A DNA stretch of 64,000 nucleotides from Psychrobacillus lasiicapitis (lineage in GTDB: Bacteria > Bacillota > Bacilli > Bacillales_A > Planococcaceae). This document shows, piece after piece, positions 1 through 64,000 of this stretch. The stretch is from assembly GCF_006861795.1 (NCBI RefSeq), contig NZ_VDGH01000001.1:1-64000 (forward strand), in the 5' to 3' direction. Under the pieces are notes generated by a model. It made no database searches. It had not been told where the DNA came from and saw only the letters and a list, made by a program, of their open reading frames with translations. Numbering within the stretch: the stretch's first letter is position 1; every line of letters begins with the position of its first letter. A program made the translations under genes and the position numbers.

Positions 1-2
1 CT

Positions 3-335
3 GCGCGATATACTAGCAAACTGCTCATATATCGCGCAGGAGAACTGAAAAACGCTGGAAAACGAAATACGCGAGAAACGTCCCTTGCAAAGTGGCAAGC
101 ATGTGATTTTGCCAACCAAGCAGCAGATGATGCCGTTCAAATTCATGGGGCAAATGGCTATTCGGACGAATATCCAGTAGAACGTTATTTACGTAATTCG
201 AAAGCGCCTGTTATTTATGAAGGAACGCGTGAAATCCATACTGTGATGCAAGCTGAATATGTATTAGGATACCGAGAAGACAAACAATTAAACAAAATGC
301 TACCTGCTTGGGAACAAGAATTGGTTAATTCTTAA
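3..335 (+). CDS. Acyl-CoA dehydrogenase, C-terminal part (partial)
   Basis: The reading frame is open from the window edge to TAA at 333-335, so only about the last 110 residues are present. The frame carries the family's C-terminal pattern: a [11 protein letters not shown] stretch, then EYPVERYLR, then [18 protein letters not shown], which includes the loop near the FAD/adenine site and the closing helix. These flavoenzymes oxidise acyl-CoA thioesters to enoyl-CoA in the cytoplasm. The exact acyl substrate cannot be told from this fragment. The gene ends before an intrinsic terminator. Confidence 0.85.
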
Positions 336-384
336 ATGAGTTACATTCACATTTTACAGTGTTGACATAACGTGACAATTAGAA

Positions 385-423
385 AGTAATCGGCCATATA
401 GTAAATGGCTGGTTACTTTTTTT
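385..423 (+). terminator. Intrinsic terminator after the acyl-CoA dehydrogenase
   Basis: A 13-bp stem (385-397 with 405-417, two G-T wobbles) is followed by a run of seven T. It separates the dehydrogenase from the phosphoesterase. Confidence 0.8.
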
Positions 424-465
424 GCTATAATATTCCTAAGATTATAATATTACGGAGTTGAGATC

Positions 466-1551
466 ATGATTGATGTAAGAAAACTGCAATTAGATAAAAC
501 AAAACGTGCGATAGTTATTTCAGATATACACGCAAATTTAAAGCTATTTAAACGTCTGTTAGAAAAAGTAGATTATAAAGAGAATGATTATTTATTCATT
601 AATGGTGACCTTTGTGAAAAAGGACCAAATAGTGTAAAAGTAATGCAATTTGTAAGAGTATTGTCTGAACGAACTGCTAATGTATATGTAACAAAAGGCA
701 ACTGTGATGTAGTTCATCGCTATGTCTTTCATGGAAGTGAGGGGATCATTGCTTATATGAATAGACAAAAGCATTCTATTCTGAACGAAATGCTAGCAAG
801 ACATCGTAAAACATTAGATGATTTTATAAATTTAGAAGAGCTCAGCTGTTATTATCGCCAAAATTTTCAAGAGGAAATAGACTGGTTAGAATCATTACCA
901 ATTGCATATGAAACAGATGAATTTATTGTCATTCATGCAGGTCTTGATAACAAGGAAAGTTGGAGAGAAACTTCAGAAGAGACAGCTTTGTATACGCAAG
1001 AATTTTATAACCAACGCCATCAAGCGGAAAAAACAGTTATTGTTGGTCACTGGCCAGTAGTTAATTACCGTGCAAATCAAGTTAGTTCCCATAATCCGAT
1101 CATTGACCTCGATAAAAAAATCATCGCATTAGATGGGGGAAATCAGATTAAGAAAGATGGTCAGCTAAATGCGCTTATTATCCAAAATGGAACGTTTACA
1201 CATACATATGTTGATGCATTAACAAACGAAATCATAGTGCAAAAAGAATATAACGATTCTACGAATAGAGTAGGAACGGTGACATATCCCAATTATTACT
1301 TACAAATAATACGACAAGAGACATATTTCACTTTATGTGAAAATACGAATCTGGGGATGAAACAATGGATTAAAAATGAATATATAAAATGGGAGAATGA
1401 AGTGACACTTTCTAAGACAGACGTGAGTACAACTTTTCTGTCTGTTAAACAAGGAGAGAAAGTATGGATCGTTGATAATGAATGTGACGGTTATATGCTT
1501 GTGAAAAAAGAAAATGGAGAGGTTGGTTGGTTACCGAGAGATTGCTTTTAA
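466..1551 (+). CDS. Metallophosphoesterase with C-terminal SH3-like domain
   Basis: This 361-residue protein has the calcineurin-like phosphoesterase motifs in order: SDIHAN (D-x-H) near residue 19, NGDL near 46, a GNCD motif near 78, VIHAGL near 154 and VGHWP near 195. These are the ligands of a two-metal centre that hydrolyses phosphoesters. The last 60 or so residues (LSVKQGEKVWIVDNECDGYM onward, ending EVGWLPRDCF) resemble a bacterial SH3 domain, an uncommon addition that may bind a partner. The start follows GGAG. Protein phosphatase, diadenosine polyphosphatase and phosphodiesterase activities all remain possible. Confidence 0.8.
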   Translation: MIDVRKLQLDKTKRAIVISDIHANLKLFKRLLEKVDYKENDYLFINGDLCEKGPNSVKVMQFVRVLSERTANVYVTKGNCDVVHRYVFHGSEGIIAYMNRQKHSILNEMLARHRKTLDDFINLEELSCYYRQNFQEEIDWLESLPIAYETDEFIVIHAGLDNKESWRETSEETALYTQEFYNQRHQAEKTVIVGHWPVVNYRANQVSSHNPIIDLDKKIIALDGGNQIKKDGQLNALIIQNGTFTHTYVDALTNEIIVQKEYNDSTNRVGTVTYPNYYLQIIRQETYFTLCENTNLGMKQWIKNEYIKWENEVTLSKTDVSTTFLSVKQGEKVWIVDNECDGYMLVKKENGEVGWLPRDCF

Positions 1552-1578
1552 ATTTAGAGCGACAAAGGGGGGAGTAAT

Positions 1579-2514
1579 ATGTTAACAGAAGTAGTCGACG
1601 GTATACATAAACTGGTGATTAAATTTCCTACTGGTATGGGAGAGGTGAACTGCTATTTAATAGAAGGAAAAAATGGCTACACCGTAATTGATACAGGAAC
1701 TGATTCAAAAGAGGCGAAAGATGGATGGAGGGAAGTATTATCATCGGGGATTCTCATAGAGAAAGTCGTTCTGACACATACCCACCAGGACCATATTGGT
1801 CTTGGGAAATGGTTTCAACAGGAGGTAGGGGTACCAGTTATCGTTTCCTATTTAGGCTATGAAGAAATGAAAAAAAATCGAGTTTCCTTTAGTAGGGATC
1901 GATTAAACAAACTAATTATTAAACATGGAGGACTTGCTCTTCCTAATAAAATAGAAGAAGATCATTCTATTTATGATTTCGAACCGGATGGTTTTTTCAA
2001 AAATCATCAGCATATCCAATTAGGAGAAGAATTATATAAAGCTATTTGGACACCAGGTCACGCACCTGACCATTTCTGCTTTTATAATGAAAATAAAAAA
2101 ATTATGATAATCGGAGATCATGTATTAGACCGAATTAGTCCAGTAATCGGTCTATGGTCGGGAGAAGAAGGAAATCTATTGCAAGATTATTTATTATCAT
2201 TGAAGGAGGTGGAAAAATATCCAGCCGATATTATTTTGCCTGGCCATGGTGACTTGATATATGATCTTCCAACAAAAATACACGAACTGAATGCTAAACA
2301 TGAACATAGATTACAACAAGTTTTACAGTCCTTAACAGTTGAAGGCAAAACGGCGAATCAAATCTGTAACGAAGTTTATGGAACTGTAAATATCATCCTC
2401 AGTTTAAGTTCTTTTATGGCTACACTTACTCGGTTATTGTATTTGGAATCGATTGGAAAAGTGGAACGTATGGAATTGGATGGGATAGTAAGCTTCAAGA
2501 GGAAAGTGGTTTAG
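1579..2514 (+). CDS. Metallo-beta-lactamase-fold hydrolase
   Basis: The 311-residue protein has the fold's metal motif THTHQDHIG near residue 62, a second histidine in TPGHAPDH, an aspartate in IIGDHVL and a final histidine in LPGHGDL, so both zinc sites look complete. The C-terminal 80 residues form a helical or winged extension, as in LACTB2/YflN-like thioesterase and nuclease members. A strong AAAGGGGGGAG site precedes the ATG. It lies 27 bp after the phosphoesterase, so the two are probably co-transcribed. The substrate is unknown. Confidence 0.85.
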   Translation: MLTEVVDGIHKLVIKFPTGMGEVNCYLIEGKNGYTVIDTGTDSKEAKDGWREVLSSGILIEKVVLTHTHQDHIGLGKWFQQEVGVPVIVSYLGYEEMKKNRVSFSRDRLNKLIIKHGGLALPNKIEEDHSIYDFEPDGFFKNHQHIQLGEELYKAIWTPGHAPDHFCFYNENKKIMIIGDHVLDRISPVIGLWSGEEGNLLQDYLLSLKEVEKYPADIILPGHGDLIYDLPTKIHELNAKHEHRLQQVLQSLTVEGKTANQICNEVYGTVNIILSLSSFMATLTRLLYLESIGKVERMELDGIVSFKRKVV

Positions 2515-2694
2515 ATTTTTGAGATATACGTTATAAACTAAGCTAAGCAGGAAAGATGAATGTGATTGAACAGTAAAAGATCTTAATTAAATGATTACCT
2601 AAGTTCTATTATCAGAAAAATTAATCTTCTATTGATTCTGAAATTATCGAATGATATATTCAGTATATATAGAATTTATAAGAGAGGTGATGTA

Positions 2695-3738
2695 ATGGAA
2701 GTTTTAAATCTTACAAGCAGAAAGAGGGAAACATATAAAATCGGCTTAAAATATTCTGTTTTATGGGAATGTGCATTAGGAATTGCAGCGATTACAAATA
2801 TGCCACTTATGAAAACGATGGAAAAACCAGTGGAATATTGGAAAGAAATAAAAGAATCTTTACCTGTGAAACTATTGGTTGAATTAGACTTTGTAGAAAA
2901 CAAAAATACGTGGAAAGCCTTATTGCAGTTACTCCATCAACGAGATTTCACCGATCTTAAGGAGTTTACGCACTATATTCAAGGGCTTTCCATGTCACAT
3001 TTCACCTTTATATGTTTGCCCTTTATCGGAAATAGTTATCAAGGATTGAGAAGAAATGCTTCATTAGGAGATCCGTTAGCTATGAAAGAAATGATGAAAA
3101 TTACCAAGGATAATTCCTTTTTTCCAAGTTATATTGAATTCATTTGCCAGGCTAACGGGAAAAGGTTAAAAGAACATTTGATCCAAGTGATGACTGGGTG
3201 GTATGAGGCGGTTATCATGCAAGATGCGGAGCATTTGCATACTATTTTGCAAAATGATTATGAAATAAAGCAAAAGATGGCAGATAAAATGACTGCAGAA
3301 GAACTGGTCGAATGGACAACAGGTGGAATTACGTATTTGCCAGAACTCAATGTGTCCAATGTATTATTAATCCCACAATATATCTACCGTCCATGGAACA
3401 TTGAATCGGATATAGAAGATACAAAAGTATTTTACTATCCTATTGCCAATGAAAGTATAACACCAAATGACCCGTACACCCCCGATAATTTTTTAATATT
3501 AAAACATAAAGCATTGGGAGATGAGGTTAGACTTCGCATTGTTAAGTTGCTTTATGAACAGGATCTTTCATTACAAAATCTCACAGAGCAATTAAACATA
3601 GGCAAATCCACCATACATCATCATCTAAAAATACTAAGAGCAGCAAAGCTAGTAGAAATGAACGATTCTAAGTATATGCTTAAAAGAAAATCGCTTAGTA
3701 TGCTATCAAAAGAATTGGAATTTTATCTAAATCAATGA
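2695..3738 (+). CDS. ArsR-type winged-helix regulator with long N-terminal region
   Basis: The last 90 residues contain an ArsR/MarR-like winged helix: GDEVRLRIVKLLYEQDLSL, then LTEQLNIGKSTIHHHLKILR as the recognition region. About 250 residues of unrecognised sequence precede it. The ATG at 2695 is chosen because GAGGTG lies just upstream; an in-frame ATG at 2632 lacks such a site. The stop overlaps the start of the MFS transporter by four bases (ATGA), so translation is coupled. The protein probably controls that exporter. The ligand is not visible. Confidence 0.78.
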   Translation: MEVLNLTSRKRETYKIGLKYSVLWECALGIAAITNMPLMKTMEKPVEYWKEIKESLPVKLLVELDFVENKNTWKALLQLLHQRDFTDLKEFTHYIQGLSMSHFTFICLPFIGNSYQGLRRNASLGDPLAMKEMMKITKDNSFFPSYIEFICQANGKRLKEHLIQVMTGWYEAVIMQDAEHLHTILQNDYEIKQKMADKMTAEELVEWTTGGITYLPELNVSNVLLIPQYIYRPWNIESDIEDTKVFYYPIANESITPNDPYTPDNFLILKHKALGDEVRLRIVKLLYEQDLSLQNLTEQLNIGKSTIHHHLKILRAAKLVEMNDSKYMLKRKSLSMLSKELEFYLNQ

Positions 3739-4946
3739 GTAAGAGGCGAAGCAATAGAACACTACGGAGAAATCGTCCTTTTATCTTCATCTGGATAGGT
3801 AACGTCATTTCCGAATTATGCGGTGCATTTGGAACTTTTAGTAATTCCATTCTAATTTATCAATTGACTAATTCGACGATGGCATTAGGTAGCATGTGGC
3901 TACTATATTTTATACCATCTCTTATTTTGCATTTATCTATTGGACCCTTTATCGATCGATGGAGTAGAAAATGGATCATGGTATTTTCACAGTGGACGCG
4001 GGGGATCATCTTCCTTATACCACTTGTTTCTTTAGCTAGTGGAAATCTTGAAGTGTGGCATATTTATACAGTCCAAATTATGGTGGGGCTAATCACGCCT
4101 ATTTATACACCTGCTAACCAAGCAATCACCCCGACAATTGTCTCGAAAGAACAATTAACGGAAGCGAATGCTTATATAGATGGAACCGTTCGATTAATGA
4201 CTTTTCTTGCTCCGATTTTAGGAGGGGTTGTCATTGAATATATAGGTGTAATACCTACTTTATTGTTTGTTTGCGGCACACTAATTACAAGCGGGACTCT
4301 TTTACTTTTTATTCATGAAAATAGAATTTCCATTAGTGTACGAAAATCTTGGATAGAACAATTTTCAGAAGGAATATCGTATTTCTTTAAGCAACGGCTT
4401 ATTGTTTGGTTAGGAATCTTTTTAGCATTCGTTCAATTTGGAGTAGGCGTGACAATGGTTGCTACCTTACCTTATATAACAAAAGAATTATCAGGAAGCT
4501 ACGCTGAATACGGCTATTTTATGGCCAGTTTTCCACTTGGCTATGTGATTGGGTCGATACTAGTAGGGAAAATAACATTTAAGAGTCGTAGAGTATTAAT
4601 GTTGGGAGCATTGGTGATCGGTGGTCTAACATTTATCGCGCTAGGATTTAACCATAGCATTATTTTGGGGATAGTCACGGAGTTAATTGCTGGAGTTGCG
4701 ATGGCTTTTTTCGGTGTCCATAACATTACGATATTTCAACAAACAGTTCCGAATGAATTGATGGGTAAAGTAGCTTCTGTCCGACTTTTCATTATAAGGG
4801 GGACAATGCCATTAGGTGTACTTGTTGGAGGGGTTTTGAGTGAACAATGGGGAATACGGCCACTTTATTTTTTAATCGGAACTATTATTTGTACCGTATC
4901 ATTACTGGGGATATTTCTTCCTTATTTTAGGTTTATGGATGATTAA
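3735..4946 (+). CDS. MFS transporter (putative exporter)
   Basis: This 403-residue integral membrane protein has about 12 hydrophobic segments. It has the MFS loop 2-3 motif region around PFIDRWSRKWIM and a repeat of it after helix 8. The N-terminus (RPFIFIWIGNVISELCGAFG) and overall pattern match the MFS_3 group of drug and siderophore exporters. Its ATG overlaps the stop of the ArsR-type gene, which makes a regulator-exporter pair. The substrate cannot be inferred. Confidence 0.82.
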   Translation: MSKRRSNRTLRRNRPFIFIWIGNVISELCGAFGTFSNSILIYQLTNSTMALGSMWLLYFIPSLILHLSIGPFIDRWSRKWIMVFSQWTRGIIFLIPLVSLASGNLEVWHIYTVQIMVGLITPIYTPANQAITPTIVSKEQLTEANAYIDGTVRLMTFLAPILGGVVIEYIGVIPTLLFVCGTLITSGTLLLFIHENRISISVRKSWIEQFSEGISYFFKQRLIVWLGIFLAFVQFGVGVTMVATLPYITKELSGSYAEYGYFMASFPLGYVIGSILVGKITFKSRRVLMLGALVIGGLTFIALGFNHSIILGIVTELIAGVAMAFFGVHNITIFQQTVPNELMGKVASVRLFIIRGTMPLGVLVGGVLSEQWGIRPLYFLIGTIICTVSLLGIFLPYFRFMDD

Positions 4947-4997
4947 ATCCTTTTCATAATTACTCGCTTTTAAGACAAGCTAACTAAAAGGAGTAAG

Positions 4998-5027
4998 ATG
5001 ATTAAATGGATAATAATTATGGATTAG
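4998..5027 (+). other. Nine-codon leader ORF in front of splB
   Basis: The best ribosome binding site in the splB leader (AAAGGAG at 4987-4993) serves not the splB ATG but an ATG at 4998 opening a nine-codon frame that stops at 5025-5027. The stop is in frame with splB and 12 bases upstream of its ATG. Coupled translation of splB from this leader is an inference. Confidence 0.4.
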
Positions 5028-5039
5028 GTTGTACGCATT

Positions 5040-6068
5040 ATGAATAAACCCTTCACACCGCAGCTTGTATATTTTGAGCCAAATTCACTTGATTATCCGC
5101 TTGGTAGAGAATTGAAAGAAAAATTCGAGAAAATGGGAATTGAAACACGATTTACGACTTCACATAACCAAATTCGGGATTTACCGGGTGAGACGGACGC
5201 TCAAAAATATCGTATTGCCAAATCTACCTTAGTTGTAGGCATACGAAAAACATTGAAATTCGATACGTCCAAGCCTTCAGCTGAGTATGCAATCCCGCTC
5301 GCAACAGGTTGTATGGGGCATTGCCATTATTGTTATTTACAGACGACGATGGGCAGCAAACCATATATTCGAACTTACGTAAACGTAGAGGAGATTTTGG
5401 AAGCAGCCGATCGCTATATCGAAGAACGTGCTCCAGAGATTACTCGATTCGAAGCCGCCTGTACATCCGATATTGTGGGAATTGACCATTTAACGCATTC
5501 ATTGAAAAGAGCAATTGAACATATTGGTCAAACAGAACTAGGTAGGCTACGTTTTGTAACGAAATTCCATTTTGTAGACCACTTGTTGGATGCCAAGCAT
5601 AATGGCAAGACACGATTCCGATTCAGTGTAAATGCTGATTATGTTATTAAAAACTTTGAACCCGGCACTTCTCCTCTCGATAAAAGAATTGAGGCTGCTG
5701 GTAAAGTGGCAAGAGCTGGCTACCCGCTTGGATTTATCATTGCTCCGATTTACCTTCATGATGGCTGGGAGGAAGGCTACCGGCACTTGTTTGAACGGCT
5801 AGACGAGGAATTGCCGCAAGATGCTAGAGAGGATATTACATTTGAATTTATTCAACATCGGTTTACGAAGCCCGCAAAAAAAGTGATTGAAAAGAATTAT
5901 CCAAAGACAAAATTGGAGTTAGATGAAGAAAAAAGACGCTACAAATGGGGCAAGTATGGAATCGGTAAGTATATTTACCAAAAGGACGAAGAGGAAGAAA
6001 TAAAATCTCATCTATACGGCTATATGGAAAAGTACTTTCCTAATGCCAAATTAGAATATTTTACTTGA
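5040..6068 (+). CDS. splB: Spore photoproduct lyase
   Basis: This 342-residue radical SAM enzyme reverses the spore photoproduct (5-thyminyl-5,6-dihydrothymine) in germinating spores. The [4Fe-4S] motif is visible as CMGHCHYC (C-x3-C-x2-C) near residue 90, in the family's ATGCMGHCHYCYLQTT context. The conserved EAACTSDIVGIDHLTHSL and the C-terminal PNAKLEYFT are also present. Length matches the family. An in-frame TAG at 5025 means ATG 5040 is the earliest ATG. In B. subtilis splB is expressed in the forespore under sigma G; I did not identify that promoter with confidence. The gene marks the host as a spore former. Confidence 0.95.
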   Translation: MNKPFTPQLVYFEPNSLDYPLGRELKEKFEKMGIETRFTTSHNQIRDLPGETDAQKYRIAKSTLVVGIRKTLKFDTSKPSAEYAIPLATGCMGHCHYCYLQTTMGSKPYIRTYVNVEEILEAADRYIEERAPEITRFEAACTSDIVGIDHLTHSLKRAIEHIGQTELGRLRFVTKFHFVDHLLDAKHNGKTRFRFSVNADYVIKNFEPGTSPLDKRIEAAGKVARAGYPLGFIIAPIYLHDGWEEGYRHLFERLDEELPQDAREDITFEFIQHRFTKPAKKVIEKNYPKTKLELDEEKRRYKWGKYGIGKYIYQKDEEEEIKSHLYGYMEKYFPNAKLEYFT

Positions 6069-6085
6069 GCAATAAAAAAACGTAT

Positions 6086-6111
6086 GGTCCTGGGAAACCG
6101 GGGCTTTTTTT
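6086..6111 (+). terminator. Intrinsic terminator after splB
   Basis: An 8-bp stem with a GAAA tetraloop (6086-6093 with 6098-6105, G-T wobbles) is followed by seven T. Confidence 0.8.
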
Positions 6112-6207
6112 GTGTGTTACAAAGCATTTTAGCTTAATTAAAATTCAATTAAGCATTCAGATTTCTCTTATAATTAGAAATTTCATTAAATATTTTGTGC
6201 AAAAGGG

Positions 6208-6236
6208 TTGCAAAATAATTGAAAAAGGCATATTAT
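6208..6236 (+). promoter_or_regulatory. Sigma-A-type promoter of the Nudix/NrtR-like gene
   Basis: TTGCAA at 6208-6213 and TATTAT at 6231-6236 are separated by 17 bases. The expected transcription start falls a few bases before the palindrome at 6248-6263, so a bound protein there would block initiation or early elongation. Confidence 0.6.
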
Positions 6237-6247
6237 AAAAACAAATA

Positions 6248-6263
6248 GTAATTCATTAATTAC
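6248..6263. promoter_or_regulatory. Palindromic operator candidate, site 1
   Basis: GTAATT-CATT-AATTAC is a perfect 6-4-6 inverted repeat just downstream of the predicted promoter of the Nudix gene. The same arms and spacing recur at 7137-7152 in front of the nicotinamidase gene. This matches an operator for the NAD-locus regulator. Confidence 0.65.
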
Positions 6264-6291
6264 AAATTACTAAAAAGGATGATTTATTTTC

Positions 6292-7092
6292 ATGACAAAC
6301 TATAAGACAGAAGAAGAATTTCTAAAGAAATATGATTCTTCTAAATACCGCACACCAGATGGATACACAGCGGATATCGCCATTTTTACGATTGTATCTG
6401 AAAAAGTATTAGAGAAGGCTCCGCCTAAAATGACACTGAAAATTATGTTGATCAAACGAGCTGAAAATGATAGCGAAAATAACCCAAATATCGAGGGAGG
6501 AAAATGGGCCCTTCCTGGTGGTTTCGTAGACGCTCCGAAAAGAGAAACGGCTTACATGGCGGCAAAGAGAGAATTAAAAGAAGAAACAAATGTAGACGGT
6601 TTGCATATTAAGCATTTTGGAGTTTATGACGAATTTGGTCGCGATCCTCGTGGATGGATGATTTCAAATGCCTTTTACGCAATAGTTCCTGATAATCATA
6701 TAGGTCAGCGTCAAGCAAATGATGATGCTGCAGAGGTGGAATTGTTCAATATTGAAGAAGTATTCAAGTTGGATTTAGCTTTTGATCATCGCAAAATAAT
6801 TACTGATGCCTTGAAGTCCATTAAAAAAGAAATGATTCAATCAACGATAGCTAAGAATTTTCTGCCAAATGAATTCACTTTATCTGAATTACAAAGGGTA
6901 CTTCTGACGGTGGGAGAGGATCCGCGTATCTCGAATGATTCTGTATTTTTTACCAAAGCACCAAAGCTTCCCTTTATCGAAAAGGTTGTAGATGATGAAG
7001 GAAAGCCGAAAAAAACTAATAGAAATTCATATAGACCATCTCAGTTATATACATTTAATGATAATGAGATTATTGAGTCTATTTACCATTAG
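6292..7092 (+). CDS. Nudix-domain protein with C-terminal winged helix (NrtR-like NAD regulator or ADP-ribose hydrolase)
   Basis: Residues 1-165 form a Nudix domain. The box reads GGFVDAPKRETAYMAAKREL-KEE and keeps the E-x7-REL-x-EE core, but has two extra residues between the first glycine and the first glutamate, and asparagine in place of the late glycine. Residues 185-266 (FTLSELQRVLLTVGED onward, ending with RPSQLYTFND) look like the winged helix of NrtR regulators. NrtR proteins bind ADP-ribose and repress NAD genes. The gene heads the NAD salvage cluster, has its own promoter, an overlapping palindrome and its own terminator. A catalytic ADP-ribose pyrophosphatase role is the alternative. 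Confidence 0.75.
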   Translation: MTNYKTEEEFLKKYDSSKYRTPDGYTADIAIFTIVSEKVLEKAPPKMTLKIMLIKRAENDSENNPNIEGGKWALPGGFVDAPKRETAYMAAKRELKEETNVDGLHIKHFGVYDEFGRDPRGWMISNAFYAIVPDNHIGQRQANDDAAEVELFNIEEVFKLDLAFDHRKIITDALKSIKKEMIQSTIAKNFLPNEFTLSELQRVLLTVGEDPRISNDSVFFTKAPKLPFIEKVVDDEGKPKKTNRNSYRPSQLYTFNDNEIIESIYH

Positions 7093-7121
7093 GAAAGTTA
7101 CTTTCTTTCCTAATCATTTTT
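7088..7121 (+). terminator. Intrinsic terminator after the Nudix/NrtR-like gene
   Basis: A perfect 10-bp stem (7088-7097 with 7105-7114) with a 7-base loop is followed shortly by five T. It overlaps the stop codon, so pncA probably has its own transcript or partial read-through. Confidence 0.65.
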
Positions 7122-7136
7122 ACAAAAAAGTAAATT

Positions 7137-7152
7137 GTAATTCGCCAATTAC
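7137..7152. promoter_or_regulatory. Palindromic operator candidate, site 2
   Basis: GTAATT-CGCC-AATTAC has the same arms and spacing as site 1 at 6248-6263 and lies 33 bp before the pncA start. Only the 4-base spacer differs. Confidence 0.65.
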
Positions 7153-7184
7153 TAATTAAAAACTAAACATAAGGAGAAGATATT

Positions 7185-7736
7185 ATGCAAAAACGTGCAT
7201 TGATTAACATTGATTATACGGAAGACTTTGTTGCGACAAACGGTTCTTTAACTTGTGGTGAACCAGGTCAAAGATTGGAAACAAAAATTAGCGAGCTGAC
7301 AGAGGAATTTATTGCAAAGGGAGATTTTACGGTATTTGCTGTGGATGTCCATGAAATAGGGGACAAATATCATCCCGAAACGAAATTATTTCCCCCTCAT
7401 AATATTAGAAATACAGAAGGTAGAAATTTATATGGTTCTTTAAAAAATGTATACGACACAAATGAAGGAAAAGAAAACGTCTACTTCATGGATAAAAAAA
7501 GATATTCAGCATTTGCAGGAACAGATTTAGAAATTAAATTACGGGAACGAGGAATTTCAGAAATTCACTTAGTTGGCGTTTGTACAGATATTTGTGTGCT
7601 TCATACAGCAGTAGACGCTTATAACAAAGGATTTCATATTATCATCCATAAAGATGCAGTAGCTTCCTTTAATCAAGCAGGACATGAATGGGCATTAGGG
7701 CATTTTCAATATTCACTTGGAGCAAAGATCGTTTAA
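7185..7736 (+). CDS. pncA: Nicotinamidase
   Basis: This 183-residue cysteine hydrolase deamidates nicotinamide to nicotinate for NAD salvage. The isochorismatase-fold triad is visible: aspartate in NIDYTEDF (residue 10), lysine in FMDKKRYSAF, and cysteine in VCTDICVLHTA (residue 137). The metal-site region DVHEIGDKYH is also present. It is followed 20 bp later by pncB, which uses the product, so the assignment to nicotinamidase is stronger than for an orphan family member. The start follows AAGGAGAAG. Confidence 0.88.
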   Translation: MQKRALINIDYTEDFVATNGSLTCGEPGQRLETKISELTEEFIAKGDFTVFAVDVHEIGDKYHPETKLFPPHNIRNTEGRNLYGSLKNVYDTNEGKENVYFMDKKRYSAFAGTDLEIKLRERGISEIHLVGVCTDICVLHTAVDAYNKGFHIIIHKDAVASFNQAGHEWALGHFQYSLGAKIV

Positions 7737-7756
7737 AATTAAAGGAGGATAATAAA

Positions 7757-9208
7757 ATGAAATACGCAGATGATAGTTTCATGTTACACACAGACCTTTA
7801 TCAAATTAATATGGTGGAAACTTATTGGAAAGATGGTATTCACAATAAGAAAGCTGTATTTGAAATGTATTTCCGTAAACTTCCGTTTGGGAATGGCTAT
7901 TCCCTGTTCGCAGGGTTGCAGCGTATAATTGAGTTTATTGAAAACTTCGGGTTTTCGGAGAGCGATATCGCCTATTTACGGGAGGAAGGGCAATATACTG
8001 AGCAGTATCTTGAATATTTGACTAATCTTCAATTCACAGGATCGATTCGTTCCATGAAAGAAGGAGAATTAGTATTTGCCAATGAACCTATCTTGCAAAT
8101 AGAAGCACCATTAGCTGAGGCTCAATTGATTGAAACAGCCTTATTGAATATAGTGAACTTCCAGACATTGATCGCTACAAAAGCTTCCCGGATTAAACAA
8201 GTAATTGGTGAAGGGGTAGCAATGGAGTTCGGTACTAGACGCGCACAAGAATTAGATGCGGCAATTTGGGGTACTCGGGCTGCCTATATCGGAGGGTTTT
8301 CTGCTACAAGTAATGTGCGAGCAGGAAAATTATTTGGTATACCTGTAGCTGGTACACATGCACATGCAATGGTGCAAGCTTATCAAGATGAATATGTAGC
8401 TTTCACCAAATATGCAGAAGCACATAAGGATTGCGTTTTCTTAGTAGACACATATGATACGCTGCGTTCTGGTGTACCTAATGCTATTCGGGTAGCCAAG
8501 GAATTTGGCAATAAGATTAATTTTATAGGGATTCGTTTAGATAGTGGGGATATGGCTTACCTTTCAAAAGAAGCAAGGAAAATGTTAGATGAAGCTGGTT
8601 TTACAGAAGCGAAAATTTCCGCTTCTAATGATTTAGATGAATACACGATTATGAACTTAAAAGCACAGGGAGCTCGAATAGATACTTGGGGTGTTGGAAC
8701 AAAATTGATTACTGCCTATGATCAACCCGCTCTTGGCGCTGTATATAAATTAGTTGCCATTGAAAATGAAGCCGGAGAAATGGTAGATACCATTAAGATC
8801 TCTGCTAATCCAGAAAAGGTAACAACACCAGGACGGAAACGCATTTATCGTATTATTAATAATGTCAACGGTCATGCTGAAGGAGACTATATTGCTTTAG
8901 CGCATGAAAAACCACAAGCAGAAGAGCGTTTGAAAATGTTTCATCCGGTACACACCTACATTAGTAAATTCGTGACTGATTTTACTGCAAAGGAATTGCA
9001 TTTAGATGTAATAGTGAACGGTTCTGTTGAATATGAATTACCTACAATTCAAGAAATACAGCGCTATTCAAACGACAATTTAAATTTATTATGGAATGAA
9101 TATAAACGTACGATGAATCCAGAAGAGTACCCAGTCGATTTGAGTCAAGCTTGTTGGGATAACAAGATGGAGCGAATCCGTGAAATTCAAGAAAAAGTGC
9201 GAAGATAA
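7757..9208 (+). CDS. pncB: Nicotinate phosphoribosyltransferase
   Basis: This 483-residue enzyme joins nicotinate and PRPP to form NaMN, using ATP. Visible family features are the N-terminal DLYQINMVETYW, EFGTRRAQELDAAIWGTRAA around residue 155, the GTHAHAMVQAY segment holding the phosphorylated histidine, and the phosphate-binding IGIRLDSGDMAYLS. ATG 7757 is chosen for its AAAGGAGG site; the frame could open 69 bases earlier inside pncA without such a signal. It lies between the genes for the previous and next steps of the same pathway. Confidence 0.93.
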   Translation: MKYADDSFMLHTDLYQINMVETYWKDGIHNKKAVFEMYFRKLPFGNGYSLFAGLQRIIEFIENFGFSESDIAYLREEGQYTEQYLEYLTNLQFTGSIRSMKEGELVFANEPILQIEAPLAEAQLIETALLNIVNFQTLIATKASRIKQVIGEGVAMEFGTRRAQELDAAIWGTRAAYIGGFSATSNVRAGKLFGIPVAGTHAHAMVQAYQDEYVAFTKYAEAHKDCVFLVDTYDTLRSGVPNAIRVAKEFGNKINFIGIRLDSGDMAYLSKEARKMLDEAGFTEAKISASNDLDEYTIMNLKAQGARIDTWGVGTKLITAYDQPALGAVYKLVAIENEAGEMVDTIKISANPEKVTTPGRKRIYRIINNVNGHAEGDYIALAHEKPQAEERLKMFHPVHTYISKFVTDFTAKELHLDVIVNGSVEYELPTIQEIQRYSNDNLNLLWNEYKRTMNPEEYPVDLSQACWDNKMERIREIQEKVRR

Positions 9209-9259
9209 TGTTGGGATTATATTGTAAAAGTTGAACAAGGGATTTGGAGGAAACAATTA

Positions 9260-9877
9260 ATGGCTAAGATTGGTATTTATGGGTCTTCATTTGACCCAAT
9301 TACAAACGTACATTTATGGACAGCAAGCACTGTTGCACATCGCTGTAAATTGGATCAGGTGATTTTCTTGCCTTGCTCGAGTAAACGAAAAGACAAAAGA
9401 ATGAAAACGGAAGATGAGCATCGTTGGAATATGCTTCAACTAGCAATTGAAGATGACAGTCGTTTTATTGCAGATGATCATGAAATGAAGCAAGATGCAT
9501 GGAATATATATACGTATGACACAATGGTACATTTTAAGAAGAAGTATCCAAATGATGAAGTGTACTTCATTATGGGAGCAGATTTGTTAGTCGATATAGC
9601 AAAAGGTGAATGGGTTAAAGGGAGAGAGTTAGTTTCTGAAAACAAATTCATTGTGATGGCAAGAGAGGGAGTAGATATGCTATCAACAATTAGTCGCTCA
9701 GCAATACTTAGGAACAATGATGATGGTTCAACCTTCCATTTAGTTGATAAAGGGTTGGCAATGGAGATTAGCTCAACGTATATTCGAGAAGAATTTGCTA
9801 TGGGCGGAGAACCGAAATATTTATTACCTTCTTCATGCTATAACTATATAAAAAAACATGGACTATATAGTAGATGA
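9260..9877 (+). CDS. NadD-type nicotinate-nucleotide adenylyltransferase
   Basis: This 205-residue nucleotidyltransferase would adenylate NaMN to deamido-NAD. It has GIYGSSFDPITNVH, a variant of the family's G-G-x-F-D-P-x-H-x-G-H with the second histidine kept, and the C-terminal ISSTYIRE, matching the ISST-x-I-R signature. A clear GGAGGAAA site precedes the ATG. It sits at the end of the NAD salvage cluster. Bacilli normally carry nadD in another locus, so this may be a second, salvage-dedicated copy; the window cannot show that. Confidence 0.82.
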   Translation: MAKIGIYGSSFDPITNVHLWTASTVAHRCKLDQVIFLPCSSKRKDKRMKTEDEHRWNMLQLAIEDDSRFIADDHEMKQDAWNIYTYDTMVHFKKKYPNDEVYFIMGADLLVDIAKGEWVKGRELVSENKFIVMAREGVDMLSTISRSAILRNNDDGSTFHLVDKGLAMEISSTYIREEFAMGGEPKYLLPSSCYNYIKKHGLYSR

Positions 9878-9954
9878 TATGTTGCAGCGAAAAGTAACAT
9901 AGCCCTCATTAACCACTGTCTAAAATAAATAATTAGACTTTTTGAAAAAAACAG

Positions 9955-9983
9955 TTGATTGGTTAAATGGTATTTGCTATTAT
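9955..9983 (+). promoter_or_regulatory. Promoter of the T-box/lysyl-tRNA synthetase transcript
   Basis: TTGATT at 9955-9960 and TATTAT at 9978-9983 are spaced by 17 bases. Transcription should start near 9990, just before the T-box stem I sequence. Confidence 0.65.
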
Positions 9984-9987
9984 CAGT

Positions 9988-10280
9988 AACAATAACTTAT
10001 TAGCGATGACGAGACGATTAGATAAGATGCAGCATTACAGAGACCCTTGGTTGGTGAAAAGAGGGATGGGAATTCTTATTGAAAAAAAACTCCGAGCTTC
10101 GTATGGAACTAAGCGGGTCTTAGGGATGCTACGACGGTTTCCTCCGTTACAGGGATAAGGTATCGCAAATGGCCGTACCTGATAAGGCTTGTTGAGTGAT
10201 CAATAAGCAAACTGAGGTGGTACCGCGAATTCAAACTCTCGCCCTCAAGATGAAAATCTTGGGAGGTGGGAGTTTTTTTA
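9988..10280 (+). promoter_or_regulatory. T-box riboswitch (tRNA-sensing leader), predicted lysine specificity
   Basis: The leader contains the canonical T-box core GAGGTGGTACCGCG at 10214-10227. It is followed by a terminator: a long stem from about 10235-10251 pairing with 10256-10272, then TTTTTTT at 10273-10279. Upstream, ACAGAGACCC and GGTTGGTGAAAAGAGGG match the AG-bulge and distal loop of stem I. The segment GGAACTAAGCGG fits the specifier loop, with AAG (lysine) at 10111-10113 as the likely specifier. T-box control of class I LysRS is known from Bacillus cereus. Uncharged tRNA should favour the antiterminator. Confidence 0.9.
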
Positions 10281-10330
10281 TTTTATTTAAAATGTGTGGA
10301 AGGAAAAATAGAAAAAAAGAGGTGGAGTAT

Positions 10331-11887
10331 ATGCACTGGGCATATGAAATAGCGAAAAGATTAATTGAAAAACATCCAACAAAAGAGGTTTTTACTTGTG
10401 CATCAGGGATTAGCCCTTCTGGTTCTGTCCATATCGGGAACTTCCGGGAGATCGTAACAACTTTTTTTGTAGTGAAGGCTTTAGAAAGCTTAGGTAAAGA
10501 GACGAGGTTTATTTTTTCGTGGGATGACTTTGATCGATTAAGAAAAGTTCCCCAAAATGTACCAGCATCTTTTGAAAGATTTGTTGGTATGCCTTATTCG
10601 GATGTCCCAAACCCTTTTGGAGAAGGAAGTTATGCTCATTATTTTGAAAAAGAGTTTGAACAATCCTTACAAGCTTTTGGTATCCAACCTGAGTTTATAT
10701 ACCAAAGTGTGGAGTATCAAAGTGGACGATATTCGGACTACATTAGGATTGCATTGAAAAAAAGGAAAGAGATATACGAGATACTCATGCGTTTTAAGTC
10801 CAGCCCTTTTTCTTCCGAACAAAGTGAAGCATTTTTCCCCATCACCTTATATTGTGACAGCTGTAACAAGGATACGACCGCTATAAGTGCTTTTAACGAA
10901 GAACTCGGACAATTTGAATACACCTGTACTTGTGGAAATGAAGGAGTGCAATCACTAGGGGGAAAAAACAGGATAAAACTAAATTGGAAAGTCGATTGGG
11001 CAATGCGCTGGATGATGGAAGATGTAGTATTTGAACCAGGGGGACGAGATCATTCATCTGCAACTGGTAGTTATAATGTCTCTAAAGCGATTGCGAAAGA
11101 AATATTTGATTATGAGGCGCCTGACTATATTGCTTATGAATTTCTAGGGCTAAAAGGAACAAATGAAAAAATGTCTAGCTCATCAGGAAACGTACTTACA
11201 CCAAATGATCTTCTATTAGTCTACACACCGGAAATTATTCTATTTATGTTTGCCAAATACAAACCAAATGCTTCCTTTCATATTGGACTAGATGATGATG
11301 TATTGCGCAATTACTCAGAGTTCGAACGATATCAATCGGCATATGCAAAGGGATTGATAAAAGAGGACGATATTCGACTTACATTAGAGTTGGCTTGTGG
11401 CGGTAGTATAATTAGGCACCCGAGTTTTAGCCAAGTTGCAAGCATTTTCTCGCTTATAGGTTTTAACTATGAATTATTACAAACTTCCTTAAGTCGAACA
11501 GGGCAAGAATTTACAATGGAAGAGATCAATCCGATTAGTGACAGGGTGGCTCATTGGATAATATATTGGAATCCCCATCGATTGGTAAGTATAAACCAGG
11601 TAAATAATGTCCTGTACTATAATAGTTTGACTACTGAGCAACGAAGAAAATTAAACGAACTAACAGAGTTGCTAAGAAATGAAACTTCCTTATCAGGAGA
11701 TTCTTTTATGAACCAAATATATGCTATTTGTGAAGAAGACGATAAAAAAAGAATGCGTGAAAGCCAGAAAGACTTATTTCAAAATGTCTATCAATTAGTT
11801 ATAGGTCAAAGTAGTGGCCCCAGATTACCTTTACTCATAAGTGCGGTTGGTAGAGAGAAAATGGTTAAACTACTTACATTTTCTTGA
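10331..11887 (+). CDS. lysK: Class I lysyl-tRNA synthetase
   Basis: This 518-residue enzyme charges tRNA-Lys and belongs to the class I (archaeal-type) family, not the class II LysS usual in bacteria. The ATP-site signature is GSVHIGN at residues 31-37, and the second signature is NEKMSSSSGN near 280. Four cysteines (CDSC then CTCG) form a likely zinc site around residues 177-197. ATG 10331 is chosen for its AAAGAGGTGGAG site; upstream codons lie inside the T-box terminator. Control is by the T-box leader. A class II lysS probably exists elsewhere, in which case this copy would be accessory. Confidence 0.92.
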   Translation: MHWAYEIAKRLIEKHPTKEVFTCASGISPSGSVHIGNFREIVTTFFVVKALESLGKETRFIFSWDDFDRLRKVPQNVPASFERFVGMPYSDVPNPFGEGSYAHYFEKEFEQSLQAFGIQPEFIYQSVEYQSGRYSDYIRIALKKRKEIYEILMRFKSSPFSSEQSEAFFPITLYCDSCNKDTTAISAFNEELGQFEYTCTCGNEGVQSLGGKNRIKLNWKVDWAMRWMMEDVVFEPGGRDHSSATGSYNVSKAIAKEIFDYEAPDYIAYEFLGLKGTNEKMSSSSGNVLTPNDLLLVYTPEIILFMFAKYKPNASFHIGLDDDVLRNYSEFERYQSAYAKGLIKEDDIRLTLELACGGSIIRHPSFSQVASIFSLIGFNYELLQTSLSRTGQEFTMEEINPISDRVAHWIIYWNPHRLVSINQVNNVLYYNSLTTEQRRKLNELTELLRNETSLSGDSFMNQIYAICEEDDKKRMRESQKDLFQNVYQLVIGQSSGPRLPLLISAVGREKMVKLLTFS

Positions 11888-12146
11888 GTGGATTTTCCTG
11901 TATCTAATAGATTAAAACAATCGGTAATGGTCGATTTCTCTCGGTTGTTTATGGTGACTAAGACCTACATTAAGCGCTACCTAAATAACCACTATTTTCC
12001 TTGAGTGGTGGTAGAAGAGTTACAAACCAAATTCTTCTATTTAATTCCTTTGCATTGTTTTTATGAAAATTGCAACTTCTCTCTTTACCTTCCATTGTAA
12101 AAGTGGAATATTATAACTATTGATAGCTTACTAGAGGAGGAGAAGC
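11888..12146. other. Intergenic region between lysK and the toxin locus
   Basis: A weak inverted repeat (about 11915-11952, AAACAATCGG with CTCGGTTGTTT) may act as a terminator but lacks a T run. I see no other gene or site. Confidence 0.4.
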
Positions 12147-12239
12147 ATGTTCACGTACGGGGGATTATTGTATAATGAAGAAAATGGGTATCGTTCAAAA
12201 GTGATTGTTTCTAAAAGTTTGGTGAGGTATTGCTTATGA
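12147..12239 (+). CDS. Small ORF upstream of and overlapping the LXG toxin gene
   Basis: A 30-codon frame starts at ATG 12147 behind a very good ribosome binding site (GAGGAGGAG). It ends at TGA 12237-12239, which overlaps the toxin ATG at 12236. It may be a short leader that couples toxin translation. LXG operons usually begin with two small helical partner proteins; this frame is too short to be one and I do not recognise it. Confidence 0.4.
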   Translation: MFTYGGLLYNEENGYRSKVIVSKSLVRYCL

Positions 12240-14074
12240 AAGTGTTAGATGTAGATCTATTTGAAGATGGTTTACAACGCAACATAGCCATGCTTGACAG
12301 GTTAAGAAGCGAAGTAGATTCCATCTATCAGTCGGTATTAGGGCTAGTTGATATGGAAGAACAATTGAAAGGAGCAGGAGGAAATACCATTCGCTCCTTT
12401 TATCGGGAATGTCATTTGCCATTTCTCCAATTTTTCCGCATGTTTTCCGATCACTTTCAACAAGTTCTCAAGCAGATGGAAGCAGCTCTTCACTCGTTCG
12501 AGCCAGATTCCGCAGGCTACGTACTGGAACAATTTCTAGAAGGCGAACTGGAAGACAGACTTACGCTAATTGGTCAACTGACCGAAAGCTTGACGGATGA
12601 GACCAATAGTATCATGGACCAGGTCAGTGATATTGTTGGTTTACCCCATTTGGATGATAGTGCGGTACAAATGGGAGTCATCGATTCTAAGAAAAAACGG
12701 GATGACACGATCGTTGGACTTTACGAATTTGATGCCTCCCAGACGACCGCGCTAAACTCCATTGAACAGGGCTTGCAGGCGATGGACACATGGCTAGCTG
12801 ACTTGGAAGGCCTGTTTAAAGCTGGAGTTAAGGATATAACCTTTGAGCAAAGTCAATGGGAAGTTCTTACCTTAAGAAGTGACATTCGAACAGAACTATT
12901 CCCAAAAGTATACTTAGATCCTAGTAACTTGTGGGTGGAGAAACAGGAAAAGTTGATCGGCACCATGCTTACCGCAGCGACTTTCCAAGGTCTTGAAGGA
13001 AAAAAAGTGGCCACTGTCGAAAAGAACGTAGAGGAAAATGTCAAATACCATCAGTATGAAAATGGGTTACTTGTTAAAGAGTATTTGGTAGGCGAAACAG
13101 TTTTCCATGAAGTTGTTTCCAAAGTAGAATATAAACAAGAGAGCGTTCAAGTTGAGAAACCAAAGGAAAATATAGGACTAGATATTTTCCAGACAGTATT
13201 AGATGTGGCTGGACTTATACCAGGAGTTGGAGAAATAGCCGATGGTGTAAATGGGATTATTTATACTGCTCGAGGAGATACGACGAATGCCGCACTCTCT
13301 TTTAGTGCGATGATTCCCTTTGCAGGCTGGGCGAGTACAGGTGGGAAATTCGTCAAAAAAGGCAGCGATTTATATGAAGCAAGAAATGTCGTCAGCACGG
13401 AGAAAATGGCATCCATCTATACGCCCATTTACCAAGATGTTGTGAATAGTCCATTAGGAAAAACGCAAAATCACCTGGATATAATGTCTAATGGTTACCA
13501 ATATAGTACGCCGAATGTCCTTCCATTTAATATGCCACCAGTAAAAACGGAGATTCCTACGACGATTAAAAGTGGAGATGTCGATGTTAAGACTGATATA
13601 AAGAATGTGGATGTAGAGGCTAATGGTTCTGGTGTAGTTACACCTAAAAAGAAAACTGTACCGGATTGGCTTAAGGAGCGATGGGAAGCAGGTAATAATT
13701 TTAATAAGGAAAATCGTCCTCGTTACCCATATAATGAGGTAGAGTTGGAAGCAAAAGAAGTAGGTGGCAAAAAGTACGTAGTTGACTCATATGCTCCCAA
13801 TAAGGAAATAGTATCCAGAAAATTCACGCAACTTAGCGAGGTGCAAGAAAAGACGGCTAAGAGTTATTTAAATGAAATTACAAAAAAATATCCTTCAGAC
13901 TCAAAAATATCAAATGGCACTTTTAATCCAAACGCTCTCAGGGGAGGGCGACTTAAAGGGGAATTATTATTAGAAGTACCAGTTCAAAATAAACCAATTC
14001 CGCAAACAATTCTTGATGAAGCAACAAAAAACAGAATTATTATTAGAGATATTAATGGGAAGGTGTATAATTGA
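12236..14074 (+). CDS. LXG-domain polymorphic toxin (type VII secretion substrate)
   Basis: This 612-residue protein begins with the LXG pattern (KVLDVDLFEDGLQRNIAML), a long helical domain that targets toxins to the ESX/Yuk-type secretion system. Around residues 318-370, GLIPGVGEIADGVNGIIYTA and the following hydrophobic stretch match a pre-toxin TG region. The C-terminal 140 residues from PDWLKERWEAGN form the variable toxin domain. Its YVVDSYAPNKEIVSRK segment resembles the D...E-x-K core of restriction-endonuclease folds, so nuclease activity is a guess. ATG 12236 is preferred over TTG 12230 because of GGTGAG at 12221-12226. The immunity gene overlaps its end. Confidence 0.85.
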   Translation: MKVLDVDLFEDGLQRNIAMLDRLRSEVDSIYQSVLGLVDMEEQLKGAGGNTIRSFYRECHLPFLQFFRMFSDHFQQVLKQMEAALHSFEPDSAGYVLEQFLEGELEDRLTLIGQLTESLTDETNSIMDQVSDIVGLPHLDDSAVQMGVIDSKKKRDDTIVGLYEFDASQTTALNSIEQGLQAMDTWLADLEGLFKAGVKDITFEQSQWEVLTLRSDIRTELFPKVYLDPSNLWVEKQEKLIGTMLTAATFQGLEGKKVATVEKNVEENVKYHQYENGLLVKEYLVGETVFHEVVSKVEYKQESVQVEKPKENIGLDIFQTVLDVAGLIPGVGEIADGVNGIIYTARGDTTNAALSFSAMIPFAGWASTGGKFVKKGSDLYEARNVVSTEKMASIYTPIYQDVVNSPLGKTQNHLDIMSNGYQYSTPNVLPFNMPPVKTEIPTTIKSGDVDVKTDIKNVDVEANGSGVVTPKKKTVPDWLKERWEAGNNFNKENRPRYPYNEVELEAKEVGGKKYVVDSYAPNKEIVSRKFTQLSEVQEKTAKSYLNEITKKYPSDSKISNGTFNPNALRGGRLKGELLLEVPVQNKPIPQTILDEATKNRIIIRDINGKVYN

Positions 14075-14541
14075 CTATGAAAGTTTATTATTGTGACGAG
14101 TGGTCAGATCTCAGAAAAAAGCCTTGGAACATTCTTGATGACCGTACTGCATACACATGCCATCAAAAACATGAACCATATACTGCAGTATTAACTGAGA
14201 ATGAAAAACCTAAATATATTGTAAATGTAACAAACGAATGGGTATCGGTAAGTTTTTATGATGATTACATTCGGAAGTATCTAAATTATGACTTTGAAAT
14301 TATAAATGACGGTAAGATTTTTTTAAGAACGGCAATCTATTGGGAATATGATGATGAAACTGATCGGGAAGTAAGTAGCATGATTTTAGGCTTCAGAGAA
14401 GATGGCTATATAGCAATGGAAAAGAGAGACTTTAAGACCGGTACAGTCGAGGAACGCGAGATTAGTGATACTCTTGAAAAAAACTGGGACGTATTTCCTG
14501 ATTTTGGTCAGTACATTCATTTGTGCAAAGAGGATAGGTAA
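14071..14541 (+). CDS. Probable immunity protein of the LXG toxin
   Basis: This acidic cytoplasmic-type protein of 156 residues has no signal peptide or membrane segment. Its TTG start overlaps the toxin stop by four bases; an ATG at 14077 is an alternative, and both sit behind GGAAGGTG. Position directly after an LXG toxin, tight coupling and acidity are typical of cognate immunity proteins, which is the basis of the call. I do not recognise the family. An extended hairpin terminator follows 130 bp downstream. Confidence 0.65.
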   Translation: MTMKVYYCDEWSDLRKKPWNILDDRTAYTCHQKHEPYTAVLTENEKPKYIVNVTNEWVSVSFYDDYIRKYLNYDFEIINDGKIFLRTAIYWEYDDETDREVSSMILGFREDGYIAMEKRDFKTGTVEEREISDTLEKNWDVFPDFGQYIHLCKEDR

Positions 14542-14668
14542 TCTGTCTAGAGCGCTCTTCTGTGCCGAAGCTAGCTATACCAAAGGTTATCATATATCAG
14601 CAACAAAGAATCCAAATGACTAAAGATAATTTAAATATTGAGTTAAACATATAAAATTAACACGTTTG

Positions 14669-14715
14669 AAAATAGAGACTCCACGAAGGTAATACCCTCA
14701 TGGAGTCTCTATTTT
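14669..14715. terminator. Long perfect hairpin, probable bidirectional terminator
   Basis: A 15-bp perfect stem (AAAATAGAGACTCCA at 14669-14683 with its complement at 14701-14715) encloses a second small stem built on GGTA-A-TACC. A-rich and T-rich flanks allow termination on either strand. It closes the toxin-immunity unit. Confidence 0.7.
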
Positions 14716-14821
14716 AATGCGATGATTACAAAAATGTTCGAAAATTAGGCGAGACGATATTCCACATGGAATTATACCACATATTGGTTCTGCATCTAAT
14801 CTAAGAGGAGAATATTAAAAA

Positions 14822-15112
14822 ATGGAGCAATTAAAGAAGAACGATAGACTAAAGATTTTTGATAAAACCTTGATTTGCAAATTGCCTTTCAAGGTTTTTT
14901 TATTAGGTGATACATGTTATATGAATAAAGATTATGATGATTCAAAAGATTTTTTATTTAATGCGATTAATTGTCCTGCTGGAATAGAAAATCCTTTTAT
15001 TATGTTACGTCTCGGTGAGACCTTGTATGAATTAGGAGATGTTAATAAAGCGAAAGAATATTTACTGAGAGCATATATTCTGGAAGGCTACTCGTTTTTT
15101 GAAAATGAATAG
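14822..15112 (+). pseudogene. Degenerate TPR-type immunity gene, copy 1
   Basis: From about 14903 the frame encodes GDTCYMNKDYD onward, a TPR-like protein nearly identical to the copy at 18928-19174. Its first 27 codons are unrelated and run through an intrinsic terminator (10-bp stem 14864-14873 with 14889-14898, then T6), so they come from a recombination junction. The frame stops at TAG 15110-15112 where the other copy has GAG, and the original stop downstream is also lost. It is therefore a truncated fusion. The family is common beside LXG toxins. Confidence 0.65.
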
Positions 15113-15161
15113 GATAAATATTTTGATGTGATCAAAAGTGAAATTTATGAGGTGATTAAAA

Positions 15162-15584
15162 ATGAGTTATGTAACAGGTGAAAAAGGTGCTCACATAAAA
15201 GAATTGTTGGATAAGAGTAATGAAGAATTTGATAAAGGAAATATAGAGGAGTCTGTCGTTTTATTAGAACAAGCATGGAAAGAACTACCAGATAATAAAG
15301 TGATTTTTGATGAGAGCTTTTTAATCATATGGGGTATTTTAGATATATCTATTATATTAAACGATACCGAACGGATGAAAAAATGGGTTGATAATATATT
15401 TGTCGCAGATCCCGCAAGAGGAGATACAGGTGAAAGAGAACTATGGGCTGGAAAGGTGGCTTATGAGTTATGTGATTTAGGTAAAGCAAAAGAGTATCTT
15501 GATACTGCAAATAAGAAATCAAGAGGCAGGTGCTTTAGTGAAGATGACGAAAAGTACTTGAAATTTTTAAAAGATAAACAATAA
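15162..15584 (+). CDS. TPR-like orphan immunity protein
   Basis: This intact 140-residue helical protein has TPR-like repeats (LLDKSNEEFDKGNIEESVVL near residue 15; KVAYELCDLGKAKEYLDTAN near 105). The type is often found as an immunity or orphan immunity gene in LXG loci. ATG 15162 follows GAGGTGA. A close but frameshifted copy lies at 19178-19572, differing by about 33 missing bases near the start and one deleted base. An intrinsic terminator follows. No toxin matching it is intact here. Confidence 0.65.
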   Translation: MSYVTGEKGAHIKELLDKSNEEFDKGNIEESVVLLEQAWKELPDNKVIFDESFLIIWGILDISIILNDTERMKKWVDNIFVADPARGDTGERELWAGKVAYELCDLGKAKEYLDTANKKSRGRCFSEDDEKYLKFLKDKQ

Positions 15585-15610
15585 AGTAGAACATTAAACG
15601 AACTGAACTT

Positions 15611-15647
15611 AAAGCACTTGTCTACTATTAGTGAATAGTGCTTTTTT
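15611..15647 (+). terminator. Intrinsic terminator after the orphan immunity gene
   Basis: AAAGCACT at 15611-15618 pairs with AGTGCTTT, and six or more T follow. Confidence 0.65.
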
Positions 15648-15701
15648 GCATTATTAGATACATAGATCTAATAATTATGATTAATTATAGCTAATAAATT
15701 T

Positions 15702-15806
15702 AGAAGCGAAGTAGATTCCATCTATCAGTCAGTATTAGGGTTAGTTGATATGGAAGAACAATTTCTAGAAGGCGAACTGGAAGACGGACTTACGCTAATT
15801 GGTCAA
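15702..15806 (+). pseudogene. LXG toxin remnant with internal in-frame deletion
   Basis: Bases 15702-15763 match 12305-12366 of the LXG gene with two differences, and the following bases to about 15806 match 12535-12578 with one. The missing 168 bases (56 codons) lie exactly between two GAACAATT direct repeats at 12359-12366 and 12527-12534. Both ends are truncated. High identity points to recent duplication followed by deletion. Confidence 0.8.
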
Positions 15807-15810
15807 TGGA

Positions 15811-15856
15811 AAACCCTGTCGATATCAGCGTAATTTAACTTGATACAACAGGGTTT
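15811..15856. terminator. Hairpin between LXG remnant and ATPase operon
   Basis: AAACCCTGT (15811-15819) pairs with ACAGGGTTT (15848-15856). On the minus strand it lies about 55 bp after the ATPase stop and can act as that operon's terminator. Confidence 0.6.
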
Positions 15857-15909
15857 CTTATAAGCTTATCTAATATTCATATTTAACTTAAGCCATACAT
15901 TCATTTTCC

Positions 15910-17142
15910 CTAAATGCTTCTGCTATGCTTTTGAAGATATTTTTCAATATCATTATAAAGCCCGCTTTGGTTAGAATATTTTACATAATTTTTTGCCGTA
16001 CGTAACCAATCTAAAGTGGATGCTTGCTGATTGCTAAGTGCATGCATTAGATCATTTGTGTTTAGTGGTCGTTCATTTCCCGTGGTCAGAATTTCCTCTA
16101 AAACATTTTCTGAAGCCATTTCCACTATATTTTCTATATCTGCACCTGAGTAAAACTCGGTTTTTTTAGCAAGTGCTGCCACGTCTATTTCTTCCGCATA
16201 TCGACCCATTAATTTTAATTGAAAGATTTGCTTTCTTGCTTTCTCATCCGGAGGAGCAACAAATATCAATCGGTCAAATCTGCCCGGACGCTTTAATGCA
16301 TTGTCTATATCCCACGGAGTATTTGTAGCAGCCATGACAAGCACTTCATCTGTACTCGTATCAATTCCTTCCATTTCGGAAAGAAAGGTATCAATTACTC
16401 CTCTAAGATGTGAGGAAGACTTGGAACGACTGTATCCTATGGTATCAACCTCATCGAAGAACATAATACTAGGCTTTTGAAAGCGGGCCTTATCAAAGAT
16501 ATCTTTAAGATTTTGCTCACTTACGCCAATATATGGATCTAAAATATCTGTGATATGGACTGGATAGAAATTTGCCTTACATTCGCCAGCAGTCGCTCGA
16601 GCAATAAACGTTTTTCCACATCCAGGAGGACCATACAGAAGTACTCCTCCACCTGATTTTTTCTTAAATTTAGCGAATAATCCTTTGTTAAAAAAAGGAC
16701 TTATAATCCGAAGAGTAATCGTCTTTTTTAACTCTTCTAAGCCGGCAACATCTTCAAAGGTTATCGTATTAGAAACACTTTTAACCTCTTTATTGGAACC
16801 ATTTCCTTCAATAACTTTCAGCTTTGGCTTTAATTGCTGTAGGTTTGTTTGTTGATCTACAAGCATGTTTGGTTCAGAATATCCTTCTTCCAACAATTCC
16901 TCGGATGATGGCACGGTTTCTTTTATCTTTTGCTGTTGAAGTCTTGAACTTACAGCTGTAAGTTCTTGAATTATTTCTATGCGAAGCTCCTCATCCTGAC
17001 AGCAAGCTATACCAGTTGAGAAAGATTGAACCGCTTCTAGTAAACTTCCATTTTCAGCTAGTTCTTTTCCAAGCCAATAGTGAGCTTGGGCATCTTGAGG
17101 ACTTTGTTCTACCATTTGTTGTAGCCATTTCACTTTATCCAT
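15910..17142 (-). CDS. TPR-AAA+ ATPase
   Basis: This 410-residue protein has a short TPR region (residues 13-50, AHYWLGKELAENGSLLEAVQ) and a classical AAA domain from about 125. Walker A is GPPGCGKT at 171-178, Walker B is FFDEVD at 228-233, and the second region of homology includes RPGRFDR with the arginine fingers. The domain resembles the VPS4/katanin/FtsH clade, which remodels or unfolds proteins. It is the last gene of a three-gene operon, four bases after the TPR membrane protein. EccA of mycobacterial type VII systems also joins TPR and AAA, but with a different AAA clade. The client is unknown. Confidence 0.85.
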   Translation of the reverse strand: MDKVKWLQQMVEQSPQDAQAHYWLGKELAENGSLLEAVQSFSTGIACCQDEELRIEIIQELTAVSSRLQQQKIKETVPSSEELLEEGYSEPNMLVDQQTNLQQLKPKLKVIEGNGSNKEVKSVSNTITFEDVAGLEELKKTITLRIISPFFNKGLFAKFKKKSGGGVLLYGPPGCGKTFIARATAGECKANFYPVHITDILDPYIGVSEQNLKDIFDKARFQKPSIMFFDEVDTIGYSRSKSSSHLRGVIDTFLSEMEGIDTSTDEVLVMAATNTPWDIDNALKRPGRFDRLIFVAPPDEKARKQIFQLKLMGRYAEEIDVAALAKKTEFYSGADIENIVEMASENVLEEILTTGNERPLNTNDLMHALSNQQASTLDWLRTAKNYVKYSNQSGLYNDIEKYLQKHSRSI

Positions 17143-17146
17143 TTTA

Positions 17147-18016
17147 TCACCTTTTTCTCTTTAGTAAGAACTTTACAATTGGTACTGATAAATAAGTATA
17201 AATACAAAATGCAATGTATGTATAAAGCCAAATAGTACCTAGCATATTAAAATCCAATGAAAATAATAGGATTGTGAGTCCTACTCCTATTATCCATATA
17301 ACCCCCCAACCCAGTCTACCCGCCAGTCTATTTGGAACTAATAAGGGGTGTGCATCAATTTCAAGCTCCTCAAGTGTAGCCAACAACTTTTTATTTTCGG
17401 GGTTTAAGGCAAATGCTTGCCCGTAATGTTCCATAGCTTTTTTTGGATCATTTTGGTTTTGAGCTGCATGACCTAAATGCTGCAATTTTTCAAGCTCAGA
17501 GTCATTCGAGTTCATATACTTTTGTACAGAATTAATTTGCTCTTTCTTCCCATTGCCTAACTCTTCTATAAAATAATGTAATCGGAGTGTTCGACCATCC
17601 TCTGGATTCATTTCCAGTGCTTTCTTTATGAGTAAGGATGCTTTTTTTCTTTGGCCAACCAATTTCATCAAATATGCATAACTTGCATGAGCATCTGCAC
17701 TTTCAGGATTTATTCGGAGTACCTCGAGAAGGGCACTTTCTGACTCTTGCCACCGTTCCGTATTAATATATATCATGCCTAATACATGAAGTACCGGCTC
17801 TTCATTGATACCTAAACGGAGGGCTTCCTTCATCTGCTCTTCAGCTAATTCATAGTTTTCTAGAGAATAATTACTGTATCCAAGAATGTACCAGGATACA
17901 CCGTTGTTGATGTACTCTCCCATGCCGTCTTTAAATATTTCTATCACTTGCTCGTATTTATGAATGTGAAAATAATGCTCTACTAGTTCCAACGAAACAG
18001 CTTTTTCCTTGATCAA
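17147..18016 (-). CDS. TPR protein with C-terminal membrane hairpin
   Basis: Residues 1-215 contain several tetratricopeptide repeats (VSWYILGYSNYSLENYELAE, VLHVLGMIYINTERWQESES, DAHASYAYLMKLVGQRKKAS). Two hydrophobic segments near 233-275 follow, so the repeats face the cytoplasm and the tail anchors the protein. The TTG start at 18016 is supported by AAGGAGG 8 bases upstream. It is the middle gene of the operon, 30 bp after the small membrane protein and 4 bp before the ATPase. A role as membrane adaptor for the ATPase is inferred from order and domains. Confidence 0.75.
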   Translation of the reverse strand: MIKEKAVSLELVEHYFHIHKYEQVIEIFKDGMGEYINNGVSWYILGYSNYSLENYELAEEQMKEALRLGINEEPVLHVLGMIYINTERWQESESALLEVLRINPESADAHASYAYLMKLVGQRKKASLLIKKALEMNPEDGRTLRLHYFIEELGNGKKEQINSVQKYMNSNDSELEKLQHLGHAAQNQNDPKKAMEHYGQAFALNPENKKLLATLEELEIDAHPLLVPNRLAGRLGWGVIWIIGVGLTILLFSLDFNMLGTIWLYTYIAFCIYTYLSVPIVKFLLKRKR

Positions 18017-18046
18017 TTTTCTATCCTCCTTTTATTGGTGATCTAA

Positions 18047-18499
18047 CTATATACTAGAAATGAAATTTATCGTAAAAAATTCTATTGCAATGCCGATAGT
18101 GCACCAAATGATGCCTGGAAGAACTAGCGATTGTGTCTTACCGTTTAAAGACATATGTTCTTTAAAGATACCATTTAAATAGTTATAATAAATGATAAAA
18201 GTAACAATTCCTATCACTCTACCAATAATTTTAATATAACTTTCGTCTAAGTCGATTATTTGATGGGTAATTGCATAAGTTAAATATATTTTAAAGAGAA
18301 ACAAAGAAGCGCTTACGGTAATAAGCTTATATAAAATCTTCTTCTCTACTTTTAGCCAAATCGCATTCTGCAAACCCAATGCTGTAATTGCAATAATTTG
18401 ACCAAAGAAAGCAGCTATAAATAAACTGCTAAGGTTATAGCTTTTCGTTTTTTCTATGTATTCATCTGTAATGCTTGCTGAATATAGATCTTCCTGCAT
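18047..18499 (-). CDS. Small multi-pass membrane protein, first gene of the ATPase operon
   Basis: This 150-residue protein has four predicted membrane helices (about residues 24-48, 55-76, 90-108 and 126-147) and a short polar N-terminus. I do not recognise a family. ATG 18499 follows TAGGAGG. Its link to the TPR and AAA genes rests on operon position. Confidence 0.65.
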   Translation of the reverse strand: MQEDLYSASITDEYIEKTKSYNLSSLFIAAFFGQIIAITALGLQNAIWLKVEKKILYKLITVSASLFLFKIYLTYAITHQIIDLDESYIKIIGRVIGIVTFIIYYNYLNGIFKEHMSLNGKTQSLVLPGIIWCTIGIAIEFFTINFISSI

Positions 18500-18763
18500 T
18501 TTTATATCCTCCTAATAATTCAATAAAGAAACACTAAATATATTTATTTATATACATAATTTTCTATTTATTCTTTTAGAAAGTCAACTATAATCCTGTT
18601 AAACATAAAAAGTACTTAAAAGAACCTTTTATTATTAAGTTTTATATAAAAAGGTTAAAAAGATAACATTTTATCTTTCCTCCTTTTTTAGGGGGCTTGC
18701 ACAAAACTTCTATAAAGTAGTTTCTAGGAATGCTTATCACCAGATAATTGCGAGGAGTTCATA
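18500..18763. other. Intergenic region between ATPase operon and immunity remnants
   Basis: The stretch should hold the promoter of the reverse-strand operon. A perfect 8-4-8 palindrome (AAAGATAA-CATT-TTATCTTT, 18659-18678) and a second inverted repeat (AACCTTTT with AAAAGGTT, about 18624-18656) lie in it. Either may be an operator; no gene is seen. Confidence 0.4.
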
Positions 18764-19174
18764 TTGGAATTACAGGATGAACTATATGAGAGAATAGTAA
18801 TTATATGCTCTCAAGGAGATGACTTAGTTAATAGTTTTGACTTGGAGAATGCCATACAAATGTATTTGAAAGCTTTGTTCCCGAACCTAAACATAATTGG
18901 GAAGCAAGTACATGGATTTACACAGCATTAGGTGATACCTGTTATATGAATAAAGATTATAATGCTTCGAAAGATTTTTTTATTTAATGCGATTAATTGT
19001 CCTGATGGAATAGAAAATCCTTTTATTATGTTACGTCTTGGTGAGACCTTGTATGAATTAGGAGACGTTAATAAAGCGAAAGATTATTTACTGAGAGCAT
19101 ATATTCTGGAAGGCTACTCGATTTTTGAAAATGAAGAGGAGAAATATTTTGATGTGATTAAAAGTGAAATTTAA
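18764..19174 (+). pseudogene. Frameshifted TPR-type immunity gene, copy 2
   Basis: A TTG start with GAGGAG opens a frame (LELQDELYERIVIICSQGDD) typical of LXG-linked TPR immunity proteins. The frame breaks near 18862, where one base appears deleted before PEPKHNWEASTWIYTALGD. It breaks again at the T run near 18975, which has seven T where copy 1 has six. The rest (NAINCPDGIENPF to KSEI) is intact to TAA 19172-19174. The gene is inactive as read. Confidence 0.75.
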
Positions 19175-19177
19175 GAG

Positions 19178-19572
19178 GTGATTAATAAAGAATTAATGGA
19201 TAAGAGTAATGAAGAATTTGACAAAGGAAATCTAGAGGAGTCTGTCATTTTATTAGAACAAGCATGGAAAGAACTACCGGATGATAAAATAATTTTTGAT
19301 GGCGCTTTTTAATCATATGGGGGATTTTAGATATATCCATAATATTAAACGATACGGAACGGATGAAAAAATGGGTTGATAATATCTTTGTCACAGATCC
19401 CGCAAGAGGAGATAAAGGCGAAAGAGAACTATGGGCTGGAAAGGTGGCTTATGAGTTAGGTGATTTAGCTAAAGCAAAAGAGTATCTAGATACTGCAAAT
19501 AAGAAATCAAGAGGCAGGGACTTTGGTGAAGAAGACGAAAAGTACTTGAAATTTTTAAAAGATAAACAATAA
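19178..19572 (+). pseudogene. Frameshifted copy of the orphan immunity gene
   Basis: The sequence matches 15162-15584 closely, but about 33 bases are missing near the start. A one-base deletion near 19302 (GATGGCGC against GATGAGAGC) puts a TAA in frame. The C-terminal 69 codons stay open to 19572. Confidence 0.75.
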
Positions 19573-19633
19573 ATATAGAACTGAAACGATATGTATGCTC
19601 TATATGCATACCAGCATTTGAAATTAAAGTAAG

Positions 19634-19734
19634 AAATCATTCAAGTTCTCTCTTTGTCATATGACTATATGGTTGTTTTCGATGGTAACGAGATAAAGGC
19701 AGTGTTTAACGAAAACGATGAAATTATTACTTAA
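19634..19734 (+). pseudogene. Gene fragment of unknown origin
   Basis: A 32-codon open stretch (EIIQVLSLSYDYMVVFDGNE onward) ends at TAA 19732-19734 with no start signal. It reads like the C-terminus of a lost toxin or immunity gene in the island, but I do not recognise the family. Confidence 0.35.
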
Positions 19735-19815
19735 GAGCAATGTAGGGACTTCTAATTACGATTAGAAAGTTAGCGACTTATATCCTGAACTAGAAAAAAA
19801 GTAATTGAGGTATAA

Positions 19816-20030
19816 ATGTGTGGATGTGAGATCTGAGTTAAAAAAATTGTACTAATAGACTTTTACAATCTCCAAAAGAAGTATCAGAATTTGAAAAAGC
19901 ATTAGACAATCTTATTAATTTAGGAAAAACGTCTATTATTACAGAATCATGCATGGTATTTGACGATGTTACTGAACAATATGAGGTTATGTTCTGCCTT
20001 GTACATGGAATAGAGCATCTCTATGAATAA
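19816..20030 (+). pseudogene. Degenerate immunity gene (Imm30-like)
   Basis: Two frames together read SELKKLY, then, after stop codons and a shift near 19853, LQSPKEVSEFEKALDNLINL and finally VFDDVTEQYEVMFCLVHGIEHLYE to TAA 20028-20030. The pattern resembles Imm30-type immunity proteins of polymorphic toxin loci. The family name is a recollection, not a search result. Confidence 0.5.
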
Positions 20031-20033
20031 GCG

Positions 20034-20115
20034 GCTTGATATGGAAAATCAATTGAAAAGTACAAAGGCAAATGCCATACGCTCCTTTATAGAGTATAGC
20101 ATTTGCCATTTTTTC
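20034..20115 (+). pseudogene. Diverged LXG scrap that forms a terminator-like hairpin
   Basis: The bases align with LXG positions of about 12346-12428 (DMEEQLKGAGGNTIRSFYRE region) at moderate identity. Within it GGCAAATGC (20067-20075) pairs with GCATTTGCC (20099-20107), followed by A and six T, so the scrap now looks like an intrinsic terminator. Confidence 0.55.
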
Positions 20116-20221
20116 GATTATTGTCTAATTAATTGTACTTCATTTTTAATTTGCCTTCCATACAGCAGAAGCAGTCAAGAGTTATAGAAATTTTAAAATC
20201 ACTTTTTATCCCGCATTAACT

Positions 20222-20408
20222 GGCAGTAAGACTCCCACTTCAAGATTTAAGAAAAGCGAAAAGATAAGTGGGAGATCAACTGCCCGTAAAAGCCCGAAGA
20301 AATGATCCCAGACTAAGTACGCAACATCGTGTTGCAACGTCTGTGTCACCCACATCGTGTGGGACACAACTAACAATCAGTGGGGGATGAAAAAAACCCC
20401 CACTGATC
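20222..20408. ncRNA. Cluster of hairpins: candidate structured RNA or mobile-element end
   Basis: Four hairpins occur in about 190 bases. The first has an outer stem GGCAGT/ACTGCC and an inner 9-bp stem CTCCCACTT/AAGTGGGAG. The second is GCAACA-TCG-TGTTGC (20321-20335). The third has inner stem CCCACA-TCG-TGTGGG and outer TGTGT/ACACA (20342-20368). The last is ATCAGTGGGGG with its perfect complement (20376-20407). Two hairpins share a TCG loop between stems of different sequence, a sign of RNA structure. No protein frame spans it. The last hairpin can also terminate the neighbouring reverse-strand operon. Confidence 0.5.
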
Positions 20409-20425
20409 GAAGTTTCACTTTATCG

Positions 20426-21202
20426 TTATCTCGACAGACTATATCTAACCGTATCGATTTGTTGTTTAGTCTGGCTTTTTAAGAATCCCAAGTCATTCAT
20501 TATGGTAACGAATTGGAAACCTTGTTGAACACGTTTCGACGCTTCTTCCGCCGTTCCAGTGACGATGCCGGCTACGATACTATGTTTCTGACAGGCTTTC
20601 AATACGTTGTCAATTGCAGCTTGTAAATCATCGTTATTGTTATCGCCAAAACAGCCCATATCCTGTGATAAATCAGCAGTTCCAATAAAAATACAGTCTA
20701 GACCTGGCGTTTGGCAAATCTCCTCAATATTTTCAACGCCTTTTTTAGTCTCACACTGCATGATGACATAGATATTATCGTTCACTTCGCCTTTATTATA
20801 ATTCTCATACCATCCCCATCTTGGTCCGCGCCCAGCGCCTATCCCTCTTTTTCCTAAAGGAGCAAGCTTCATATGTTCAATTATATATTGTGCATGCTCT
20901 TTCGTTTCCACCATAGGAATCATCAAACCATGAATGCCAACATCCAGCATTCGAGACATCATAGGTCCATCATGTGGATGATAGACACGAGCAAGTGGTG
21001 CCATATCATATAGTTCCGCTGCACGGATCATATTGACCATCGTTTCCATATCAGTTTGAGCATGCTCCTGATCAATGAGGACAAAATCAAATTCATTAAG
21101 TCCTAAAATTTCTACATTAGTGGGTGAGCCCGAAGCAACGAAGGCACCCAATACATGCCCGTTTTTCTCCAGCTTCTCTTTGACCAAATTACGCATCTTC
21201 AT
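20426..21202 (-). CDS. HpcH/HpaI-family aldolase
   Basis: This 258-residue class II aldolase-type protein matches the HpcH/HpaI fold: GLNEFDFVLIDQEHAQTDME near residue 30 with the catalytic-site histidine, LARVYHPHDG, and metal-binding glutamate and aspartate in IYVIMQCETKKGVENIEEI and CIFIGTADLSQDMG. Such enzymes cleave 4-hydroxy-2-oxo or 2-keto-3-deoxy acids to pyruvate and an aldehyde. It ends a four-gene operon with a transporter, a DUF6282 protein and a cupin, so it likely does the carbon-splitting step. Confidence 0.82.
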   Translation of the reverse strand: MKMRNLVKEKLEKNGHVLGAFVASGSPTNVEILGLNEFDFVLIDQEHAQTDMETMVNMIRAAELYDMAPLARVYHPHDGPMMSRMLDVGIHGLMIPMVETKEHAQYIIEHMKLAPLGKRGIGAGRGPRWGWYENYNKGEVNDNIYVIMQCETKKGVENIEEICQTPGLDCIFIGTADLSQDMGCFGDNNNDDLQAAIDNVLKACQKHSIVAGIVTGTAEEASKRVQQGFQFVTIMNDLGFLKSQTKQQIDTVRYSLSR

Positions 21203-21272
21203 AATACTTACTCCCCTTTAAACCACTGCTGACAACAATTATAAACATAGATTAATCAACAGTGGTTCGTAT

Positions 21273-21656
21273 TTATTTCCGGTAGTTTTCAATGAATTTA
21301 CCATAGGATTCGTTGTACTCTTCTCTCAGAGGATAAAAAATATCCATATTAAGTACTGGTACAGGACTGTCGTAGACTTCAATATAATGCTCCACACCAG
21401 CTGGGACAGTAATCCAAGAACCCTTGGTCATGCGGTAGGGAACACCATCTACATAATAGTCACATTCACCTTCTAAGATAAGTGCAATCTGTTCATTTAG
21501 TTCATGGGTATGCGGGTTCTTCTCGTTACCATTCTCCACTTTATTGATTGTGACGTTGATGTTTTCGGCTCCCATACCGAATACTTTCCGTGTGATACCT
21601 TCTCTCACAAATTGCCATGGCAGGTTGTCCAGATTACCGTAATCAATTTTTGTCAT
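21273..21656 (-). CDS. Cupin-domain protein
   Basis: This 127-residue single-domain cupin has motif 1 as PHTHELNEQIALILEGE and motif 2 as PAGVEHYIEVYDSPV. The histidines and glutamate fit a metal-binding barrel. ATG 21656 is chosen because TGGAGG lies ahead of it; the frame opens seven codons earlier without a site. Small cupins act as isomerases, oxygenases or sugar lyases, so a role in processing the operon's substrate is likely but unspecified. Confidence 0.78.
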   Translation of the reverse strand: MTKIDYGNLDNLPWQFVREGITRKVFGMGAENINVTINKVENGNEKNPHTHELNEQIALILEGECDYYVDGVPYRMTKGSWITVPAGVEHYIEVYDSPVPVLNMDIFYPLREEYNESYGKFIENYRK

Positions 21657-21705
21657 TTTTATTTCCTCCAGTATCATATAATTATTTTTTGTGTGACTTC
21701 TGTTG

Positions 21706-22593
21706 TTATTGGAAATTGAACAGTTCTTTCGGATTCTTCTTAGTCATAATATTAATTTCTTCTTCGGTGACTCCAAAATGTTCTTCCAGGGCATTGACGA
21801 AATTATACATTCCTTCTATTGGTGAACCATTAGCAGCTTGACCATAGTCAGTATCGATGATGATACGATCCGCACCACAGGCATCTATCATCTCTTTGGC
21901 CACGGACAGATCTACTACTGCTTCCACTTTCGAACCGCTATCTTTAAACACACAAGCATTAATCTCAATATAGGCACCCATTTCTGCCCATCTTTTCATA
22001 TCGTGAATGGTTGCTCCTACTTGATAATGGGGGTGGGTTACCAGGATACGTTTCATCCCCAGTTCCAAAGCTTTTTTGACTGTAGAATCCACTTCAATCT
22101 CATTACCATGTCCGGTAGCCAATACCATATCGTGCTTGGCCAAGTACTCAATTACTTCCACAGCTTTAGGATTAAGATTGCCATTTTCATCGGCTATAAC
22201 GATTGGCTCTTCCTCTACATCCGAAGCACCTGCTCCACCAACAAACCCAAAGCCTTTGTGACCATCGATATGCGTTTTAGAGGAGACGGTTGGAAAGTAA
22301 ACCATTGCCGTGCCCATTTGTCTTGCTTTATCTATTGCATTGACATTAAAGCCACCCACTGCATTATTAAGAACGAGACATCCGTAAACCTTACAAGTAC
22401 CATTTCCTAAATGCTTCTCCACCATTTTCGTTCCTAATAGTGCCGGAATATAGTGATCCTTTACGACGAATCCTGCATAACCGACTTCTTCCGCAAGCTT
22501 CAGCATCTCAGCAGCATCTACTGCTCTATTTGCTGTAGATGGTCCACAGTGAACATGCACATCATACATACCTTTTAATATACTTCTATCCAT
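21706..22593 (-). CDS. DUF6282-type metal-dependent hydrolase
   Basis: The 295-residue protein has a PHP/amidohydrolase-like layout: MYDVHVHCGPS (H-x-H) at residue 9, VVKDHY near 44, ATGHGNE and VTHPHYQVG in the middle, and IIDTDYGQ near the end. These supply a metal site on a TIM-barrel-like fold. I believe the family is DUF6282, with no known reaction. Between a carboxylate transporter and a cupin it may open a lactone or amide in the same pathway. Confidence 0.7.
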   Translation of the reverse strand: MDRSILKGMYDVHVHCGPSTANRAVDAAEMLKLAEEVGYAGFVVKDHYIPALLGTKMVEKHLGNGTCKVYGCLVLNNAVGGFNVNAIDKARQMGTAMVYFPTVSSKTHIDGHKGFGFVGGAGASDVEEEPIVIADENGNLNPKAVEVIEYLAKHDMVLATGHGNEIEVDSTVKKALELGMKRILVTHPHYQVGATIHDMKRWAEMGAYIEINACVFKDSGSKVEAVVDLSVAKEMIDACGADRIIIDTDYGQAANGSPIEGMYNFVNALEEHFGVTEEEINIMTKKNPKELFNFQ

Positions 22594-22695
22594 TCCAATT
22601 CCTCCTTATTATTCTATTTTTTTCGAGTGCTAATGAAGTAAATAAAATTATTGTGTAATTAAGCTGAATAACTATTTAAAATAGAGTAAGCAATA

Positions 22696-23976
22696 TTACA
22701 AGCCTGCAGTTATTTTATATATACCGGTATTTGCCAAGATTCCAGCGATAACGGAAATTACGATTGCCACTAGGAACAACTTAGTAAAGACTTTTGTTCT
22801 TTCCTCAGCACTAGGTTTAAATAGTGTTCCATAGGCAGCCAGAACCATTGCGCCACCTAGCGACAAGGGACTAATGGCAGCTGTGAATCCGCCATTGATG
22901 ACGGTGCTGATCAATTCAATATTCATGAAACGATTACCGTTCAACTCATTCAATGATTCGACTGTTGGAATCAAAGTCGGAATAGGTCCCGCAATCGCTA
23001 AGGAGAAGAAGGACATAATCGACGAAGTGATACCAAGTAAAGGTGCCAACGTCCACTGCGTAGAAATGGAAGACAATAAGCTAGCTAAAAGAGTTAAACC
23101 GCCTAATGTATCAATAACACTTAGGAGGTTACCAATCCCAATACAGAGGAATATTGTCTCCCAGGGAACTCCCAGAAAGGCATCTTTTTCGTCAGCAGCC
23201 TTACCAAGCAATAGGATTATACTGAAAACTAGTGCTGTAAGTCCCGCATGCGTTTTTAAAAACATGATAGCGAGAATCATCAATACTAGCATCAACAAGG
23301 TCAGTTTTTGCTTGCCATTGAAAATCGGAAGATCAATTGGCCCGGCATTACTTTCCAACGACAAGGTTTCGTCAGCATGTTGGTTTCTCTTCCATCCACG
23401 GAAACCGATATACGACAAAGTCGCAGCAATAGAGAACATGATTGCACCATTTAACAGAATTTGTGTAGCGTAATTAGGGTGGCCAGCATCAGCGACAATT
23501 AAGTTGGCCGTATTCCCAAAAACGCCTACCTGTGTCATTAGTGTAGCGTTTGCACCAAAGATAGTCAGAATTCCTATCATGATAGGATTGTAGCCCATCT
23601 GATAACCAACACCCATGGTAATCGCAGGCAATACCACATAACCGGTCAAACCTCCAGGGTCGACAACCGTTATGAGAGCGCTTACTAGAAAGACCATAAG
23701 AGGATACAATGCAGCATAACGGCCAAATATTGCAAACAATTTCTTGGAAAGTAGTTCCAGAGATCCATTTTTTTGCGCAATCGCAAAGAAGAAAAACATT
23801 CCAAATAAATTTAGAAATAGACTCGTAGGAAAACCAGCTACAACATCTTTGCTTGATATCCCGCTCATCAATCCTAATACTATTGCGACCGCAAGGGAGA
23901 TAATTCCTATATTCTTTTTTGTAAAAACTCCCAATGTGATTACAAAGATGAGGGATAATAAAGAAATTACTTCCAT
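22696..23976 (-). CDS. MatC-like/SLC13-type carboxylate transporter
   Basis: This 426-residue membrane protein has about 11-12 helices. The N-terminal half (VKNIGI-type start, then DPGGLTGYVVLPAITMGVGY and TQVGVFGNTANLIVADAG) fits the MatC_N domain of dicarboxylate carriers. The C-terminal ISPLSLGGAMVLAAYGTLFKP fits an ion-transporter re-entrant region. It is the first gene of the operon after a divergent regulator, so it likely imports the substrate, probably a small organic acid. Confidence 0.72.
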   Translation of the reverse strand: MEVISLLSLIFVITLGVFTKKNIGIISLAVAIVLGLMSGISSKDVVAGFPTSLFLNLFGMFFFFAIAQKNGSLELLSKKLFAIFGRYAALYPLMVFLVSALITVVDPGGLTGYVVLPAITMGVGYQMGYNPIMIGILTIFGANATLMTQVGVFGNTANLIVADAGHPNYATQILLNGAIMFSIAATLSYIGFRGWKRNQHADETLSLESNAGPIDLPIFNGKQKLTLLMLVLMILAIMFLKTHAGLTALVFSIILLLGKAADEKDAFLGVPWETIFLCIGIGNLLSVIDTLGGLTLLASLLSSISTQWTLAPLLGITSSIMSFFSLAIAGPIPTLIPTVESLNELNGNRFMNIELISTVINGGFTAAISPLSLGGAMVLAAYGTLFKPSAEERTKVFTKLFLVAIVISVIAGILANTGIYKITAGL

Positions 23977-24087
23977 TCAATACCTCCTATACTTTTTATT
24001 TAGCTAGTTTTCTGACATCAATGAAGCAATCCATTATCCTTCATTTATTATCTTTAACTGCTTTGTTAATTTTATATTACTAACTCA

Positions 24088-24101
24088 GGAAAGCGTTTTC
24101 A
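24088..24101. promoter_or_regulatory. Catabolite-responsive element (cre) candidate
   Basis: GGAAAGCGTTTTCA matches 13 of 14 positions of the CcpA site TGWAANCGNTNWCA. It lies between the transporter operon and its divergent Crp/Fnr regulator, where carbon catabolite repression would act. Confidence 0.6.
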
Positions 24102-24115
24102 GTATCATTTGATAC
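24102..24115. promoter_or_regulatory. Palindromic operator candidate for the Crp/Fnr-type regulator
   Basis: GTATCA-TT-TGATAC is a perfect 6-2-6 inverted repeat directly abutting the cre candidate in the divergent intergenic region. Confidence 0.55.
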
Positions 24116-24259
24116 ACAGAGATTAAATTATTTTAAATATTAAGAATCTGAAAGAGATATAGAAGAGAAAGATTAGTATAGTATAATGTATAAATGAAAC
24201 TGTATTTACCCACAAAGCATCTATTTTAATTTAATTATTGTTATTTTAGAGAAGGAGGT

Positions 24260-24943
24260 ATGAGCAGTTTGCGAAAAAATAATCTATTTTTTGAAAATCA
24301 GTTTATAGATTTTAAGCCTCTTTTATTAGAAATAGGGGAGAGGTATCTGCTGGAAAAAGGGAGCATCGTAACCAATAATGTGGAACCATTATACTTGTAC
24401 TATGTAGAGGAAGGTATCTTTAGATTATCGGTCAATCATATAGAAGGTGTCAGCAAGACAATTTGTTTCCACGGTGGAGGTTCTATTTGTCCTTACTCCT
24501 TAAGCAGACCGATCGATGGCAAATTCCATATCGATGTCGACTTCTTTTCAATAACCGCTATCACTGACATTCAGACGATTCGCATTCGGCCGAAAGATTT
24601 CTATCAAGCACTGATGGAGCATCCTAATCTAAGCATCACCATGTTGGATTATGTCATTATGCACTCCAATCTATTCATGCACGAATCGATTACTCTCAGC
24701 TATGATTCTGCTTTCGTGAAGACCTGCAACATCGTTTACATATACACGCGCTCCTTGAATAAGGCAGGGATTAACCTTACTCAGACGGAAATTGGAGAGA
24801 TAATTGGGGAGTCAAGGTTAGAGGTTGCGCGTTCCCTAAAAAAACTGCGTGATCAGGGGATCATTAAAACATCCCGAAATGGTATTGAAATACTGAATCC
24901 AGAACTACTTAAACTGAACTGTAACCCTGATTTTGTTTACTAA
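24260..24943 (+). CDS. Crp/Fnr-family transcription regulator
   Basis: This 227-residue protein has an N-terminal cyclic-nucleotide-type jelly roll (ERYLLEKGSIVTNNVEPLYL to about residue 115) and a C-terminal winged helix (LTQTEIGEIIGESRLEVARS). No Fe-S cysteine cluster of the Fnr type is seen. The start follows GAAGGAGGT. It is divergent from the MatC/DUF6282/cupin/aldolase operon and probably controls it in response to an intermediate. Confidence 0.8.
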   Translation: MSSLRKNNLFFENQFIDFKPLLLEIGERYLLEKGSIVTNNVEPLYLYYVEEGIFRLSVNHIEGVSKTICFHGGGSICPYSLSRPIDGKFHIDVDFFSITAITDIQTIRIRPKDFYQALMEHPNLSITMLDYVIMHSNLFMHESITLSYDSAFVKTCNIVYIYTRSLNKAGINLTQTEIGEIIGESRLEVARSLKKLRDQGIIKTSRNGIEILNPELLKLNCNPDFVY

Positions 24944-25040
24944 TCGAGTAGGTAACAATCAAGCATTTAAATACCGATGAATTTTCAGTATAACTAGTAA
25001 AATTATCTTTTAGACCCAAGAGGCGAGACAGACTACGAAT

Positions 25041-25328
25041 ACGAAAAAATATGATACTGAGGGAGATAGAGGACTCAATAGTCTTCAAAATAAAACCCTA
25101 AGTTTGAGTAATATAATCAAAATTGACTAGATGATAAAAGGTATTGAAGAGAATACCAAAACCAACATTTCCTATTTCGAGTATTTAGAGCTAAGGAAAA
25201 TGTATGAAAAGTTGTAAGCTAACCCAATTGCAAAAATACAACTAATTGGTGAGGATAAGCAAATACATAATGTGATAGAAAAGAAAAACATAAGGAATAT
25301 AATTTCAGTAGGAGATCTTTTACAATAA
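25041..25328 (+). pseudogene. Degenerate ORF with two in-frame stops
   Basis: One frame reads KKYDTEGDRGLNSLQNKT, stops at 25128, continues MIKGIEENTKTNISYFEYLE, stops at 25215, and continues NPIAKIQLIGEDKQIHNVIE to TAA 25326-25328. The long run with only two stops suggests a decayed gene of at least 95 codons. I do not recognise the family. The rest of 24950-25470 holds nothing else clear. Confidence 0.35.
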
Positions 25329-25357
25329 ATACTTTTAAGAGGTGTTGCAAATAATTA

Positions 25358-25405
25358 CGAGCCCATTATTCCAGGGGAAATCCTGAGATAAGGGGCTATT
25401 TTTAT
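25358..25405 (+). terminator. Terminator-like hairpin
   Basis: An imperfect stem (AGCCCATTAT with ATAAGGGGCT) is followed by ATTTTTATT. It separates the degenerate ORF from the Fur-controlled gene. Confidence 0.5.
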
Positions 25406-25477
25406 TGCTTAAACTTGGAATATATTTAGGTATTTTACCTGGAAAAAGCAATTTGATGGAAGTTAAAATAATATATA

Positions 25478-25534
25478 TTGACGTTGATAAACATTATCAT
25501 ATACAATCATAAATGAAAGTGATAATCATTTTCA
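25478..25534 (+). promoter_or_regulatory. Fur-controlled promoter with two Fur boxes
   Basis: A promoter TTGACG (25478-25483) - 18 bp - TACAAT (25502-25507) is overlapped by TGATAAACATTATCA at 25485-25499. TGATAATCATTTTCA follows at 25520-25534. Each is a 7-1-7 inverted repeat one base from perfect, matching the bacillal Fur box. The first lies between -35 and -10, so iron-loaded Fur should repress. Confidence 0.8.
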
Positions 25535-25628
25535 TTTGGAGTTTGGAAAGTTACTCTTACTTGTTATTAAAAAGAGAGCTTAGATTAATTTTAGTTGAAA
25601 AACGAAGATGAATGAAGGAGGAAGACCT

Positions 25629-26018
25629 ATGTATGATCGTTTTGTAATACTAGAATCTTTTCAACAACAAGTTAGCTGTTGCTGTCCGGGACAACAACAT
25701 CAACATATTATTGAGTTCCGACAAGGAGACGTTTGGACAATTACAAATGAACGGAAATACGTCGATCTTCTAGGTTGGCATTTGTTAGTAATCGTCAACA
25801 GTGAATTTAGATTTCTAATGCAGGTGGAAGATATAGAGAGTCTATATAATAACGGTAGTATTTGTTCCGTATTAGATTTTGAGCTGAAAATTTTACATTT
25901 GAATTTTAAGGTAAATGAAACACTTGATGCACATGATAAGGAGTCATTTCTATTATTTGCAAATGAATTGACTAATTTGCAGGAGATCAAAGATAAAATG
26001 TACTCTTTAGGTGTATAA
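25629..26018 (+). CDS. IDEAL-domain-like protein under Fur control
   Basis: This 129-residue protein has a C-terminal stretch (VNETLDAHDKESFLLFANEL) that resembles the IDEAL motif, a short helical domain of bacillal regulatory or adaptor proteins. The N-terminus has three consecutive cysteines and an HQH (SCCCPGQQHQH), a possible metal or cluster ligand set. ATG 25629 sits behind GAAGGAGGAAG; ATG 25608 is an alternative. Two Fur boxes at the promoter predict expression in iron limitation. Function is unknown. Confidence 0.6.
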   Translation: MYDRFVILESFQQQVSCCCPGQQHQHIIEFRQGDVWTITNERKYVDLLGWHLLVIVNSEFRFLMQVEDIESLYNNGSICSVLDFELKILHLNFKVNETLDAHDKESFLLFANELTNLQEIKDKMYSLGV

Positions 26019-26197
26019 GTTCTTTGAAATATTTAACCGGGTATATAAGAGCAATATTATATCAAATTGAATAGTTGAAGAAGTTTCTTAAGAGTTCCCT
26101 TCTGAGTTTTTTCTCATTATCTTGAAGAAAGTGGTTCTATCTTTTCTCTTTTTGATTACACTTACTGTAGGAGAGAGTGTGAGGAGGGGAAGAGGAT

Positions 26198-27475
26198 TTG
26201 GCGAAAAAATGGGGGATAACTGCTCTATTGATATTTGGAGTATATGCATTAGTTATGTATATTTATATTTTCCATAGTGGAAGTGGTGGTATTCCAGCAA
26301 CATTGAAAGGGACAGTTGCTGACCCGGATACTTTTATGACGGAGCGCGAGTTGTACTTAAGTGGAGAGTATTCAAAAATAAGAAATTTCCTCTTTTTTGT
26401 TTTAACTCCTTTTGAATGGCTTGTTTATTTTTTTATTTTGATTACTGGTCTTTCTCAATTGTTTGAAAGATGGCTACCTTTAAAAAACAAATGGGCAATC
26501 GTCAAAAATGCGGTTTATTTATTTTTATTATCGTTTTTCCTTTTTATCGTATTGTTTCCATTAGATTATTACAGGTATTACTTAAGCAAGTATTACGGAA
26601 TAAGTACGCAAGCTTTTTCTTCATGGATGCGGGACAATCTAATTGATTTTTGGATTACGCTCGGAGAGACTGTACTCCTAGTAACCGTTCTTTATTGGCT
26701 AATTAATAAAAGCACAAAGAGATGGTGGTTGCATGCTTGGTTATTAATGATTCCTTTTACGATATTCTTGATGTTTATCCAACCTGTCGTAATTGACCCA
26801 TTGTATAATGATTTCTATCCACTGACCAATAAAGAGTTGGAAACGAAAATTTTGGCAGTTGCAGAGCAAGCGAATATTCCGACAGAGCATGTATATGAAG
26901 TGAATATGGCCGAAAAAACAAATGCACTAAATGCCTACGTTACAGGTATTGGAAGTAATGCAAGAATTGTTTTATGGGATACGACGTTAAGCAGATTATC
27001 GGAAAGTGAAATTCTCTTCATCATGGCACATGAAATGGGGCATTATGTAGAGAAACATATCTACTTCGGAATTGCTGGTTATCTTTTAACGACGTTTGTT
27101 GGACTTTGGTTAATGGCGAAAATAATGCCCTGGATCATCGCTCGTTTTGGACGTGTCTTAAAAATTGATCGATTGAGTGCTATCCATTCGTTGCCATTAT
27201 TCCTTCTGATTTCTTCTTTTTTACTGTTTGCTTCCAGTCCCATATCAAATTACATCTCTAGATATCAAGAAACTAGAGCCGATGACTATGCAATAGAGTT
27301 AATGGCAGATCCCGAGGCAGCTGTGAGCACTTTCCAGCAATTAACGAAGGCTGGATTAAATGAAGTAAACCCTCCACTTCTGGTAAAATGGTTTCGATAT
27401 GGCCATCCAACAATGTTAGAAAGAATAACTAGAGTTGCTAATGAAAAAGAACTCAACGAGCAAGATGCCCGATGA
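26198..27475 (+). CDS. M48-family CAAX-type membrane metalloprotease
   Basis: This 425-residue membrane protein has an N-terminal helix (residues 6-26), further helices to about 200, and the zinc site HEMGHYVEKH near residue 280 with the third ligand in ETRADDYAIELM near 365. The N-terminal Peptidase_M48_N region precedes AEKTNALNAYVTGIG. Layout matches Ste24-type proteases, which act on membrane or exported substrates. The TTG start is supported by GAGGAGGGG 8 bases upstream. Confidence 0.85.
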   Translation: MAKKWGITALLIFGVYALVMYIYIFHSGSGGIPATLKGTVADPDTFMTERELYLSGEYSKIRNFLFFVLTPFEWLVYFFILITGLSQLFERWLPLKNKWAIVKNAVYLFLLSFFLFIVLFPLDYYRYYLSKYYGISTQAFSSWMRDNLIDFWITLGETVLLVTVLYWLINKSTKRWWLHAWLLMIPFTIFLMFIQPVVIDPLYNDFYPLTNKELETKILAVAEQANIPTEHVYEVNMAEKTNALNAYVTGIGSNARIVLWDTTLSRLSESEILFIMAHEMGHYVEKHIYFGIAGYLLTTFVGLWLMAKIMPWIIARFGRVLKIDRLSAIHSLPLFLLISSFLLFASSPISNYISRYQETRADDYAIELMADPEAAVSTFQQLTKAGLNEVNPPLLVKWFRYGHPTMLERITRVANEKELNEQDAR

Positions 27476-27490
27476 GTTCCAATTAAAATG

Positions 27491-27521
27491 TAGGAGGTGC
27501 TAGCTGTATTAGCACCTCCTA
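27491..27521. terminator. Hairpin between convergent M48 protease and guanine deaminase genes
   Basis: TAGGAGGTGCTA (27491-27502) pairs perfectly with TAGCACCTCCTA (27510-27521). It sits between two convergent genes and can serve both, although T runs are short. Confidence 0.65.
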
Positions 27522-27526
27522 TATGA

Positions 27527-28894
27527 TTATATACGTGAGTGGACTTTTTCTCCTTGAACCCAGACCTCCCGAATATTTTCAGGTCGAACTAGATACATGA
27601 TTTTTTGGAAGACGTCACTCAAATCTTCCTCCACATTAAAAATAGGTAATTTTGCAGTCGCCAATTTCGTATCGATGATTTGGACATCCCATGCATACTT
27701 TTCTGCTAAACGTCCGATTGGTAAACTTAAACCTTCTCCTCCACCCGCAGTTGCAAGGTAAAATGCCTCGTTAATCGTTATACGCGAACTTGGCACGCCC
27801 CGCTCACTAGCAGGAAGCGTGGTATCTACACCATCCTCTAACATTCTGGATGAGATGACAGCCTGTCTAGCATTATCGAAAAGGCTAGGCGAAAAACCAC
27901 CGGAAATATCGGAGCCTAACCCAATCTCTACTCCTTTAGCATGCAAATGAGCAATCGGAATGACGCTGTTGGCAAAGTAAGCATTGGATATTGGACAATG
28001 GCAAACCGCCGTTCCTGTTTCAGCAAACAGATTTGCATCGTTATCATCTAAGAAGTTGCAATGGGCCATTACCGATTTCTCACCTAATAGGCCAAAATCA
28101 TTCAATGCAAAGGCATCGTTCTTTTGGAATCGATCTTGTACATAGCCATGCTCCCAATCACTTTCACTGCAGTGTGATTGAATATGTGTATCGTGTTTAG
28201 CGGCAAGCTCTCCCAAACCTTTTAAAGCATCATCCGTACAGCTTGGGATAAAACGAGGTGTAACTACTGGATATACCCCTTGTTTAGTAGTTTTGGCAAG
28301 TTCTTTTACAGCTAAAATAAATGCTTCCGTATCTTCTAATGCGGTCTTGGTACTTGCATCCCGATAAAAGTCTGGATTTTGATCTGGGTTATCCATAACA
28401 ACTTTTCCAACTAGACCACGTTGACCTTTATTAGCACAAATTTCCGCTAGCATGAAGCTCGCTTCTTTATGCACAGTTGCAAAATAAAGAGCAGTAGTCG
28501 TTCCATTGGCTAGCAGCGTATTTACTACCTCTTCATAAACAGTTTTAGCAAATTCTAAATCCGAGAACTTAGATTCAATGGGGAATGTATATGTATTTAA
28601 CCAATCATACAGGGGAATATCTAGTGCTGTTCCAGATTGTGCCCATTGAGGAGCGTGCACATGTAAATCGATAAAACCAGGTAAGAAATACTGACCTTCA
28701 GCTAAGCGGTGAAAGTTTTCTTTCCCTTCATAAGCATTTAGTAAAATCGAATAGTCGTTATTTGTTGGTGCCACAACTTGCTCAATCATTCCTTTATCGT
28801 TGATACAAAAGAGATAGTCTTCTAAGATTTCTACTTCCTTTGGCGACTTACTAGTAAAAGCAGTTCCTTGAAAAACTTGCGCATATTTATTCAT
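27527..28894 (-). CDS. guaD: Guanine deaminase (amidohydrolase family)
   Basis: This 455-residue TIM-barrel amidohydrolase would convert guanine to xanthine and ammonia. Visible features are GFIDLHVHAPQW (metal histidines), YDWLNTYTFPIESKF, NGTTTALYFATVH, IQSHCSESDWEHGY, VMAHCNFL, CHCPISNAYF and the late metal aspartate in GLGSDISGG. Order and spacing match the guanine deaminase subfamily rather than the small cytidine-deaminase-like GuaD of B. subtilis. No purine riboswitch precedes it. Confidence 0.88.
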   Translation of the reverse strand: MNKYAQVFQGTAFTSKSPKEVEILEDYLFCINDKGMIEQVVAPTNNDYSILLNAYEGKENFHRLAEGQYFLPGFIDLHVHAPQWAQSGTALDIPLYDWLNTYTFPIESKFSDLEFAKTVYEEVVNTLLANGTTTALYFATVHKEASFMLAEICANKGQRGLVGKVVMDNPDQNPDFYRDASTKTALEDTEAFILAVKELAKTTKQGVYPVVTPRFIPSCTDDALKGLGELAAKHDTHIQSHCSESDWEHGYVQDRFQKNDAFALNDFGLLGEKSVMAHCNFLDDNDANLFAETGTAVCHCPISNAYFANSVIPIAHLHAKGVEIGLGSDISGGFSPSLFDNARQAVISSRMLEDGVDTTLPASERGVPSSRITINEAFYLATAGGGEGLSLPIGRLAEKYAWDVQIIDTKLATAKLPIFNVEEDLSDVFQKIMYLVRPENIREVWVQGEKVHSRI

Positions 28895-28988
28895 AAACTA
28901 CACCTCATTGTTCGTATTTTAGCCGTTATATTCGTAATTATAGGGGAATAGAGAGAGGGAGTCTATCGTTTTTACGGAAAATACAATG

Positions 28989-29020
28989 AAAAGCGAGAGA
29001 AAAAATAACTCTCGCTTTTT
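28989..29020. terminator. Bidirectional terminator upstream of guaD
   Basis: AAAAGCGAGAG pairs with CTCTCGCTTTTT. On the minus strand it terminates transcription from the small gene at 29038-29259. Confidence 0.75.
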
Positions 29021-29037
29021 CTATTTATCAGTAATGT

Positions 29038-29259
29038 TTATCTTCTTTTTTTCTTCCCAAGGTCTTTGCTTGCAACATTTTTCTCTACTATTTTTTCAAA
29101 CTCGATATATACATGATAGGTGTTTTCATCTATTTCTGTTATATTGACAACTTTTCCTTTCCGCCCTTTAATTTTAATCTCTTCTCCTACTGAAGGTATA
29201 CTTCTTAATGCTTGATTTAACACTTTCGTCTTGTTTTCATAAAAATGAACAGCAAACAT
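29038..29259 (-). CDS. Small conserved-looking protein, SH3/KOW-like
   Basis: This basic 73-residue protein has a central VGEEIKIKGRKGKVVNITEI stretch, as in small SH3/KOW-like or DUF2187 proteins, and a lysine/arginine-rich tail. AAGGGGAC precedes the ATG and a terminator follows, so it is a real single-gene unit. No function can be given. Confidence 0.55.
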   Translation of the reverse strand: MFAVHFYENKTKVLNQALRSIPSVGEEIKIKGRKGKVVNITEIDENTYHVYIEFEKIVEKNVASKDLGKKKRR

Positions 29260-29727
29260 CTTCTTGTCCCCTTTTCCAGCAATTTATCATTTCTAAAAGT
29301 TAGAATTCTTCTATTTTATGATGAGCTTGGGGAGTTAGAACTTGAAAGATAAAAAATGTCACACTAAGAAAGCAAAACTGAATGAAGAGTGATAGTTTAG
29401 GTTGAAAGTAAGAGAATAGGTATTTCCTTTTGGTGAATAATGTACAATAGTAAATGCGCAACATTTATAAAAGCGAGTTACAGTCATCTTCGTCTCACAT
29501 CACGTAATCTTGCTATTATAAGTATTGGTTGCTTTCACTCTGATTTAGTTGCTTTGTAACAAGAACTGGTTGCTTTCGATTATCAATTGATTGCCCTAAG
29601 CCATTAACTGGAAAAATATACATGAACTTTTGTCTCTAGCAAGTTGGCCACGTGTAAATAAGCAATTTTGCTCGATTTCGGCTGTAATTGTTTCTCTGGG
29701 ATGTATGCTTACCGTTATGAAACTTCT
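29260..29727. other. Intergenic region with a ~21-bp periodic repeat
   Basis: No gene is visible in 470 bases. Within it, TTGC recurs at 29529, 29549, 29570 and 29591, three times inside GTTGCTTT, giving a 20-21-bp period (29519-29598). Confidence 0.5.
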
Positions 29728-31125
29728 TTAACTTTCTTCAACAACTTCCATTATTTCCTTTATAGCCTTTGATGTTTGTACATGGTGCAGCCATTTAGCG
29801 TTTGCCGTTATTTTGCTTTTGGTGTGAATTTCAACAATGTCCATATCTTGTAATATTGTTTGGAGGGATTGTACTTCACCATTCACTTTGGCAAACGACA
29901 TTTTGCTTGCAAGTGAAGGATTGAATGCATATGCATAATCGATGATATTCGAGTTTGCTGGTAATATAATCACATCCATTGTTGGAGTGAACACTGTTAT
30001 CTCTTCTTGGAATAATTCAAAAGAAATTAACTCGCAAAATGCAATGGAATTATTCGAGATTGATTTTATCGTGTGAATGGAGCTCCCTAATAGTTGCTCA
30101 CTTAGATATCGCATATTGGTTTCTTGCAAATAGTCAAAGACTCCATTTTTATAGAAGCTATTTGTTCTTTCATCTTGGATATTGACATGGACGATTTGAT
30201 TATTGATTTTAAGCTTTGTTTTTAGATGTTTTAAAAATGGATGTTTTTCAATCGCTATCTCATCCATAAACTGATCAGGTATAGGTTCAAATAATGAATG
30301 GATAATTCCTAAAGCAGTGTAACAATTTCGTGCGGTTTTAGTTGTAACATGAATGGTAAAAAGATCAGAAATAGGACTTCCTTCACTTATCAGATTATAG
30401 GACTTGAAGAGAGGAGACATACGAAACTCTACATGAATAATGACGTTATTTGAATCGCACATTTGATCTTTTTGAATGAACTTTTGAAAAGTAGTATTGT
30501 AGTCTTTAGCGAGATCTTTCATTGTTTGTTTAAATTGTTTATACCGAGTCGAATCTAAATAGCTAAATGCTAAATCTTCTAATTCCTCTTGTAGTCTATA
30601 TAATCCAAGCTTTTCAGCTAGTGGCGAAAAGAATAGTAATGTTTCATTGGCATAAGGTATTTTCTTTTCGATTTTTTTGACTGCAAGGGTTCTCATATTA
30701 TGTAGACGATCCGCCAGTTTTATGGCAGCTACACGGATGTCTATAATAGCAGTTGAAAGGAGCTTTTCTGTGTTAACAGCCCCGTATTCTTCCTTTTCGA
30801 TTGTTCCTTTCTCAAACTTTGTTAATCCATCTACAATGAAAGCAACTTGTTTACCAAATTCTTGTTCAATATCGGATAAAGGAATTTCCGTGTCTTCCAC
30901 CACATCGTGGAGTAATGCACCTATTAGCGATATAATATCTGCTTTATATTCTGCTAAAATTAAACTTACTTCAAGCGGATGGATGATATATGGTTCGCCT
31001 GTTGCTCTTTTTTGACCACAATGCGCTCGCTCGGCAAAGTCCATTGCCTGTTCTAGTTGTAAAATTTCCATGTTAGATAAGTATTTACATCTTTGCCTCA
31101 GCAATTCTTTCCCTTGATTAATCAT
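29728..31125 (-). CDS. RelA/SpoT homologue with intact hydrolase and decayed synthetase domain
   Basis: Residues 20-180 form a complete HD hydrolase: RATGEPYIIHPLEV, LLHDVVEDTE and KLADRLHNMRTL. The following synthetase region keeps only traces: CYTALGIIHSLFEPIPDQF aligns with the canonical CYAVLGIIH...P-x-PGRFKDYIA, but the G-R-x-K-x3-S-I-x2-K motif, YQSLHTT and the glutamate of E-x-Q-I-R are missing. A TGS domain closes the protein and no ACT domain is present, against about 730 residues for full Rel. ATG 31125 follows GAGGTGA. It should degrade (p)ppGpp but not make it. Confidence 0.8.
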   Translation of the reverse strand: MINQGKELLRQRCKYLSNMEILQLEQAMDFAERAHCGQKRATGEPYIIHPLEVSLILAEYKADIISLIGALLHDVVEDTEIPLSDIEQEFGKQVAFIVDGLTKFEKGTIEKEEYGAVNTEKLLSTAIIDIRVAAIKLADRLHNMRTLAVKKIEKKIPYANETLLFFSPLAEKLGLYRLQEELEDLAFSYLDSTRYKQFKQTMKDLAKDYNTTFQKFIQKDQMCDSNNVIIHVEFRMSPLFKSYNLISEGSPISDLFTIHVTTKTARNCYTALGIIHSLFEPIPDQFMDEIAIEKHPFLKHLKTKLKINNQIVHVNIQDERTNSFYKNGVFDYLQETNMRYLSEQLLGSSIHTIKSISNNSIAFCELISFELFQEEITVFTPTMDVIILPANSNIIDYAYAFNPSLASKMSFAKVNGEVQSLQTILQDMDIVEIHTKSKITANAKWLHHVQTSKAIKEIMEVVEES

Positions 31126-31213
31126 CGAATTCACCTCATTTGTAAAATATTATACAGAAGTAATCGAATAAATAAAGTGTTTATATTCAGAACTATTAGA
31201 TAGTGTGAGGTGG

Positions 31214-31249
31214 AAACATCCTAAAGCAGTAGCTAGCTTTAGGATGTTT
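31214..31249. terminator. Bidirectional terminator
   Basis: A perfect 14-bp stem (AAACATCCTAAAGC with GCTTTAGGATGTTT) and an 8-base loop lie downstream of the RpiR-type gene on the minus strand. Confidence 0.7.
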
Positions 31250-31391
31250 TGTGTTTAGAGTTTACCTAGTATTACTTAATAAAATCAACAACTGGATGCA
31301 CCGATACAAGTTACTATAAATTAAATTAAAAAACTGCTTTTAATGGAAATAATTGTACAAGCTTCAGGTTTTTTTCTGATGCTGTCAGGCA

Positions 31392-32237
31392 TTACAATCC
31401 TAAGAAATAGCCTTGAGCTAAAATAGCTTCCGTGTCCTTTAATAATTCCGACGCTTCATCATAGTTTTCTTGTAATATCGAAGTAAATAAATAATTGATT
31501 AGACAAACAGGAGCAGAGAATGAGTTTTTAAGTGTTACGTTTGAAACTGCACAAGATAATACTATATCCCCATATCCTTTGACAATTGTATTATCTGGAC
31601 TTGTAAATAATATTATTTTAACGCCTTTTTCTTTTAACCAAGAGATTAAAGTTGCTGTATTTTTGGAGTATCGTGGGAATAAAAAGGCGATACATACATC
31701 TCCAGTAGTTGCACTCGTAACTTCTTCTGGAAACATCATGCCACCAGATTGAATAAGATGAACATTTTTTTTGATTTGTCCTAGTCTAGAAACAGTATAT
31801 GAAGCTAACGAAAATGAGCTTCGCATTCCTAGAACGTATACTTTTTTTGCTTTTGTAATTAATCGAACAGACTCATGTAAATCAGTTTCATTTTGCAAGG
31901 AAAGTGTATTATTTATATTTTGTATCTCACTTAGAAATATATTATTTAATAGTTGATCTTTTGGAATTTGGACGAGGTGGTTGGCTCTAGTAGGTAGACT
32001 TTCTTTGTTCTTGACTGCATGCTGAATATCTTTTTGCATATCTGAAAAACCAGTATATTCTAGAGTCCTAGCAAAACGAATGATTGTAGTAGTGCTTACT
32101 TTAATAATACTTGCTAAGTCTTCTAGTGTATTAAAAGCTACTTCCTCCATATTATCAATAATAAAATTGGCTACTACTTTTTGAGAAGGAGTAAACTTTT
32201 CTATATTTGAATGGATTATTTTTGTGATTTCTGTCAT
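31392..32237 (-). CDS. RpiR/MurR-family regulator
   Basis: This 281-residue protein has an N-terminal HTH_6 domain (FTPSQKVVANFIIDNMEEVA, then LASIIKVSTTTIIRFARTL) and a C-terminal SIS sugar-phosphate domain (AKKVYVLGMRSSFSLASYTV, VCIAFLFPRYSKNTATLISW). SIS regulators usually sense phosphosugars or related acids. It ends the glycerate kinase/enolase-like operon, 19 bp after the GntR gene, and probably senses a phosphorylated intermediate. Confidence 0.85.
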   Translation of the reverse strand: MTEITKIIHSNIEKFTPSQKVVANFIIDNMEEVAFNTLEDLASIIKVSTTTIIRFARTLEYTGFSDMQKDIQHAVKNKESLPTRANHLVQIPKDQLLNNIFLSEIQNINNTLSLQNETDLHESVRLITKAKKVYVLGMRSSFSLASYTVSRLGQIKKNVHLIQSGGMMFPEEVTSATTGDVCIAFLFPRYSKNTATLISWLKEKGVKIILFTSPDNTIVKGYGDIVLSCAVSNVTLKNSFSAPVCLINYLFTSILQENYDEASELLKDTEAILAQGYFLGL

Positions 32238-32256
32238 ATTTTCACCTCATGACATG

Positions 32257-32946
32257 TCATAATAGTCTATTTTGTTTTGCAATTACAGTATTGAGAACAT
32301 GAACTGTACGCTCCCAGTGTTTTTTTACAAGTATGGAAGCCGAATACATATCTTTACGTTCTAACGCTTTAATGATTTCATTATGTTCAGAATGCGATTC
32401 ACTCAAATCAAGAGTATTAGAGAAAAATAGATATTCGAGCCTGTATGCATGGTCAAATAATGTATCACAAAACTCTATAATATATGAGTTTTTGCATTGT
32501 TTAATTAAAAATTTATGAAACTTGTAATCTAATGCTAAAATATTTGAAGTATCTTTTTTGTGAATACTTTTCTCAAATTCGTCGTTAATAAATTTAAGTT
32601 TATTTAACTCCTCATTTTCAAATTCAATTAATTCATTTGTAAAAACAAGATTTTGAAGTCCGATTAAAGGTATATAAATATCTTTTACATTATTTAATTG
32701 CAGGTCTGTAACAGCTGTTCCACGACCTTGTGAAGAAATAATTAGATTTTTAGATTCTAGTAATTTAAATGCATCACGAATAGGAGTTCTGCTTACAGAG
32801 AAGTAATTAGCGAACTCCATATCATCTAGCTTTTCATTAGGTTTAAGTTGCCCCGTTACAATCCATCTCTTCACCGTGTAAAAGATCACAGAGGATGATG
32901 TTTTACCCTTATAATTTTTTTCCAAAGTTTTGTTAGGTAAAGGCAT
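32257..32946 (-). CDS. GntR-family regulator (FCD type)
   Basis: This 229-residue protein has a GntR winged helix (LKPNEKLDDMEFANYFSVSR-TPIRDAFKLLE) at residues 33-75 and an all-helical FCD ligand domain after it. FCD regulators usually bind small carboxylates. It lies between the enolase paralogue and the RpiR gene; two regulators in one operon suggest dual control of the divergent locus. Confidence 0.83.
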   Translation of the reverse strand: MPLPNKTLEKNYKGKTSSSVIFYTVKRWIVTGQLKPNEKLDDMEFANYFSVSRTPIRDAFKLLESKNLIISSQGRGTAVTDLQLNNVKDIYIPLIGLQNLVFTNELIEFENEELNKLKFINDEFEKSIHKKDTSNILALDYKFHKFLIKQCKNSYIIEFCDTLFDHAYRLEYLFFSNTLDLSESHSEHNEIIKALERKDMYSASILVKKHWERTVHVLNTVIAKQNRLL

Positions 32947-33004
32947 AAGATCTCTCCTTATCTATTTCAAAAACAGTAATCAATAAAGATTACTGATTCA
33001 ATTA

Positions 33005-34279
33005 TTAATTATTAAATTTAACTAGTGATGAAATATCAGACATTGGACAGGGGTTACTTAAGTCAGCAACTCTCATAAGGTAATTTAATTTATCAATTCG
33101 TTCTCCAGAGCGTGGGGCTCCATTTTTAATAAATGGGACATGTAAACCTACTGCTAAATCCATACAAATGTCACCAATTACACCACCCGAACGTCCAGAG
33201 GGAATAGCTAATAGTCCATTATTGTGAGCAAAATCAAAAGTATCTAATGCTTCTGTAATTGTCCCAATTTGATTTGGTTTTAGGATGAAACCATGAACCG
33301 CATGGTTCTGATGCGCATACATTAGTTTGTCTTTATTAGTTACGATTAAATCGTCTCCAAGAATGAGTGCTTTATCAATGGTTTTAATAGCATAGATAAA
33401 TCCTTTCCAATCATTTTCATCTAACAAATCTTCAATGAATACAAAATCAAATTTAGTAGTTAATTTTTCTACATAATCCACTAATTCAATAGCACTGATT
33501 TGTTTCCCTTTGAGTTGATAAGTATCGGTCGCTTTATCATACATTTCACTGGAAGCACAATCTAAGGCAAATGCAATCTTCCCTTTATAACCACAGTTAT
33601 CAATAGCTGATTGTATGAGCTCTAAAATAATTTCAGGATCTTCAGAAGGCGCAGCATATCCATATGAACTTGCTATATTTGGTTTTCTTCCAAGGTAGTT
33701 TGTCAGTACTTTTTCAAGTTCTTGGAATACTAATACGGACATTTCTACTGCTTCTTCAATATTTTTCGCTTTATATGGCACTATTAAAAATTCGTTAAAT
33801 GGCTGGACAAGATTATCGTATTTTCCACCATTTATAACATTAAAACTCGGCACTGGTACAGAAGTAATAGCTCCGTTTGCGATGTATTCATACAACTCAA
33901 GACCTTTCCTTTTTGCAGCTGCATGCATACATGCTATTGACACAGAATAAATTGCATTTCCTCCCAGCCGGGTTTTTAGTTCGGTGCCATCAAGGTCTAT
34001 CATAATTCGATCAATTTTTTCTTGATCAATTACATTTTTTCCGATAAGCGCGGGGGCAATAACGTTATTAATATTTTCAACTGCTTTACGAACACTTAGG
34101 CCTTTGTATTCGTTAGGATTGTTATCTCTTAATACGAAAGCTTCATACATGCCTACGGAGGATCCTGTTGGGGCACTCCCGCGTCCAATGTAACCGTCTT
34201 CTGTGATTACATCCACCTCAATCATAGGTCTACATTTACAATCAATTAACTGACGAGCTTTAATTTCTTTAATCTTCAT
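33005..34279 (-). CDS. Enolase-superfamily paralogue with altered active site
   Basis: This 424-residue protein aligns end to end with enolase. Metal ligands are kept (FALDCASSEM, FVFIEDLLDE, LGDDL) and so are the catalytic lysine in LKPNQIG and the later lysine in FIKNGAP. The canonical GDEGGFAP with the general-acid glutamate is replaced by SSYGYAAP, SHRSGE by SGRSGG, and the loop NGG-x-HA by NGGKYD. It is therefore unlikely to be a normal housekeeping enolase. ATG 34279 follows AAGGAG, and the gene overlaps the glycerate kinase by 11 bases, which supplies 2-phosphoglycerate. Confidence 0.8.
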   Translation of the reverse strand: MKIKEIKARQLIDCKCRPMIEVDVITEDGYIGRGSAPTGSSVGMYEAFVLRDNNPNEYKGLSVRKAVENINNVIAPALIGKNVIDQEKIDRIMIDLDGTELKTRLGGNAIYSVSIACMHAAAKRKGLELYEYIANGAITSVPVPSFNVINGGKYDNLVQPFNEFLIVPYKAKNIEEAVEMSVLVFQELEKVLTNYLGRKPNIASSYGYAAPSEDPEIILELIQSAIDNCGYKGKIAFALDCASSEMYDKATDTYQLKGKQISAIELVDYVEKLTTKFDFVFIEDLLDENDWKGFIYAIKTIDKALILGDDLIVTNKDKLMYAHQNHAVHGFILKPNQIGTITEALDTFDFAHNNGLLAIPSGRSGGVIGDICMDLAVGLHVPFIKNGAPRSGERIDKLNYLMRVADLSNPCPMSDISSLVKFNN

Positions 34280-35684
34280 TATTAGTGTCTCCTTTTTGAG
34301 GGACATACATGATATTGAAATCGCATAAGTTTGTGCCGGTATTACCGGTAATAACTACATCTCCTATAGTAGATAGAGCTTCAAAAGTAGAGTGCTCTCG
34401 TAAGGAGGTGAATAGGTCAACATTGGCTTTCTTCGCGCGACTTAAACTTGTTGAATCTGTCATTCCACCAGCAGCCATAGAAGTTCCGTCTGTTCCTTCC
34501 GAATCAATCGAGAGCATACAAGCTCCTGGGGTTTTTGAAATAGCAGTGGCGAAACCGACTGTTAGTTCTAATGACGGGCCACCATGACCTTTAATTTGTT
34601 TATTGTCTATGATCTTAGTAGTAGTCTCACCAGAGCTTAATATAATACAAGGCGCTTGAATTGGATTTCCGTTTTCTTGAATTTCTTTTGCTATAGATGC
34701 AAAAAAGACACCTGCATCTTTACTTTCTCCTTCTAGATAAGAAGTTAGTATAATCGTATTTATACCTGTTTCTTCTGCAATATCTCTGGCATAAATACAA
34801 GAGTCGGCTAATGTATTTATTAAATAATAAGTATTGTTAGGAAAAGCCTTAGGCGTTTCATCTTTTTCGGTTGCATTAGTCAAAAAATCAACTACAGATT
34901 TAGGTAATCTATTTTCAACTTTATATTTTTTTATAGCATTTCTAGCGTCTTCAAGTGTTGTTTTGTCTGGTCCAATAGGTGTACTATTGTAATTTTTATA
35001 GGGGATTGATATATCCTTGGTAGGAGGATTTCCAACAGCATCACTAATCCCAATACCAATTAATTCAGCTCCACGTTCTTCTATTCTTTTAGCAAGCATT
35101 CCACCATTTAATCGTGAAATATGTCTTCTAATAGCATTAACTTCGTATATATTAGCACCCGATTTCAACATAACATCAGTCGTTATTATCTCATCTTGTA
35201 AAGTGATTTCTTTTCGAGGACAGCTCATTAAAGCAGAACTACCTCCACTCATAACTGCGATGAATAAATCATCTGCATTTGCTTGATCAACTAAGTCTAG
35301 TATTTTCAAAGATGCCCGGTATCCTTCTTCATTGGGGAGAGGATGACCACCTACATACACATCAGTATTATGAAATACATCTTCCTCCTCTAAAACTTTT
35401 ACTATAATAATCCCTTTAGTGAGCCATCCACCTAGAACATCACATACTGCCTTTGCCATTGCATTACAGGCTTTCCCCGCTCCAACTAAATAAATGCGAT
35501 TTTTTTTGTTTAGATCCCAAACTTTTTTCCCTATAGTAAGAAAACTTCCTTCCAAATGCATGATTTCTTTGATTCGATGGTAAGAATCTAACTTTAGGAG
35601 TGTTTTGTTTGTAATGTCTAAAATTATTTCCCTAGATTTTTCAACTCCTACTGCTTTTAATGAACTGCTGTTTTGAATTTTCAT
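34269..35684 (-). CDS. Glycerate 2-kinase (type 2, MOFRL family)
   Basis: This 471-residue kinase would phosphorylate D-glycerate to 2-phosphoglycerate. Family signatures are YLVGAGKACNAMAKAV near residue 60, VGGHPLPNEEG, VMSGGSSALMSCP, the IRRHISRLNGGMLAKR segment and the C-terminal SIDSEGTDGTSMAAGGMTD. ATG 35684 follows AAAGGGG; the frame opens 26 codons earlier without a site. It is the first gene of the minus-strand operon, whose next gene is an enolase paralogue. Confidence 0.85.
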   Translation of the reverse strand: MKIQNSSSLKAVGVEKSREIILDITNKTLLKLDSYHRIKEIMHLEGSFLTIGKKVWDLNKKNRIYLVGAGKACNAMAKAVCDVLGGWLTKGIIIVKVLEEEDVFHNTDVYVGGHPLPNEEGYRASLKILDLVDQANADDLFIAVMSGGSSALMSCPRKEITLQDEIITTDVMLKSGANIYEVNAIRRHISRLNGGMLAKRIEERGAELIGIGISDAVGNPPTKDISIPYKNYNSTPIGPDKTTLEDARNAIKKYKVENRLPKSVVDFLTNATEKDETPKAFPNNTYYLINTLADSCIYARDIAEETGINTIILTSYLEGESKDAGVFFASIAKEIQENGNPIQAPCIILSSGETTTKIIDNKQIKGHGGPSLELTVGFATAISKTPGACMLSIDSEGTDGTSMAAGGMTDSTSLSRAKKANVDLFTSLREHSTFEALSTIGDVVITGNTGTNLCDFNIMYVPQKGDTNNED

Positions 35685-35713
35685 CAACAAATCCCCTTTG
35701 TAAAATTTAATAC

Positions 35714-35737
35714 TTTTTGTATTGTATATTACAAAAA
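35714..35737. promoter_or_regulatory. Inverted repeat in the divergent promoter region
   Basis: Perfect 8-bp arms TTTTTGTA (35714-35721) and TACAAAAA (35730-35737) are separated by 8 bases. They lie 29 bp upstream of the glycerate kinase start and 190 bp from the divergent cyclodeaminase gene. A site for the local GntR or RpiR regulator is likely. Confidence 0.5.
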
Positions 35738-35929
35738 AATAATTATTATTCTTTATTTTCATTAATAACTTCTAAATTTAAGTGCAAATTAATATTTTTT
35801 TCAGTGAAATTTCCGTATATAAATTTAATTTGCTTAATATAAATATATTGTTGACTCGTAATTGTATGACAGTTATTCATTTTGTACTAAATAATACATT
35901 CTTAACTATCAGAAAGATGGAGGGGTTTT

Positions 35930-37051
35930 GTGTCAAAGAAAACTGAATTTCTATATTTGTCAGAGCCAGATCTTATTAACGTAGGTGTTCTAGATATAAA
36001 GAACAGTGTAGAAGTGGCTGAAGATGTTTTTAAACTGCTAAGTAAAGGTGATTATTTAATGGGAGGGAGTAACGCAAATAGTCATGGAATGGGAATCGTT
36101 TTTCCAAAGACATCGCCATTTCCTAATATGCCAGTTGCGGGGCCGGATAGACGCTTTGTTGCTATGCCCGCTTACCTTGGTGGCGAATATGATATTTGCG
36201 GGAATAAGTGGTATGGATCAAATGCTGAAAATAAACAAAAAGGACTACCAAGATCAGTATTAACTTTGATGTTGAATGATAAAGATACTGGGGAACCTTT
36301 AAGTTTAATGTCTGCCAATTTAATAAGTGCTAGTAGAACTGGTGCAATACCAGGGGTAGCAACAAAATATTTAGCAAAGTCCGACTCAGCAGTTTGTGCT
36401 GTAATCGGCTGTGGTCCAATAAATCAAGTTTGCTTTGAAGCAATTGCTAGTCAAGCAGCAAATTTAAATAAAGCTATTTTTTATAACAGATCTATTGAGA
36501 AAGCGCAACAATTAGCAAAATGGTGTACTGATGAGTTAGGAATCGATGGGGTAGTAAGTACAAACTTAGAGGAGACAATCAGGCAAGCAGATATTATAAC
36601 AATTGCTGTTTCAAGAACTGCACCTCTAAATTTAGAAAATAGTTGGTTCAAAGAAGGTGCTCTTATTTTATTTTCTGGTCCAGGATCCGCAGATGAAGAT
36701 TTTTGGAAAAATAATAAAATAATTTATGATAATTATAAACTTCATGAAGCTTATGTAGAAGAAGCAATTCAATCAGGTGACAAGCAAGCTTATTACAACG
36801 GGGTAATTGGCGGTCCAATTTATAAATTAATAGATGAAGGAAAGATTGCTAGTTTAAAAGATTCGACAAGCATGGGTGAGATAATTTTAGGAGAAAAACA
36901 AGGTAGAGTAAGTGATTCTGAAAAAATCATATTTGTTTCTTGTGGAATGGCTGTATTTGATGTAGCACTTGGTTTTAATTTGTATCAAAAAGCTTTAGAA
37001 AATAGAGTTGGGCAAAATTTGCTTTTATGGGAAAGTTCATTACAATCTTAA
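35930..37051 (+). CDS. Ornithine cyclodeaminase/mu-crystallin family protein (tyramine oxidase subunit B-like)
   Basis: This 373-residue protein has a Rossmann domain (SAVCAVIGCGPINQVCFEAI) and the family's N-terminal region (FLYLSEPDLINVGVLD) with AMPAYLGGEYDICGNKWYGS and KGLPRSVL. It resembles proteins labelled tyramine oxidase subunit B, a name of uncertain biochemical basis. Family members use NAD(P) to form or reduce cyclic or secondary imines from amino acids. GTG 35930 follows GGAGGGG. The gene heads an operon with an amino acid ABC importer. Confidence 0.78.
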   Translation: MSKKTEFLYLSEPDLINVGVLDIKNSVEVAEDVFKLLSKGDYLMGGSNANSHGMGIVFPKTSPFPNMPVAGPDRRFVAMPAYLGGEYDICGNKWYGSNAENKQKGLPRSVLTLMLNDKDTGEPLSLMSANLISASRTGAIPGVATKYLAKSDSAVCAVIGCGPINQVCFEAIASQAANLNKAIFYNRSIEKAQQLAKWCTDELGIDGVVSTNLEETIRQADIITIAVSRTAPLNLENSWFKEGALILFSGPGSADEDFWKNNKIIYDNYKLHEAYVEEAIQSGDKQAYYNGVIGGPIYKLIDEGKIASLKDSTSMGEIILGEKQGRVSDSEKIIFVSCGMAVFDVALGFNLYQKALENRVGQNLLLWESSLQS

Positions 37052-37075
37052 AACTTAATAACAGGAGGAAAGTTT

Positions 37076-37849
37076 TTGAAAAAATATATTTTAGCTCTGA
37101 TGTTACTGATGGTGATTATATCATTAGTTGCATGTTCTTCTAAAGAAGGAAAAAACGCTGAAAAAGCTTCTAAAGATCATTATGTTATTGCTATGGATAT
37201 TAATATGGCACCATTTGAATTTAAAGAAAATGATGAATGGGTAGGAATCGATGTAGATTTATTAGCTGCAATTGCAGATATGGAAGGTTTCACATATGAA
37301 ACAAAGCATATGAATTTTAACGGTATTATCCCGGCGGTACAAGCAGGGCAAGTAGATGGGGCATTGGCCGCAATGTTCATCAAAGAAGAACGAAAAGAAA
37401 CCTTAGATTTCTCTAAAGGGTATTTTGAGTCAGGTATAGGTGCTTTTACAACCGAAGTAAATACGGAAATAAACGATGAAACAAATTTTAAGGATAAGAT
37501 TGTAGCTGTTAAAAAAGGGGAATCCGGAGCTGCATATGCAGAAAAAAATAAGGATGAATTTAACTTAGAAATTCGTTATTTTGATGATGCGACAGCTGTA
37601 TTTCAAGAAGTAGCGAACGGTGGAGCTAATTTTGGGTTACTTGATTATCCTATAGTTGCATACAGACTAACTGTTGATAAAGAATCCGGTTTAAGAATGA
37701 TTAACATATTAGAAAAGATGGATTATGGATTTGCTGTTAAAAAAGGAAAAAATGCAGAACTACTGGAGAAATTTAATAGTGGTTTAGAAAAACTAATGGA
37801 AAATGGTAAATACGACGAGATTATTTCTAAATACATTAGTATAAATTAA
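37076..37849 (+). CDS. Amino acid ABC transporter substrate-binding lipoprotein
   Basis: This 257-residue protein has a lipoprotein signal ending in the lipobox LVAC (Cys20), then a type 3 solute-binding fold: VIAMDINMAPFEFKENDEWV, GIDVDLLAAIADMEG, FNGIIPAVQAGQVDGALAAM and KERKETLDFSKGYFESG. These bind polar amino acids outside the membrane. The TTG start follows AGGAGGAA. It is followed by its permease and ATPase. Confidence 0.88.
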   Translation: MKKYILALMLLMVIISLVACSSKEGKNAEKASKDHYVIAMDINMAPFEFKENDEWVGIDVDLLAAIADMEGFTYETKHMNFNGIIPAVQAGQVDGALAAMFIKEERKETLDFSKGYFESGIGAFTTEVNTEINDETNFKDKIVAVKKGESGAAYAEKNKDEFNLEIRYFDDATAVFQEVANGGANFGLLDYPIVAYRLTVDKESGLRMINILEKMDYGFAVKKGKNAELLEKFNSGLEKLMENGKYDEIISKYISIN

Positions 37850-37868
37850 AAAAAGTCAGGTGAGTCAT

Positions 37869-38519
37869 TTGAATTTTTGGGAATTATTTAAAGTGAGTTT
37901 ACCAGCCCTCCTTGAAGGTGCTCAAATGACAGTTCGAATAATAACCGTGGGAATTGTTGTAGCATTAATTATAGGATTGGTAATAGGGGTTATCAATGTA
38001 GGGAATAACAAAGTTTTGAAAGCGTTCGCAAGAGTATATATAGGTTTAGTACGTGGTACACCACTTTTAGTGCAAGTGTTTTTTATTTATTTTGGGTTAC
38101 CGACTGTATTAGACTTTAGATTATCTGCAGTAACCGCAGGAACTATAGCGATAGCTATAAATGCTAGTGCTTATATGGCAGAAATAATAAGAGCAGGAAT
38201 TTTATCGATTGATAACGGTCAGATGGAAGCTTCACGAAGTTTAGGGCTAAGTTACTTTCAATCTATGAGAAAAGTTATATTGCCACAAGCGATTAAGCGT
38301 ATGGTACCACCGTTAGTAAATCAGTCGATCATATCTCTAAAGGATACATCCATCCTCTCAGCTATAGGTATTATTGAACTCACATCAAGTGGGCAAATAA
38401 TTATTGCTTCTACTTTTAAAGCTTTTGAAGTTTGGATTATGGTTGGATTTATTTATCTGATAGTTATAGAAATATTAACACTTGCAACATCCTGGCTGGA
38501 GAGAAGGTGGACAGTATGA
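37869..38519 (+). CDS. Amino acid ABC transporter permease
   Basis: This roughly 216-residue protein has five to six membrane helices and the HisM/GlnP signature with the EAA loop around [26 protein letters not shown] 37869 is preferred because AGGTGAG lies just before it; GTG 37860 is inside that site. The stop overlaps the ATPase start (ATGA). Confidence 0.87.
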
Positions 38520-39238
38520 TTAGTGTGAAAAATTTAAAAAAGAGCTTTGGGATTAACGAAGTACTAAAAGACATAAATTGTGAAATTAAACGAAATGAAG
38601 TTGTTTGTGTAATAGGTCCGTCAGGTTCTGGAAAAAGCACATTTTTAAGGTGTTTAAACAAGTTGGAAGAAATAACAGGTGGTCATATTAATATAGAAGA
38701 AATTGAAATCTCCGATAGAAAAGTAAATATTAATAGAATCAGACAAAACATCGGAATGGTATTTCAATCTTTTAATTTGTTTCCCCATCTCACAGTGATA
38801 GATAATATTACATTGGCACCAATAATGCTAAAAAAAATAAATAAAAAGCAAGCGGAAGAAATAGCATATGATTTACTAAAAAAAGTAGGTCTTATAGAGA
38901 AGGTAAATGTGTATCCTGATAAATTATCGGGGGGACAAAAACAACGAGTCGCAATTGCAAGGTCGTTAGCAATGCAACCCTCTATAATGCTTTTTGATGA
39001 ACCAACTTCTGCCCTCGATCCAGAAATGGTCGGTGAAGTGCTTAATGTAATGAAAGGTTTAGCAAATGAAGGAATGACAATGGTTGTAGTAACTCATGAA
39101 ATGGGATTTGCAAGAGAAGTATCTAATCGTGTAATTTTTATGGAAAATGGTTATATCGTAGAAGAGGGTGAGCCATCACAAATTTTCACTGCCCCTCAAA
39201 ATGAAAGAACAAAACGCTTCTTAGAAAAAGTATTATAA
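38516..39238 (+). CDS. Amino acid ABC transporter ATP-binding protein
   Basis: This 240-residue ATPase has Walker [11 protein letters not shown]-loop [11 protein letters not shown], signature LSGGQKQR and Walker [16 protein letters not shown]. It is closest to GlnQ/TcyN-type polar amino acid ATPases. ATG 38516 overlaps the permease stop; an upstream in-frame ATG at 38432 lies inside the permease and lacks a site. Confidence 0.9.
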
Positions 39239-39241
39239 AAA

Positions 39242-39282
39242 AACTAACCTAGCATCGTAATCTAATGCTAGGTTAGTTTTTT
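39242..39282 (+). terminator. Intrinsic terminator of the amino acid transporter operon
   Basis: A 14-bp perfect stem (39242-39255 with 39265-39278) is followed by T6. On the minus strand the A-rich flank also ends the LysE-family gene. Confidence 0.85.
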
Positions 39283-39304
39283 GTTAGGGCAAAACATCTC
39301 AATT

Positions 39305-39907
39305 TTAACGTAATCCGACTAGTAGATAACCCGCAGTACACCAAATGAAAACAGCAGAGCATTTATTAAAAATAGTCATCAACTTACCTGTTTCATCGAG
39401 CTTTTTCATCGTTGCACCTGCAATTGTCAGTCCGATAAACCAACACCACGATACAAGGATACAAGCCGCTGTAAATAATAATTGCTCTGTTCCAACATAT
39501 TTTAAGGCACTAGTCCCAATAACACCAACCGTGTCTAAAATAGCATGTGGATTTAATAGGGAAACGGACATCGCAAAGACAATTTGTTTCCTTGCTTTTA
39601 AACTTTTCCCCGTTTCTAGGCTAGCAGGCTTGGATTTCCAAATAGAGTATCCCATATACAACAGAAAGACAATCCCTACAATCATTAGTCCCAATCGCAA
39701 ACCCTCCAATTGCAAGACGATGACAGACAAACCAAATACCGCAAGTACAATTAGTAAGGTGTCGCATAGTGCCGCTGTAATGGCAGCAGGAAAAGCCTTA
39801 AACAAACTTGGTTGGGTGGCACCTTGCGAAAAGATAAAGACATTTTGTACGCCCAAAGGCAATATAAGTCCAAATGCTAATAAAATTCCGTGTAATATCG
39901 CTTCCAA
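39305..39907 (-). CDS. LysE/ArgO-family amino acid exporter
   Basis: This 200-residue protein has six hydrophobic segments and the LysE start pattern (LILPLGVQNVFIFSQGA). LNPHAILDTVGVIG matches the conserved asparagine-proline region. Family members export basic or other amino acids. The TTG start follows GGGAG. It is divergent from a MocR-type regulator, a common pair in Bacillales. Confidence 0.83.
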   Translation of the reverse strand: MEAILHGILLAFGLILPLGVQNVFIFSQGATQPSLFKAFPAAITAALCDTLLIVLAVFGLSVIVLQLEGLRLGLMIVGIVFLLYMGYSIWKSKPASLETGKSLKARKQIVFAMSVSLLNPHAILDTVGVIGTSALKYVGTEQLLFTAACILVSWCWFIGLTIAGATMKKLDETGKLMTIFNKCSAVFIWCTAGYLLVGLR

Positions 39908-39966
39908 ATTAAAAACTCCCTTCCATAACTAGTTTAGCTATGTTACAACTAGAAGAAAACAACCAA

Positions 39967-39990
39967 TTGGATGGTTCCTGAACCAACCAA
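39967..39990. promoter_or_regulatory. Operator candidate between exporter and MocR-type regulator
   Basis: TTGGATGGTT (39967-39976) and AACCAACCAA (39981-39990) are 10-bp arms with one mismatch and a 4-base spacer. They lie just ahead of the regulator's ribosome binding site. Confidence 0.55.
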
Positions 39991-40006
39991 TTTAAGGAGC
40001 GATATT

Positions 40007-41428
40007 TTGAACTGGAAACCAGATCGCCACTCGCATTTGTCACTCCATGTCCAAATTGCTGATTGGATGACGACACTTATTAGTCGTGGGGAATGGACAG
40101 TTGGCATGAAACTTCCACCTCAACGCAGGTTAGCCGAGTTGTTAGACGTGAATCGCAGCACGATTATTGAAGTTCTGGACGAATTAAAAGCGGATGGATT
40201 GCTGGAAATGAAAAGAGGGGCGGGTACTTTTGTATCGAATAACTCTTGGAATATGTTACTCAATAAATCACAGCCAAATTGGCACAAACATATAGAAGCA
40301 AGTATTCACAAACCAAATTATCATACAATCCAACTCATTAATGAATATGAACAAGATTCCTCTATGATTAGGCTTGGTACTGGTGAGCTTTCTCCAGAAC
40401 TACTACCTACTAAGCTTTTAGAACAATCCCTGCAATCTATTTCATTAAAAGCGCGAGATATCGGCTATTCGGAGCCGAAAGGAAGTAAAAGACTTCGAAC
40501 AATTTTAAGTGACTATTTGAAGAAACGTGAAATACATACTTCACCAGAAAACATTTTAATTGTTTCAGGGGCATTACAAGCCTTGCAATTGATCTCCGTG
40601 GGTTTACTTGAACAGCAATCGATTGTTTTTCAAGAGCATCCTTCCTATTTAAATTCGGTTCATCCATTTCAATCAGCTGGTATGCAAATGGTATCCATCG
40701 AGCAGAATGAACGCTTAGCTGAAACACTAAAAGCTGCAAAAGGGAAAAAACAATCACTATTTTATACTATGCCCACTTTGCATAATCCAACAGGGAGTAG
40801 CTTAAAGCTGGAGGAGCGGCAAAGATTATTAGATATATGTACAGCCTTACAAATACCAATCGTTGAAGATGATGTGTATTATGAGTTGTTGTTTGAAGAA
40901 TCTCTACCGGCCATTAAGTCTTTGGATCGCACAGGGCAAGTTTTATATTTAGGGAGTGTGTCCAAGACATTAAGCCCCGGTCTACGAATTGGTTGGGTTG
41001 TTGCCCCTGAACCCGTTATTAATAGACTCGCTGATATTAAAATGCAAACAGATTATGGATCGAGTGCCTTTTCTCAAGAAATTGTTGCCTATTGGCTGTC
41101 TTCTGGTTTATATGAGGAACATGTTACGAGGCTGCGCAAGCAATTAAAAGAGCGTGCTTTATTCGTAGAGACTATTCTTGAGAAAGATTTTGGGCGAATT
41201 GCCACATGGAAAAAATCAGATGGCGGGTTCTATATTTGGCTTAGATTTAATGAGCCTTTTGTGAATAAGACGCTTTTTTTGAAATTAATTAAGCAAAATG
41301 TTCTCATAAATCCAGGTTATATATATGATTCACAAGATTTACATCATATACGGTTATCTTATGCTTACGCTAATTTGGAGGAATTAAAAGAAGGATTATA
41401 TATTCTATTATCGAATATAATAAGATAG
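40007..41428 (+). CDS. MocR/GabR-type regulator (GntR winged helix fused to aminotransferase)
   Basis: This 473-residue protein has an N-terminal GntR winged helix (SLHVQIADWMTTLISRGEWT, LPPQRRLAELLDVNRSTIIE) to about residue 80, then a PLP aminotransferase fold with YTMPTLHNPTG, the IVEDDVYYEL aspartate, and the PLP lysine in YLGSVSKTLSPGLRIGW. TTG 40007 is chosen because AAGGAG lies 7 bases upstream. The protein probably senses an amino acid through PLP and controls the divergent LysE exporter. Confidence 0.88.
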   Translation: MNWKPDRHSHLSLHVQIADWMTTLISRGEWTVGMKLPPQRRLAELLDVNRSTIIEVLDELKADGLLEMKRGAGTFVSNNSWNMLLNKSQPNWHKHIEASIHKPNYHTIQLINEYEQDSSMIRLGTGELSPELLPTKLLEQSLQSISLKARDIGYSEPKGSKRLRTILSDYLKKREIHTSPENILIVSGALQALQLISVGLLEQQSIVFQEHPSYLNSVHPFQSAGMQMVSIEQNERLAETLKAAKGKKQSLFYTMPTLHNPTGSSLKLEERQRLLDICTALQIPIVEDDVYYELLFEESLPAIKSLDRTGQVLYLGSVSKTLSPGLRIGWVVAPEPVINRLADIKMQTDYGSSAFSQEIVAYWLSSGLYEEHVTRLRKQLKERALFVETILEKDFGRIATWKKSDGGFYIWLRFNEPFVNKTLFLKLIKQNVLINPGYIYDSQDLHHIRLSYAYANLEELKEGLYILLSNIIR

Positions 41429-41485
41429 ATTTCTGAAAAATCTGTGTTATAGTTTATGAGACTATAAATTATTGGAGGACGATCC

Positions 41486-41546
41486 ATGTTGCTTTACAAT
41501 TGATCCATTCTGATTGGCCTTATTGAATAAAAAATGTTGAATAAGG
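41486..41546 (+). promoter_or_regulatory. Leader ORF and hairpin over the methyltransferase ribosome binding site
   Basis: A five-codon frame (MLLYN, 41486-41503) has its own TTGGAGG site. Then CCTTATTGAA (41518-41527) can pair with TTGAATAAGG (41537-41546), which overlaps the AAGGAG of the next gene. The arrangement allows translational control by the leader; this is inference. Confidence 0.35.
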
Positions 41547-41556
41547 AGTGTTCAGA

Positions 41557-42300
41557 ATGGAATGGGTAAAAAATTTTTATGATAAACAATTTAGATTATA
41601 TGAAGAAGGCTTAACAGGTCCAAACGAAGAGCATGAGGAAATATTGACGAAAATAGAGAATTTGGCATCTAAACCTTTCCAGTCTATTTTGGAGTTAGGG
41701 GCTGGAGGCGGAGAATTTGCCATAACAGCTGCTAAAAAAGGATATGATGTTACGGCAGTTGAGTTAGTACCATCCCGAATTGACTACATGAAAAAGCTAA
41801 AAAGTGAACATCATTTAATCGGTGACCTTGAGATTATAGAAGGTGACTTTTATAAAGTAGAGCTTTCTAAAACCTTTGATGTTATTTGCTATATAGATGG
41901 ATTTGGGATTGGAGAGGATCAAGATCAGCAAACATTGTTAAATAGAATGAGTAAGTGGCTAAAACCAGATGGATGTATTTTAATAGATATTTATACGCCT
42001 TGGTATTGGGTGAGTGTCTCTGGACAAGAGATGAGGATTGGAAGTAAGCTTCGAAATTATGATTTTGATTTTTGGGGTTGTCGTATGTTGGATACATGGT
42101 TTGATGGAGAGGAAAAAGTCACTCAATCGTTAAGATGTTATTCTCCTCCAGATTTAAACATGTTATTAAAAGACACCGGCCTAACGCTTGTTGATATAAA
42201 ATCGGGTGGTGCGATGATTTACACGACTGGGGAGTATCATGAGAATGTGGACCTAGGTGAAGCTATGTCTTATATGGTAAAACTAGTGCTAAATTACTGA
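41557..42300 (+). CDS. Class I SAM-dependent methyltransferase
   Basis: This 247-residue protein has motif I ILELGAGGGEFAITAAKKGY near residue 45, the acidic end of strand 2 (VTAVELVPSRI) and strand 4 VICYIDGFGIG. ATG 41557 follows AAGGAG at 41543-41548. It is probably a small-molecule methyltransferase; nothing marks an rRNA target. It lies alone between the MocR gene and the riboflavin operon. Confidence 0.8.
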   Translation: MEWVKNFYDKQFRLYEEGLTGPNEEHEEILTKIENLASKPFQSILELGAGGGEFAITAAKKGYDVTAVELVPSRIDYMKKLKSEHHLIGDLEIIEGDFYKVELSKTFDVICYIDGFGIGEDQDQQTLLNRMSKWLKPDGCILIDIYTPWYWVSVSGQEMRIGSKLRNYDFDFWGCRMLDTWFDGEEKVTQSLRCYSPPDLNMLLKDTGLTLVDIKSGGAMIYTTGEYHENVDLGEAMSYMVKLVLNY

Positions 42301-42384
42301 TAATCATTATTTGTAGTGTAGTGTGAGTTATTTTGCGTGATTTTTTAATTTCCAAGTGTTATACTATGGTTTAATAGATGAATA

Positions 42385-42509
42385 ATCCTTCGGGGTCGGG
42401 TGAAATTCCCAATCGACGGTGATGAAGCAATTCTAAGCCCGTGAGCCTTTTTAAGGCAGGATTTGGTGCGAGTCCAAAGCCGACAGTATAGTCTGGATGG
42501 GAGAAGGAT
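42385..42509 (+). promoter_or_regulatory. FMN riboswitch (RFN element), copy 1
   Basis: The element shows the RFN consensus blocks in order: CTTCGGGGTCGGGTG, AAATTCCCAATCGACGGT, AGCCCGTGAGCC, GGCAGGATTTGGTG, GAGTCCAAAGCCGACAGT and GTCTGGATGGGAGAAGGAT, with closing CCTT/AAGG. It binds FMN and promotes the terminator at 42595-42629. A nearly identical copy follows 278 bases downstream. Confidence 0.95.
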
Positions 42510-42594
42510 GTGCAAGTATGCTTATTTCCTTATGGAGTGAAACTCACTCTAAAAGGTTTATTTAGTGATGCTTTTAACATGAATTTCCTAATCC

Positions 42595-42629
42595 ACCCCG
42601 TAGAGATACATCTATGGGGTTTTATTTTT
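42595..42629 (+). terminator. Terminator of FMN riboswitch copy 1
   Basis: ACCCCGTAGA (42595-42604) pairs with TCTATGGGGT (42611-42620) with one wobble, followed by TTTTATTTTT. It is the off-state of the first riboswitch. Confidence 0.85.
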
Positions 42630-42662
42630 GTCATAAAACCCAAAAATTTCATAAAAAATGTA

Positions 42663-42789
42663 TTCCTTCGGGGTCGGGTGAAATTCCCAATCGACGGTGA
42701 TGAAGCAATTCTAAGCCCGTGAGCCTTCTTTAAGGCAGGATTTGGTGTGAGTCCAAAGCCGACAGTATAGTCTGGATGGGAGAAGGATG
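42663..42789 (+). promoter_or_regulatory. FMN riboswitch (RFN element), copy 2
   Basis: This copy differs from copy 1 by only a few bases (one inserted base in the AAGGC hairpin and GTGCGAG to GTGTGAG). It directly precedes ribE. Its own terminator is at 42877-42911. Confidence 0.95.
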
Positions 42790-42876
42790 TACGAGCAAGC
42801 TTATTTTCCTTATGGGGTAAAAAAATACTCCTAAAAGGTTTATTTGTCGATGCGTAAAACATAATTTCCCAAAACT

Positions 42877-42911
42877 AACCCCTTAGAGTCGATCTATGGG
42901 GTTTTCTTTTT
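42877..42911 (+). terminator. Terminator of FMN riboswitch copy 2
   Basis: AACCCCTTAGA pairs with TCTATGGGGTT, followed by TTTCTTTTT. It ends 36 bases before the ribE start. Confidence 0.85.
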
Positions 42912-42946
42912 GAACAAAATTTCTTAGTAGAAAAGAGGTGTTGGGA

Positions 42947-43585
42947 ATGTTTACGGGAATTGTGGAAGACTTGGGTAAGGTTAAGACGATAAAAAGCGGT
43001 TCTAATAGTATGCAGTTAACATTAGAATCCAAAAAGATTGTAGAAGATATTCACTTAGGTGATAGTATCGCAGTAAATGGTGTATGTTTAACAGTCATTT
43101 CGTTTTCGGGCAATCTATTTACAGTCGATGTCATGCCAGAAACGGTGAAGTCTACAAGCATTCGTTCTTTACAAACTGGACATGTTGTTAATCTGGAGCG
43201 GGCAATGCCTGCAAATGGTCGATTTGGCGGTCACTTTGTTTCAGGGCATGTGGACGGAACGGGCGTTATCCTTCGTAAAAGAAAAGTGGAGAATGCCGTA
43301 TATGTGGACATCGGTATAAGTGAAGAATTGAGTAAATACTGCATGCTGAAAGGCTCCGTTGCAATCGACGGTATTAGTTTGACTATTTTCGATGTTCAAC
43401 CGAGACAGCTCACTGTTTCACTTATTCCACTTACATTTAGCGAAACAATTTTAGGTATAAAGAAAGAGCGGGATGTCGTCAATATTGAAAATGATTTACT
43501 TGGCAAATATGTGATCAATCATATAGAGCAAAAGAAAGTTAATTCGTCGATAACGATGGATTTTTTAAGACAAAATGGATTTTAA
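42947..43585 (+). CDS. ribE: Riboflavin synthase alpha chain
   Basis: This 212-residue protein has two lumazine-binding repeats: MFTGIVEDLGKVKTI with GDSIAVNGVCLTV, then GHFVSGHVDGTGVI with GSVAIDGISLTIF. It dismutates two 6,7-dimethyl-8-ribityllumazine molecules to riboflavin. ATG 42947 follows AGAGGTG. Length is normal. It is the first gene after the tandem FMN riboswitches; ribD, which usually comes first, is absent. Confidence 0.94.
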   Translation: MFTGIVEDLGKVKTIKSGSNSMQLTLESKKIVEDIHLGDSIAVNGVCLTVISFSGNLFTVDVMPETVKSTSIRSLQTGHVVNLERAMPANGRFGGHFVSGHVDGTGVILRKRKVENAVYVDIGISEELSKYCMLKGSVAIDGISLTIFDVQPRQLTVSLIPLTFSETILGIKKERDVVNIENDLLGKYVINHIEQKKVNSSITMDFLRQNGF

Positions 43586-43611
43586 AATAGGCGATAGGCG
43601 GTGTTTTGAAT

Positions 43612-44238
43612 ATGTTTCATTCAATTGAGGAAGCAGTAGAAGATCTAAAAAAAGGGAAAATCATTATTGTAGTAGATGATGAGGATCGAGAAAATGAGGG
43701 AGATTTCCTTGTGTTGGCAGATTACGCGACACCGGAAAATATAAACTTTATGGCAACACATGGCCGTGGTCTGATTTGTACACCTATAACTAAACAGTTA
43801 GCAGGTCGTCTAGATTTAAATCCGATGGTAGAGCATAACACGGACAATCATCAAACGGCTTTTACTGTTAGTGTCGACTACAAAACAACAGACACTGGAA
43901 TAAGTGCATTTGAGCGTTCGGAAACCATTTTACAATTGTTAAATGCAAAATCGGTGAGTTCCGATTTCCGTCGTCCCGGGCATGTATTTCCACTTATTGC
44001 AAAAGATAACGGAGTGCTGGAACGTCCAGGTCACACCGAGGCAGCGGTCGATTTTGCAAAACTTTGTGGCGTACAAGCCGCAGGAGTTATTTGTGAAATT
44101 ATGAGTGCAGATGGTTCCATGGCAAGAGTTCCAGAATTACATACTATTGCAGAGATGCACGATTTGAAATTCGTGACGATAGAGGCGTTAGTGAACTATC
44201 GTTCTAAAGAGGAATCGAGTAGTAAAGCGACAGTTTAA
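43612..44238 (+). CDS. ribB: 3,4-dihydroxy-2-butanone-4-phosphate synthase, stand-alone
   Basis: This 208-residue enzyme forms the four-carbon precursor of lumazine from ribulose 5-phosphate. Signatures are [14 protein letters not shown] near residue 25, [35 protein letters not shown] and [14 protein letters not shown]. Bacillus usually has a RibBA fusion of about 400 residues; here the protein ends at the domain junction and ribH follows 36 bp later, so GTP cyclohydrolase II is missing from the operon. Confidence 0.93.
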
Positions 44239-44274
44239 TGGGAAAAAAATAATTTAACTTAGGAGAGATGAAGA

Positions 44275-44739
44275 ATGGGTAAAGTATTTGAAGCAACGTT
44301 AATTGGTACAGATTTAAAAGTTGGGATTGTGGTAGGAAGATTTAATGAATTTATCAATGGAAAATTATTAGATGGTGCAATGGATGGTTTGAAACGTCAC
44401 GGAGTATCAGAAGAAAATGTCGATGTTGCATGGGTACCAGGTGCATTTGAAGTACCTTTTATCGCTAAAAAAATGGCTGAAACGAAAAAATACGATGCCA
44501 TTATCGGCTTAGGTTCTGTTATTCGAGGTTCTACTACGCACTATGATTATGTGTGTAATGAAACTGCGAAAGGCATCGCAAGTGTAGGTTTATCAACTGG
44601 TGTTCCAGTGATGTTTGGTGTTGTTACGACGGAAACGATTGAACAGGCGATCGAACGTGCTGGTACTAAAGCTGGAAACAAAGGCTATGACGCTGCGGTA
44701 TCTGCTATAGAAATGGCAAATTTGAATCGTTTATTTTAA
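44275..44739 (+). CDS. ribH: 6,7-dimethyl-8-ribityllumazine synthase
   Basis: This 154-residue protein condenses the ribB product with the pyrimidine precursor. Family motifs are [51 protein letters not shown] and [15 protein letters not shown], with the catalytic histidine in THYDYV. Normal length; it ends the operon before a strong terminator. Confidence 0.95.
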
Positions 44740-44759
44740 TTTAATCAGTTATGGACAAA

Positions 44760-44788
44760 GGCAGACTATGAATAGTCTGTCTTTTTTT
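44760..44788 (+). terminator. Intrinsic terminator of the riboflavin operon
   Basis: GGCAGACTAT pairs with ATAGTCTGTC around a two-base turn, followed by T7. Confidence 0.85.
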
Positions 44789-45119
44789 GAGCAAATTAAA
44801 GATGTTGGGAAGCATAATAATATAAGATAAACTGCAGCTTTAACTAAAATACTATTTAACATTAACTAAAGTGTTGACAGTTAAAATGGTTCCATGTTAT
44901 ATTTAGTTCGAATTAAAGATAATTAATTTAAAGATTATTTATTTGGAGATACTTTGAGGATGATGACGTTTGGGAATCTCCACTGTAAAATCGAATGCTG
45001 TTTCAATTTTCCTTTGTTCCTCCCAATGTGTTCAAGAAGTAATTAGATAAGAAGAAAATGATCGATCTACTTTCAAAAGAAGTTAGATAGTAGTCAATAG
45101 ATTTTAAATTCTAATAAAT
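44789..45119. other. Intergenic region before the dioxygenase operon
   Basis: A promoter-like TTGACA (about 44874) with TATATT 18 bases later is the only clear element. No gene is seen. The MhqR-type operator starts at 45120. Confidence 0.4.
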
Positions 45120-45135
45120 ATCTCGAATTCGAGAT
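45120..45135. promoter_or_regulatory. MhqR-type operator
   Basis: ATCTCGAATTCGAGAT is a perfect 16-bp palindrome, the same sequence type as the B. subtilis MhqR site that controls dioxygenase/glyoxalase and azoreductase genes. It lies 35 bp upstream of the first dioxygenase gene, which fits repression relieved by quinones or catechols. Confidence 0.8.
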
Positions 45136-45169
45136 TCATTAATTAATGGAAATAAAAGGAGGAATTTGA

Positions 45170-46153
45170 ATGAATCATTTAAAAGGAATACACCATGTCA
45201 CAGCGATTACCAGCAGTGCAGAAAAGAATTATGAGTTTTTTACCTATGTATTAGGTATGCGTTTAGTAAAGAAAACAGTCAATCAGGATGATATTCAGAC
45301 ATATCACTTATTTTTTGCAGATGATAAAGGGTCGGCTGGCACAGATATGACATTCTTCGATTTTCCAGGTATTCCAAAAGGAACACATGGCACGAACGAA
45401 ATTTATAAAACAGCTTTCCGCGTTCCAACTGATGCAGCACTAGATTACTGGGTAAAACGTTTTAATAAGTATGAGGTTAAAAATTCGGGTATTGAAGAAG
45501 TATTCGGTAAGAAAACTATTTCATTTGTCGACTTTGATGATCAGCAATATATGTTAGTTTCAGATGAGTTTAACGAGGGTATTGCATCTGGGACACCTTG
45601 GCAAAATGGACCAGTACCACTTGAATTTGCGATTACAGGTTTAGGACCTATTCATATTCGTATTGCACAATTTGATTATTTCAAAGAGGTTTTGGAAAAA
45701 GTAATGTTAATGCGTGAAATAGCACAAGAAGGTTCCCTACATTTGTTTGAGGTCGGAGAAGGGGGAAATGGCGCACAAGTAATTGTGGAACATAATACGA
45801 CTTTTCCAGCAGGACGACAAGGTTATGGTACAGTACATCACGCAGCTTTCCGCGTAGAAAATACAAAAGTACTGTATGAGTGGATTGACCATATGCAAGC
45901 AGCTGGTTTTGGTACTTCGGGATATGTGGATCGCTTCTTTTTTGAATCTTTATATGCACGTGTGGCACCTGGTATTCTATTTGAATGGGCAACAGATGGT
46001 CCAGGATTTATGGGCGATGAACCTTACGAAACAGTAGGAGAAATTTTATCGTTACCACCATTCCTTGAAGGAAAACGCGAACAAATTGAAGCATCCGTGC
46101 GACCAATTAATACAGTACGTAGCACACGAAATATCCAAAAAGAGTACTTGTAA
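45170..46153 (+). CDS. Ring-cleaving dioxygenase/glyoxalase (MhqO-like), paralogue 1
   Basis: This 327-residue protein has two vicinal-oxygen-chelate halves. The first begins GIHHVTAITSSAEKNYEFFT with KKTVNQDD and YHLFFADDKGSAGTDMTFFD; the second has GTVHHAAFRVENTKVL and RFFFESLYARVAPGILFEWA. Histidines and glutamate of the metal site are present (HH, H, E). MhqO-type proteins detoxify catechols and 2-methylhydroquinone. It is the first gene after the MhqR-type operator. Confidence 0.85.
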   Translation: MNHLKGIHHVTAITSSAEKNYEFFTYVLGMRLVKKTVNQDDIQTYHLFFADDKGSAGTDMTFFDFPGIPKGTHGTNEIYKTAFRVPTDAALDYWVKRFNKYEVKNSGIEEVFGKKTISFVDFDDQQYMLVSDEFNEGIASGTPWQNGPVPLEFAITGLGPIHIRIAQFDYFKEVLEKVMLMREIAQEGSLHLFEVGEGGNGAQVIVEHNTTFPAGRQGYGTVHHAAFRVENTKVLYEWIDHMQAAGFGTSGYVDRFFFESLYARVAPGILFEWATDGPGFMGDEPYETVGEILSLPPFLEGKREQIEASVRPINTVRSTRNIQKEYL

Positions 46154-46171
46154 GGAGGTGAAATAGAAGAA

Positions 46172-46774
46172 ATGGGATTTTTAAGTAAATTATTTGGAAC
46201 ACAACAACAACCTGAGGAGGAAAAAACAATGACAAAATCAAATATAGGTATTATTTTAGGTTCAACACGTGAAGGACGCGTAAGTCCACAAGTAGGAGCA
46301 TGGGTAAAAGAATTAGCAGATAAACGCGGAGACGCAAACTACACAATTATCGATATCGCAGATTACAAATTACCACTTTTAGGTGAAGCAGGCGGCGACG
46401 CATCTGGCGCAGCAGCATGGTCAGAAATCATCGCAAAACAAGACGGATTCGTATTCATCGTTCAAGAATACAATCACTCAATCACAGGAGCACTTAAAAA
46501 TGCATTAGATTACTTACGTGAAGAGTGGAACAACAAAGCAGCAGGTATCGTGTCTTACGGTTCTGTAGGTGGAGCTCGTGCAACAGAACATTTACGTGGT
46601 ATTTTAAGTGAATTGTTAGTAGCACACGTACGTGTACATCCTGCATTGTCATTATTTACAGACTTCGAAAACGGTACAGATTTCAAACCAGCTGCAGTTC
46701 AAGCAGATTCAGTAAACCAAATGTTAGACCAAGTGATTCCTTGGACAAATGCACTAAATACAGTTCGTAAATAA
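46172..46774 (+). CDS. NAD(P)H-dependent flavin/quinone reductase
   Basis: This flavodoxin-fold protein of the NADPH-dependent FMN reductase family has IGIILGSTREGRVSPQVGAW as phosphate-binding loop, PLLGEAGGDASG, VFIVQEYNHSITGALKNALD and GIVSYGSVGGARATEHLRGI. It would reduce quinones or azo compounds, matching the detoxification operon. Two in-frame starts have ribosome sites: ATG 46172 (AAGGAGGTG, spacing 11) and ATG 46229 (GAGGAGG, spacing 8). The longer form adds 19 residues (MGFLSKLFGT onward); the shorter matches usual length better. Confidence 0.85.
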   Translation: MGFLSKLFGTQQQPEEEKTMTKSNIGIILGSTREGRVSPQVGAWVKELADKRGDANYTIIDIADYKLPLLGEAGGDASGAAAWSEIIAKQDGFVFIVQEYNHSITGALKNALDYLREEWNNKAAGIVSYGSVGGARATEHLRGILSELLVAHVRVHPALSLFTDFENGTDFKPAAVQADSVNQMLDQVIPWTNALNTVRK

Positions 46775-46801
46775 GTTTATTGTATGTAATTCTTTACAAA
46801 T

Positions 46802-46836
46802 CACAAAATGTACATGAGTGGATGTACATTTTGTGC
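46802..46836. terminator. Hairpin after the flavin reductase gene
   Basis: A perfect 14-bp stem (CACAAAATGTACAT with its complement) and 6-base loop. No T run follows, so it may be a weak terminator or mRNA-stabilising structure. Confidence 0.5.
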
Positions 46837-46935
46837 TTTAAATAAATGAATTTTGAGCAAAATGTTATCAAGTAGATTGAAGGTTTCGCTCAGAGTTTAT
46901 GAGGATAACAGGTTCAAGAAAGGGGAGGAGTCATT

Positions 46936-47877
46936 ATGAATAAAATAGCAGGACATCATCATATTTCGATGATTACAAAAAAAGGACAACAAAACAATCA
47001 GTTTTATCAAAATGTACTTGGACTTCGGAGAGTGAAAAAAACGGTCAATCAAGATGATCCAAGTATGTATCATCTATTTTATGGAGACTTAACAGGAAGT
47101 GCAGGAACAGAGCTGTCTTTTTTTGAAATGCCCATGGCAGGAAGGACAAAAAGAGGAACCAATGCTATTACGCGAATTGGTTTGCTCGTCCCTTCTTATG
47201 ATAGCTTACTATATTGGAAGAAAAGGTTTGAATTACTAGATGTGCAACATGGGGAGTTAACTATGTATGCAGGACGTGAAGCCCTACATTTTGAAGATTG
47301 TGAGGGACTTCGACTGGTCCTTCTAAATAATAACGGCGACGCAGTGCCGGAATATTGGCAGTCTTGGGATGATTCAATTGTTTTAAGTGAGCATCGTATC
47401 CTTGGAATGGGTGCTGTGGAAATGACGGTACGATCACTTGATAGCTTAGCGAGTACATTAGAGAACCTCTTCGGGTATAAGCTTGCTTCCCGAAATGAAA
47501 ACGAAACTATCTACCAGTCAATAAAAGGACAGGCTTTGGGTGAAATTGTTATTGTAGAACAAGATGGTCCACCAGAAAAACCAGGAAAAGGCAGTATACA
47601 TCATCTAGCTATCCGAGTAAAAGATAGTGAAGAGCTACATCAGTGGGAGCAGCGTATTCAAGACTTTGGATTTGAGGTAATAAAAATTACTGACCGTTAC
47701 TATTTCGAGAGCTTATATTTTAGAGAGAAAAACGGGATATTATTTGAGTTGGCAACTGATGGACCAGGATTTACAGTAGATTCTTCTATTGAATCACTTG
47801 GTAAAAAGCTAGATTTGCCGCCATTTCTAGAAGCCAAACGTGCAGAGATAGAGGCAAAACTAGAACACATTGAGTAA
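46936..47877 (+). CDS. Ring-cleaving dioxygenase/glyoxalase (MhqO-like), paralogue 2
   Basis: This 313-residue paralogue of the proteins at 45170 and 47953 has the same two-half layout: AGHHHISMITKKGQQNNQFY with KKTVNQDDPSMYHLFYGDL, then GSIHHLAIRVKDSEELHQWE and RYYFESLYFREKNGILFELA. Metal-site histidines and glutamate are present. It is closer to paralogue 1 than to paralogue 3 in the first half. It lies behind GGGGAGG. Confidence 0.83.
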   Translation: MNKIAGHHHISMITKKGQQNNQFYQNVLGLRRVKKTVNQDDPSMYHLFYGDLTGSAGTELSFFEMPMAGRTKRGTNAITRIGLLVPSYDSLLYWKKRFELLDVQHGELTMYAGREALHFEDCEGLRLVLLNNNGDAVPEYWQSWDDSIVLSEHRILGMGAVEMTVRSLDSLASTLENLFGYKLASRNENETIYQSIKGQALGEIVIVEQDGPPEKPGKGSIHHLAIRVKDSEELHQWEQRIQDFGFEVIKITDRYYFESLYFREKNGILFELATDGPGFTVDSSIESLGKKLDLPPFLEAKRAEIEAKLEHIE

Positions 47878-47952
47878 TAATCGACGGTTAAGCGGTTACC
47901 GAAAGCCGGGCGATATGTTTATAGAATTTATCAATTAACTAAGGAGGAAATA

Positions 47953-48894
47953 ATGATGAAAAAACAAACTGCTGGCATCCACCATATTACAGCAATCGTA
48001 GGTCACCCACAGGAAAATATTGATTTTTATGCAGGAATATTAGGCTTACGTCTAGTTAAACAAACAGTAAACTTCGATGATCCTGGAACATACCATCTAT
48101 ACTTTGGAGATGGTGGTGGTAAGCCAGGTACAATTATTACGTTTTTCCCTTGGGCAAATGCGTATCAGGGACAAATTGGAGACGGTCAAGTAGGTGTCAC
48201 AACGTATGTTGTACCAACAGGATCATTAAGTTTTTGGATCAATCGTCTCGCTACATTTGCGATTCCATTTAAAAAGGCGGAGCGTTTTGGTGAGCAAGTG
48301 ATTCAATTTGACGATCCACATGGCTTACATTTAGAGCTTGTTGAACGTGCAGAAGGTGAACAAAACAACTGGACATTCGGCGGAGTAACACCGGAAGTTG
48401 CGATTAAAGGCTTTGGCGGAGCAACACTTTATTCTACCAGACCAGAGGAGACTGCTAAAACCTTAACGGAGGTAATGGGGCTTGAATTGGCGGGCACTGA
48501 AGGTGATTATTCACGCTTTAAAGCTGCGGCAGATATTGGTAATATCATTGATGTAAAAATGGTAACAGGTGGAAGAGGCTCAATGGGTGTCGGTACTGTT
48601 CATCATATTGCATGGCGCGCCAAAGATGATACAGATCATCTAGAGTGGCAGCAGTATGCGATGAGACATGGTCAACATGTAACCGAAGTAAAAGACCGCA
48701 ATTATTTCAACGCACTATACTTCCGTGAGTCAGGCGAAATACTATTTGAAATTGCAACAGACCCACCGGGATTTGCACATGATGAAACAATTGAATCTAT
48801 GGGGACTCAGCTAATGTTACCTATTCAATACGAACAACACCGTGAGCAATTAGTTAATTCACTTATCCCAATTCAAGTGCGCCCAATCGATTAA
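47953..48894 (+). CDS. Ring-cleaving dioxygenase/glyoxalase (MhqO-like), paralogue 3
   Basis: This 313-residue protein reads GIHHITAIVGHPQENIDFYA, VKQTVNFDDPGTYHLYFGDG and PGTIITFFPW in the first half, and GTVHHIAWRAKDDTDHLEWQ with NYFNALYFRESGEILFEIAT in the second. Of the three paralogues it looks nearest to typical MhqO/MhqA of bacilli. AAGGAGG precedes it. It ends the operon before a long bidirectional hairpin. Confidence 0.86.
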   Translation: MMKKQTAGIHHITAIVGHPQENIDFYAGILGLRLVKQTVNFDDPGTYHLYFGDGGGKPGTIITFFPWANAYQGQIGDGQVGVTTYVVPTGSLSFWINRLATFAIPFKKAERFGEQVIQFDDPHGLHLELVERAEGEQNNWTFGGVTPEVAIKGFGGATLYSTRPEETAKTLTEVMGLELAGTEGDYSRFKAAADIGNIIDVKMVTGGRGSMGVGTVHHIAWRAKDDTDHLEWQQYAMRHGQHVTEVKDRNYFNALYFRESGEILFEIATDPPGFAHDETIESMGTQLMLPIQYEQHREQLVNSLIPIQVRPID

Positions 48895-49025
48895 TAACGG
48901 GACTTAATTATTGATTTAAAATGATGTGAGAGAGGTTATTAATTGACAGATAAATATAAGTAATCAAGTCATAAAGTGCTCAGTAATTTTTACTAGCTTA
49001 GTTGCATCTGCATTAGAAGCTTGAA

Positions 49026-49075
49026 ATATTCCAAAAAACTAATCAGTGATCACACCGATTAGTTTTTTGGAATAT
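49026..49075. terminator. Long perfect bidirectional terminator
   Basis: A 19-bp perfect stem (49026-49044 with 49057-49075) contains A6 on one side and T6 on the other, between convergent genes. Confidence 0.8.
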
Positions 49076-49134
49076 AATTGTTTTGGCGGAAGGGGACAAA
49101 AAATGAAATTTAATAATCAATCTTTGATTTATAG

Positions 49135-50019
49135 CTATTCTAGTTTTGAGTATATAGGTTCTGTCAATAAATTCAAAATATTTTCAAGTGTTTTATCGTC
49201 GAAGCCTTTTCGATAAACCAAATAAATTGGCGATGAAATTTCTGATAAATCTTCTATTTGCAGTTGTGAAATATTGTTATTATCCAATTCTTCTATGATA
49301 CATTCCTTAGAGAAATAGCTAATACCATACCCTTCGAGTACAAGCTTTTTTTGAATTAGTATATCATTTGTCTGATATTTTATATTTGCATTATTTGATC
49401 TTAAAAAGTTTATCATAAAGTCGTTTGGCAATGTTTCTTTATTCGGAACAATAAAGTTTTGACCTATTATTTCCTTAAAAGACATATTTTTATCTGTTTT
49501 TATCCCCAATTTTTTCCCCGCTACTATATAGATAGGTTCCTGCGTTATTAAATGGAAATCGAGATAATCATTTTCTAGTAATTCTCTTGTAAAACCCATT
49601 TGAATTTTGTTTTCTAGAATGTTAGAAATTATATCAATATCTCTAAGAATATTGAAATGATAACGATTTTCATAGTTTAGGGAACTAATCGAATTTATTA
49701 CTTTATTCATCATGAAATATGATAACGAAACACCATAACCCAAATTAATAATTGATTCGCCTTTCTGTAGTTCTATTTTTGTTAAACACTCTTGGAATGA
49801 TTCCAGTATTTCCTTGGCGTAATATAGAAAAAGCTCGCCTTCTTTAGTTAACTGCACTTCTTTTTTTCCTCTAACTAATAAAGAAATACCTAATTCTGAT
49901 TCCATTTTATTAATTCTATGAGTGATAGTAGGTTGGCTTAAAAACAGTTTTGTTGAAGCTTTGTTAAAACTACCACTTTCAATTACAGAAATAAAAGTAC
50001 TGATTTGATCTAAGTGCAT
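49135..50019 (-). CDS. LysR-family regulator
   Basis: This 294-residue protein has an N-terminal LysR HTH (MHLDQISTFISVIESGSFNK, LFLSQPTITHRINKMESEL) and the two-lobed substrate domain. It is divergent from the GntR/gamma-lyase/transporter operon and may control it or the dioxygenase operon. The ligand is unknown. Confidence 0.85.
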   Translation of the reverse strand: MHLDQISTFISVIESGSFNKASTKLFLSQPTITHRINKMESELGISLLVRGKKEVQLTKEGELFLYYAKEILESFQECLTKIELQKGESIINLGYGVSLSYFMMNKVINSISSLNYENRYHFNILRDIDIISNILENKIQMGFTRELLENDYLDFHLITQEPIYIVAGKKLGIKTDKNMSFKEIIGQNFIVPNKETLPNDFMINFLRSNNANIKYQTNDILIQKKLVLEGYGISYFSKECIIEELDNNNISQLQIEDLSEISSPIYLVYRKGFDDKTLENILNLLTEPIYSKLE

Positions 50020-50156
50020 TTTAAAGACCCCCTAGGAAAATGATTAAATTTTTTTTAAATTACCTCAAAATTTTCTATTATTCAAAATTTTTAAAAAACT
50101 ATATAATCCAATTATGAAACAAAACATTTTATACAAGGTGGCTTATTTAAATCTAA

Positions 50157-50252
50157 ATTGTATACAATAATACAACATGATATTTCTGAATACAATACAA
50201 AATTCAAAGTATTTAGAAATATAGGATTTAAATTTATAATAATTGTATACAA
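50157..50252. promoter_or_regulatory. Pair of identical palindromes (GntR operator candidates)
   Basis: TTGTATACAA occurs at 50158-50167 (extended to ATTGTATACAAT, 50157-50168) and again at 50243-50252. Both are in the divergent LysR/GntR intergenic region, centre to centre 85 bp. Two sites about eight helical turns apart fit autoregulation by looping. Confidence 0.6.
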
Positions 50253-50283
50253 GTATATTGTTTTAAGAAAGGTGGATGGCAGG

Positions 50284-50943
50284 ATGCAAATTAGAAAGCT
50301 GGTGAAGGACAATGCCTATTTAGGTATTAAAGAAAGAATTATTGGTGGTGAGTTAGCCCCTGATCAGATTCTAACAGAAGACTATTTAACTAACCTTCTA
50401 CAAATTAGTAGGACACCTCTTAGAGAAGCGATTCAGCGATTAGAATTTGAAGAATTTATTTTTAGACAACCAAATGGGAGGTTTAAAGTTTCCTCTATCT
50501 CTAAAGAAAATGCAATTGAAATTTATCAAATGCGTGGCTTAATAGAAGGGTTTATCGTTCGAAATGCGACAGTAAAAGCTACTTCTGAGGACATTAAGAA
50601 TTTAGAAACCATTATCGAAAAAACAAGGCTATCTATTTTAAATAGCGACCCTCAAAGTACGGTGCTCTATGGTAATGAGTTTCATGGTCTTCTGTATAAC
50701 ATAAGTGACATGCATATACCAATAAAATTTTTAAGTATGTTAAACGATCATTCATTAAGATATAGGTTACTTATCTCAAAATCTGGTGTTTGGTATCCAA
50801 ATACAGTAGAAGAACATCAAACTGTAGTTGAATATATGAAACAAAGGAATATTGAAGCGGCTGAGATGACTATAAAACTCCATATTGAAAAGAGTTTAAA
50901 TTCTCTTTTAAAAAAATTTAACCAAATAAAAAGGACTGATTAA
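50284..50943 (+). CDS. GntR-family regulator (FCD type)
   Basis: This 219-residue protein has a GntR winged helix (GELAPDQILTEDYLTNLLQI-SRTPLREAIQRLE) in residues 20-65 and an FCD helical domain. ATG 50284 follows AAAGGTGG; the frame extends upstream through AT-rich operator DNA without a site. It starts the operon, with the gamma-lyase ATG immediately after its stop, so it likely senses that pathway's substrate. Confidence 0.83.
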   Translation: MQIRKLVKDNAYLGIKERIIGGELAPDQILTEDYLTNLLQISRTPLREAIQRLEFEEFIFRQPNGRFKVSSISKENAIEIYQMRGLIEGFIVRNATVKATSEDIKNLETIIEKTRLSILNSDPQSTVLYGNEFHGLLYNISDMHIPIKFLSMLNDHSLRYRLLISKSGVWYPNTVEEHQTVVEYMKQRNIEAAEMTIKLHIEKSLNSLLKKFNQIKRTD

Positions 50944-52146
50944 ATGAACAAGGCTAAATGGAAAGTAGATACGAAGATTATTCACGATTGTTTAACGCCG
51001 GATGAAAAAACACGTGCTATTGTACCGAGTATAACTCCAGCTGTTGCATATTCATTTGCCACTGCTGAAGAAGCCGCTAATGTCGTAGCTGGCATGGAAG
51101 AGGGCATTTATTATGGACGCTATGGTAACCCAACGGTTCGTAAATTAGAAGAAAAAATTGCTTCTTTAGAGTATGGTGAAGCTGCGCTTGCGTTATCAAG
51201 TGGAATGGCTGCAATCTCTACTGCACTTCTCTCTTGTCTAAAAACTGGAGATCACGTGTTAGTAACAAAAGATGTATATGGTGGAACATACAGTTTTCTT
51301 ACTACATTAGCAGAAAGAATAGGTATCCAATTTGATTTTGTTGATTGTACAAATCCAGATAATATTTTTGAGGGAATGTTATCGAATACAAAAGCAATAT
51401 ACATCGAGACACCATCAAATCCAAACTTAACCATTTTAGATATTGAGCAAATTGCTAAAGTCTCCAAAAAAATGGGAGTTCCTTTAATTGTTGATAATAC
51501 ATTTATGAGTCCGATTTTACAAAATCCCTTATTACTAGGTGCTGACATTGTTGTTCATAGTGGGACTAAATATATTAATGGTCATGGGGATGTACTATGC
51601 GGTTTTATAGTTTCTGATGCAGATAGAATTGACATGATGCGTAAAAAAATTATGGGAGATTTAGGGCAAAACTTAAACGCCTATGAAGCATTTTTAGTAA
51701 TTCGAGGTTTAAAAACAATTTCCCTTCGTATTGAGAAGCATTGTTCAAATGCAAAGAAAGTTGCGGAGTTTCTAGCCACACATCCCATGATTGACAAAGT
51801 GTATTACCCAGGTCTGAAAAGTCATCCAGGACATGAAATAGCCATAAAACAAATGAGGGACATGGGTGGAATTGTAAGTTTTGAAGTTAAGGGTGGGCTA
51901 GAACAAGGAAAACTGTTTATTAATTCTCTAGAACTAGCAATGATTTCATTTAGTCTCGGAGATCCAGAAACTTTGATACAACATCCAGCTTCTATGACAC
52001 ATGCTCAAATTCCAAAAGAAGAAAGAGCAAAGTATGGAATTACTGATGGTTTGATGAGATTATCAGTAGGTTTAGAGGATTCACAAGATATTATAAATGA
52101 TTTAGAACAAGCATTAAAAAAGGTAGATATTCGGATGAGTGTCTAA
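50944..52146 (+). CDS. PLP-dependent gamma-lyase (cystathionine/methionine gamma-lyase family)
   Basis: This 400-residue Cys/Met-metabolism PLP enzyme has ALALSSGMAAISTALLSCLK, the DVYGGTYSFL loop, YIETPSNPNLTILDI, the PLP lysine in VVHSGTKYINGHGDVLCG and the C-terminal SLGDPETLIQHPASMTHAQI. The active-site loop has GG where methionine gamma-lyases have GC, so cystathionine gamma-lyase-like or another sulfur amino acid lyase is possible. Co-transcription with an amino acid importer points to a catabolic role. Confidence 0.82.
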   Translation: MNKAKWKVDTKIIHDCLTPDEKTRAIVPSITPAVAYSFATAEEAANVVAGMEEGIYYGRYGNPTVRKLEEKIASLEYGEAALALSSGMAAISTALLSCLKTGDHVLVTKDVYGGTYSFLTTLAERIGIQFDFVDCTNPDNIFEGMLSNTKAIYIETPSNPNLTILDIEQIAKVSKKMGVPLIVDNTFMSPILQNPLLLGADIVVHSGTKYINGHGDVLCGFIVSDADRIDMMRKKIMGDLGQNLNAYEAFLVIRGLKTISLRIEKHCSNAKKVAEFLATHPMIDKVYYPGLKSHPGHEIAIKQMRDMGGIVSFEVKGGLEQGKLFINSLELAMISFSLGDPETLIQHPASMTHAQIPKEERAKYGITDGLMRLSVGLEDSQDIINDLEQALKKVDIRMSV

Positions 52147-52167
52147 TTACTGGAGGGAGGGATATAA

Positions 52168-52938
52168 ATGTTATCAATCAAAGATCTAAGGTTGTCATTT
52201 AAAGACAATGAAATTTTAAAAGGAATCGACTTGGAGGTAAATAAAGGAGATGTAGTGACCCTAATTGGTCCAAGCGGAACAGGTAAAACCACTTTACTTC
52301 GTTGTATTAATTATTTAGAAAAGCCGGCAAAAGGAAACATTATTTTAGATGATCTAAATATTGATTATGAAAAAATTACAAAGAAAGAAATATTAGCCTT
52401 AAGACGAAAAACTGCTATGGTTTTTCAACAATATAATTTATTCAAAAATAAAACAGTTATTGAAAATGTCATGGAACCGCAAATGATTGTGCAACGAAAA
52501 AGTAGGAAGGAAGCTTACGAAACTAGTGTAGAACAACTAGACAAGGTAGGATTAATAGATAAATTGGAATCATATCCCTCTCAACTTTCTGGAGGTCAGC
52601 AACAGCGTGTTAGTATAGCTAGGGCGTTAGCATTGAAGCCGGAGGTAGTTTTATTTGACGAACCAACATCAGCACTTGATCCAGAATTAGTTGGAGAGGT
52701 TTTAAAGGTAATTGAAAATGTGGTATCTACTGGTATGACAATTGTTCTTGTAACACATGAAATGTCTTTTGCACAAAAGATTTCTACAAAAATTGTCTTC
52801 ATGGATAAAGGTAACATCGTGGAAGAAGGTTCCTCTAAATCGATCTTTGAGGACTCCACAAATGCACGAACAAAAGAATTTTTAAATCATTTTAATACAA
52901 ATAAATTAAATGTCACGAAGGAGGAAGTTTATGCTTAA
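52168..52938 (+). CDS. Amino acid ABC transporter ATP-binding protein
   Basis: This 256-residue ATPase has Walker A GPSGTGKTT, Q-loop MVFQQYNLFKN, signature LSGGQQQR and Walker [16 protein letters not shown]. It is of the polar amino acid (GlnQ/TcyC/TcyN) type. It overlaps the binding-protein gene by eight bases. Confidence 0.9.
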   Translation: MLSIKDLRLSFKDNEILKGIDLEVNKGDVVTLIGPSGTGKTTLLRCINYLEKPAKGNIILDDLNIDYEKITKKEILALRRKTAMVFQQYNLFKNKTVIENVMEPQMIVQRKSRKEAYETSVEQLDKVGLIDKLESYPSQLSGGQQQRVSIARALALKPEVVLFDEPTSALDPELVGEVLKVIENVVSTGMTIVLVTHEMSFAQKISTKIVFMDKGNIVEEGSSKSIFEDSTNARTKEFLNHFNTNKLNVTKEEVYA

Positions 52939-53764
52939 AAAGCACAAGAAAATCTCACTGATTTCTAGTTTGCTTGCTCTTATGTTGCTGGGGGCATGTG
53001 GTGGAGAAGCCAAGGATAAAAATGCATTAGCAGATGGTGTACGTTCTATTGAAGTAGCTGTTCCACCCGATTCAAAACCACTGAGCTACACTGATGAAAA
53101 TGGTGAACTAACTGGCTATGAAATTGAAATCTTAAAGGCAGTAGATGAAAAATTAAAGGATTATTCGTTTGACTTGGTGGGTGTTCATGACAGTGCGGCA
53201 GAAATAGGGTTAGATACTGGAAAATATCAAATGATAGCACAGGGTTTATTTAGATCACCAACCCGTGAAGAAAAGTACTTAATTCCAGAGCAAAATAATG
53301 GTGCAAGTTTAATGCGTGTTTATAGTAATGAGAAATTTACTGACATTGAATCTTTAGGTGACTTAGTTGGTAAAACAATTTCCCCGCCTACTCCAAGTGG
53401 TGGAGTTTATAACTTATTAATGGCACATAACAAAGAAAATCCTGATAAAGAATTGAAATTTGATACTTCTGATGCAGGGTTAACAGTAGCAGAAAGATTA
53501 AAAGATGTAGAAAGTGGAAAATATGATGTTTTAGTATTACCTTCGAATTTAGGTGCGGCAGACATAATTGAAATGCAAAGTTTAAAGATCAATACATCAG
53601 ATCCAGTAAAAGTCTTTCCAACATTTTTTATGATTCATAATTCCGAAGACAATCAAGAGCTCGTATCACAAGTAAGCACAGCTTTATCTGAATTAAAAGA
53701 AGAGGGCATGCTATCAGAACTATCCATAAAATATTACGGTGAAGATGTATTCCTTTTTGAGTAA
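52931..53764 (+). CDS. Amino acid ABC transporter substrate-binding lipoprotein
   Basis: This 277-residue lipoprotein has a signal with lipobox LLGAC (Cys24) and a type 3 binding fold: EVAVPPDSKPLSYTDENGEL, TGYEIEILKAVDEKL, QMIAQGLFRSPTREEKYLIP. ATG 52931 follows AAGGAGGAAG; the frame opens seven codons earlier. The pattern is like cystine/sulfur amino acid binding proteins, consistent with the lyase gene upstream, but specificity is inferred. Confidence 0.85.
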   Translation: MLKKHKKISLISSLLALMLLGACGGEAKDKNALADGVRSIEVAVPPDSKPLSYTDENGELTGYEIEILKAVDEKLKDYSFDLVGVHDSAAEIGLDTGKYQMIAQGLFRSPTREEKYLIPEQNNGASLMRVYSNEKFTDIESLGDLVGKTISPPTPSGGVYNLLMAHNKENPDKELKFDTSDAGLTVAERLKDVESGKYDVLVLPSNLGAADIIEMQSLKINTSDPVKVFPTFFMIHNSEDNQELVSQVSTALSELKEEGMLSELSIKYYGEDVFLFE

Positions 53765-53799
53765 AGTTTAGTATTTCAAGTTAACTAGGAGGGGAATGC

Positions 53800-54537
53800 A
53801 TGGATGTAGCTTATATGATAGAGATATTTCCGAAATTAATTATGACTTTACCTATTACATTATTAATTATTGTAGTATCTGCTATTTTTGGTTTGCTTCT
53901 TAGCATAGGAGTTACGTACCTAAGATTAAAAAAGTTGATAATTATTGGCCCAATACTAGAAACCTATGTTTCATTCATGCGTAGTACACCAATTCTTATA
54001 CAGTTATTTCTTGTTTTTTACGGTTTACCTGTATTAATGAATAGTCTTGGATTTAATGCTGGGGATTTTGGCGCTATTACATCCTCCATTATTGCACTGA
54101 TCATTTTTAATGGTGCATATTTGTCGGAGATTTTAAGACCTGCTTATCTATCCGTTGAAAGGGGGCAGCATGAAGCTGCAGATAGTCTAGGATATAAACC
54201 TATTGAAAAGTTCCGTAAAGTAATCTTTCCTCAGTTAGCCCCAATAGCATTACCAGGATTGGGAAATGCCATTATCTATTTGGTTCATGATACATCTCTA
54301 GTTTTTACACTTGGAGTTGTTGATATAATGGGGCAAGCGAAGTTAATGTTAGCTAACACTTATGGTGAAAATAAAATTGAAATGTATCTAGCAATTGCTA
54401 TTATGTATTGGTTAGTTTGTTTATCTTCGGATAGAATTATTAAATTACTAGAGCATTTCACATATTTAAAGAGAATTAAGAGAAAGTCTAAGGTTAAAAA
54501 AACTAAAGTATATAAGGAGTCAGTATCGATTCAATAG
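53800..54537 (+). CDS. Amino acid ABC transporter permease, first subunit
   Basis: This 245-residue permease has the HisM-type topology and the EAA loop ERGQHEAADSLGYKPIEKFR-KVIFPQ. The C-terminal tail is lysine-rich. It pairs with the permease at 54577, giving a heterodimeric channel as in cystine (TcyLM-type) importers. Confidence 0.86.
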   Translation: MDVAYMIEIFPKLIMTLPITLLIIVVSAIFGLLLSIGVTYLRLKKLIIIGPILETYVSFMRSTPILIQLFLVFYGLPVLMNSLGFNAGDFGAITSSIIALIIFNGAYLSEILRPAYLSVERGQHEAADSLGYKPIEKFRKVIFPQLAPIALPGLGNAIIYLVHDTSLVFTLGVVDIMGQAKLMLANTYGENKIEMYLAIAIMYWLVCLSSDRIIKLLEHFTYLKRIKRKSKVKKTKVYKESVSIQ

Positions 54538-54576
54538 TCGGAATGTTCTGATTAATTTTCGGAAGGGGGGAGCCAT

Positions 54577-55272
54577 TTGTTTGATATAGGTGTTTTCCTT
54601 AATGGAATAGTTGAAATTTCAAAAGTTGTACCTAAAACACTATTGTTAGCTATGTTTATTTTGTTACTGGCATTAATAATGGGTGCATTTATATACTTGA
54701 TTGTACATTATAAAGTACCCATTTTATCACAAGTAATTGTTGTGCTTCAATCATTTTTGAGAGGGACACCAAATGTTGTATTGTTATTTTTCATGTTCGC
54801 AGCATTGCCAGAATTACTTACTTCTATAACGGAAAGTTTGGGAATTCCATTTGATGCAAATAAAATTGAACCTGTTTTTATTGTTATATTAACCTTTTCA
54901 ATTAGTCTGTCTGTTTTCCAATCTGAGATTATCAGAGGTGCTATATTATCTGTTGATCAAGGGCAAAATGAGGCTGCACATTCTTTAGGATATAGTTTCT
55001 GGCAGACATTTAGAAAAGTAACTTTACCCCAAGCTTTGATAGCAGCATTCCCTGATATTATGAATTCACTTTTAGTTATTATTAAGGGCTTATCGTTGGC
55101 TTACTTATTTACAGTTATTGATATCTTGGGTCAAGCGAAACTTCTTGGCGGTTTTACACAACGATACCTTGAAGCTTTTGCAGCTGCAGCTATAATTTAC
55201 TGGGTATTATGTGTTTTATTAACAAAAATTGCGAACAAAATCGAATTTAAAATGCGGGAAGGATTTAATTAA
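54577..55272 (+). CDS. Amino acid ABC transporter permease, second subunit
   Basis: This 231-residue permease has the EAA loop DQGQNEAAHSLGYSFWQTFR-KVTLPQA. The TTG start follows GGAAGGGGGGAG. It completes the transporter with the ATPase, binding protein and first permease. Confidence 0.86.
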   Translation: MFDIGVFLNGIVEISKVVPKTLLLAMFILLLALIMGAFIYLIVHYKVPILSQVIVVLQSFLRGTPNVVLLFFMFAALPELLTSITESLGIPFDANKIEPVFIVILTFSISLSVFQSEIIRGAILSVDQGQNEAAHSLGYSFWQTFRKVTLPQALIAAFPDIMNSLLVIIKGLSLAYLFTVIDILGQAKLLGGFTQRYLEAFAAAAIIYWVLCVLLTKIANKIEFKMREGFN

Positions 55273-55286
55273 AGGGAGCGGATAAA

Positions 55287-56321
55287 ATGAATAAATTTGA
55301 GAGAATAAAGGCAGCATTAAATTTTGAGGAAGTTGACCAAATACCAGTTAACCTTTGGATGCATTTGTCAGCAGTTGACCAAAACCCAAAAAGTTTAGCA
55401 TTAGCTCAAGTGGAATATGCACGAAAATATAACTTTGATTTTATAAAGTTAATGCCATTTGGTTTATATTGCGTAGAAGATTGGGGAGTTGAAGTTGAAT
55501 ACTTTAGCCAAGTTAATAAACCGCCGGTTGTAAAAAAATATGCTATTGAAAAGGTAGAAGATTGGGCAAAACTTGAAGTATTGCCTCCTATTTACGGAAC
55601 CTATGGTAAACAACTTCAATTAACTAAATATGTCGCTGCAGAAGTTAAAAATGAAATCCCATTTGTTCAAACAATTTTTAGTCCATTAACAGTAGCTCGT
55701 AAATTAGGAGGAGATAGACTTATTTTAGATATGAAAGAAAATCCTGATTTAGTTAAGGCAGCGCTGGAAATCATCACAGAGACTACTATTAATTTTGTTA
55801 AAGCAAATATTGATATAGGTATTGATGGATTTTTCTTCGCGACACAATGTGCGACAACTGATTTCATGACAAAAGAAGAGTATGAGGAATTTGGTGTCCC
55901 ATACGATTTAAAAGTAATAGAGAGCTATCATGATAAAACATTCTTTAATATTGCACATATGCATGGTAATAACATCATGTTTGATACTATTTCAAAATAT
56001 CCAGTAAATTGTTTGAACTGGCATGATCGTTGGAGTTCTCCAACAATTGCAGAAGCTCGGAAACTCACGGATAAATGTATATTAGGGGGAATGAGAGAGG
56101 TACCTTACTACGATACAAATAAAAATTTTATTAAAAACAGTTTGTTGATAGATGGTACAATTCCTGAAATTGAAGAACATATTCTAGAGGCAATAAACGA
56201 GGCAGAAGGTAAGGGGATAATTCTTGGTCCTGGGTGTGTTGCTAGTCAAAATATACCTGAAAAGAATATATATGCTGTACGTCGTAGTGTTGTACAATAT
56301 GTTCCACAAACTCTCGTTTAG
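55287..56321 (+). CDS. Uroporphyrinogen decarboxylase-family protein (putative methyltransferase)
   Basis: This 344-residue TIM-barrel protein begins NKFERIKAALNFEEVDQIPV, as in UROD/MtaA-like proteins, and has TIFSPLTVARKLGGDRL, IDGFFFATQCATTDFMTKEE, IAHMHGNN, LNWHDRW and ILGPGCV. Two histidines and a late cysteine could bind zinc, as in MtaA/CmuA-type corrinoid methyltransferases. It lacks the context of heme genes; co-location with a sulfur amino acid lyase and importer suggests demethylation of an S-, N- or O-methyl compound. No corrinoid protein gene is in the window. Confidence 0.75.
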   Translation: MNKFERIKAALNFEEVDQIPVNLWMHLSAVDQNPKSLALAQVEYARKYNFDFIKLMPFGLYCVEDWGVEVEYFSQVNKPPVVKKYAIEKVEDWAKLEVLPPIYGTYGKQLQLTKYVAAEVKNEIPFVQTIFSPLTVARKLGGDRLILDMKENPDLVKAALEIITETTINFVKANIDIGIDGFFFATQCATTDFMTKEEYEEFGVPYDLKVIESYHDKTFFNIAHMHGNNIMFDTISKYPVNCLNWHDRWSSPTIAEARKLTDKCILGGMREVPYYDTNKNFIKNSLLIDGTIPEIEEHILEAINEAEGKGIILGPGCVASQNIPEKNIYAVRRSVVQYVPQTLV

Positions 56322-56335
56322 TACTAAAAAAATAG

Positions 56336-56370
56336 GAGCGTTAATTCTGGGAGGAATTAACGCTCTTTTT
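56336..56370 (+). terminator. Intrinsic terminator of the lyase/transporter operon
   Basis: GAGCGTTAATT pairs perfectly with AATTAACGCTC around an 8-base loop, followed by T5. Confidence 0.85.
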
Positions 56371-56693
56371 GTTGAACTTACTATATTAGCAGAGTAGGAC
56401 AATTGAAAACAATTATGGTTAAAAGGAAACCCTCGTATTTGACTATAAGGGGTAAGTGAAGTAATTCTGCTGGATGTATAATGGGGAATTTTATAAGTAG
56501 GTTAGAAGTAAATAATACATGAAAATTGAATGCACACACAAAGTTATCCAAATTTAAGGATGTAAGAAAATTACATATTGCAAAAATGATTACGTTTCAT
56601 TTAGAAGATTGTCTAGTGCAACTAAAGTAATGCGGGAAAACGATAAGTGATAGACAGCTATGCCTGACCATTTCTAGAAAAGGAGATGTTTAA
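56371..56693. other. Intergenic region
   Basis: I see no gene or clear regulatory element here other than the AAAGGAG site for the next small gene. Confidence 0.4.
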
Positions 56694-56870
56694 ATGTTTA
56701 ATATGGGAGAAATGATTTATCAGATTATCGTGTGGGGACTTATCATTTTATTTGTAATATCGTTTACGCTATTTATTAGAAGATTGCTTTTGAATCAACA
56801 AGCACAAAAGATTCAACTTAAGGAAATTGAAATGAAATTGGATAAATTAATGAAATTGATGAATGGTTAA
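56694..56870 (+). CDS. Small membrane protein (DUF4083-like)
   Basis: This 58-residue protein has one membrane helix (residues 10-30), then a charged coiled-coil tail (KIQLKEIEMKLDKLMKLM). It starts at ATG 56694 behind AAAAGGAG. Size and layout match DUF4083-type proteins of bacilli; function unknown. Confidence 0.65.
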   Translation: MFNMGEMIYQIIVWGLIILFVISFTLFIRRLLLNQQAQKIQLKEIEMKLDKLMKLMNG

Positions 56871-56944
56871 TAGGTTAGGTTCAAGAAGTGAAACCTTATA
56901 AGGGATCATGGAGTCATATTCAGAAAATGAACTTGAGGTGTAAG

Positions 56945-57226
56945 ATGAAACGATTCAGTTTAATCTCCATATTCTTCATGCTTTTAGGACTTCTTTCCTT
57001 TACAGTGAACTGGATAATAGAGGGTTATTTTGAGCCTCTTATCCTTACCGGATTTATTTTTATACTAATTGGGGCTCTATTTTGCTTTATAGCCATATTT
57101 AAAAAGGAAGCTGGAAGTATAAAATTTATAACACTCACTTCTTTTTTTGTCATTCTCTTTTTAGTTGTTTGGTTTGAACCCTTTCAGGTTTTACGAATGA
57201 TGACTTGGCTTAAAAATGTTATTTAA
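56945..57226 (+). CDS. Small three-helix membrane protein
   Basis: This 93-residue protein has three hydrophobic segments (about residues 5-25, 32-52 and 60-80). ATG 56945 is chosen for GAGGTG 5 bases upstream; the frame also opens at GTG 56888. I recognise no family. Confidence 0.55.
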   Translation: MKRFSLISIFFMLLGLLSFTVNWIIEGYFEPLILTGFIFILIGALFCFIAIFKKEAGSIKFITLTSFFVILFLVVWFEPFQVLRMMTWLKNVI

Positions 57227-57271
57227 TTCCCACAGAGATACAATCGAAGCTATTTTTAGGAGGTGTTTAGT

Positions 57272-57475
57272 TTGAATAATCACGACGAAACGGAAGAAAA
57301 AAGAGAGCGATTGAGACAAGCGGAACTAAAAAATAATCCGACTGGTTCTCTAAACGATGCCATAAATAGAGGAAGCAATGGGAATTTAACGGGCGGTATG
57401 GGATGGAAAGGGACAGGAATATTAATCGTTGTTTTAATAGTTGGGTATGTTTTGTATAAATTGTTTTTTAACTGA
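57272..57475 (+). CDS. Small membrane protein (DUF6366-like)
   Basis: This 67-residue protein begins with a charged region (EEKRERLRQAELKNNPTGSL), has a glycine-rich GGMGWKGTG turn and ends in one membrane helix. The layout fits my memory of DUF6366. TTG 57272 follows TAGGAGGTG. Function unknown. Confidence 0.65.
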   Translation: MNNHDETEEKRERLRQAELKNNPTGSLNDAINRGSNGNLTGGMGWKGTGILIVVLIVGYVLYKLFFN

Positions 57476-57570
57476 TTTCAATTAGTCTCTATAATTTGTT
57501 GTTCTTCATTTTCCAATTATTTTGGTCTATTACCAATAAAATCTTCTTGAATAAAATCGAACGTTCGGCA

Positions 57571-57591
57571 TATAATAAGAACAAATGTTCT
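57571..57591. promoter_or_regulatory. LexA (SOS) box and -10 element
   Basis: TATAAT at 57571-57576 is followed by AGAACAAATGTTCT (57578-57591), which has the GAAC-N4-GTTC core of the bacillal LexA site. It lies 20 bp before the polymerase start, which predicts SOS induction. Confidence 0.8.
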
Positions 57592-57610
57592 TTGTTGAAG
57601 GAGAAGAGAT

Positions 57611-58867
57611 ATGATGCATGAAGGTTTAGAAGATCGAAAAATTATATGCATTGATATACGGAGCTTTTTCGCAAGCTGTGCGGCTGCAGATGCTGGACTT
57701 GACGTTATGCGTACGCCGATCGCAGTTATTGGAAATTTAGAACAAAAAGGCAGCATCGTGCTTGCGGCATCTCCCTTGATGAAAAAGAATTTTGGAGTGA
57801 AGACAGGAACCCGGCTCTTTGAAATTCCGGACCATCCATCAATTCATTTAATCGAGCCGAAGATGGAGTTTTTCGTTAGGGTTTCCATGGAAATCACACG
57901 GTATTTAAATCAATTCGTTCCAAGTGAATGCATTCATGTGTACAGCGTCGATGAATGCTTTGCTGATTTGGGAGGAACCGAAAAATTATGGGGACCAGTA
58001 GAAAACACGGTCAAGCGAATACAAGACGGACTTTTTAATCAGTTTCAGTTACCATGCGCAGTTGGAATGGGACCAAATATGCTGATGGCGAAGCTTGCCC
58101 TTGACCTAGAAGCGAAAAAAACAGGCTTCGCAAAATGGACATATAAAGATGTGCCCCAAAAATTATGGCCGATTACTCCATTAAGCAAAATGTGGGGAAT
58201 TGGCTCGCGTTTAGAAAAAACATTAAATAATATGGGAATTATAAGTGTTGGGCATCTAGCGAACACATCGCTTGAGACATTAGAGGCTAAGTTTGGCGTT
58301 ATGGGCAATCAATTATATCACCATGCACGGGGAATCGATTTGTCAGAGCTAGGTGCACCGTTAGCAGAAGGGCAAATTAGTTACGGCAAGGGGCAAGTGC
58401 TATTTCGTGATTACCGTTCCAAAGAGGAGATTATGACGGTTGTATTAGAAATGTGTGAAGACGTGGCAAGACGCGCCCGCGAAGCCGAAATGGCAGGAAG
58501 AACGATTCATCTGTCCATTAGTTATAGTCATAACGCGTTTGGTGGAGGGTTTAGTCGTTCCCGTTCAATCGATGAACCAACAAATGCAACGATGACCATA
58601 TACAAAGTATGTGAACAAATCTTTGATGAATTTTATGATCACAGACCTGTTCGCAAGTTAGCGATTTCCATTACTAATCTAGAACCCGAATATTCGATGC
58701 AGCTAAGCCTGTTTGAAGAAGACAAATGGAAGGTTCGAGAACTGGGAAAAACAATGGATTACCTGCGAAGTAAATACGGCTCCAATGCGATATTGCGCGC
58801 TGTTTCTTACACGGAAGCGGGAACTGCAAGAAAACGTGCTGGATTGCTTGGAGGACATAAGAAATAA
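57611..58867 (+). CDS. Y-family DNA polymerase (UvrX/YqjW-type)
   Basis: This 418-residue translesion polymerase has the palm motif CIDIRSFFASC at the start and the catalytic YSVDECFADLG near residue 114. A helix-hairpin-helix (SKMWGIGSRLEKTLNNMGII) and little-finger domain follow. It matches the UvrX/YqjW group of damage-induced polymerases rather than YqjH. The SOS box and a strong GAAGGAGAAG site precede it. Confidence 0.88.
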   Translation: MMHEGLEDRKIICIDIRSFFASCAAADAGLDVMRTPIAVIGNLEQKGSIVLAASPLMKKNFGVKTGTRLFEIPDHPSIHLIEPKMEFFVRVSMEITRYLNQFVPSECIHVYSVDECFADLGGTEKLWGPVENTVKRIQDGLFNQFQLPCAVGMGPNMLMAKLALDLEAKKTGFAKWTYKDVPQKLWPITPLSKMWGIGSRLEKTLNNMGIISVGHLANTSLETLEAKFGVMGNQLYHHARGIDLSELGAPLAEGQISYGKGQVLFRDYRSKEEIMTVVLEMCEDVARRAREAEMAGRTIHLSISYSHNAFGGGFSRSRSIDEPTNATMTIYKVCEQIFDEFYDHRPVRKLAISITNLEPEYSMQLSLFEEDKWKVRELGKTMDYLRSKYGSNAILRAVSYTEAGTARKRAGLLGGHKK

Positions 58868-58872
58868 GGGAA

Positions 58873-58904
58873 GGCTGAACGTTTGCATGCGTTTGGTCTT
58901 TTTT
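58873..58904 (+). terminator. Intrinsic terminator after the Y-family polymerase
   Basis: GGCTGAACG pairs with CGTTTGGTC (with G-T wobbles) around an 8-base loop, followed by T6. Confidence 0.7.
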
Positions 58905-58965
58905 ATTTCCTAATATTAGAAGGACTTTCTAGTCTCAAAGCAGAACAATTATAAGGAGGGAATCT

Positions 58966-59100
58966 ATGGAAAAGAAATATATAGAGAAATATAAAATGGA
59001 AACGAGTAATCACTACTACATTTTTAATCGTTCTCTTTATTTGTTCTTTATCAACTATAAAGAAGTGGTAAGTTTCGAAAAGAAATTAACAAATTCTTAA
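58966..59100 (+). CDS. Small ORF of unknown function
   Basis: A 44-codon frame (MEKKYIEKYKMETSNHYYIF onward) starts behind AAGGAGGG and ends at TAA 59098-59100, directly before the next frame. It is rich in aromatic and charged residues and has no clear membrane segment. Confidence 0.45.
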   Translation: MEKKYIEKYKMETSNHYYIFNRSLYLFFINYKEVVSFEKKLTNS

Positions 59101-59124
59101 ATGGAAAACTTTAGAGGTGTTCAT

Positions 59125-59567
59125 GTGAAGGAAACTTTTACACAAAAAATAAAAGCATTTGTACCATATTTTTTCGTTATGCTCTTTTTTATCTTTTTAT
59201 CATATCTTCTCGTCTACAATGCTTCTTTTTCACCAAATGGTTATGAAATCGTTTCAGCAACTGAAAATGAAATAACGATTGAATCATTTAATTTAATTGG
59301 GGTAGAAAAAAGTATTCAGAACATATCATTTTCGAGTGAATATGAATGGAAAGTGGAAGCGATTGGATATCAGATTGAAAGACAAAAGATTTCCTATGTT
59401 TACTTTTTTTAATGGTGAGTATATCAACGACTTTAATGGTTATGTATATGCGAAATGGAACGGGCATGTGGAAGTCACTCTTTCGAAGTAATCTTATCTT
59501 TTGTATATTGCTTCCCCTCACTTCATTAACCTTTGCGTGGAAAGCAATTCAACTTTACATTTCTTAG
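59125..59567 (+). pseudogene. Membrane protein gene with a frameshift at a T run
   Basis: From GTG 59125 (behind AGAGGTG; ATG 59101 is an alternative) the frame encodes a membrane helix (FVPYFFVMLFFIFLSYLL) and an external domain, and stops at 59410-59412. The next frame continues without a break: FLMVSISTTLMVMYMRNGTG and a further helix SNLIFCILLPLTSLTF to TAG 59565-59567. The shift falls on TTTTTTT at 59404-59410. One more T would restore a three-helix protein of about 147 residues. It may be a mutation, sequencing error or slippage site. Family unknown. Confidence 0.6.
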
Positions 59568-59591
59568 TCAGACAGAAGGAGCGAGACAGGA

Positions 59592-60599
59592 ATGATACAG
59601 GAAATAAAAAAAATCATAGAGCAATTATCGGAGCGAGAAGCAAGATCGCTGTTATTCCAACATTTTTTACAAATTCAATTGCTACAGAAAAAAAGCTATT
59701 CAGAAAGTGAATTTGCGGAAAACATGAAAAAAGAGTATCAGGAATTGCTACAGTATTCCTCCAAACAAAAACAACAGCCTTATCATACAATACATATCGT
59801 GTTTGGGGATTCGGCGGCAGGTAGCTTAAAAATAGCACTACCAAGTGAGGAGAAGGTAATTCGATTTTCCGACTTGTTTTCTATCGGTCCCGTGAACCAA
59901 CTACACACCGAAGAAGGACTTATACAAAGAAAAAAGTGGTTGTTCTTACATATTAATTTGGACGAAGAGACCACGCATACCTATATAGAAGAGATTGTAC
60001 AAACGCTATCAGAAATAAAGGCAATACCTGAGCACATACCAATTTATATATGGACAGCAAACAATGCCCATGAACAAACCGGCGCACGACTTGTCTTGCA
60101 AATCCTGAAAGAAAAGAAAAATGACATTCGGCTCCTTAACATTAGTACAGCTTATCAACATCTATGGCCAAACATCATACCAGTTCATACAGGGGAATTG
60201 GGACATGATAAATTAAATAGGATCTATAAAACCTACAAAAATGAACAGCCATTAACAGAACAACTTCGAAACAAACTTGCAGAAGAATGGGAAAAACTTT
60301 CGAAAACAACTGAAGTACTGCGTATTTGGGAGAACGACCAAATTAAAAGTGTGTCAGAAAATTACTTCGATACATTTATTATTGAACAATTGCGTTATTT
60401 GCATATTAAACAAATGAAGCTCGACTTTATGAAATCAGCTCGACTAATCGGGGAAGTACTTGGAAACACAGATCAATATGTTGGCGATGCTTTTTTCGAA
60501 TATCGAGTGCGTGAATTAATTTTACAAGGGATTTTTGATATAGAAGGCGTTCCAAAAGCGATGCGTTTTTATAGCGTGAAATTAAAAGGAGTTTTCTAA
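59592..60599 (+). CDS. DUF1835/DUF3658-type protein
   Basis: This 335-residue cytoplasmic protein has the DUF1835 start HIVFGDSAAGSLKIAL near residue 63 with FSDLFSIGPVNQLH, and a C-terminal DUF3658-like part (FFEYRVRELILQGIFDIEGV). A helical N-terminus (LSEREARSLLFQHFLQIQLL) precedes. Such proteins are common in bacilli with no known function. Confidence 0.75.
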   Translation: MIQEIKKIIEQLSEREARSLLFQHFLQIQLLQKKSYSESEFAENMKKEYQELLQYSSKQKQQPYHTIHIVFGDSAAGSLKIALPSEEKVIRFSDLFSIGPVNQLHTEEGLIQRKKWLFLHINLDEETTHTYIEEIVQTLSEIKAIPEHIPIYIWTANNAHEQTGARLVLQILKEKKNDIRLLNISTAYQHLWPNIIPVHTGELGHDKLNRIYKTYKNEQPLTEQLRNKLAEEWEKLSKTTEVLRIWENDQIKSVSENYFDTFIIEQLRYLHIKQMKLDFMKSARLIGEVLGNTDQYVGDAFFEYRVRELILQGIFDIEGVPKAMRFYSVKLKGVF

Positions 60600-60907
60600 T
60601 ACCATTAGAACAAGAAGTAATGGGTTTGTTAATAAGTGGCTTTGTAATTGTTATGGGAATTGTAATAATCACAACATTATTGCTATGGTATAAAAATAAA
60701 CATAAAAGTTATGTATACACTTGGATATTATTGCATCTATTACTTTTCTCAGTAGCCGTTTACTTTTTATTAGAGGCGATTTCCTTTAATAATAACCATC
60801 TAATGGCATCTGAAGAGATCTCACTTCGTATAGGGATTGCCGGCGTTATATGGGCTATAAGCATGCTATGTTTATTGATTGGGGTATATAAATTTTCGAA
60901 GAATTAA
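60599..60907 (+). CDS. Small membrane protein, possibly starting at ATA
   Basis: The frame encodes three membrane helices (GLLISGFVIVMGIVIITTLL; YTWILLHLLLFSVAVYFLL; IAGVIWAISMLCLLIGVY). ATG 60620 has no good ribosome site. AAAAGGAG at 60584-60591 sits 7 bases before an in-frame ATA at 60599, which overlaps the upstream stop by one base and would add seven residues (PLEQEV). Coordinates here use the ATA; the conservative start is 60620. Function unknown. Confidence 0.5.
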   Translation: MPLEQEVMGLLISGFVIVMGIVIITTLLLWYKNKHKSYVYTWILLHLLLFSVAVYFLLEAISFNNNHLMASEEISLRIGIAGVIWAISMLCLLIGVYKFSKN

Positions 60908-61011
60908 TTAAAAAGATGGAAACTAGTGAATATTAAATAGGAATATATAAAATGAATTGATTGCGTATCATTTATTGGTAGATTGATACGGAAATAAGAA
61001 AGGAGAACGGA

Positions 61012-61758
61012 ATGGACAATACACAGAAATTTGACGGAAAAGCTGTTGTTTATGCTAAAGCTAGACCTGGATATGCAAATGAGTTGGTTGGTCTGTTGTC
61101 GGATAGTGGTGTCGGAAAAGATTCGTTTGTTGCCGATATTGGCTCTGGCACAGGAATTTTTTCAAACGTTTTACTTGATCTTGGATGCCATGTATATGGA
61201 GTGGAGCCAAATGAGGATATGCGGAAAGAATCTGAAAAGAAATTGGCACAGTTTACGACGTTTCATCCTGTGAATGGAGCGGCTGAAAATACAACATTGC
61301 CCGATAAAAGCGTAGATTTTATCACAGTGGCGCAAGCATTTCATTGGTTTCATACAGAGAGATTCAAATTGGAATGTAAGCGAATCATCAAAGAGAACGG
61401 GAAGGTTATATTAATATGGAACTCCCGAATAATGGAAAGTCCAATGGTAAAAGAGAACGAGCAAATTTTTCGGAGATTTTGTCTAGATTTCAAAGGTTTC
61501 AGCGGAGGCATTGGATATATGGATGAAAGCATTCAAAATTTCTTTAACAACTTTACCGTATATCGTTTTCCAAATAATTTACCATTTGATAAATCAAAGT
61601 TTATCGAAAGAAATCTGTCTGCATCCTATTCATTAAAAGAAAATGATGCACAATATGAACTCTATCTAACAGAACTAAATAATTTGTTTGATAAATATGC
61701 TGTGGACGGTATGCTTCTTATGCCGAACGAAACAATCGTATATATTGGGGAGGTTTAA
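61012..61758 (+). CDS. Class I SAM-dependent methyltransferase
   Basis: This 248-residue protein has the Methyltransf_11 pattern: DGKAVVYAKARPGYANELVG, motif I VADIGSGTGIFSNVL, acidic VYGVEPNEDMR, and FITVAQAFHWFH with motif VILIWNSR. It is of the group that acts on small molecules, with unknown substrate. It lies in a short run with a second methyltransferase. Confidence 0.83.
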   Translation: MDNTQKFDGKAVVYAKARPGYANELVGLLSDSGVGKDSFVADIGSGTGIFSNVLLDLGCHVYGVEPNEDMRKESEKKLAQFTTFHPVNGAAENTTLPDKSVDFITVAQAFHWFHTERFKLECKRIIKENGKVILIWNSRIMESPMVKENEQIFRRFCLDFKGFSGGIGYMDESIQNFFNNFTVYRFPNNLPFDKSKFIERNLSASYSLKENDAQYELYLTELNNLFDKYAVDGMLLMPNETIVYIGEV

Positions 61759-61815
61759 GCTTCATTCCTCTTGCTATAACATATTTGATTTATCCTAGTA
61801 AAACTTGGAGGTAAA

Positions 61816-62529
61816 ATGGTGAATGATAAAGTAAAAGAAGCATACAATCAATTGGCAAATGATTATGAACATAATGTAGATACAAAAAGTCTATTTAACA
61901 CTGAATATGAGCGACCTGCAATGATGAAATTACTTCCAACAGACGTAAGAGATAAGCATGTTTTAGATGCTGGATGTGCAGCTGGCTGGTATACATCCCA
62001 ATTTGTTAACTTAGGTGCTGTTGTCACAGCAACTGATATTAGTCCTAAAATGGTAGAGGCCACAAAGAGGCGGATCGGCGAAAAAGCAGAAGTATTCTGT
62101 CTAGATTTAGAGAAAGAGTTACCTTTTGAAAATGAATCTTTTGATGTCATTGTGAGCTCTTTAGTTCTGCATTACATAAAGGATTGGAGCAATCCTTTTA
62201 GCGAGTTTCTTCGAATTTTAAAACCAAATGGGACATTATTATTTTCCGTACATCACCCATTTATGGATATAAAATTATCCGAGAATGGCGACTACTTTTC
62301 CACCGAATATATTGTCGATCAATGGAAAAGAGAAGGAAAACTGATCGATGTCCCATTTTATCGTCGCCCGCTACAAGAAATACTAAGCGAAACAATCAGT
62401 TATTTTTCTTTGGAGAAAATAGTAGAACCTCAACCGACGAAAGAATTTCAAGTGAAGGAACCGGAAAAATATGAAAAGTTAATGAGAAACCCGCATTTTT
62501 TCATTGTCAAAGCAGTAAAAGATAAATAA
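61816..62529 (+). CDS. Class I SAM-dependent methyltransferase
   Basis: This 237-residue protein has VLDAGCAAGWYTSQFVNLGA as motif I, VTATDISPKMVEATKRR, FDVIVSSLVLHYIKDW and PNGTLLFSVHHPFMDIKL. It resembles Methyltransf_25/11 small-molecule enzymes. TTGGAGG precedes the ATG. It is 57 bp after the other methyltransferase. Confidence 0.83.
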   Translation: MVNDKVKEAYNQLANDYEHNVDTKSLFNTEYERPAMMKLLPTDVRDKHVLDAGCAAGWYTSQFVNLGAVVTATDISPKMVEATKRRIGEKAEVFCLDLEKELPFENESFDVIVSSLVLHYIKDWSNPFSEFLRILKPNGTLLFSVHHPFMDIKLSENGDYFSTEYIVDQWKREGKLIDVPFYRRPLQEILSETISYFSLEKIVEPQPTKEFQVKEPEKYEKLMRNPHFFIVKAVKDK

Positions 62530-62559
62530 AAAAGAAATTCTTCTTTCAAATTGTAAGAT

Positions 62560-62952
62560 TTAAGGGGTTGAGATTATGTTCAAAAGTTCATTTGTTAATG
62601 CATTCTCTCCTAGTGCTTGTACTTCCAAATGATCAAGTAAAGGTCGTTCTATTTGCCAAACCAAGGAGAATTTATTATCCCCGTCATCCTTAATATCATA
62701 GCCAATAAGTTTTCTTTCACCCCATTGCCCGGTACCAGTTGGTATTAACCAGTACAAAACTGTTTCTGTGCTTTGTGCTTCAACATAGATTGTTATTTCC
62801 TTTGTCTCTTCTGGAACTCTTATCCAATTTTCTGTTATAGGAATATTGGTGTAGAATTTTTCAATTTTAGGAGAAGATTGGACATATTTCGAATTAGCAT
62901 CGATTGGCAAATTCAAGATTAAACCCAGTAGTAAGATTGTTTGTAATAGCAT
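62560..62952 (-). CDS. Small exported protein of unknown function
   Basis: This 130-residue protein starts with a hydrophobic signal-like segment (LLQTILLLGLILNLPI), then a beta-rich domain (ITIYVEAQSTETVLYWLIPT). GAGGTGG precedes the ATG. I do not recognise the family. Confidence 0.6.
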   Translation of the reverse strand: MLLQTILLLGLILNLPIDANSKYVQSSPKIEKFYTNIPITENWIRVPEETKEITIYVEAQSTETVLYWLIPTGTGQWGERKLIGYDIKDDGDNKFSLVWQIERPLLDHLEVQALGENALTNELLNIISTP

Positions 62953-63116
62953 TTATACCACCTCGCTACTAGTTTTTCCGAAGGTGGCTATATTATGAAT
63001 TTCCATAATAATAAGGATTGAAAAGAATAATCGCTGAAGAATACAAATCAATGGTATCTAAATTGGAATTAAGTATAAGAAAATAATGCTTGATATCAAA
63101 ATTTTGGAGGGTGTTT

Positions 63117-63854
63117 ATGAAATATTTCTATATGAATATCATTCTTCTCATTTGGATTGCAAGTGGATGTTCTAACGATGGAGCAGAGGAAGAATTAAAA
63201 AAAGAAATTGAACAGTTAAAACAGGAAAATGCAAGCTTATCAGTAGTTAAAGAGGAATTAGAGTTAGATTTGAAAATAGCTAACGCTGAATTATCTAGGA
63301 AAAATGATCAATTAACTAGCGAAATAACTTCCTTACAAATGGATTTGGAAATGCACAAAGAATTAATTAATCGTTATGTGAAAGTATTTGAATTTCCACT
63401 TTCGAATAATCGTACCATAGCTGATACTTTAAGCATCTTTTCACCCAATCAAGTAAAAACAGATAGCGAGATTGCGGGGCAAATTGTTTCAGAAACAAAA
63501 AAAGAGGACGTTAATGACACGACAGGTTATTTCATTAAATTTACTGGAGAATTTAAGGTGAGAGGCTCCATCATTCATGATACGGGTAGTGAAAATGAGT
63601 ATTCCTTTATAGTCAAAGAGAATTTAGAAACAATGCCACATACATTAGAGCAATTTGAAAAAGGGACAATCTACTTTGATATTGTAAATGATGAAGATTT
63701 AAGAAAAGCACTAGACAACAAATTAGACGAATTTCCTGAAGAGGACCAACTAGATATAGTTGCTGTTTTTAAGAATTATTCGTACAACGAAGTTCCTGAA
63801 ACGGACTTCCTACCGAGTCATGCTGAATTTGTAAGGGTAGTATCTGAGAATTGA
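63117..63854 (+). CDS. Lipoprotein with coiled coil
   Basis: This 245-residue protein has a lipoprotein signal with lipobox IASGC (Cys19), a coiled coil from about residues 25-85 (ELKKEIEQLKQENASLSVVK onward) and a C-terminal globular domain. ATG 63117 follows GGAGGGTG. Function unknown; it would be anchored on the outer face of the membrane. Confidence 0.65.
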   Translation: MKYFYMNIILLIWIASGCSNDGAEEELKKEIEQLKQENASLSVVKEELELDLKIANAELSRKNDQLTSEITSLQMDLEMHKELINRYVKVFEFPLSNNRTIADTLSIFSPNQVKTDSEIAGQIVSETKKEDVNDTTGYFIKFTGEFKVRGSIIHDTGSENEYSFIVKENLETMPHTLEQFEKGTIYFDIVNDEDLRKALDNKLDEFPEEDQLDIVAVFKNYSYNEVPETDFLPSHAEFVRVVSEN

Positions 63855-64000
63855 GTTTTGAAAAGTTTTTTTGTAAAAAACGAATGGTAAATTTACAGTA
63901 ATAAATGTAGAAAATAGGCTCACCACAAACTTGCAGACTTCTTATTTGAAGGATAATCAAATTGAAGGTGAATTAGAAAGACCACCAGCTATTTATTGTT

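Follow-up and report, generated by a model that had tools for sequence, protein, structure and literature searches.

Two complete FMN riboswitches in tandem upstream of ribE-ribB-ribH in Psychrobacillus lasiicapitis, and variation of such arrays among its relatives

The riboflavin synthesis genes ribE-ribB-ribH of Psychrobacillus lasiicapitis were preceded by a leader containing two complete FMN riboswitches, each made up of an aptamer and an expression platform, with no gene between them. This doublet is real and well formed, and tandem FMN riboswitches of its kind are already in print. It is very probably pseudo-cooperative, two complete and independent riboswitches attenuating transcription of ribE-ribB-ribH in series, in an array that probably arose via unequal crossing-over. 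In the window, i.e. the whole 64-kb stretch of DNA analysed here, Infernal searches with Rfam 15 (gathering threshold 66.2 bits) gave two RF00050 matches and no more, and the sole listed open reading frame of at least 80 amino acids in the leader was a mechanical one on the opposite strand. The features of the leader and the genes behind it were as follows.

42357..42365, + strand: extended -10 promoter motif TGTTATACT, likely the sole promoter of the leader, recognized by eye and by comparison
42382..42512, + strand: FMN riboswitch aptamer 1 (RF00050, 114.8 bits, E 5e-26, model 1-138)
42391..42396, + strand: CGGGGU of aptamer 1 (end of the P1 5′ strand and J1/2), predicted 5′ strand of antiterminator 1 from partial-length folds; duplex with the terminator 5′ arm, -12.4 kcal/mol
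42595..42620, + strand: intrinsic terminator 1, hairpin of -16.0 kcal/mol, T tract to about 42630
42660..42791, + strand: FMN riboswitch aptamer 2 (RF00050, 112.7 bits, E 1.9e-25, model 1-138)
42669..42674, + strand: CGGGGU of aptamer 2, predicted 5′ strand of antiterminator 2, its GGGGU pairing with ACCCC at 42878-42882; duplex of -10.6 kcal/mol
42877..42903, + strand: intrinsic terminator 2, hairpin of -13.0 kcal/mol with one U-U mismatch, T tract to 42911
42929..42940, + strand: AGAAAAGAGGTG, likely ribosome-binding site of ribE judging by its position past both terminators
42947..43585, + strand: ribE, riboflavin synthase (TIGR00187, 252.8 bits versus a cut-off of 156.6)
43612..44238, + strand: ribB, 3,4-dihydroxy-2-butanone-4-phosphate synthase without the RibA half (TIGR00506, 255.4 bits versus a cut-off of 177.45)
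44275..44739, + strand: ribH, lumazine synthase (TIGR00114, 194.9 bits versus a cut-off of 84.6)

A preliminary description of this DNA had reported a unit of about 278 bases, comprising aptamer, platform and terminator, repeated head to tail at 42385-42911, with near-identical aptamers. The coordinates were right, and the Infernal check that it had proposed returned two full-length hits far over the threshold; both terminators were located, and the unit recurred at 278-282 nt. Identity between the aptamers extended over 127 of 132 aligned columns, that between the whole units over 222 of 259 (86%). The five aptamer differences lay at both ends, at one outer P1 base and at two variable loop positions; none fell on an upper-case position of the Rfam consensus, the conserved core being the same in both, and the outermost P1 pair was broken in aptamer 2. 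A simple terminator scan of the window reported terminator 1 and not terminator 2, which was probably missed because of its U-U mismatch.

Folding and comparison together predict how the antiterminator pairs and in which direction the switch works, and the ligand would be FMN by analogy with the known chemistry of the family. At low FMN, the 5′ (C)GGGGU of each aptamer would be available for pairing with ACCCC(G) in the terminator 5′ arm, so blocking the terminator, and RNA polymerase would read through both units. At high FMN, each aptamer would close P1 and hold this 5′ strand, the terminator would form, and transcripts leaking past terminator 1 would then face terminator 2. The earlier reading that both switches must be free of FMN for full read-through agrees with this predicted direction. 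When the leader was truncated at 42606 or 42612, its minimum-energy fold had CGGGGU at 42391-42396 paired with ACCCCG at 42595-42600; this pairing was absent in the fold cut at 42598 and in the complete unit 1. The antiterminator 2 pairing was likewise present in folds cut at 42886 and 42892. In unconstrained folds of the complete units 1 and 2, the terminator formed even without P1, and the antiterminator was obtained only if the leader was cut before the 3′ arm. Since the full folds hold the terminator, the decision must fall during transcription; and because the pairing uses bases in or beside the P1 5′ strand, the FMN-bound aptamer should be incompatible with the antiterminator.

The same complementarity was surveyed in 156 units of tandem arrays in the fetched loci, with 59 hairpins of the window as controls. 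A terminator was found 30-130 nt after the complete aptamer in 143 of the 156 units. Pairing of the aptamer 5′ strand with the 5′ arm of its own terminator had a median of -9.9 kcal/mol in these 143 units versus -5.0 in the 59 controls (Mann-Whitney P 6e-12). A duplex of -6 kcal/mol or lower was possible in 121 units versus 22 control hairpins, complementarity being weak, i.e. above this threshold, in the other 22 units, and a C/T-rich word complementary to GGGG was present in 116/143 versus 7/59. The GGGG of J1/2 is nearly invariant, so that covariation adds nothing to this comparison. Covariation of P1 was scored in 126 units, with 7 skipped, and two pairs co-changed (C-G/U-A, and the outermost A-U/G-C); this line of evidence was set aside, as C-A mismatches occurred in 28 and 25 units at two positions, possibly by an alignment slip from simple slicing.

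A motif of the form TGnTATnnT was found within 45 nt upstream of 43 of 64 first units, the remaining 21 being without it, versus 1 of 64 last units, and an extended -10 motif was seen by eye in all 13 of the aligned first-unit upstream regions. In the window, TGTTATACT had no -35 match and was not reported by the consensus promoter scan. A second promoter between the units was considered and rejected, as no motif preceded unit 2 of the window and last units carried it in the single case just given. Because the promoter motif precedes unit 1 and none precedes unit 2, both units most likely lie on one transcript, on which the two terminators would be encountered in series.

The window's two FMN switches were accompanied in the genome by a third (G000:C1:453325-453460) and no others; the third adjoined a membrane-protein gene whose matches to ECF transporter S components were weak, lying below the cut-off. 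The genes ribA and ribD lay together on another contig, away from ribE-ribB-ribH, with reading frames at 4021-5878 on the minus strand of locus L058 (G000:C24:48000-58000). No FMN switch was found by Rfam in the 10 kb around them, and the gap of about 760 nt before ribA had no Rfam match; a T-box was located downstream of ribA/ribD, at 2288-2516 of L058. Elsewhere in the window, a T-box leader (9997-10249, 99.7 bits) and a Bacillaceae-1 RNA (20297-20363, 68.7 bits) were found, the latter belonging to a family for which we know of no function. Downstream of ribH were three genes resembling one another (45170-46153, 46936-47877 and 47953-48894) with the appearance of ring-cleavage dioxygenases (VOC), and between them a reductase-like gene (46172-46774), all judged by the look of their sequences.

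The window RibE was closer to those of Neobacillus novalis (87%), Rummeliibacillus (82%) and Lederbergia (77-78%) than to that of P. psychrotolerans (62%). In a RibE tree of 62 rows, the label Psychrobacillus required 5 changes, 3 of them forced by starred branches, and the window fell in a starred 17-row group (96/96) with Neobacillus novalis, Lederbergia, Rummeliibacillus and g14. Because the tree scatters Psychrobacillus over separate places, switches and rib genes may have moved jointly between genera, for example by exchange with Neobacillus, Lederbergia and Rummeliibacillus.

An array was defined as at least two matches over the cut-off on one strand within about 420 nt, and tallies were read by eye. 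By this definition, arrays occurred in 109 of 261 genomes and 13 of 19 genera of the family, searches of more than 40 genomes at once having been run with stricter filters by which weak matches were lost. The preliminary description had held that FMN riboswitches normally occur singly, which is correct in general and fails for this family, doublets and triplets also being in print. Within the genus, 17 of 19 genomes had an array, and in the rest of the family the batches gave 31/50, 26/51, 29/58, 6/40 and 0/43. The family arrays comprised 93 doublets, 12 triplets, one with three full copies and one partial (G069, in which the partial copy is the third), two of four (G065 and G067) and one of five (G052), with a spacing of 190 to 377 nt among doublets and triplets. 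Hits 592 nt apart in G238 and 1058 nt apart in G004 were not counted as arrays. The five intact switches of G052 (L078, 821-1745, Rfam-confirmed) were spaced at 201-202 nt, the four of G065 (L079, 797-1517) and of G067 (L080, 785-1504) at about 201 nt, and all three arrays preceded ribD-ribE-ribB. The two genus members without an array, G134 and G135, had no match to the window RibH, yet had ribA and ribD matches; they are possibly riboflavin auxotrophs with leftover early-pathway genes. Both genomes were 99% complete and carried one FMN switch each.

Among the best 80 of 488 named ribE loci, some of them from the same genomes as above, 18 had at least two intact switches, one had a single switch plus a remnant, 60 had one switch (two of these split by a long loop), and one had none in the sequence covered. 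The remnant, of 31 bits, stood at the place of unit 2 in Rummeliibacillus suwonensis (L123 1643-1725), where Rfam at E <= 0.01 gave the full switch only; it is perhaps decay in progress. Weak pairs in G085, G091, G100, G102 and G180 were considered as a variant tandem class and rejected, because the upstream hit covered the first half of the model and the downstream hit the second, so that each pair resembles a single aptamer interrupted by a very long variable-loop insert. In L092-L096, FMN aptamers were apparently split by a variable-loop insert of roughly 150-285 nt, giving two weak part matches, and G109 had a similar weak pair.

The preliminary description had taken the high identity of the repeats as a sign of recent duplication. 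This did not survive comparison with relatives: the two platforms of the window were 68-72% alike, whereas each shared 84-94% identity with its positional counterpart in G137, OK032 and P. soli. Compared as 250-nt units, unit 1 was 95% identical to unit 1 and unit 2 was 96% identical to unit 2 of the nearest relative, G137, versus 83% between the neighbours in the window; on these sequences, therefore, the doublet predates the strain and is neither a strain event nor an assembly artefact. Two aptamers and two terminators were found to be kept in G137, G141 and G131. The more distant FJAT-22090 had no positional platform match to the window (72 and 61%). The platform tree placed the window's first platform with the first one of G137 (98/99) and its last platform with the last ones of G137, G141 and G131 (98/95). 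A separate starred group (97/100) was made up of the last platforms of N. novalis, MM2020_4, FJAT-49711, G143, G144 and G132 (long branch). The first platform of G143 (long branch) was placed inside the window's group, with other first platforms around it (88/98). As read from these trees, the positional history is not simple. One origin of the positional units for the wider clade of the window (16 arrays) was rejected for aptamers (p-AU 0.019) and, with all 16 first platforms constrained to a single clade, for platforms (p-AU 0.0016), and the claim was therefore narrowed to the four-species group of the window and a six-genome Psychrobacillus clade.

When first and last units were compared in 63 arrays, some from outside the family, platforms were positional in 58, concerted in 3 and mixed in 2, a count favoured towards the positional answer by the choice of nearest relative on platform identity; aptamers were concerted in 25, positional in 21 and mixed in 17. 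Site patterns were then expressed as concerted/positional/third, with gap columns excluded and the counts summed over pairs that are not independent. In the six-genome clade (G125, G129, G130, G136, G138 and G140; 15 pairs), they were 43/6/6 for aptamers and 1/443/2 for platforms, or 8/4/4 and 1/46/1 in distinct columns; a single clade of all first aptamers was rejected (p-AU 0.007), while the first platforms formed a clade (100/100). The corresponding aptamer and platform patterns were 30/1/0 and 7/16/6 in g16, 22/0/1 and 8/27/12 in g9, 4/1/1 and 2/9/0 in g14, and 8/1/0 and 6/3/0 in g10; g16 and g9 leaned the same way as the six-genome clade. They were 27/225/33 and 32/1198/21 in ten Lysinibacillus-type arrays, 4/18/0 and 2/101/3 in g19, and 7/7/0 (mixed) and 0/89/2 in the window's quartet. 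Homogenisation of aptamers as a general rule was ruled out by the positional Lysinibacillus-type arrays and g19 and by the mixed quartet. These patterns indicate that in some genera the aptamers of an array are homogenised while the platforms keep their position, a finding new here. Between genera (1719 pairs), both parts were mostly concerted (aptamers 35963/591/505, platforms 26070/6494/5025), so that separate origins of arrays in different genera are possible.

If aptamer 2 of one copy crossed over with aptamer 1 of a second copy, the platform order would become 1, 1, 2, and the gene-proximal platform would never be doubled. Units with incomplete aptamers or unread letters were left out of the counts, hence 17 of 18 listed arrays of at least three units were used, the partial copy of G069 having no platform to compare. 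In 12 of these 17, the non-last platforms were 82-100% alike and 43-70% like the last, which is also new here; such copying of the first platform was absent in G018, G062, G025, G026 and Lederbergia citrisecunda. A further new observation was made in the triplet of G138 (L074), where the middle unit combined a last-unit aptamer with a first-unit platform, the switch-over lying at the aptamer end. Unequal crossing-over inside the aptamers is suggested, since it explains copy number, platform order and aptamer homogenisation together and the middle unit of G138 fits it. In the window's lineage, the platform of unit 2 is of the unit 1 type while six other arrays keep a distinct last platform; a copy of the first unit has therefore probably taken the place of an older second one, probably before the split from G137, G141 and G131.

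Homogenised aptamers might instead reflect selection acting in parallel on the aptamers of individual genomes, or duplications that took place separately in each genus, without recombination in old arrays. Aptamers are strongly constrained and would all have to bind the same ligand, the concerted patterns of both parts between genera would suit several separate origins, and the Lysinibacillus-type arrays and g19 have positional aptamers. This account is nevertheless rather unlikely in view of the six-genome clade, where platforms and aptamers gave opposite patterns and the shared differences include variable loops, and of the G138 middle unit, which flips from last-unit to first-unit match. 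Recombination is therefore preferred, and we lean, by a modest degree, to FMN arrays as an evolving copy-number device. Aptamers would serve as crossover sites that add first-platform units, the last platform would stay unique, aptamers would be homogenised in some lineages, and lineages would tune the depth of riboflavin repression with between one and five attenuators, no new sequence being needed; the window's doublet would be one state of the cycle.

As to function, only one unit might work in the cell, the other being a relic with its sequence kept by chance. The weaker, mismatched terminator 2 and the broken P1 pair of aptamer 2 would fit such a relic, as would the decayed copies of relatives (the Rummeliibacillus suwonensis remnant and the partial copy of G069). 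Decay elsewhere, however, shows as low scores, whereas both window aptamers exceeded 112 bits; moreover, their five differences are confined to the ends, outer P1 and variable loops, and both aptamers and both terminators are kept in G137, G141 and G131, which together make a lone working unit improbable. It is still less probable that the aptamers cooperate in binding or fold as one, as in glycine riboswitches: they are near-identical, share the GGGGU/ACCCC code and could mispair across units, but a complete terminator stands between them, so that aptamer 2 is made only after the decision of unit 1, and in most arrays the platforms have diverged, with the spacing of doublets and triplets as variable as given above. 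A duplication artefact of assembly or strain, which the aptamer identity might suggest, can be dismissed almost entirely, since the two platforms differ in sequence, both have positional counterparts in other assemblies, and arrays also occur in genomes listed with one contig (G132, G136, G139 and others). Two independent attenuators in series thus remain the preferred reading of the doublet.

The gain from a second unit was estimated with a static model of two independent attenuators, in which the 10-90% range was 40-49-fold versus 81-fold for one (leak 0-10%), the half-maximum lay at 0.41-0.47 K, and the leak was squared. Of the steeper, tighter response expected in the preliminary description, the tighter part stood as the main effect, and the steeper part applied only slightly. 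In this model, the gain would be mainly a deeper OFF state with slight steepening, at the cost of a lower ON state.

Tandem FMN riboswitches of the same class, before the same operon, have been described in Bacillota. In the parts of the sources consulted, ribE, ribB and ribH of Bacillota are given as controlled by FMN FMN (87%) or FMN FMN FMN (13%) (PMC12452182), and 31 FMN doublets and four triplets are on record (PMC9481103). As far as these parts go, the arrays are doublets and triplets only, whereas relatives in the present study reached four (G065, G067) and five (G052). Psychrobacillus and Lysinibacillus, and the words duplication and recombination, were absent from the main texts of both papers. 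Compared with the common layout of a single FMN riboswitch before the rib operon, the window shares aptamer, platform and riboflavin operon and differs in having two units instead of one and in that ribD and ribA lie elsewhere in its genome. Tandem arrangements of classes other than glycine were described as far less common in the portion seen of an earlier report (PMC2258182). Tandem TPP riboswitches, of which that of Bacillus anthracis is an example, are likewise complete attenuators in series for one ligand, with another ligand and other genes. In the portion seen of PMC9481103, tandem TPP riboswitches are called 'pseudo-cooperative' and more 'digital'. Literature searches gave no report of FMN arrays of four or five and no paper on riboswitches with Psychrobacillus; those combining tandem riboswitches with unequal crossing gave none, those on concerted evolution no riboswitch-array titles, and those on gene conversion introns only.

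In itself, the doublet is a further instance of attenuators for a single ligand placed in series; its interest lies in the comparison with relatives, in which arrays reach four and five units and aptamers bear signs of internal recombination. Related genomes with between one and five units offer a natural dose series for the value of extra attenuators, and the differing histories of aptamers and platforms provide a testable account of the birth, growth and shrinkage of tandem riboswitches.
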